Below, piece by piece: positions 1 to 32,652 of a stretch of DNA of 32,652 nt (position 1 is the stretch's first letter; each line of letters begins with the position of its first letter). A program made the translations under genes and the position numbers. The stretch is from Monoraphidium neglectum. Lineage: Eukaryota; Chlorophyta; Chlorophyceae; Sphaeropleales; Selenastraceae. Below the pieces are notes generated by a model. It worked only from the letters and a program-made list of their open reading frames with translations. It was not told where the DNA came from and did not search any database. The stretch covers positions 1 to 32,652 of the forward strand of contig NW_014013359.1 in assembly GCF_000611645.1 (NCBI RefSeq), read 5' to 3'.

Positions 1-39
1 CCTCACCCCTCCCCTTCACCACCCACCCTGCACCCCCAG

Positions 40-400
40 GGCGGAGCGCATCCTGCCCGGCGGCGCGCGCGAGCAGTGGGGCGACAAGTGGCACGAGGCC
101 TTTGCTGACGGCCGCGGGGAGAAGAACGGCGAGGTGTGGTCCGTCGACGGCGGCGGCCACCGCTACCAGCGCTGGTGGGGGGAGCAGCACCCGGGGGACG
201 GCACCGTGCGGCGCCACGGCCACAGCACCGGCGGCGAGCAGTGGGACGAGCGCGTGGCCATGGACACGTACTACAACCCGGTGCCGCACTTTGGCTACAA
301 GCTGGCCCTGGAGCACTCCCCCCAGCTCAAGTCGGTCCCCCTGCGGCCCAAGGACGTGGACGACGACGACCCCTTCGGGCCGGGAGTGGATGACCTGTGA
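40..400 (+). CDS. ESV1/LESV-type Trp-rich starch-granule protein, C-terminal exon (partial)
   Basis: This is the last exon of a gene that begins outside the window. A pyrimidine-rich tract ending in CAG at 37-39 is the acceptor; reading starts at codon 41 and ends at TGA 398-400, giving about 119 residues. The protein carries the spaced tryptophan/glycine signature of EARLY STARVATION 1 and LIKE ESV1: WGDKWHEAF, then EVWSVDGGG, RWWGEQHPGDG, HGHSTGGEQWDERV, and a closing YYNPVPHFGYK...SPQLKSVPL block. In plants these stromal proteins bind glucans and organise the starch granule matrix; that role is known for the family and inferred here. The tail after the conserved block is acidic (DVDDDDPFGPGVDDL). 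ESV1 and LESV cannot be separated from this fragment because the distinguishing N-terminus is missing. Confidence 0.75.
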
Positions 401-1373
401 CGGCAGCGACACGTCGTTGCCCTGGTCGAGGCAACGGCCGAGCCTTGGGGCCCTTGGTGTCGGGGCGGAGGCACGCGCGCTGTGTTGCGTGGGTTTACCT
501 TGCCCTTGGCTGCGGGATGACATGCAGAGCGGGCAGGCACACCGAGTCGCGGCCATGGCGCAAAGCCAGCGCCGGTCGCCCCCCTCACGCTGTCATGGGG
601 GCCTCCTTTTGGGGTTCAGAGGCGAGCGAGGTTGCTATTTCTCCTGCGATTGTGTTGTTTGGAGTGTGAGAGGGCGCCATGCGGAGTGCTATGAGTGTGT
701 ATATATTCAAGGCCAGGCAGCATCTATTGCCGGTCATGTAGGCCCCGGACATTTGCACATCAATTTAAAGTCTGTAGTCCATCAGCACCCACTTTGCCTG
801 CGCGACATGGCACGCACATACAGCCTGCGCGACTGCTTTACCAGCCCGGGCTGGCTCAATGCTTGTAACCCAGGCAATGGCAGATTGCTAGCTCTTGTGG
901 TAGTAGCATACAACACTCCCAGCATCTTAAGGGGGCTGTGCATGGGTGTTCGACGGTGCGCAGGGCTGCGCGGCAGTTGAAAGTGCACAGGCCAACACGG
1001 GGGCCGCAGCTGCAGCGTCATTTGGGCAAGCGATGTTGATATGCTGTGAGATATTGTGTTTTTGATAAATCTCCACGAAAATTTACCATTTCACACCAAC
1101 AGGGGGTAGCCCACTGGGCCAGGCTGCTCGCGCTGCAGCTGCCGGGGCGTGGCAGCTATGGAAACGCCGGGCTAGCGTCCCGATAGAGAGCGCAACACCC
1201 TTACGTCTTCCTGTCCAGGGGACGATATACCATGTTATTCGTAGCGAAACGCGTTGTATTATTTGTTACCATACAACACGATCGCACACATCCCCAAGCG
1301 CCTCCTTTGACCAGCTGTCCGATCATAGGGCGCGGGCCGAGTGCCACGTGAATCTGCGTTCATTATTTACGCA
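401..1373. other. Intergenic: 3' UTR of the starch protein gene and upstream region of the WSC-GH16 gene
   Basis: No gene is recognised here. The left part should be the 3' UTR of the preceding gene, with a TGTAA motif at 864-868 about 465 bases after the stop. The right part, roughly 1000-1373, is AT-richer and precedes the WSC-GH16 start; no clear TATA box was found. Open frames in this stretch have no family features and no coding-like third-position bias. Confidence 0.5.
864..868 (+). other. Putative TGTAA polyadenylation signal
   Basis: TGTAA on the plus strand, downstream of the stop at 400. This pentamer is the usual poly(A) signal of chlorophycean algae and is placed plausibly for the starch protein transcript. 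It is a short motif and could occur by chance. Confidence 0.4.
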
Positions 1374-3820
1374 ATGCAGCGGCTCGTCTTGCTGCTGGTA
1401 GTCCTGTGCGCGGCCTCCAGCGCTACTGCCCAGAGCGCCGATGCGCCGCACGGAGCTTACCTGGTGGGTCTGCGTGCACGCTACATGCCTGAGCAGCGGC
1501 CTCCTGTACCCACCCACACGCCCCGGATGAGATCCTCACCTGCGTGCATTGCAATCCCGTCTGCCAATACCAGGGCTGCTTCGACCTGACCCAGCTGGAC
1601 GGACTGCGCAGCTCCGACCCCCCGGCCCAGTTTGTCTCCTACAGCATCAGCAAGTGCGCCGGCTACTGCCGCACCAAGGGTGCCCCCTTCAATGCAATCA
1701 CCCCCAACTTTGAGTGCCGCTGCCTCAACGTGATCCCCGCGGAAGCCGCGCGTGCACCCGATGCCGCTTGCGGTGACAAGGGTGCAGGTGCCGCGCTCTT
1801 CTACAATCATGCTGATGCGGGCGAGGCCACCTGCCGTGTGGCCAACGTGCCCATGGAGAAAAACAGCTTCAACTTCCACTACAACGACAACCACGCCTCC
1901 TTTGATAACGGCGTCATGACGATCAAGATGGTGGGCAGGGCTGCTGGTTGACAGGTGGACGGACCCACGAGTGTGCAGCTGTTATTCGCTGTGTTGATGG
2001 ACACCCGGCGGAACAGACATGCGCAGGCAGGAGGGGAAAACCATTTTTAAAGGCATGAGTGGCAGTCAGCGCGATGGCGCCGCATGTGCCAGCAAAATGC
2101 ATCCAGCCGAGCGCTGGTGCCGAGTGCTCCACCGCCTCAACCTGCCGTCCCCCTCAACAGGAGGGCAGCAACGGCCTGCGCTTTACAACAAACGATGGCA
2201 AGCACATGTTTGGCATGTACCAGGTGGGAAGTTTGGGCTAGAGGCGTGGGTCAGAGAGCCAGATAGCGATAGCCGTACTACGAAGAGAAGCATGCGCACT
2301 GCGCAGGTGCAGGGGATGTTAGCAGGGGCTGTGCCCTCTGAAGCCACCTCGCGCCCACGCTCTGCCAGCTACTGCGATCCCGGCCTGACACACGCCCAGG
2401 TGACCGGCAAGATCGACAAGTCGTCCGGCGCCGTGACCGCCTTCTACACGCGTTCCAGCGACGACTACAACACCGCCAACTGGGGGGACTTCAGCGAGAT
2501 TGATTACGAGGTGAGGGGCAGCATGTGCGCGTGTGCATGGGTGTGTGTGAGTGAGAGAGAGCGAGCATGTGTCTATGTGCGCGCCCAAGTGCAGGCACAG
2601 TTGTGCGCGTTTGCACGCATATGGAGTCATACATGGGGAAGCCGTGAAGGCCAAGTGATGATATGGTGCAAGCCGTTATTAGTATTTGGTGTTGGCAAAC
2701 TGCTTAAGCTTCCCTCATCTCTGAGAATCCACCATTCGCTTTGGGATCCCATACCTGGCACTCGGGAGTGCCATGGAAGGCCCAGGATGGCAAGCAACAG
2801 CACTCGAATTGACCCGGGCGGGCGCCGCTCACCCCTGCTCTTCTTTCCCCACCACCCCACCCGCCCAGTTCCTCAACGGCAACCCCAGTGTGCCGTCTGG
2901 CCTGTGGCTGAACAGCTTCAACAAGGGCATGAGCGGGGGCGAGCGCCTGGTCAAGCCGGAGGAGTACCGCACTCTGCTGGGCCTCAAGGAGGGGGAGGAC
3001 GCCAGCAACACGTTTGTCACCTTCGCCTTCAACTGGCAGCCCGACCAGGTGGGTCCCGCAGCCGGGGGCATTAGGGGTCAAGACGTGGGACGGAGCATTG
3101 GCAATCCCAAGCCACTGTCTGGCACTGATGCGTGCTTCCTTGCCAGCAGCACCTCGCAGCGTCCTGCTCCCCTCCTTGGCAACCCACGATCCCCCCCGGT
3201 GGCCGGAACCTCTCGCGATGACCTACAGGTGGCGTGGTACGCCAATGGCGTGATGCTGCTGCGGCGGCGCTACGACGAGGAGGTCAGCTGGAAGGACATG
3301 AAGGGGGTGGGCTTCACGCGCTCGTTCAGGCCGCCCAACGCGCCGCAGCACGTGACCTTCAGCATGTGGGCCGACCAGGACCAGGAGCGCGCCTTTGGGG
3401 GCAAGCTGGCCTGGGACAAGTCGCCCTTCACGTCGCAATTCAAGGATCTCAGGTACGTCCAGGGAAGCCAGTGGTGTCAAGGGGGCGGGGGCTGCGGCAA
3501 CTTGGGGGCCTTCGCCTCCTGAGCTCTCCACGCTCAGCAGACGTCACCCATCTTCCTTGAACTGACCCAATTGCACCACCCACGCCCTCTTTTCATTTGC
3601 CAGGCGCGTGCTGTGCGAGGCCAAGGCGGCACCTAGCAATGGCCCAGCCTGGCTGTACCAGCCCCAGGCCCCCACCCCCGCAACTCCCACCACCGAGGCT
3701 GGACCCGTCGCCCCTGCCGCCTCACCAGCCACCGCGGCTGCTGCTGCGTCCCCGGCGGCAAAGGCGTCGCCTGCAATTCAGGCGGTGCAGCAGGCCCAGA
3801 AGCCCAAGAAGGGCCTGTGA
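1374..3820 (+). CDS. Secreted WSC-domain GH16 glucan hydrolase/transglycosylase
   Basis: Seven exons join in frame to 413 residues: 1374-1463, 1574-1930, 2161-2223, 2400-2510, 2869-3048, 3229-3452, 3604-3820. Residues 1-20 form a signal peptide with a leucine/valine core and an ATAQ end. Residues 30-118 are a WSC carbohydrate-binding domain (YLGCFDL, CAGYCRTKG, ECRCLN, about eight cysteines). Residues 129-342 are a glycoside hydrolase family 16 fold. The active-site motif EIDYE sits at 203-207 (nucleophile E203, D205, acid/base E207) and runs across an intron into FLNGN, as in xyloglucan endotransglycosylases (EIDFEFLGN). GAVTAFYTRSS before it, and GGKLAWDKSPF near the end, also match XTH/CRH-type enzymes. 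The C-terminus is a Pro/Ala-rich tail ending KPKKGL. Likely a cell-wall or extracellular beta-glucan remodeller. The substrate cannot be read from the sequence. All splice junctions are GT-AG. Confidence 0.82.
2521..2600. repeat. TG-rich tract in a WSC-GH16 intron
   Basis: Degenerate TG/GA-rich sequence beginning just after the donor at 2511, inside the 358-base intron that splits the catalytic motif EIDYE from FLNGN. Confidence 0.6.
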
Positions 3821-4455
3821 GCGGCGCGCGCAGATTGCCAGCATTTCAAGGCAGGCCTGTGACTACAGGCAGAACAACACACGCACATGCTAATTGTTTG
3901 TGGTAGGCCAGACGACAAGTCTACAAGCAGGGCAAAAGCCGGATACTCAAAACAGGAAGGCGAGCCACTGTGCTCACCATGATCGACTCACAAGGATCGT
4001 TGGTCCAGTCCACACTGCACTCACATGTTTGTGTGCGCACACACAGACTGAATCTGCAACGCATTCTTTGAGTAGCGGCGCTGCGACATGCACCACGCTT
4101 TAAAGAGCCCCAAGTTTTTTTGGCAGGCTCCAATTATTTGGCCACCTCCACTCAGCTCCTGACCTGCGGTACTTTCTCGCACACAAAGGCAGGAATCACA
4201 CACACTCAAATGCGGCGCACAGCAGCACATAATGGTTCTGGTACTGAGTGTCTCTCTTCTCATCTGAATTTGAAATGTTTGTGTTGGGTGAGACTTGTGC
4301 TGCACCTGCGCACAGCCATCCTGCCTGGCAGCCAGCGACACAGATGGGAGCGCACGCACCAGCAGCTCAGGTGCTTTCAACACTTGTAACTCCTTTGCAA
4401 GTCCGCATACTGGCTTGGAGTGTGCAAACGAGTGATTCTGCTTGCATGCTATAGT
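3821..4455. other. Intergenic: convergent 3' UTRs
   Basis: Between the stop of the WSC-GH16 gene (+) and the stop of the coiled-coil gene (-). No coding sequence is recognised. A TGTAA at 4385-4389 fits the plus-strand gene and lies only about 70 bases from the opposite stop codon, so the two 3' UTRs probably overlap or nearly touch. Confidence 0.55.
4385..4389 (+). other. Putative TGTAA polyadenylation signal of the WSC-GH16 gene
   Basis: TGTAA about 565 bases after the TGA at 3818-3820, immediately before the convergent neighbour. Placement is plausible; the motif is short. Confidence 0.4.
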
Positions 4456-7118
4456 TCAAAGTGCATAACCCAAGACCCTTCTGCCAGTGCCCTCTTCACA
4501 GTTTGAAAGTGCAGGGGGGCCGACGCTCTGGGCGCTCATATGCCGGCAACTAGCATTGTTGCCGCCAACATCCTCAGCTGCCTGGTCCACCGCAGCTTGA
4601 ACGTGTGACTTGATTGCCGAAAGCGCGGTGGCATTGGCAACAAATGCTGCCTGCTGGCGTGGCAGGAGCTCTGGAAGCAGCAGTGACTCCAGTCCCAGGT
4701 CCTCTGCCACAGGTAGGGAACAGCCAGGCAAGAGTGCGGGACGACAGCTGATGCATGTTGCTTGGTCAGGTTGCTGTGGATGCATGGGCGTACACCAGCG
4801 CTTGCAGCTCGCATCAATGTACCCCTGCAGCTCAGCCCCACCCTCGCACCTGCCCATCCACGTGTGAAGTCCTCCAACTGCTGAGCGGCTGCGTGAGCCT
4901 CTGCCTCGGCTCTCTCAAGCGCTGCTACCAGATGGCGTGCCTTCCATCGTGCTCCTGCCAGAAATGCGCTCCGCAGGTGGGCAGCAGCCTCAAGCCGAGC
5001 AGCCTTTGATGCCTGCAGTTGGTTGGCCAGCTGTGCGTTGGCTGCCTCGCTCTCTTCTAGCTCGCGGCTGAGGTGAGAACCTCGCTTGGCTACCTGTTGT
5101 TGTGGGGGCCAGGTACCCATGGGGAGGTAATTATCATGTATGGACTCTAAAGACTTGTCTGGCCAGGGCACAAAGAATCAGGGAAAGCATCAGAGGTGTG
5201 TACGTACTGCATGTGTGTAAGCGCGTGTGCGCGTGTGCGTGCGTGCGTGCGTGCGTGTGCGTGCGTGCGTGCGTGTGTGTGTGGGGGGGGGGGAACTGCA
5301 AGCAAGGTACCGGCAATCATGTATTGGGTCCCTCACAGGCAGGTGACCAACGCTGTCCTGCACACGCTGCCTGTGTCATGCAGCCCCCTCTCCAAACCTG
5401 AAGCAGGGCCTTCTGCTTGGAGTCGTCTCGCGCTGCCATCACCCGCCGCGCCTCTGCAAGCTGCCGCTGCAACCGCGATATTTTCTCCTCAGCCACGACC
5501 TGGGGCATGTTGCGGCTGGCATTGCAGCGCCGCCTAATTGCCTCTACTTGCCTCTCGAAGTGCTCCCTCTGCTGCACCAGGCGCGAAGCCTCTCGCTCAC
5601 CAAAAGCCCTGTCCAATCGAGCCAGCAGCGACTCCAGGTGCACCCAGGGGACACTGCCGGCCAGGCCATGCTGCGAGTAAAACTCCTCAATGCACGACAG
5701 AGCCTCTGCTGGCACCCATGAGCACGCTGCTGGCGCCACACCGCGCATGGTGGCCACGTTGGGGGGGCGTTGTTGCCGTGTTGGGCCACGCCCCGCTGTC
5801 GCCGTCCCGGCTTCAAGGGGCAATCCTGCTGAACTGCAGCTGTAGCTGCACCTGTGCTTTGCGCTCTTGTCTGAATGCACCTGCCATGATGCAGTTGCAG
5901 TGGAGCCGTCCCACTGAGGCTTGCCATCGCCGCCAGAAATTCCAAGCTGTTGCACTTCGTCCTGCAGCGCACGCCAGCCGCAGCCAGCAGCGCTGTTGTC
6001 AGTCGCCTTGTGTTGGCAGCCTTTTCCACAACTGCTGGTGCTCGCCTCCCTTCTCGAATAATCGTTGCTGCTGTCGCCGCCGTTGCTGCAGCTGCTATCA
6101 GGACTGCTGCCGCGTTCCTGACCTTGGAGGGTCAGCGCCGCAAGGTCTGCTGCCGCTGCCAGCTCGGCTGATAAGGCTTCTGCGCCCGTCGACTCGAACC
6201 TGGCGCCTGGTACCAGGCCATCATTTGGCACTGAGCGCTCCCCAACTTGAAGCTCGAGCTTTGCTGTGCAATCGTGCAGAGGGTGCACTCTCCCTGCGGG
6301 GCTGCCCCGAGCATTACTGCACTCTGCCCTCCCCCAACCGTCATCACCTGCACCAGGCCTGCTGCTGGCCGCTGCCGGCCCCACTGATGCCGCCTGCAAC
6401 GGCCAAACACGTCCATGACCAGCATGGTCCTGCAGCAGCACCCTAAGGGTCGCGTTCTCAGCCGCCAGGCGCCCGGCCTCGCTGGCGGCTAGCGCGACAC
6501 GGGCTTCCTGTGCATGCAGCTGTTTGCGGAGGCGTGTCGCCTCAACCAACTCAGCAGCTGGGGCCTGGTTGGTGCTTTCGGCACTGGCTGATTGTGTGGC
6601 AAGGGCGTGCGCCTCTGCATGTTTGTCCCACTGCTCCCGTGGCTGCTTCTGCTGCCATGCTGGCCCGCCCGGCGAGCATGCTGCTGTGCTGTAAGGGCCG
6701 CTGACAGCCCGCCACTGACGAGGGTTGCTTAAGTCGACTGCATTGCGAAGACTGCCACCTTGGCTGCCCAGCACAGACTCCTCGGAGTGCACCTGCGCTT
6801 CCTGGATGCCAGAGCGAAGCCGCCGACGTTCCGGATCGTGCCGCATCGACTGAAGCTCAGAGGGACTTCCCTGCTGCTGGGAAGCGTCCTGCGCCTTTGT
6901 AGCTGCTTGATTATCGCACTTGTGCTGCGCCACCTGCAAACAGGCATGTATAGGGATAAAAAGTGCGTGAAATGATGCATTATGGGCAGCAGACCAGCTT
7001 GGACCTGGTGCACCACATGCCCACCCTGCACCTGCTGCTCAAGCTGATCCACACGTTGCTCCAGATAGTGCTGGTACCCGCCGCTATAGAGACCTTGGCC
7101 AAGCCGTGCATGCGCCAT
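4456..7118 (-). CDS. Large coiled-coil protein, function unknown
   Basis: I do not recognise this family. Four exons on the minus strand (7118-7032, 6933-5398, 5093-4850, 4703-4456) join in frame to about 704 residues. The first donor could instead be at 7004 (GTCCAA), which would add nine residues. The ATG at 7116-7118 opens MAHARLGQGLYSGGY, followed by a heptad stretch (YLEQRVDQLEQQ). The long second exon has an Ala/Glu/Leu-rich helix (EATRLRKQLHAQEARVALAA, about residue 165), a low-complexity Ser/Gly/Gln middle, and a second strong helix rich in Arg and Glu near 470-541 (SRLQRQLAEARRVMAARDD). Exon three is almost wholly coiled coil (ELEESEAANAQLANQLQ, ALERAEAEAHAAAQQLED). No catalytic motif, signal peptide or membrane segment is visible. 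A cytoskeletal, basal-body or scaffold role is possible, but only on general grounds. Confidence 0.6.
5221..5293. repeat. Alternating (GC/GT)n tract followed by an 11-G run
   Basis: Positions 5221-5282 alternate purine and pyrimidine without a break (GC, GT and GCGT units), then 5283-5293 is all G. It lies in the intron 5094-5397 of the coiled-coil gene. Such alternation is the classical sequence requirement for Z-DNA. Confidence 0.85.
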
Positions 7119-7944
7119 GAGCAGTGGTTACGGCTCAGAATGGCCGGGTGCGGCTGTAAGGGGCCCGCCCCAGGCCGGTTCCCAATGCTGCCGCTTCTCA
7201 GCTACTGCTCACGCCGATGCGCTGCGCAGGTGGGCAAGGTCGGCAGTGGTGTTGGCGAACAACGCAAAAGGGCAAAGCAATCGAGAAAAACATCGCATAT
7301 GTAGCGCTATGTCGTGCGATTCGCTGTGGAAGGCGGCGAGCGATGTGATTTGAGACGAGCCCGGGTGTTTTTTTCCCTCTCAATCACAGCACCGTACGAC
7401 CCGGTATTTGCGATCCCCAGTATTGACAACAACACGATAGAAAAATAATGTATTCGTATCAATGTGAGCAATGTGAGCACCACTTGGCGGCCTATTGCAG
7501 ACCACTCCCACTGCGCTTGTCAAAATTCAGGTTTGACCAGCGCAAAAGTGGATCAATCATTGACCACATGGTTCTATTTGAACAGGGTCGGATTTTGAAG
7601 AAGTTTTTACTCAGGATTGAAAGTGCGTGTTAAGTTGGTGCGGCGGGCAGTGCACGCCAGCCCGCTGCTTTTGCAAGCAACCGCCAGGCCAGCTGGGTGC
7701 GGCTGCTGCAGACTTTGCTGCAGCAGTTGGTGAGCCCCGCACACGTGGGTGCCTTGCATCCAACGGAATCAAGTATAAGCAGGGCAGCACCTTGTCAGAC
7801 AGGTGCTGTGCTGTGAAGAGTGGCAACACCAGTCGCCCAACTACCTGGCGGTCTCCATCCAGACGGAGCGCCGCCTCCCCACCCCATCTCTGCTTGCCGG
7901 CTGCTGAGACGAGGCACTTCTTTTCCAAGCATGTCAGGTGCCCG
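7119..7944. other. Intergenic between two minus-strand genes
   Basis: Holds the 3' UTR of the cytochrome c peroxidase gene (right side) and the promoter of the coiled-coil gene (left side). The middle, about 7380-7620, is AT-richer. No further gene, RNA gene or clear core-promoter motif was recognised. Confidence 0.45.
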
Positions 7945-8218
7945 TCAGGCCGCCTGGCCGGGCACCCCCAGTGCCAAGAGCTTGGAGAAAGCCGCGGCAA
8001 AGTCCTGTGGGGTTGGCACGGTGAGGTGATAGCCGCCTGATATGAAATTGTAACAGCGGGCAGTCCGCGTTGCAGGTGTCAACACAGCACCAATGAAACC
8101 CACACCAGGCGGGTGTTCCGCACACCTTGAAGAAGGTCTCCTCGTCCTTGGCGTACTCATCAACCACAGGCTTGAACTTGCGGTCCCTGCGTGACATTAG
8201 GCGAGTCGGCGTCTGCAC

Positions 8219-8260
<42 letters not shown>

Positions 8261-11168
8261 CACTTGTGAGCGTGAGTGTGTGCGTGCGTGTTTGCGCGCA
8301 CGCACGTGTGTGAGGTGATGGTGGTTGACCACATTTAGGTTGACTGATATTCACAAGCCACAACCCCAAGGCCTTGTCTGTTGACGTAAGTTGATGGGCA
8401 ACCACCCGCAACGGCACTGACCCGCCCTCAGCCCCCCTCCCTACCAGATGAGGGCCATGTCAGTCGGCAGCATCATGAGCTCGCCGCTCTTGTCCTCGTA
8501 CTGCACGGGGCCGCTCCACCGCTTCTTGCGCCTGGGGATAACATGACAGGTGGGAGGTGGAGAGGGCAATGTACCATGAAAATGCGTCACAGAAGAGGGT
8601 GCGGCTGCGACACCACCGGGCAAGACTCACCAAACAGCTGCAGACAGCAGCTCAGGCACGAGCAACTGCACACAGGGCAGCAAGAGCAAACCAGCCATCG
8701 GAGTGTATCTGTGCAAATGTGTGCACTTGCATGTGTATGTGTTTGTGCGTGCGCGAGTATGTCAATGTGTGTGGTTCGGCGTATGTGCACACGTGAGTGC
8801 GTGCTTGTGTATTTGCTATGGCACCCACCACTTGTTGTTGACCAGCTCCTGGAAGTACAGGTTGCTGCCAAAGGTGAATGGGTGGGTGGAGCGCATGTGG
8901 GGGGTGAGGCCCTTGGGATGGCAAAATGGGACCAGCGTGTGGGCTCGGTGAACGTAGAGGAAGGTCGTGCGCAGGGGCTGGTGCGGACATGCCAGACTCG
9001 AAGGCAAGCCCAAGACCTCTGGCTGGCATCAAGGGTGTTGCAACCATCCGCACAGCAGCTCTCAGCAGTTGTTGCAATGCACAGCGTCCATGCAGCCTCA
9101 CCTGAAGGTGGTGGGCGCGTTGGTCCAGGGGCCTGCGGTGGCAGATACAGGACGGACGCTCTTTCTTGAGAATGAATGAGTGACTCCCGTGTCAATGCAA
9201 GCACGCAAGACAGGCAAGATCAGGTGAGTAAGCAGGAGCCCTGCAATCCACCAGGCATGTCAGCCTGGGCAGCACACCCACCCAGGAAGCCACTCCTGTC
9301 GGCATGGCAGCGGCCCAGCGTGTGTGCGCCGCTCAGCGCCACGATCTCCCTGCACAGGAGTGGGGTTGTTTAAAGGGGGGAAGATTGAGAGGGTGTTAAT
9401 GTCTTGCTGCAGCACTGCATCGGCGTTGGTATTGGCGGGGCTGACCTGCCGTCTTAACAGCCTGTATCACCCCTTTGTAGCCATCGGCCTCCTCGGCCAA
9501 GTGGCCGCGCGCGCTCCCCCCCTCCCACCTGTCGTTGAAGCCCATGCGCCCAAAAATCTCGCGGATGTGGGCAGCGCCCAGACTCGCGTCGGGCAGGCGG
9601 CCGTCAGGAGGGCACGCGGTGCTGTCGGGTGCGTCGCTGCGTCCGGGAGCCCACGGGATGGTGGGGCCTTGGGTGGCAAAAAGGGGGTGGTGTGCAGCGA
9701 AGGAGTTCTGTGGGCCTGACTCAAGCAGGGGAGATTTTCAAAACAACCAGTAGCTTGTTGCTCTAACCTATTGCTGTTGCTGGAAAACAAATATTGCTTT
9801 GACCCCGGCCAGCACAGCAGATACGGCCACAAGACTCCCCTTTCCCCTCCCCATCGCCGAGCGCACCGCCCATGGCCTCAATGGCGGTTACCCCAGCCAG
9901 GGTGTAGAGGTCTGCGTACGTGATCCATGGGAACTTAGCCTTGATGGGCTCAAGCAGGTTCCTGAGGGGACAGTGCAGGGCGGGTCTGTGTTTGAAGGGG
10001 ACATGGAGCGGATGCATGCAGGCGTGCAAGCACATGCGGGGCCAGCTGTTGCAGCTGCAGCTGCACCTGTGCACCCGCTCGCGTCTCTGGGAGCCATCCA
10101 ATAATGCCCCGCCCTGCGCTGCCGTTCCCTGCCGCCATACCTGGCCACGGCCAGGCCCGCGTTGGCGCCGTGCTCGCTCTCAGGAGCGAAGCGCATGGTG
10201 GCACCGTTGGAGCCGCCGGTGCCGCTGGCCTTGTCGTACGTCCCCGCAGAGTGCCATGCCAGGCGCACCTTCCGGGGAGGAGGGGTGTGGGCGAGGGGAC
10301 GGAGCAGGCGGACACCTTTAATGCATCAACCCGTCAGTACCGCATGAGCGAGCCATGCGGAGGCAAAATAGGCCACAACTGCCCCTGCGCCCCAAAACAT
10401 CTCCATATGTCCCCGTGCGCCATCCCGATCCTGATGGCCCCTTTCCCCTTTGCCCCCGCCTGGTCGGCCCTGCCCTTGTCCTCCCCCGACCCGCCCTTGT
10501 CACCAGCACGGGGCCGTAGGAGCCATCGTCATAGCCATCCACATCCAGCACGTCCTCGATCGCCTTGCGCACCGCACCGTAGTCTGGCTTGGCAGGAGCC
10601 TGGGGGTATCGATAAGAAGAGATGGCGATGCTTGAACCTCGTGTGGCATGCGACGACGAGGTGCGGACTGGGACGCCGAGGCAGCGCGCACCCCTGCCTT
10701 GCGTCGATAAGCCGCCACCGCTTACCGTAATCACGGGGCCAGGGCTGCCGCTCAGGCTGTCCAGCAGGCCAGTCTTCCAGGCGTAAACTCCACCGGCAGC
10801 GGCAGCGCCCACCACCAAGAGCACCTTGCCGCTGCCGCCGCCACTGGCACTGCCCTGGGGGTTGTGCAGTGCATGCCAGATCAGCGTGCTGAGAGGCAGG
10901 CGCCAATCCCGGCGGTTTGGGCGTCTAGTCTGTGCACGCGACGCTCACGCGGTCTCGTGGCGCGTATAGTGGGGATAATGTCACGCCTCATTTGAGCCTC
11001 GCATGCAGCAGGCAGGGCGGGGCCACGCAGGTGGTCCCGCAATGCACTCGGTTGGGTGCAAGTGTCTCCCACCTCAGAAGCGAACGAACGTGCAGCTGTA
11101 GACATAATATGCGAGCGCGTCGCAGGTGCAGCCGCCCGGGCGGCGGCTAAAGCGAGCCTGCCGATCAT
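7945..11168 (-). CDS. Cytochrome c peroxidase-type class I haem peroxidase, mitochondrial, membrane-anchored
   Basis: Twelve minus-strand exons join in frame to 341 residues: 11168-11073, 10854-10726, 10599-10504, 10268-10141, 9961-9867, 9667-9529, 9349-9282, 9132-9102, 8864-8829, 8531-8445, 8186-8126, 8004-7945. All residues of the class I peroxidase site are present: distal R109, W112 and H113 ([14 protein letters not shown]), proximal H237 ([11 protein letters not shown]), W253 (GPWTNAP) and D297 ([11 protein letters not shown]). [10 protein letters not shown] and [15 protein letters not shown] also match yeast CCP and ascorbate peroxidases. Residues 1-32 look like an Arg/Ala-rich mitochondrial presequence. 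Residues 43-58 ([16 protein letters not shown]) form a hydrophobic segment, as in yeast Ccp1, where it is removed by m-AAA and rhomboid proteases; that processing is inference here. The enzyme would reduce H2O2 with cytochrome c in the intermembrane space. An ascorbate donor is not excluded. Confidence 0.88.
8221..8258. repeat. (GT)19 microsatellite
   Basis: Perfect dinucleotide repeat of 38 bases in the peroxidase intron 8187-8444, followed by degenerate GTGC/GCAC sequence to about 8310. Confidence 0.95.
8699..8815. repeat. Degenerate TG/TGCG-rich tract
   Basis: Imperfect TG-rich sequence filling much of the peroxidase intron 8532-8828. It probably derives from an old microsatellite. Confidence 0.6.
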
Positions 11169-13076
11169 TGTGAGCGAATCGATCTGCGAAATGAGATGTG
11201 TGCTGGGGTTTCGCGTGTCAAAAAGTTGAAAGCGTGGATGCTTGTATCACATTGCAGTATCGTGGCAGCGGGTTCGGATACCGGGCACGCCGTCACCAGG
11301 GCGGCACTCAGCTGCACAAGCTGCTGCTGCGCAGCTGCTGCCGCGTTGGCTGTTGCAAGAGTTGCCATGCCCAAGGGCGCCGCACGACACGATAAAGTGA
11401 AAGCTCACTAAGTTTGCCTGACCCTCGCCGGTCGAGCAAGCGGCTGACGACCTGCCCTCGCCCTTCACAAGGCTAAAACTTGGCTCTTCCTGCTCACTGT
11501 TGTTCAGTGCTGCGCCGCCCTAAGCTACTCAGGGCGATGCCGCTTCAGCAAGCGCAGCCTGTAGCCGCTGTAGCCTCACAGGCATGCGCTGTCTCTGTCA
11601 ACGCTTGCGCTACCAACGCAAGCATCGCTCTTACCCACAGCCGCCTGGGCAGTCAGGGGCACGGCTGGCCTCCTTCGACCTCATCCCGTTCCCACCCCCC
11701 TTCTGTGCGCCCTTCTCCTACCTCCATCTGATTAAGCTACTTTGGAGACCCCTCTACTCACTGCTTCACTTGCGCAGGGTTGTGACGGAGCCTGAGCCTC
11801 CGTCAACAGATCATTAAACAACATGGCACGTTAGCAGATGTTGCACCACCGCTTGATGCGTGATACAGGTACGACGGCAGACGAGACATGGAACAGGTGG
11901 GAGGCAGGTCCTGGTGTAGGTCTGGCTTGTGCAAGTGGCTGCCCAAGGCAGTTGCGCAGCGCTGTCACCACTCCTGTCTCTGACGTTGTCAGGTGTGACT
12001 GCATGCCCTGGTGAAGCCAAACAAGCTGACCAGGTGCGAAACGATGGTGTTTTCTTGGGGATGTTAGGGATGGCGATTTGCCCTGAGGTGCATTTACTCC
12101 ACCCCACTCCTTTCCCTGGTTGTTGCCGTCCTCAAAGCTCTCACACGAGTCAAGCCTCGCTCCATTGGCGCGCGCCTAACGGGTCGGCGGCGATACAGAC
12201 TGCATCCCGAACGTAGACGCTTTGGATCGCACAACCTGTTCCCCCCAAACACAGGGCTTCAGCTGTCACCCATTTCAAAGCAACAGAGCGATGCGGGTGT
12301 CGTGGCGAGCTGTCCGCGCAGCCAAGACACAGCTGCTCTGCACTCGTATGTCTGGCTGCTCTGCATTCGTATCCCCAGGCGGCCGGCAGGCTTGCATAAA
12401 TCATGGCCCCACACAACCCCAGCTCTCTTCCCCTCACCTGCAAGCTTTGTTGGTATCGTATTCTACCTTTTGACCTGCTGGGAGTGGGTGGACCCTCGTC
12501 AGTAACAGCTGGGCCACAAGTGGCATGCTGGTGGCTGTCATCCCAGATAGTCCACCCCCATCTCTGGGGCATGCATATCACCTCGCAAGCCGCTTCAAGC
12601 AAGTTCCTTGCACTCATACGAAAGGAGGATGAGAGCAGAGAAAGAGTGGGGCTATGTTTTCTACACGACCTGGCCCATCTCTGCAACTGGCAGGCAAACC
12701 TGCCCGAACTGACTCACCGTTTCGCATCCCATTACTTGAAACTCTATTCCTTGCCCTGCTGCATATGAACTGCCATTTGAGGTATCTTACACAGATGAAA
12801 GTTGTGGTCTTCCCCAGGCCGTTAGGGATGCACATGGAGAATCAGTGAGTGGTCGAATCACAGAGGGTGGCATTCGCGGGGCGATAGAATAGCCACTGCG
12901 AGCACAACACAAGAAGAACGGGCCAACCGTACAGAGTCAACACAGCAGGGACGCCCAGACACCGAGCACTGGAACGTCCAGGGGCCCCGTTCAGGATACA
13001 GCAGTGGCCATACCCCAAGGATGGGGTGGGGGGATGGGATGAGGATGCAGTGTAACGCATGAATCAAAGTTATGTG
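11169..13076. other. Intergenic, about 1.9 kb, no gene recognised
   Basis: Lies between the start of the peroxidase gene and the 3' end of the TIC40-like gene, both on the minus strand. The left end is the peroxidase promoter. The right end holds the TIC40-like 3' UTR, with TGTAA (minus strand) at 12787-12791. Several open frames of 60-180 codons exist on both strands, but none has recognisable domains, consistent splice structure or the strong G/C third-position bias of the real exons. A non-coding transcript cannot be excluded: a plus-strand TGTAA lies at 13051-13055. Confidence 0.4.
12787..12791 (-). other. Putative TGTAA polyadenylation signal of the TIC40-like gene
   Basis: TTACA on the plus strand reads TGTAA on the minus strand, about 286 bases beyond the stop at 13077-13079. 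Distance and strand fit the TIC40-like transcript. Confidence 0.4.
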
Positions 13077-13507
13077 TTAAAGGCGCTCCAAAATGCCCTC
13101 AATCTGCAAGGGAAAGGAGGGGGGAGGCACTGGCGTGAGGGCGTGGCTTGCAATGTGGTGCGCCAGAACCATGCACAGCGCACTTCGTACTTTCCAAGTT
13201 ACGCGAGGTGTTGGCAATGCGGGCACATGGCACGCCACTCCCAGCAACAAGGGGGCGCGGCATGCAACAGACTCCGCACCCTGAGCGCTGCAGCAGCTCC
13301 TCTGAAAGCGGTCTCCTTCGCCCCTTCAAGCCCCCCCTCGCCACCACATAACACGAAATACTCACCTCCAGCAGCTTCTGGAAGGCGCCCATGACCGCGG
13401 GGTCCTCCCTGTACTTGTTGATGGCGCCGATGTCGGCGCGGACCTCCTCAATGGCTGCGTGCACCTGTCAGAGCAGCATGATTGAATAGGTCAAGAAGGG
13501 GCTTTTG

Positions 13508-13545
<38 letters not shown>

Positions 13546-14807
13546 TGGGGGGGAGGTCCAGGATGCCAAAAACACCTCCCAGTCCTCGCAACACCCCAGC
13601 ACACGATTGGTCTGTGGGGGCACATCTTGTTCCGCGCGGGCAATGCCTCCAGAGGCTGGACCCAACCTGCGGTACCAAGCCCCCGCTCATGCGCTTACCT
13701 GTGGGTCGTGGAATGCGGGGCTGGCGTCCTTGATGGCCACCCTCAGCGCGGCCTCCACATCGGGGTCCAGGCCTGATGGGGTTGCAGGCTGGCGGCGGGC
13801 ATGAACGCGGCATAAGAGGGGTAGGGGGGGAGTGAAGGACAGCGCACACAGGTGGGTGATGGTGTTTTGCCTGAGCTGCTGGGCATGGATCAGCAGGGCA
13901 GGCCGAGGGGTACCAGGCAGGCGGTGTTTCACCGCACCCACGGATCGAGCGCTGCTACAGCAGAGACAGCCAGCAGCCATCTGCATATATTAAAATTGGG
14001 TTTCAGGGCTGCTGAAAATCCACGTACAACTGAGACTCACCCTTGCCGTGTTAAGGTTGCTACCGCTGTCGCTGCTGCTGCTGGGGTTGTTGCCGCCCAA
14101 GCCTAGGCGGTCAGCTGCCAGGAAGGCGATGACCGCACAACCGACCAGCAGGCCGTGGACAAAAGAAAAGCTGCTGAGGCCTGGAACAGTGATGTTGCCT
14201 GAGAAGGGGCGTTGACGATGGCAGAGACGGGGTGGGGGATTCAAGCGCCGGCGACCGCTGACTTGGCTGGGCGCAGTTGCCAATTATCTGCACCACAATG
14301 AACCACACCGCTGCGGCAGAGCCCTGCTGCAAGTTCGCACGCAGGGTGGCAAGCTCCTCAGGCGCTGTACCCACCAAGGCGGCGCCGCCGCTCCTTGAGC
14401 TCATCGTCCAGGGGGGCGTCACCGGGTTCCCCGGCTGCCACCTGCTGCACCTGCACCTGCAGAGCCTGCATGCCCAGGCCCGCCCACCGCTGCGTGCCAA
14501 CAATGATGTCTGACGATGGCTCAGCTGCAACCGCGGCTGCCGCGCTCGCAAGCGGCACTAGCGCAAGCCCCGCGAGAAGGGCACGCCTGCTAGCAGAGTG
14601 GGGCCCGAGCTGGACGGTGCTACTGCAGCTGGGCGCTTCTGTATGCCCCCGCGCACTGGAGGCCGCTCGACATTGGGATACTAGCGAACGATAGAGTCTC
14701 CCAGCTGCGCTTGTATGCTGCCGACGGGCCCTTAGATGATTGCCGCTGCGGGGCACCCGGGCTTGGTGGCCTCGCAAGCGACCTAGGCTGGTGGACAGGG
14801 CTGCCAT
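13077..14807 (-). CDS. TIC40-like plastid membrane protein with C-terminal STI1 domain
   Basis: Six minus-strand exons give 280 residues: 14807-14423, 14364-14281, 14198-14041, 13788-13699, 13464-13366, 13103-13077. Residues 1-72 are a Ser/Arg/Ala-rich plastid transit peptide. SRRALLAGLALVPLASAAAA (73-92) resembles a twin-Arg or membrane segment. A second hydrophobic run, VHGLLVGCAVIAFLAAD, follows near residue 170. The C-terminal part matches the STI1 (Hop/Hip-type) domain of TIC40, the inner-envelope co-chaperone of protein import: AFHDPQVHAAIEE, then AINKYREDPAVMGAFQKLLEI, compared with the AFQNPRVQAAI and KYQNDKEVMDVFNKI patterns of plant TIC40. At 280 residues it is much shorter than plant TIC40 (about 450). 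Two junctions are irregular: a 58-base first intron (or a one-base sequence error), and a GC-AG second intron. The domain call is stronger than the TIC40 orthology call. Confidence 0.6.
13509..13542. repeat. (TG)17 microsatellite
   Basis: Perfect 34-base TG repeat in the TIC40-like intron 13465-13698. Confidence 0.95.
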
Positions 14808-15836
14808 GCCAGAGGAAGATGAGGATCAAGGGGGTGGTGCGACCAACGCTGCTGTAGGTGGCCGAGCTCTACAGATCAGCGGTGTTGAGTGTGAACGATG
14901 TGGCAGCGCGCTCAGCAGAACTTATATATCGGACCTCTGCGTTTGTGATGTATCTACGTCGCATGCTGTAGCGCGTGGCCTTCAATAGCTGTTGGCGGCA
15001 AAACAGGGTGTCGGCTGCGACACCCGAGGATCAGCGCGAGCGGAGCGCCGCGATAACACACCCTCTCTTATGCTGTCACACGGCATTAGTTTGCCGCTCG
15101 TCTATGTTGCACTTTGGCAAGCACAGGACAAACACCCTCTGTGCTTGCAGGGAGTGGCCATCTGCCATGCTGGCGCCCTTGCCCCCATGCCTGCGCACGC
15201 ACCTGACTCCGGACCAACACGCTGTCATCCCACCGCTTCCCCTCAGCTCCCCTCCTTATGCACGGTTGTCAACCGATCTGAGTGCACAGCATCATGCCAG
15301 GTGTTGACCTTGGGAGCAGCATCCTTGGGGTGCAGTGCCTGCCAAGATGAGTAAGCAATCCTTGAAGGTGGGCTAAAAAAGGATCAAGGCAGGGTGTGAA
15401 TGCCAAAGTGCTTATGGGACTGCAGCCAGCAGCCAAATTCCGACACGAGCCTCAACATGGCCCAGTATTCTTACTGGCCCCCGCCAACAATGAGCAGGGA
15501 GTTCATGAGCTGAAAGCATGTTGATGCTGACATCAATGATGCGGGTTCGTATGCTTTTGGCTATCGTTAATTTCGTTTATTTGTGCAGAAATATCTGCAC
15601 CACATGAATGCCCCGCGCGAGCGTATATGTTTTTGCTCGTAGCTTGCACACTAGGAGGCGATGTGGCGCTTCCTTGCACCTTCCCAGTGCATGGGTCGTG
15701 CAGCGACAACGCCCAATACTGGCGGGCGTCTGACGTGCGCTGGTGGCTGCACGGGCACCACCTCGCTGCGCCTGAATTTTAATAGCACACCCTTCTCCAG
15801 CCTCATCAGCTGCTGCAGGACTATGCTGCTCTGTTG
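14808..15836. other. Intergenic between TIC40-like and helical-repeat genes
   Basis: Contains the TIC40-like promoter on the left and the 3' UTR of the helical-repeat gene on the right. The stretch 15350-15650 is AT-richer. No gene was recognised. A 60-codon plus-strand frame starting at 14806 overlaps the TIC40-like start codon and is judged accidental. Confidence 0.45.
14922..14928 (-). promoter_or_regulatory. TATA-box candidate for the TIC40-like gene
   Basis: The minus strand reads GATATATAAG across 14930-14921, a near-consensus TATA element 115-120 bases upstream of the ATG at 14805-14807. The position leaves a 5' UTR of roughly 85-90 bases. It is supported only by sequence and position. 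Confidence 0.4.
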
Positions 15837-17288
15837 TCAGGCCGCTTGTCGCGCACCACTAGCAAGCAGCTCGCGGAACATGGCTCTGTGCGTTGCCCAT
15901 AACAGGCGACCCGCGCCCGACAGCATGGCCATCTTGCCATTGTCTCCCTGAACGGCCGCATCCACCACACGCTCAACCTGCAGTCAACCAGGGCATCGTG
16001 CAGGGCAAGTCAGCAGCAACACGCAGGCGTACAATGGCTGACGCACAGCTCCCAACTGTCTTCTCTGTACTCGCGAAATCCAGGCCACTGCACGATCTGC
16101 CGTTGATCAGCGCCAGCCACAGCAGCCCCCTCTCCCCAACAAGATGCTCTGCTGCTGTACTGCAAACACGGCGGCAACTGTTCACCCTGCCCGCACCTCC
16201 ATGCGGCCCCAGTCCTCTGCCAAGACAGCTTCCAGTGCACGCAGCAGGCGCAGCGCAGCGCTGGTGGGCAGCAGCACGTCCACAAGGGCGATCTGGCCAA
16301 TGTGATGGGCCCGCAGGTGGCAGATGGAAGTTCACGGCTGCTGTGTTGTGTGAGGACTGACGACATTCAAGGCAGTTACGCACCGGCTTTGGTGACCTTA
16401 TACACACGTGCATGGCTTCTAGCCGCGCGAGGCGTCAGCGTGCATACACATGCACGCTTGCGCACACACACTCACGCACACTCACACTCACGTGATGGCG
16501 AACGCGCATACACGTATGCATACACTCGCGTGTTGTTGCACGCACCTACACGCACACACGCACATACACACACATTCTCTATCTCACACACACACACGCG
16601 CACACACACGCACACGCACGCGCATGCACACGCACACGCACACGCACGCGCACACGCACGCACGCACACGCACGCACGCACGCACGCACGNNNNNNNNNN
16701 NNNNNNNNNNNNNNNNNNNNNNNNNNNNNNNNNNNNNNNNNNNNNNNNNNNNNNNNNNNNNNNNNNNNNNNNNNNNNNNNNNNNNNNNNNNNNNNNNNNN
16801 NNNNNNNNNNNNNNNNNNNNNNNNNNNNNNNNNNNNNNNNNNNNNNNNNNNNNNNNNNNNNNNNNNNNNNNNNNNNNNNNNNNNNNNNNNNNNNNNNNNN
16901 NNNNNNNNNNNNNNNNNNNNNNNNNNNNNNNNNNNNNNNNNNNNNNNNNNNNNNNNNNNNNNNNNNNNNNNNNNNNNNNNNNNNNNNNNNNNNNNNNNNN
17001 NNNNNNNNNNNNNNNNNNNNNNNNNNNNNNNNNNNNNNNNNNNNNNNNNNNNNNNNNNNNNNNNNNNNNNNNNNNNNNNNNNNNNNNNNNNNNNNNNNNN
17101 NNNNNNNNNNNNNNNNNNNNNNNNNNNNNNNNNNNNNNNNNNNNNNNNNNNNNNNNNNNNNNNNNNNNNNNNNNNNNNNNNNNNNNNNNNNNNNNNNNNN
17201 NNNNNNNNNNNNNNNNNNNNNNNNNNNNNNNNNNNNNNNNNNNNNNNNNNNNNNNNNNNNNNNNNNNNNNNNNGCGACAACGCACGCA

Positions 17289-17345
<57 letters not shown>

Positions 17346-20300
17346 GCGCGCGCGCACACACACACACACATACACATACACACACACACATGTAGATGTG
17401 CCTGTCAGCAAAGAAAATCTCAAGACGCCTCATAACGTACACATGCTGTGTTCATCCCTCCCAAAAGAACTCACAAGAGTTGGCAGGCCTGACAACGTCC
17501 CAGCAAACTGGGCAATGTCCGCAGCAGAGGCCTGTGCAGTAAGTAGCATGCAAAGCGCATGTTGGAAATGCTGCATCTCATCACAACCTGCAAGTAGGTT
17601 GGGGTCACACAGGGCTCTTGGCAGTTCTCAAGGAGGTGACCTGACAGCAACGCGCACCCGGTCGATTGCCGCGCCAAGTGCCTCTATGCGTGCCGCGCTC
17701 AGGGCGTGCTCCAGCGCCCGACCCAGGTTGGGCAGGCCTCCGCTGGCGAGGGGGCCAGGCTGCGGGGTGTGATTTATGGGGTCAGGTTGAATTGACCAGG
17801 TACGTGGCGAGGAAGCGAGGCAAACACCGCAAATGCGTACGAGAATGATGTACGTGCTGGTAAAATAGCTCGCTTGTGTCAATTCAGCAAGCATGACGCA
17901 CGCGCACACCCTCACCTGTGGCGTCGTGGCTAGGTCTGCGATGGCCAGCAGCTTGCTGCCGCGGCCGTCTCTGCCGATGTTGATGGTGTCGACGGCGTCC
18001 AACCAGAGCTCCAGCTGCACAAGCATGCCGTAGAAATGCCGCATTGTTGAAGCGCACATATTCGGCAAATAGCCGGCCTCAATTTGCAACAACGTTGATG
18101 CATGGGACTACGCACGGCCCACATGCAGGCGTTGCTCGCATTGCGCTCACACCGCACCTTGCTTGCGTCACCCCACGCCATATCCAGGGCGCTGAACACC
18201 TTTTCGGAGCGCCCTGCGTCTGCCAGGAGGACGCCCGCCAAGTCCAGTGCCGCACCCACAGCGCGAGGTGTCAGCAGACGCTGGGGGCAGGGGTGGCGAG
18301 GGCGGGCAGGGATGGCGGCTTCAGCGCAAGCAGCGGGTGTCTGGCATGCATCTGAATCCTCTATGTCCTGGTCTCCCCTGAGCGTTTTGCTTCACTACCA
18401 CCAATTGGAGCGCAGAATGCTCACTCCCCCCCTCCCAGCTCACGCACGCACCTCAGCCGAGGTAGTGAAGCGCTCCAGGCGCACAGGGTCGTCGGTGACT
18501 CTGTCAATCAGGGCCTTGTAGCCGACGAGGCGCCCATGGGCCAGCACAAGCTCTAGTGCCTACGCGAACATGGTGCGCTCAGGTGTGTGAGGGGCAAGCA
18601 GACGGACAGCTTCCACCAACCTGTGTACCAGCCACCACACACCTGGCGGCAGCCACGCCTGTTCCGCTTGGTGAACATTTAACACCCACCGCAAACGTGC
18701 GCTCCAAACGCTGCGGCGTCAACACGGTGGCCAGCGCCTCCAGCACCTGCGCGTGCAGTCAGCAGGCAGGCGGGCGGCGTTGGTAGGCCCTCAACATTGT
18801 TGGCAATGAGGGGCTGTCCTCCATAAAAAGCATACGTGCGCGCCCTGCGCTGGGAAGAGCGGCAACTGACGCAACCAAGGCGTTTGCTGAGCCGATGAGA
18901 AAGGCCCAGCCCCTGGAGTGCACAAATTGTGCTGTTGCATTTCTCCAGGATGTTGCAGCTTTCCGCGGTTACCTTCTGTGACGTCACTACTCACCATGCG
19001 TGTGCGTTCCAGGCGGGCAGTGTCTGTTGCCTCGTCGACCGCCAGCAGCAGCCCCGTCACCCGCTCACTGTGCGCACCAGGCGAGGCCGGTGCAGGGCAG
19101 TCAGAAATGCAACGTCAAGAGAGGGAGCGAGCTCGTCACGTCCAATACGCCTCGTCCGTTTACTCACTCTGGCAGGGCGTCGTCCAGCCGCTGTGCCACA
19201 CCCAGCCCCCAGTCTCCGCCCAGCAGCCCGCCCAGCGCCACCGCCAAGCGGTCCAGGCGCTCCTGGGGCAGCACTCCGTCCAGCGCGCAAAACAGCTGCC
19301 GGCGTATAGGAATGCCCGCGGAGGCGGGCGGGCCATCAGTACGCGCTGGTGGTGCATGCTGATCGCAGTGCTGACAACTACGTTTCTACTGCACGCAGTA
19401 GCCACCAACGTGAACCACGGTCGAGGGCTGCACCCTCACACGTAACTCGATCACCGCAATCGACAGCGCGCCGCTTGCCTCAGCGCTCGCTGCTGCCCCA
19501 CCCACCGTTTCCAGGCCCTCCTTCCCAGAGAGGGGCAGCAGCTCGCGCATAAACTGAGCCACGCGGCAAAAATGATCATCCGTCTGCGTGGCAGGGGACC
19601 AAGGGGTGGGCCCACCTTGCTTGATCATTGCACTACTTAACAATTTACATTGCCTGAAAGCGTCGCGGCGGTGATGCTTAGCCTGCAATCCACCCTGCTA
19701 CCTCACAACACCATTTGCGGCGCCCAGGGCCCTGGCCCACCTGGACCTCGTCGTAAACGCCCAGATACTTGGAGCGCCGCGCCTTAGTCCAGTATGTTTG
19801 GAACCCTGCGTGGGCAGGGCAGCGGAAGACGGAGGTTTGAATGCCTGGGGACCTGGCGACACCTCGTCGATGTATGTCTTTTCACACTCCACCATCACTT
19901 TGTGACAATGCGGTGCCTTTGGCATCTCACTGTGATTGCAAAGCTGCAAAACATGTCATTGTGCTTTTATGGCTGGAACACACACATTTTGTATGCGAGC
20001 CTGCTGCCGTCCAGTAGGCCCACGCAGTCGCTGACTTGATGCGCAGTGCCCACCCGTGAATGCTCCTGAGACCACGGGATTGCCACCCTCAAGCGTGGCG
20101 TCCAGCACTGCCTTGGGGACGGGTGCGGCCATAGCAGCTTTCATGGCCTATTGGTTGGAAGGAGATGCATGGCCATAGTCTGTGCTTTGGCCTAAAGCAA
20201 TGGTGGCACGGGACAAATAACATCACTACTGATGTGCTTGCAAGAAAGCAAGGTTGATAATGTATTTCAAGCACCCCGATAATATCAAGATTCGTACTTC

Positions 20301-21612
20301 CATCTGTCATGCCGCCTTTGGGGCCCCCTGCACCTCTCTCACGGTTGCCCTGCCCCACCTTGAACACCTTTGCCAGCCGCTCCGGCGTCAGCGCCACATC
20401 CACAGTGCGCTCCAGGGCGGCCACGGCGTCGTCGTCAAACACCCTGGACGTCAGGCTCGTCATCGCTGTGTAGATGACTGGCGCGGACGACACGTCGCGC
20501 AGATAGGGCACAAACCACCTGGCCTGGTGGTGGTGGTCAATGTCCATGTGTGTGTGTGTGTGCGCGCGCGTGTCGTGCGTGCACGTGTGCGCACGCGTGT
20601 TGTGGGTGGTGCGCCGTGCGTGCAATATCGTTGCAGGGGCAGGCCTCTCCAGAAACGCCCCCCCAAAAGCGTGCCCATTTGCGACTTGCTTGCAGGTGTG
20701 GTTCGGTCAAAGGTCCTGGCAACCACTGAAGTCTGGGGCGCCTGGCATGACAGGCAGAAGCTGCCGACTTTGCCTGCAGGCCGCGTCATTGTACAGCAGC
20801 TGTGCCGCATGCGCACCTGCTCTGGTGCAAGGGAGCGGTCGATGGTGTTGATGATGTCTCGCAGATCCGCCAGTGCCGCGGCGTGCGTCCGGTCGTTGAA
20901 CACGGCCACCATGGCGGGGTGCGTGTTGGCCCTGCCAATGCAGAGATATGCAATGATGGCCTTTGAAACAGGGCTGCAGCTGCACCCTGACATGCGTGAA
21001 TACGCATCCCCGGGCCCTTGGCCATGCGCTTTCATGGGTGCACACTGCATGAGGGGCGCTGTGCACCCACCTGTACCATGGGCGGTCCACCCACGGCTGC
21101 GCCACAAAAGACAGCAGGTCCTGGTGGAGGGTGGTGTCCTGCTGGACGGCCGAGCTGCGGTGGCGTACGGTAGGGGGGGAGGGTAGGTGGCAGTACGTAG
21201 TGGTGGGATTTTGCAGGCAGCGTGCAACAGCATGCCCATGCTGACACGTGCAACGTATGTGGCAAGCCCATGCTGACACGTGCACCACTGCCTGCCATTA
21301 CCATACAATGCCGCCTTTCCACTTGTCGCACTCTGCAGCATCTCAACCCTTCGCCGGCCCACACCCACAAGACACCCACAAGAAGTCGTCCCAGCTGCGC
21401 ATGCCTAGGATCATGTCCTGCAGGGGGGTTGCCTGGTAGTAGCCCCCAGAAGCTTGTTTCGTGCCGCCCGGACTGGCAGGCGCCTGGCCGCTTGCGCTCG
21501 CAGCGCGTCGGCAACTGGTGCGTTGCGTCGCGACTCGCGCAGCACGACAAGGGGTGCTTCGTGCCACCGGCGTCACACGCGAGATCAAGCTGACGGGCGC
21601 CAGAAGCTGCAT
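15837..21612 (-). CDS. Organelle-targeted alpha-helical repeat protein, unrecognised family (interrupted by assembly gap)
   Basis: I do not recognise this protein. Fifteen minus-strand exons join in frame to 549 residues: 21612-21380, 21154-21071, 20931-20817, 20523-20359, 20147-20054, 19805-19741, 19583-19440, 19295-19168, 19067-18995, 18746-18690, 18559-18452, 18280-18158, 18014-17916, 17759-17658, 17531-17475. After the 583-base N run, exons 16292-16197 and 15977-15837 add 78 residues and a TGA. Residues 1-57 are a transit peptide rich in Arg, Ser and Ala without acidic residues. The rest is predicted helical. It carries a loose recurring unit resembling A-L-(h)-x-x-L-T-P-x-R-L-x-x-h: for example DVALTPERLAKVF, DGVLPQERLDRLAVAL, ATVLTPQRLERTFAALELVL, DDPVRLERFTTSAERLLTP and SAARIEALGAAIDR. 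No OPR, PPR or TPR consensus is evident. Exons may be missing in the gap. A solenoid scaffold or binding protein is an inference. Confidence 0.65.
16440..16690. repeat. CA/CG-rich alternating repeat, left flank of the assembly gap
   Basis: About 250 bases of imperfect CACA and CACG units running directly into the N run. It lies in an intron of the helical-repeat gene. Its low complexity probably caused the assembly break. Confidence 0.85.
16691..17273. other. Assembly gap (583 N)
   Basis: Run of undetermined bases flanked on both sides by CA/CG repeats. It falls between the exons ending at 17475 and starting at 16292 of the helical-repeat gene, so it may hide repeat sequence only or also one or more exons. 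The N count may not equal the true length. Confidence 0.98.
17274..17392. repeat. (CA)n/(CG)n alternating repeat, right flank of the gap
   Basis: Contains a perfect CA run of about 50 bases (17293-17342), then a CG run and further CA/CATA units. From 17281 onward it alternates pyrimidine and purine for about 110 bases. It lies in the same intron as the gap. Confidence 0.9.
20541..20600. repeat. TG/CG alternating tract
   Basis: TG repeat followed by GCGC and GTGC units in the helical-repeat gene intron 20524-20816. Confidence 0.8.
21234..21284. repeat. Two direct copies of a 19-base sequence
   Basis: The 19-mer GCCCATGCTGACACGTGCA occurs at 21234-21252 and again at 21266-21284, 32 bases apart, inside the first intron of the helical-repeat gene (21155-21379). 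Each copy contains the E-box-like palindrome CACGTG. Either a local duplication or a paired protein-binding site. Confidence 0.7.
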
Positions 21613-23007
21613 ATTCTGAGAGTCTTAAGGACCGCACGAAGGGGTGGTCTTCCGAGTACCTGATTCGGAGGCTTGCCGGAGATCGCAGGCTGTGGGACTA
21701 TGGGCGCGGCAGTCCGAAGACGATGCGTTTTACGTTGATAGAGAGCTGGTAAGCTGTGTTATTGCATGCATGGTGGTTTGACGGGGTGTGATATGATGGA
21801 GGGTGCGCCTTGCTTGTCGCTTCGTTCCGCCATCTTCACCTGTGTGTGTTGACTCATGCATTGAGGCCTCGCCGCACGCGTTAACTTGTAGACACCGCGC
21901 TCATCCACTTGAAGATACAGCAACGGCTGTGCGCCCATGGCCATTGTGAGAGCCACGGATCCTGTGGACGTTGCGGAAGCGCATTGGCAAGCTGCCGCCC
22001 TTGCCAAGAGCTGCCCCACGGGTCAATGTCCTGGATGAGTAAGATATCTTGTGATCTGACCTAGCTGGGTGGCCAGCCGCTGCCTTGATCATGGAAAGGC
22101 AGGCGTGTGCTGCATCAGTACTTAAATCAGCAAGAATTGCCACAGGCATTACGACCTGTAACAAATGGCAGCTCGGTCGCGACTTCGTTTCGTACAAGGC
22201 ACAAAAAAAAGGCACACAGCCACACAGTGATAAAGACGATCGTAAAGGCATTTATTACTGCCTGGAGGTGGAAACAAAACTCGCAAGTTGTTTGCTTATT
22301 ACCCCTCTCGTTCTGACTGCAACAGGCCTTTTCACATAGGGTTCCAGTTATCACAGGGTGCATCTGGGCGGCATTGCAAATTGAAACTCTAAAGGAGCGC
22401 CATCAAGCCAAACGCTCCTGTGCTGCAAGAGGACACCGACAGCGAACGGTACGTGGCGCACAGGGCGCTGGGCGATTAGAGAGGCCAGTAAGGCGAAAGC
22501 AAGTGTCTAGAAGCTGCTCCTTTAGCAGAACAATGAACCAGCTGAGGCATTATGGTACGAGGGCACTGATGTGATGCGCGCGCATGCACAGGCTGCACTC
22601 CACCTGTTGTAGGTATAAACGCGTGACCGCCAACAGACCGACCCACTAGGGTCAACCTGAGCATCTGGGTGTGTGCTTTTGTATGTGCTGCAGCACCAGC
22701 ATACTTGGTCATCCTGTCAGGGTGCGTGATCGGATGTCCGACTCCTATCTCCACAAGAGGGACGAGTGCCAAGTTCCCGTGCAGCAGCTGAGTTTGAGCT
22801 GTGACAGCGGTGCGGCGGCGAGGCCACCGACACCCCTCCATGCCTCCCTCCATGCTTCCCGACATGCCAAACAACGTCCGGTAAGGTGCATACACCGAAA
22901 TTGTTCATATATCATAACACACTTCAAACTATCACCACATTCATCGACAGCTAAAGTTCAAACACGATCTCCACTCCGCAACAACGACAGCACCACCGCA
23001 GCCAGCC
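21613..23007. other. Divergent promoter region, about 1.4 kb
   Basis: Separates the helical-repeat gene (-) from the condensin H2 gene (+) and must hold both promoters. A TATAT at 22908-22912 lies about 95 bases upstream of the condensin ATG. Some minus-strand frames near 21760-22250 look weakly coding (for example MAMGAQPLLYLQVDERGVYK), but they could not be joined into a gene. Nothing else was recognised. Confidence 0.4.
22907..22912 (+). promoter_or_regulatory. TATA-like element upstream of condensin H2
   Basis: ATATAT within TTCATATATCAT, about 95 bases before the ATG at 23008. It sits in an AT-rich stretch that contrasts with the GC-rich surroundings. Weak evidence only. Confidence 0.3.
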
Positions 23008-26000
23008 ATGGCGACCGTGGGGGGTGAGGACCCCGCGGACGCTGAGCTCAGGGAGAACCGCTTCGCCTATCTGCTGCAGCCTATCCGCGACCTGGCCGCG
23101 AACTGGGACATTGACATCGCCGCGGAGCTCGAGGAGTACCTGGAGGAACTCGAGGGCATTAGCTTTGCGATAGAGGACTGCGGCCCGTCGCTCAACTTCG
23201 CGGAGGCCGCCCTGCTGATCCAGGCGCGTGGCTAGAGGCGCCACAGGCGCGTGGCTAGAGGCGCCACAGGGGTGGAGCGCTCCTGCTGTCAGCGCACGTG
23301 CTGCTGTCGGCATGCCGTCCGCCCCAGCACGGCATGCCGGCGCTGCTGTTTGTGTTAGTGCTTTGAGCCCGCACACATGGGCTGCTGGCTTTGACTGATG
23401 GGGTGACTTGTTGATTGAGCGGCGCCTTGCCCGAAAGTTTGGGGCCCAAACAACGCGGCTCGACAATCACGTGCAAACACATATGGTAGCTGCAGGCTCA
23501 GCCCACCTGCCCAACGCCGTCGCAACGCCCCGGCCGTATCCACAGGGCACTACGTGTGTGTACAGCAAGAAGGTGGAGTACCTGCACAACCTGGTTTTCA
23601 GGGCCCTTGAGACTATTCACAACAAGAAGCAGCGGGAGCGCGGAGGCACAGACGAGGAGGGAGGCGCCAAGCGCGGCACACGCCAGGTGCGGCTGCTGCT
23701 GGCTGGCGAGCCAACGCTCTGTGTGTGTGTGTGCTGGCGGCTCCCACACTCGTTGCCACACCTCAAATTGCATTTAGGCTGGGGTCCCTGCCTGTCTGAT
23801 ACCTAGCCAAGATGCACGCCGCCTGGAGGCAGTGTATTCCTGTCACGTCACCTGCCCAGCCGTCCTAAAGCCAAATCCGACTGCCTGTGCCCCTTGCCAG
23901 GCCACGGCAGATGACCTTGACGAGGCTTTCCTGTCTCTGGACGAGGTGGCCCTGGGCCAGGAGGCGGGGCTGGAGGATATTGACCTGGATGAAGACGACG
24001 AGTTTGGTGGGTGGTTGAGTGCCCCATGAGGAGGTGATGGGGGCGGTGATTTTTAGGGTTTGTCCAGGGTATGATGGGTATCGGGCGTGCAGCGAAAGAT
24101 GGACACTGTGTTGCGGGTTCTCCGCACACCAAAACCATAGAGCCCTGGGGTTGTCTGTAGCAGGTGTTGACTTGAAAACTCATTCCGCACCCCCCTGGTG
24201 CATAACCGCTCCAAACAGGCCCACGAGAGCTGCTGCGCCCGCCTACTGCGCTTTTGGCACTAGAGGACGCCGCTGCAGGGCAGGGCGAGACCGACGCTGG
24301 CAGCTACCGTCTTGCGCAGTGCGTAGTGCACGAGAGCGGCGCCCTGCTGCTGGAGCTGCGGGATGGCGAAGCCTATGACCGCCAGCTGCGCAGCCGGGTG
24401 GGGCAACCCGGGCGGATGGCGGCTGCGGTGGCGGCTGCTGCAGCGGCGGCATGCGGCGCTGCTGCAGGCTTGGAGGGTGGCGCCTTTGGAGGTGGTGGTG
24501 ATGCTTATGATGGTTATGACGACGATGGAGGCGGCGACTGGGGCGGCGGCAGTGACGGCGAAGATGACAGTGGGCCGATTGACATGGACGACGGCCTGGC
24601 AGCACCGCAGCCTGCTGGTGGCGCAGGCGATGACGCGGCGTTGGGTGGGATGGCAGACGGCCCTGGCGACGCGCTGGTGGACGACGATGGCGGGGCAGAT
24701 CCTGGGCAAGCAGTGCTGGCGTCAGCCAGTGGTGGCGCCGCAGAGCAGGCGGCCGGCGTGGCCCTTCGCCAGCGGCGCGGCGCAGGCAACGACAGTGCCG
24801 GGCAAGTCGCAGGTGTGGGCCAGGCGTTTGACCCCTACAAGCCCCTGGACCCCAACGACCAGGGCTCGCTGCTGATCAAGCCACTGCAGGTGAGGTGTGG
24901 GGGTTGCACAGTGGGCACGAGGCACGTCGCTTGCTACCCGGGTCGCATCGCGTTCTTGCATGGCTTACTGGGTGGAAACCTGCCTAGTTGTGCTGTCCAG
25001 CGGTGTGCGCCGCTGTTGCAGGCCACAAAGTGCCTGCAGCTGAACAGCCAGCCCTTCCTCTGACCCTGTACCTGCCCTGGTTGCCGCCTGCCTTCCAAAA
25101 GGTCCGCAAGCCGCGGCACCGCGCGGTGCGCGCCACCAGCGCCGTGACCAGGGAGGGGGTCGCGGCGGGCGCTGTGCCCGGGCAGCTGGCGTTTGCAGAG
25201 GAGTTTGGCTACTTGGCGGACGCGCTGGCCCAGGCAAGGAGGGCGCTCGCGACGGCAGCGGCACGGCAGGGACGCGCGAGGCCCAAGGCCCGCAGGGCTG
25301 GCACAGAGTGTGTGGGCCTGCTGCCACACCTGCAGGGCCGCGCGGTGCTGGACTGGTCTGACGTGGCAGAGGCGGAGCGTGAGGAGGATGCAGCACTTGG
25401 AATGGGCGGCGCCGACAGGGCAGTGGGGGCGCAAGGTGCGCAGCCTTTCTTTTGTGTGACATCCAGGGCTGCCCTGCATGGCTGCCCCTCAACATTCGTG
25501 ATGATGCGTCATGTTGCTCGTGTCTCATGGGTGAATTGTATTCTCATCGGATGCTCGGCGCGGCTGGTGTCTCACGCGCCTGTCCGTAACGCCGTTAACT
25601 CTGCGGCGCAGTCGATGATGATTGGGGTGGCGATGACGGCGGTTGGGGCGACGGTGGGGGTGACTCTGAGGACGGCGAGCCAGGCGCTGGCGGCCAGGAT
25701 CAAGGACCCAGCGCGCTGCAGGCAGCTCTGGAGGAGGCAGCAGGCGGCGGCATGGGTCCAAGCGGCTGGCTGCATGGCGGTGGCAGCGGCGACGTCGCCA
25801 GTGGCAGCCACAAGAGCGACTCTTCTCGCCTGAGTTATGAGGAGCTGTGTCGCGCCCATATCGAGAAGCTCATTGCAGCAGCAGCGGCGCAGCAGGTCCA
25901 GTCAGACCTGCAGGTGGGCTGCCAAGGCCAAGGCGGTGACGTGCTGAGTCTTGACTACACCCATCTGTGCCAAGAAGGTTGAAAAGCGGGCACAGCATGC

Positions 26001-26956
26001 AGTTGTGCGGCTTGTGCGGAAAGCAGTGCCTGCCAAGCCAGCCTTATGAACCATCCCCTTGCCTGCAAATGCACTGCCGTTGTCGCCTCTCCTGATATTG
26101 CTAGGTGCGTGTGTCCACGTGGCGGCAGCGCATCGACCCTGTGCTGTCTGCTGAGGAGGACCGCAGTGCCTTTGACATCCATACGTACGGAGGCACCATA
26201 CTGAAGCGCCTTGGGGGCGAGGACGCTGCGGTGGCAGCGCCAGAGGAGGAGGAGGCGGTGCCATTTGGGCGTGTTGTCACGTGCGACAATCCGTTCGAAG
26301 TGGCGCGCATGTTTGCCGCCATGCTGCAGCTCGTCAACAACAGGTGCGGGCAGGGCTGGCTCTCCAAGCACAGTGGAGGAGTTGAGGAATCCTTTCATTA
26401 GCGGAGCTTCTCAAGATGCTGCGCTGCCGGTGACGAGACCACTCTAGGACACACTCTACATACCTACCAACCCCACATTCTACCCGTCTGCCCCCAATTT
26501 TGTTGCTGCAGGAACGTTGAGTTGTGCCGCAGCGACGTGGAGAACCCCTCACAGCCCTTTGGCCTGCAGCTGCTGACCACTGACCGCCACCACGAGAACA
26601 TGGACGAGCGCATCGGCGCCACGGCAGGGCCCCTGACGACGCAGCTGGCATCACAGCTGGCAGCGGTGGCGGTGGGACACAGCCAGCAGCAGCCGAGCGG
26701 GCAGGCAGCCAAGGCAGCTAAATTGGGCCGCAGTGGCGCGAAGGCCAAGGTAACGCGCACAGCGGCGGCGGCACAACCGAAGGGGGGCGGCAGCGGCAAC
26801 GACAGTGGGGGCAAGGATGCCAGCAGCAGCGAGGGCAGCGACAATGAGAACCGTGGCAGGCGGCGGCAGAACAACGCGCTTACCAAGGGCACGGCAGGTT
26901 CACAAAAGCCTGCGGCCAAGCGGCTACGCCAGGCTCGGGTGCAGGCTGCTGCATAA
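23008..26956 (+). CDS. CAPH2: Condensin-II complex subunit H2 (CAP-H2, kleisin)
   Basis: Eight exons join in frame to 817 residues: 23008-23223, 23546-23686, 23901-24006, 24219-24889, 25102-25435, 25612-25913, 26105-26343, 26512-26956. The N-terminus is the CNDH2_N kleisin domain: RFAYLLQPIRDLAANWDIDI, LEEYLEELEGISFAI, NFAEAALLIQ joined to GTTCVYSKKVEYLHNLVF. The middle contains DPYKPLDPND, typical of H2. The C-terminal winged-helix region shows SYEELCRAHIEKLI, FDIHTYGGTILKRL and NPFEVARMFAAMLQLVNNRNVEL, which align with animal and plant CAP-H2. H2 bridges the SMC2/SMC4 heads and recruits the HEAT subunits in chromosome condensation. The protein is longer than human H2 (605 residues) because of Gly/Asp/Ala-rich insertions and a basic, Ser-rich tail. 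The first intron (23224-23545) appears to use a GC donor inside a tandem duplication. Confidence 0.9.
23221..23266 (+). repeat. Perfect 23-base tandem duplication covering a splice donor
   Basis: Two identical adjacent 23-mers, 23221-23243 and 23244-23266, each beginning CAGGCGCGTGGCTAG. The first three bases of copy one are the last codon of condensin H2 exon 1, so the donor CAG/GCGCGT is present twice. Reading past the first copy meets TAG within four codons. Confidence 0.95.
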
Positions 26957-27396
26957 AGTCTGGTTGCTGGCCGGTTGCCTTACTTTTCACCTCAGTTTGC
27001 ATTTTGACCCTTTTCATTTGACACCTCAGTTTATTCAGCTGGCAGATACTCCACGAGTTCTGTGACCCCTCTCAACACTGCTTGAGGACCTGATCTGGGT
27101 GTGTTGAATGTTCCAATTGAGATTCAGGCGTTGCTCACGGCCAGGAGTGGGGCGCTGTTGTATGTCTCAACAGCCACAAACATGATTAATACCGCACGCC
27201 CCTGGTGCAAGCGTATTGTCTGAATAAAATGTCGGCGTCCTTGCCCTAGGTGAACGACAAGCAAGCAAGGCAACAATCACAGCAACAGGAGCAAGTGCTG
27301 GACCATTGGGAGCCATTGCAGGGTTAGGTCCTGAGCTGCTCATATTGGATGAATATCACAGCAGAGTACTGTATGCACCAACAGCCTGCCCAGCTT
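26957..27396. other. Intergenic: convergent 3' regions
   Basis: Between the condensin H2 stop (+) and the bL19 stop (-). AT-richer than the flanking exons, with an AATAAA at about 27222. No gene was recognised and no TGTAA was found on either strand at a convincing place. Confidence 0.45.
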
Positions 27397-28814
27397 TCAG
27401 CCGATTCTGGCCGCCTTCGCCGCCTTGTCGCCCTTGGTGACAAAGATCTCCTTGAGGCGCGCGCTCTTGCCCGTGAGCTCGCGCAGGTAGTAGAGCTTGG
27501 CCCTGTGGGAAAACAAAATTGTCAAGGGTTTATGGTGTGGGAGTTCATGTGTGTGTGCGCGAGCTTGCGCTTGACGGTGCTTGCAGTGCAGTGCATGCGG
27601 ATGTGCGCTTGTGAGAGCGTACATACCCTTATGGAGAGATGTGGCTGCAGAACACGACACGGCCAAGGCCAATGAACGTCCCGGCTGCACGCCCCGGGAT
27701 GAGATAATATGCTTCTTGGCTGTAGCCCTGGCACGTGCAGCCTCCTAGCACTGACGGCAGCCTTCCCTGTGCATGCACCATGCCCGCGCCCTGCCAGCCT
27801 GCTTACCTGCGAACTTTGCCGCGACGCACGATCTCCACGGATGACAAAACAGGGGAGTGCAGCATGATGCTCAGCTCAACACCAACACCCTGCTCAGGGG
27901 GTGCACACAGCACAGGAGTATCAGGTCAGCTGCTATCTTATTGACCGCAAAACTCACTACTCCAGGGCTGCAGGCCACAGACCTGGGTTCACACAGTCAG
28001 AACTCGCACAAACGAGTAGCGCTTCCCAACCTTGCATGCCTGCTCAGTGCACCGAGACAGAGTCTACGTGAGAGAGGATGGCAAAATGACAGTCCTCATG
28101 CCTGCCAGCCTCACCCCCTACTCCTTCCACTCACCTGGAAGATGCGCCGCACCACAAACGTCTTGGTGCTGCCGCTGCCCGCCATGGCGATGACGGTGCC
28201 ATCCACCCGCTGCACACGAGAGCTCTTCGCCTCCTGGACCTGCAGCAGCAGGTGCGGGACGCAAGCGAATGAGACTGCAGATGGCGCATCTTTGGCAGCC
28301 AGCTGCCTGGCGCCATGGTCCCGCCGCATAAGAGCTGCAGCAGGATGCTGGCAGTGCGAGGACACTCATCCTTGCGTTCTCCTAGCGTTCTCCATGCAGT
28401 CTGTGCCCGTCGCAGTTGTGGTACATTGCTACCCCGACGGTCCCTGACGCACCAGCAGGCCGATGCGCACGCTGTCGCCAATCTGAACGTCGGGCAGGCC
28501 GGTCCGAGCCTGGGCCGCTTTCAACTCATCCACCTGGTGGCGAGCGCGGAGCGCCCCAGTGGCAGGACTGCAGCATGGTGCAGGTGCGTGTGCAGCGGCG
28601 CACACCGCTTGCGCTGCATAGCAATGCTCCTACAGCCGCCATGTGAACGCTCGCACAAGAATGGGGAATCGTTCTTGCGTCGCTGCCGGAAAATGGGGCT
28701 CACCAGAGGTGCCAGCCCACGCACACTGTGAGCCACTGGGAACCGTGGAGGCGCCCGGAGGCCTGTGCTGGCCACGAAGGGCCGCTGTTGCATTAAAGTA
28801 TTTTGGGACAGCAT
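27397..28814 (-). CDS. Organellar ribosomal protein bL19
   Basis: Five minus-strand exons join in frame to 161 residues: 28814-28704, 28533-28453, 28239-28135, 27889-27807, 27502-27397. Residues 38-161 match bacterial-type L19: LPDVQIGDSVRIGLLV, VQRVDGTVIAMAG, KTFVVRRIFQGVGVE, LHSPVLSSVEIVRRGKVRR, AKLYYLRELTGKSARLKE. bL19 sits at the subunit interface and contributes to the bridge with 16S rRNA. Residues 1-37 (MLSQNTLMQQRPFVASTG... to RGLAPL) contain Arg, Ser and Ala but no acidic residue, so they fit a transit peptide; plastid or mitochondrion cannot be decided from it. The ATG at 28812-28814 was chosen as the first in-frame ATG of the leader, with a TATA-like element about 90 bases upstream. 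The gene is divergent from ChlH. Confidence 0.88.
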
Positions 28815-30493
28815 ATGAGCAACAGCTGCTGCCTTGCCGAGTTGTATCCCAAGTCCGGCCACCAGCAGGACGCGCGGCCGGTCCACCAGCAAGGCTTACA
28901 CGTATATATGGACAATGTCCAATTCTTCCAAGAGATGATATGGAGGTCTCCACACCCACCCCCTATCAGGCGCCTCGGTTTGCTTATGATACTTGGCAGG
29001 CCCGCCCATGCAGCAGAAGCACCACCGGTAGCAGCACATACCTGAACTATGCTTGCACACCAGAGCGCCGATTTGCACCAATTTGCAACTCCGGTGGGCC
29101 AAGCAAAGTGCTGGCGTGTGATTGTGATGTAGGAAGGCAACAGGGCAGGGGAAGGACAACATATGGCAAGACCTCTACGTGTATTTGCCTCCTGGACAGA
29201 ATTGGTCATCGTGATCGATACAACTTCTTTGTAATGTGCTGCTGCACTTCGAATATTGGAGCCCCTTAGTCACCTTGAAGCCCACTGGACTAGATTGGGA
29301 GGTATTTGGCCACTGGTAGGTGCGCACAAGCTGCCACAGCGGCTTGCCCGCTTGCACCGAGCCACCAACCCCCACGTATCTGACTTGGAATCAAGGAAGG
29401 TGAGCTGGGGATACCAAGGCGAATGCAGTCATGGTGCATCGGACCTGGCACAGGATTGCAACACCTGGCAATTGCTGGCACCAGGCACTCAGTCATTGGC
29501 AGCAGCTTGCTGGCCTCTGGCACGCTGCCACTTGTCAGCGGTGTTGCAGAGCAGCCGCATAGCAGGGTAGCCCATTATTTTGGTTGTAATTATGGAGGCC
29601 TGCTCTACCTGGTCCCCACGGCCAACCACACCCTCCCCAACAAAGCACAGCCTGTGTTGTGTGATGCGAGCATTGCAACACGGCACCGCAATCACACCAC
29701 TGCTCACTGTCTGCAACAGGTTGAACGTGCACACGTGCAGCTGTGCTGCTACACGAAACCATTCCCCAAACGCGGTTCTATATACGACGCTGCAGCAGGT
29801 CATTTCTCCGATGAGCAGCACAAGTTCGTTGGCGCACGGTATCAGCGCCCCCAAACAGAAACTGACAAACATCTTGCAGGGAACAGGCTATCGCACCCTG
29901 GGAGAGGCCACACATCTGTGAGGAATAACTTTGAGCTTAACGCAGGGCTTACTTGCATGGAGCATGCCCCTTCACTTGTTGTGCGGCCGGCAGGCAATAG
30001 TGCATCAACACCACAAGCACTCCGTCTGGCTCAGGCATGGGAGCGGCCTGGTGGCCCAATACAGGGCTGATCCTGATCCTTAAGGACGTCATATGATCAC
30101 CATGCAGAAATCACGCTTGTGCTGCACCAGCCACAATGTCAGCGCGTGCGAGATCTGTGTTGATATTTGCACGGCCTCGTACCTCTCTCCTGCTCACAGT
30201 ACAAGGAATGGTGTTGTTCAGGTGCGGATCGGGTGATGCAATAGCATACAGTGTAGCTCTGAGAGGCATTCCAGGCCACAGGTTGGCTGGTACGGGCCGT
30301 GGCCGTGGTGCGTTCCACAAAACCTCCGCACACTAAACCGCTGGACAAACGCCATAGCGGCTGTCGCAGCCACAGAGAGTGCTTGACCAGTCACCCCAAA
30401 CCTTTGTATGAACGGTTTGCAGTTGTTTCAGTTTATTAATTGGTACATCTGACCCGACATTGTTTGGCCGTGAAGGGCCTCGGAGGACCGATC
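28815..30493. other. Divergent intergenic region between bL19 and ChlH, about 1.7 kb
   Basis: Must contain the promoters of both genes. A 215-codon ATG-initiated frame on the plus strand (29423-30070) was examined and rejected as coding: it has no recognisable domain and its third codon positions lack the G/C bias of the neighbouring exons. No RNA gene or repeat family was recognised. Confidence 0.45.
28903..28908 (-). promoter_or_regulatory. TATA-box candidate for bL19
   Basis: TATATA in CGTATATATG (minus strand CATATATACG), about 90 bases upstream of the bL19 ATG. Position is reasonable for a core promoter; there is no further support. Confidence 0.35.
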
Positions 30494-32652
30494 ATGCTTG
30501 GGCGGAGTCTTCAGCGCTCCGCGGGGGCCGCGGTGGGTACTAGGAGGAGCGCAGACGTGGTGATCGTGCCACGTAGAGCGTCTCTTACGCGCAGTTTGCT
30601 CCGCAGGCCAAGAGGACCCCCGGAGTAGTAGTGCAGCAGAGCAGCAGGCCTGTGCGGAGCACCCGACAGGTGAGCCACAGCAAGGCCCCGGGGGGGCATG
30701 GCGTCGAGCGCGATTACTTCATAGGCTTACAAAGCACCATTTGACGCAGGTCATCTGCAATGTGGCCACCGGGCCGAAGCCCGGAACTGCGGGCAAGGCC
30801 GTCCAAATCAACATGCTGGACGATGGCTTCGATGGTGAGGCTCCTCTGCACAGATGTTTTGGTGACACACCTCGTTGTCATGCTGCTGCTTGTTGTCCAG
30901 CTGGCAGAGCGTGCATGTGGCGCGCCAGCCTCCTGGCTGGACTCGTGGACTGCTCGACGCACGGGCTGCTCGTGTTGTCAACGCACGGGCTAAGACATGG
31001 CAGCTTAGGGACATGGCATAATGTCTGGCTAGAACAGGTCTGAGGAGAGTGGACTTGGTTGGCAGCGATCACTGTTGAGCATTCCATGCACCATCCTGCG
31101 CGCCGCACGCCACCCAGGCCCCAGCGGCAACAAGGGCCTGTTTACCAGCACCAACCCCGAGCTGCGCCGCGTGGTGCCGGACAATGTGGCTGGCCGTGTG
31201 AAGGTGAAGGTGGTGTACACGGTGCTGGAGGCGCAGTACCAGTCGGCACTGTCCGCAGGTGAACTTGGAGGACGCACAGCGGAAGCTGGGGCGCAGCGAC
31301 ACTGTCTGTGGTTTGGCCATGTGGTGGTGGTGGTTGGGGGCAAACAAGCAGGGGCACGGGTTCGCAAGGTTTGACAAGTCATCACATGTGCGGGCGACAT
31401 TGGACATGGCGGCTTGCAAGCACATGGGTCACAACACAAGCTTGTCCAGCAGCACATACCCTTCCCAACCCCTGACGCCCGCGTGCATCAATGGCTGCTT
31501 GTGCTGTGCAGCTGTCAAGGCTATCAACGCCAGCAACAAGACTGTGTGCTTTGAGATCGTGGGCTACCTGCTGGAGGAGCTGCGCGACCCCGACAACTTT
31601 GCGTCCTTCAAGGAGGACCTGGCCAGCGCCAACGTCTTCATCGGCTCCCTCATCTTCATCGAGGAGCTGGCCGAGAAGGTGGGGGAGAGTGTGTGCGCGC
31701 GTGCGTCTGGGCGGGTGCGTGCGTCCGTGCCGGCAGCTGCGACTGGGGTGGTGCAGGGCGGGTATATCACATGTTGGCATGCTGCTGTGCTCGTATCAAC
31801 GCATTGCGGCCCAGGCCCTGGTGGATGCTGGTTGCAGGTCAAGGACTAGTGTGGCAGTGCGGCAGCGGCCTGTCCACGAGCAGGCATCTGACGTCCTGTG
31901 CATGCGCAGCCCCGCCTCACCTGCCTGACTCAACCACTGTCTCCGCCCCCCAGATCGTGGAGGCCGTGGCCCCCGTGCGCGAGAGGATGGATGCGTGCGT
32001 GATCTTCCCCTCCATGCCCGCCGTGATGAAGCTCAACAAGCTGGGCACCTTCAGCATGGCGCAGCTGGGGCAGAGCAAGAGCATGATCGGGGAGTTCATC
32101 AAGTGAGGAGGCCGGGGGGCTGCAGGGCGCGGCTCATGGCGTTGAGGGCTGATGGAAGGGGAGAGATGCGACGACGTTGCAGCTGCGGGCGTGTGGGGCA
32201 CTGTTGCTGCTGCGGCTGATGCTGCGACCAAGCTGCAACCAGGCTGGTCGCAGAGCTGCAGGCTGTGCTTATCAATGCGCACGTGCGTGTGAGCGGCTGT
32301 GGCGACTCGGGCTGGCGGGCCTCCGAGTCCACAGCTGGCGTCTGCTCTGCTCCCCTTTCACATTGCCCACCACCATTGTCCGCCCTGCCCCCCTCTCGCC
32401 GCTGCCCCTCACCCCTCACCAGGTCTGCGCGCAAGAACAACGACAACTTTGAGGAGGGCCTCCTCAAGCTGGTGCGCACCCTGCCCAAGGTGCTCAAGTA
32501 CCTGCCCAGCGACAAGGCCCAGGACGCGCGCAACTTCGTGCAGTCGCTGCAGTACTGGCTGGGCGGCAACAGCGAGAACCTGCAAAACTTCCTGCTGACC
32601 ATCGCGGGGGAGTACGTGCCGGCGCTGCAGGGCGTGACCTTTGAGGTGGCGG
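30494..32652 (+). CDS. CHLH: Magnesium chelatase subunit H, 5' part (partial)
   Basis: Seven exons are visible, the last running off the window: 30494-30532, 30607-30669, 30750-30834, 31118-31258, 31512-31678, 31954-32102, 32423-32652. They join in frame to 291 residues, against about 1,400 for full ChlH. Residues 1-34 are an Arg/Ser/Gln-rich transit peptide. VICNVATGP follows, then the conserved ChlH N-terminal region: [109 protein letters not shown] and [20 protein letters not shown]. ChlH binds protoporphyrin IX and is the catalytic partner of ChlI and ChlD in inserting Mg2+, the first committed step of chlorophyll synthesis in plastids. Exons 1-2 are the least certain: the 74-base intron between them (30533-30606) was chosen because the unspliced frame hits TAG at 30626. 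The Mg-chelatase core lies beyond the window. Confidence 0.92.

What the first reader, a model, noticed from the sequence alone, without database searches (positions are those of the whole stretch)
15837..21612. Unrecognised organelle-targeted helical-repeat protein spread over at least 17 exons
The assembled protein (at least 627 residues) has a clear transit peptide and then almost entirely helical sequence with a degenerate recurring unit built around A-L-h-x-x-L-T-P-x-R-L. It does not fit the OPR, PPR, TPR, HEAT or ARM consensus as I know them. From exon 9 onward every junction seen is phase 0 apart from the entry to exon 9, and exons of 19-46 codons correspond to one or two helices, suggesting growth by exon or repeat duplication. 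Seen: frames, phases and motif recurrences. Inferred: a solenoid fold and organellar role.
Basis: partly seen in the sequence, partly recalled or inferred. Interest (0 to 1): 0.75.

Follow-up and report, generated by a model that had tools for sequence, protein, structure and literature searches.

The report
Unnamed green-algal protein of repeated helices
This is a real gene of a freshwater green alga, cut into 17 pieces, that encodes an undescribed protein predicted to consist almost wholly of short, similar helices; it looks like an unstudied scaffold protein that may work inside an organelle, which is interesting but not extraordinary.

Summary
The gene is real. It lies on the minus strand of a Monoraphidium neglectum contig, 21612 to 15837, with 17 exons and 605 codons after correction against two relatives at 56-59% identity. 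NCBI holds a truncated 451-aa model, MNEG_2382, 'hypothetical protein'. No Pfam, NCBIfam or solved-structure sequence match reached significance. The recurring motif is a degenerate 16-residue, one-helix unit; the lag-16 signal has z = 4.8, and 1 of 5000 column shuffles reached it. Two AlphaFold2 runs gave only helices, at pLDDT 36 and 38, so a solenoid is inferred, not shown.

Splice sites ignore the predicted helices (12 of 16 inside them, as chance predicts), so exon duplication is not supported. The presequence is credible as coding (about 1% by chance), but both relatives' records start just after it. The body is acidic (pI 5.0-5.3), which I take to favour protein over RNA binding. Best reading: an orphan helical-repeat scaffold, possibly plastid- or mitochondrion-targeted, known so far from two named green algae and one unnamed source. 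Interest is modest, because 3300 further organelle-targeted solenoid candidates are already listed (PMC13126933).

The parts
21380..21612 (-). exon 1 (start codon at 21612, presequence and start of conserved body)
   Evidence: A at -3; in-frame stop just upstream
21427..21612 (-). presequence, residues 1-62: no D/E, 8 K/R, A/S/R/T-rich
   Evidence: absent from the records of both relatives
21071..21154 (-). exon 2
21076..21123 (-). longest invariant run, QDLLSFVAQPWVDRPW (residues 89-104)
   Evidence: identical in the three sequences aligned
20817..20931 (-). exon 3
20359..20523 (-). exon 4 (holds a clear unit, TPERLAKVFK..., that runs on into exon 5)
20054..20147 (-). exon 5
19741..19805 (-). 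exon 6 (joined in phase 1 directly to exon 5)
   Evidence: candidate exon 19897-19853 between them rejected
19506..19583 (-). exon 7
19168..19295 (-). exon 8
18995..19067 (-). exon 9 (entered in phase 2)
18690..18746 (-). exon 10
18452..18559 (-). exon 11
18158..18280 (-). exon 12
17916..18014 (-). exon 13
17982..19526 (-). genomic span of the main run of 16-residue one-helix units (residues about 272-452; introns included)
17988..18005 (-). invariant WLDAVD (residues 445-450), inside the last unit of the main run
17658..17759 (-). exon 14 (donor CGG|gtgcgc chosen to match P0002)
17475..17531 (-). exon 15
16691..17273 (.). assembly gap (583 N) inside intron 15, flanked by (AC)n-like repeats
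   Evidence: no residue missing against the relatives
16197..16292 (-). exon 16
15837..15977 (-). exon 17 with stop codon

Best explanation
A nuclear gene of Monoraphidium neglectum, present once in the held assembly, encodes an acidic, all-helical (predicted) repeat protein of an undescribed family. The helices come in degenerate units of about 16 residues: one helix of some 10-14 residues with a cap that often reads T-P, L-P or D-P. Two consecutive units would make an antiparallel hairpin of about 32-33 residues, and stacking these hairpins would give an alpha-alpha repeat scaffold (inferred). The scaffold presents a strongly conserved N-terminal patch (QDLLSFVAQPWVDRPW...NTHPA) and a second patch around WLDAVD, which most likely bind a partner protein (inferred). 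The protein is probably soluble and probably imported into the plastid or mitochondrion (both inferred).
For: Gene model agrees with two relatives through the whole body. Lag-16 repeat signal above shuffles and a unit consensus. Predicted all-helix in two runs; between helix starts 81 and 378, spacings of 15-19 residues make up 13 of 19 in the P0003 model and 10 of 18 in the P0002 model. The conserved bodies are acidic (pI 5.0-5.3). The longest invariant run lies outside the units: 30 of 47 columns invariant at residues 64-110 against 17 of 50 at 351-400. Acid-free N-terminal extension. All 11 matches of P0003 in the held assembly lie in this gene.
Against: No confident tertiary model (mean pLDDT 36.1 and 38.1; pTM 0.24 and 0.29). 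Over the whole length, helix spacings of 15-19 are a minority (15 of 32 and 14 of 33). The relatives' records lack the presequence. Only three sequences are known to these tools. No expression or interaction data. The unit consensus partly reflects general helix capping, and its register was guided by the low-confidence helices. Solubility is not certain: the highest 19-residue Kyte-Doolittle mean is 1.79 here and 1.73 in P0002, above the customary 1.6 (recalled), though 1.49 in P0003 and at another place in each. A compact helical domain is not excluded.
Confidence: 0.45

Rival explanations
1. It is an organelle RNA-binding alpha-solenoid (an OPR/PPR-like trans-acting factor with strongly drifted repeats) that stabilises or helps translate an organelle transcript.
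For: Presequence, predicted helical repeats, and green algae hold many such factors: PMC13126933 (abstract and sections 14, 22, 29 and 42 read) reports 3300 further solenoid candidates in 43 Archaeplastida proteomes. Lag 35 is the third-highest lag of the profile (z 2.7) and lag 36 the third of P0003 (z 2.7), near the 34-35 residues of TPR and PPR.
Against: The leading period is 16 in every test; no PPPEW or LWALAR string in the protein and no RAP match on this contig (10 matches, none on C262); no PPR or TPR hit; pI near 5 with net charge -10 to -16 for the conserved bodies. That RNA-binding repeat proteins tend to be basic is recalled.
Confidence: 0.2
2. It is a compact, mostly helical protein or enzyme whose conserved stretches (QPWVDRPW, NTHPA, WLDAVD) form an active or ligand site, the 16-residue similarity being short amphipathic helices of like length.
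For: Of the four invariant runs of five or more residues, the two N-terminal ones lie outside the units; tertiary models failed.
Against: Lag-16 similarity survives shuffling of nine-column blocks, which keeps local helix periodicity (0 of 5000 at lag 16 itself; 8 of 5000 reach that z at any lag of 12 or more); no enzyme family matched over its cut-off.
Confidence: 0.25
3. The same helical-repeat protein, but cytosolic: the true start lies at or near the MPLQD position and the upstream 62 codons are an untranslated or spurious extension. (Overlaps with the other readings as to fold.)
For: Both relatives' records start at MPLQD; NCBI's model starts at residue 67 here (P0001).
Against: An open, acid-free 62-codon stretch with at least eight basic residues lies upstream of 689 of 63,396 positions of the window, coding and overlapping positions included; 374 of them hold a Met. 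I could not see the relatives' DNA, so their 5' ends may be caller choices.
Confidence: 0.3

Closest known systems
MNEG_2382, hypothetical protein of Monoraphidium neglectum (P0001)
   Same: The same gene; identical over the shared exons in the alignment.
   Different: NCBI's 451-aa model starts at residue 67, reads through the exon-14 donor and lacks exons 15-17.
Uncharacterized protein A0A7S0RT70 of Chlamydomonas leiostraca (P0002) and a contig protein of unnamed organism (P0003)
   Same: Collinear relatives at 56% and 59% identity; same units and invariant patches.
   Different: Records begin at MPLQD without a presequence; no function known.
OPR/PPR organelle trans-acting factors of green algae (PMC8635915, passages; PMC13126933, sections)
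   Same: Helical repeats; possible organelle targeting.
   Different: Repeats of 35 or 38-40 residues, PPPEW consensus in most OPRs; here a 16-residue one-helix unit, acidic, no family match.
TPR, HEAT, ARM, mTERF helical repeat families
   Same: Short helices in tandem (pairing inferred here).
   Different: None of them listed by Pfam scans at E up to 10 for the 622-aa provisional model or for the 3 records.

Membership tests
TPR, PPR, HEAT, ARM, mTERF and other Pfam helical repeats | match to the family profile | tested here: not met
   622-aa provisional model and all 3 records scanned against 24,736 Pfam models at E up to 10: 2 and 4 families listed, best E 0.089, none a helical-repeat model by name; the cut-offs shown (3 of the 6) are not reached. 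HMMER filters hide most matches above E about 0.1.
OPR | 38-40-residue tandem repeat | tested here: inconclusive
   Autocorrelation peaks at 16; lags 38-40 are not among the listed leading lags. The test is weak: a RAP-bearing locus of the same genome (L007), whose frame is OPR-like to my eye, shows no lag-38 peak among its five leading lags either.
OPR | PPPEW-type consensus | tested here: not met
   No PPPEW or LWALAR string, and no PP at all, in the 605 residues; consensus from PMC8635915 (passages).
OPR-RAP proteins | RAP domain | tested here: not met
   10 RAP matches in the genome, none on contig C262.
alpha-solenoid proteins (structural class) | stacked antiparallel helix pairs | tested here: inconclusive
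   All helices but mean pLDDT 36 and 38.
alpha-solenoid proteins (structural class) | recurring sequence unit | tested here: met
   Lag 16, z 4.8, 1 of 5000 shuffles; weaker in single proteins.
organelle-targeted proteins | N-terminal presequence | tested here: inconclusive
   Acid-free 62-residue N-terminus, about 1% by chance, but absent from both relatives' records. No localisation predictor was available.
relatives of proteins with solved structures | sequence match to a PDB chain | tested here: not met
   Best E 0.56 for the single sequence, 1.6 for the profile. The unit profile's best row, E 0.011, is a repetitive chain named HeliScrew4 with no stretch passing on its own.

The most novel reading that the evidence does not exclude
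A repeat class of its own, perhaps restricted to Chlorophyceae: a 16-residue one-helix unit with a frequent Arg at position 4 (29 of 51 units) and Asp/Glu at position 13 (32 of 51) that could form a salt-bridge ladder between neighbouring helices, building an organelle scaffold unrelated by descent to TPR, PPR, OPR or HEAT.
Probability: 0.2. Interest if true: 0.5.

Novelty: new variant of a known kind. Interest (0 to 1): 0.3.

Why it matters
If the scaffold reading holds, it adds an undescribed helical-repeat family to chlorophyte cell biology, with a repeat unit shorter than the known organelle families. It also corrects a truncated database model that would hide the last three exons and the N-terminus from any proteome-wide scan. 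It does not by itself open a long-standing question.

Tried and rejected
Rejected: a 45-nt candidate exon (19897-19853), because neither relative nor NCBI's model has it. Rejected: a hidden exon in the N gap, because exons 15 and 16 join without loss. Not supported: exon duplication as the source of the repeats. Not found: any relative in prokaryotes or viruses within reach of these searches. Scans with two peptide patterns each gave 15 and 42 stretches, none confirmed, and tblastn found nothing in phage or plasmid records.

Led nowhere: an OPR comparison built from RAP loci of the same genome, since most of those stretches were not in a readable OPR frame; first Pfam scan of five raw frames (0 families); a paper search for the locus tag (0 papers); paper searches on 16-residue helical repeats (2 papers), Chlorophyceae-specific proteins (2 papers) and Monoraphidium solenoids (0 papers), none relevant by their listings; passages of the genome paper PMC3890519, which gave no per-gene exon counts. 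A structure search was not run, because both models are below the confidence at which matches mean anything.

Caution on negatives: the third protein search (2 proteins among 344 candidates) failed to return P0002, although it shares an identical run of at least 16 residues with the query, so 'only three relatives' (3 of 7,990 and 3 of 7,998 scored candidates) is a lower bound. The held assembly has 34.6 Mb in 1632 contigs and may be incomplete, so a second copy is not excluded.

Full report
What was checked. The window is contig C262 of the held genome. A protein search returned NCBI's 'hypothetical protein MNEG_2382 [Monoraphidium neglectum]' on a contig of the same length, 32,652 bases, so the organism is the green alga M. 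neglectum (Chlorophyceae, Sphaeropleales). The feature lies on the minus strand. I read the three frames, chained GT-AG exons and then tested the chain against the search hits. One search returned 3 proteins among 7,990 scored candidates: the NCBI model itself (P0001, 451 aa), a Chlamydomonas leiostraca protein (P0002, 540 aa; same class, order Chlamydomonadales) and a contig protein of unnamed organism (P0003, 535 aa). A profile search gave the same three among 7,998.

Gene model. P0002 and P0003 align with residues 62 to the end. They lack a 45-nt candidate exon of my first model, and P0002 argues for an exon-14 donor six bases earlier. The corrected model has 17 exons, 605 codons and a stop, with 16 introns in phases 2,2,0,0,1,0,0,2 and then eight times 0. 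Identity to M. neglectum is 56% over 540 columns (P0002) and 59% over 532 (P0003); gaps in the body are few and all in the C-terminal fifth. The N gap (16691-17273) sits in intron 15 and hides no coding sequence. NCBI's model is truncated at both ends. P0003 searched against the held assembly (34.6 Mb, possibly incomplete) gave 11 matches, all in this gene, so no second copy was found.

The repeat. On the three-species profile the strongest similarity of the protein to itself is at lag 16 (z 4.8; 1 of 5000 column shuffles reaches it at any lag), followed by lags 51, 35, 17 and 32 at z 2.2-2.8. Lag 16 survives shuffling of nine-column blocks, which keeps local helical periodicity (z 4.4; 0 of 5000 at lag 16 itself, 8 of 5000 at any lag of 12 or more). 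For single proteins the test is weaker: 0, 26 and 54 of 1000 shuffles for P0001, P0003 and P0002; 1 of 500 for the 605-residue model and 0 of 500 without its presequence. Seventeen windows chosen by eye with the predicted helices, in three sequences (51 units, two of the windows overlapping), give roughly [T/D/P]-P-x-R-L-x-R-[L/V]-[L/A/F]-x-A-L-D-x-[A/L]-L, degenerate at most places: Arg at position 4 in 29 of 51, Asp or Glu at position 13 in 32, Leu at position 16 in 22, Pro at position 2 in 13. These counts describe the unit and are not a test, since the register was chosen.

Structure. Two AlphaFold2 runs on three-sequence alignments gave only helices, with mean pLDDT 36.1 and 38.1. Between helix starts 81 and 378, spacings of 15-19 residues make up 13 of 19 (P0003) and 10 of 18 (P0002); over the whole proteins they are 15 of 32 and 14 of 33. 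So 16-residue units suit the middle of the protein, not its ends. The tertiary arrangement is unknown and 'solenoid' remains an inference. No fold search was run on such models.

Exons and helices. If exons had been duplicated with helices, junctions should fall between helices. They fall inside helices of the (low-confidence) P0003 model in 12 of 16 cases, where 76% of residues are helical, and at scattered offsets from helix starts. Phase 0 in 12 of 16 is only mildly unusual against the 5:3:2 ratio given in PMC2834692 (passages read; P = 0.038 at p = 0.5). The last eight in a row have P = 0.004, but that stretch was picked after the fact. Exon duplication is not supported; it is not excluded for an ancient, drifted origin.

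Targeting. Residues 1-62 hold no acidic and eight basic residues. Of 63,396 overlapping positions of the window on both strands, coding ones included, 689 have an open, acid-free stretch of 62 codons with at least eight basic residues upstream, and 374 of those hold a Met. Of 277 ATG-initiated open stretches of 62 codons, 36 are acid-free and 11 also have eight basic residues. The extension is thus probably coding and presequence-like. Against this, both relatives' records begin at MPLQD, exactly where it ends. I could not see their DNA, so this may be a gene caller's choice. No localisation predictor was at hand.

Function. The conserved bodies are acidic (pI 5.0-5.3, net charge -10 to -16; 5.8 and -6 for the full 605 residues). 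The highest 19-residue hydropathy means are 1.79 (M. neglectum), 1.73 (P0002) and 1.49 (P0003), at different places; two exceed the customary 1.6 (recalled), so 'soluble' is likely, not certain. Conservation is strongest at residues 64-110 (30 of 47 columns invariant, including QDLLSFVAQPWVDRPW), high again at 206-255 (28 of 50) and 441-480 (20 of 40, including WLDAVD, which lies in the last unit of the main run), and lowest at 351-440 within the units (29 of 90). That pattern suits a scaffold with binding patches. I put protein scaffolding first, a compact ligand-binding or catalytic helical protein second, and RNA binding third.

What is known. No Pfam or NCBIfam family was matched convincingly and no significant PDB chain was found. 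PMC13126933 (abstract and sections 14, 22, 29 and 42 read) reports 1067 OPR and 4983 PPR proteins and 3300 other solenoid candidates in 43 Archaeplastida proteomes; the words Monoraphidium and neglectum do not occur in its main text, and its supplements were not open to me. An orphan organelle-targeted helical-repeat protein is therefore a known kind of thing. A 16-residue unit is unusual beside the 34-40 residues of TPR, PPR and OPR (PMC8635915, passages), but my search for such units in print was narrow (2 papers, neither relevant by its listing). A locus-tag search found no paper.

Verdict. Interest 0.3.

Noticed in passing
1493-1951 (+): WSC domain (E 6.7e-8); to my eye the following exons resemble a GH16-type glucanase, but the one frame scanned there (2725-3522) had no Pfam match.
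   Followed up: partly
9888-10325 (-): Haem peroxidase exon (Pfam peroxidase, E 2.7e-5, just under the cut-off); looks ascorbate or cytochrome-c peroxidase-like by recall.
   Followed up: partly
22951-23235 (+): N-terminus of condensin II subunit CAP-H2 (CNDH2_N, E 1.5e-21).
   Followed up: partly
31208-32651 (+): Two frames match DUF3479 (E 7.3e-11 and 3.4e-10); by recall this is the N-terminal part of magnesium chelatase subunit H.
   Followed up: partly
14358-14825 (-): A frame with a twin-arginine-like RRALLAGLALVPLASAAAA stretch, possibly a thylakoid lumen protein; no Pfam match.
   Followed up: partly
16440-17400: Long (AC)n-like tracts on both sides of a 583-base N gap (16691-17273) inside intron 15.
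   Followed up: no
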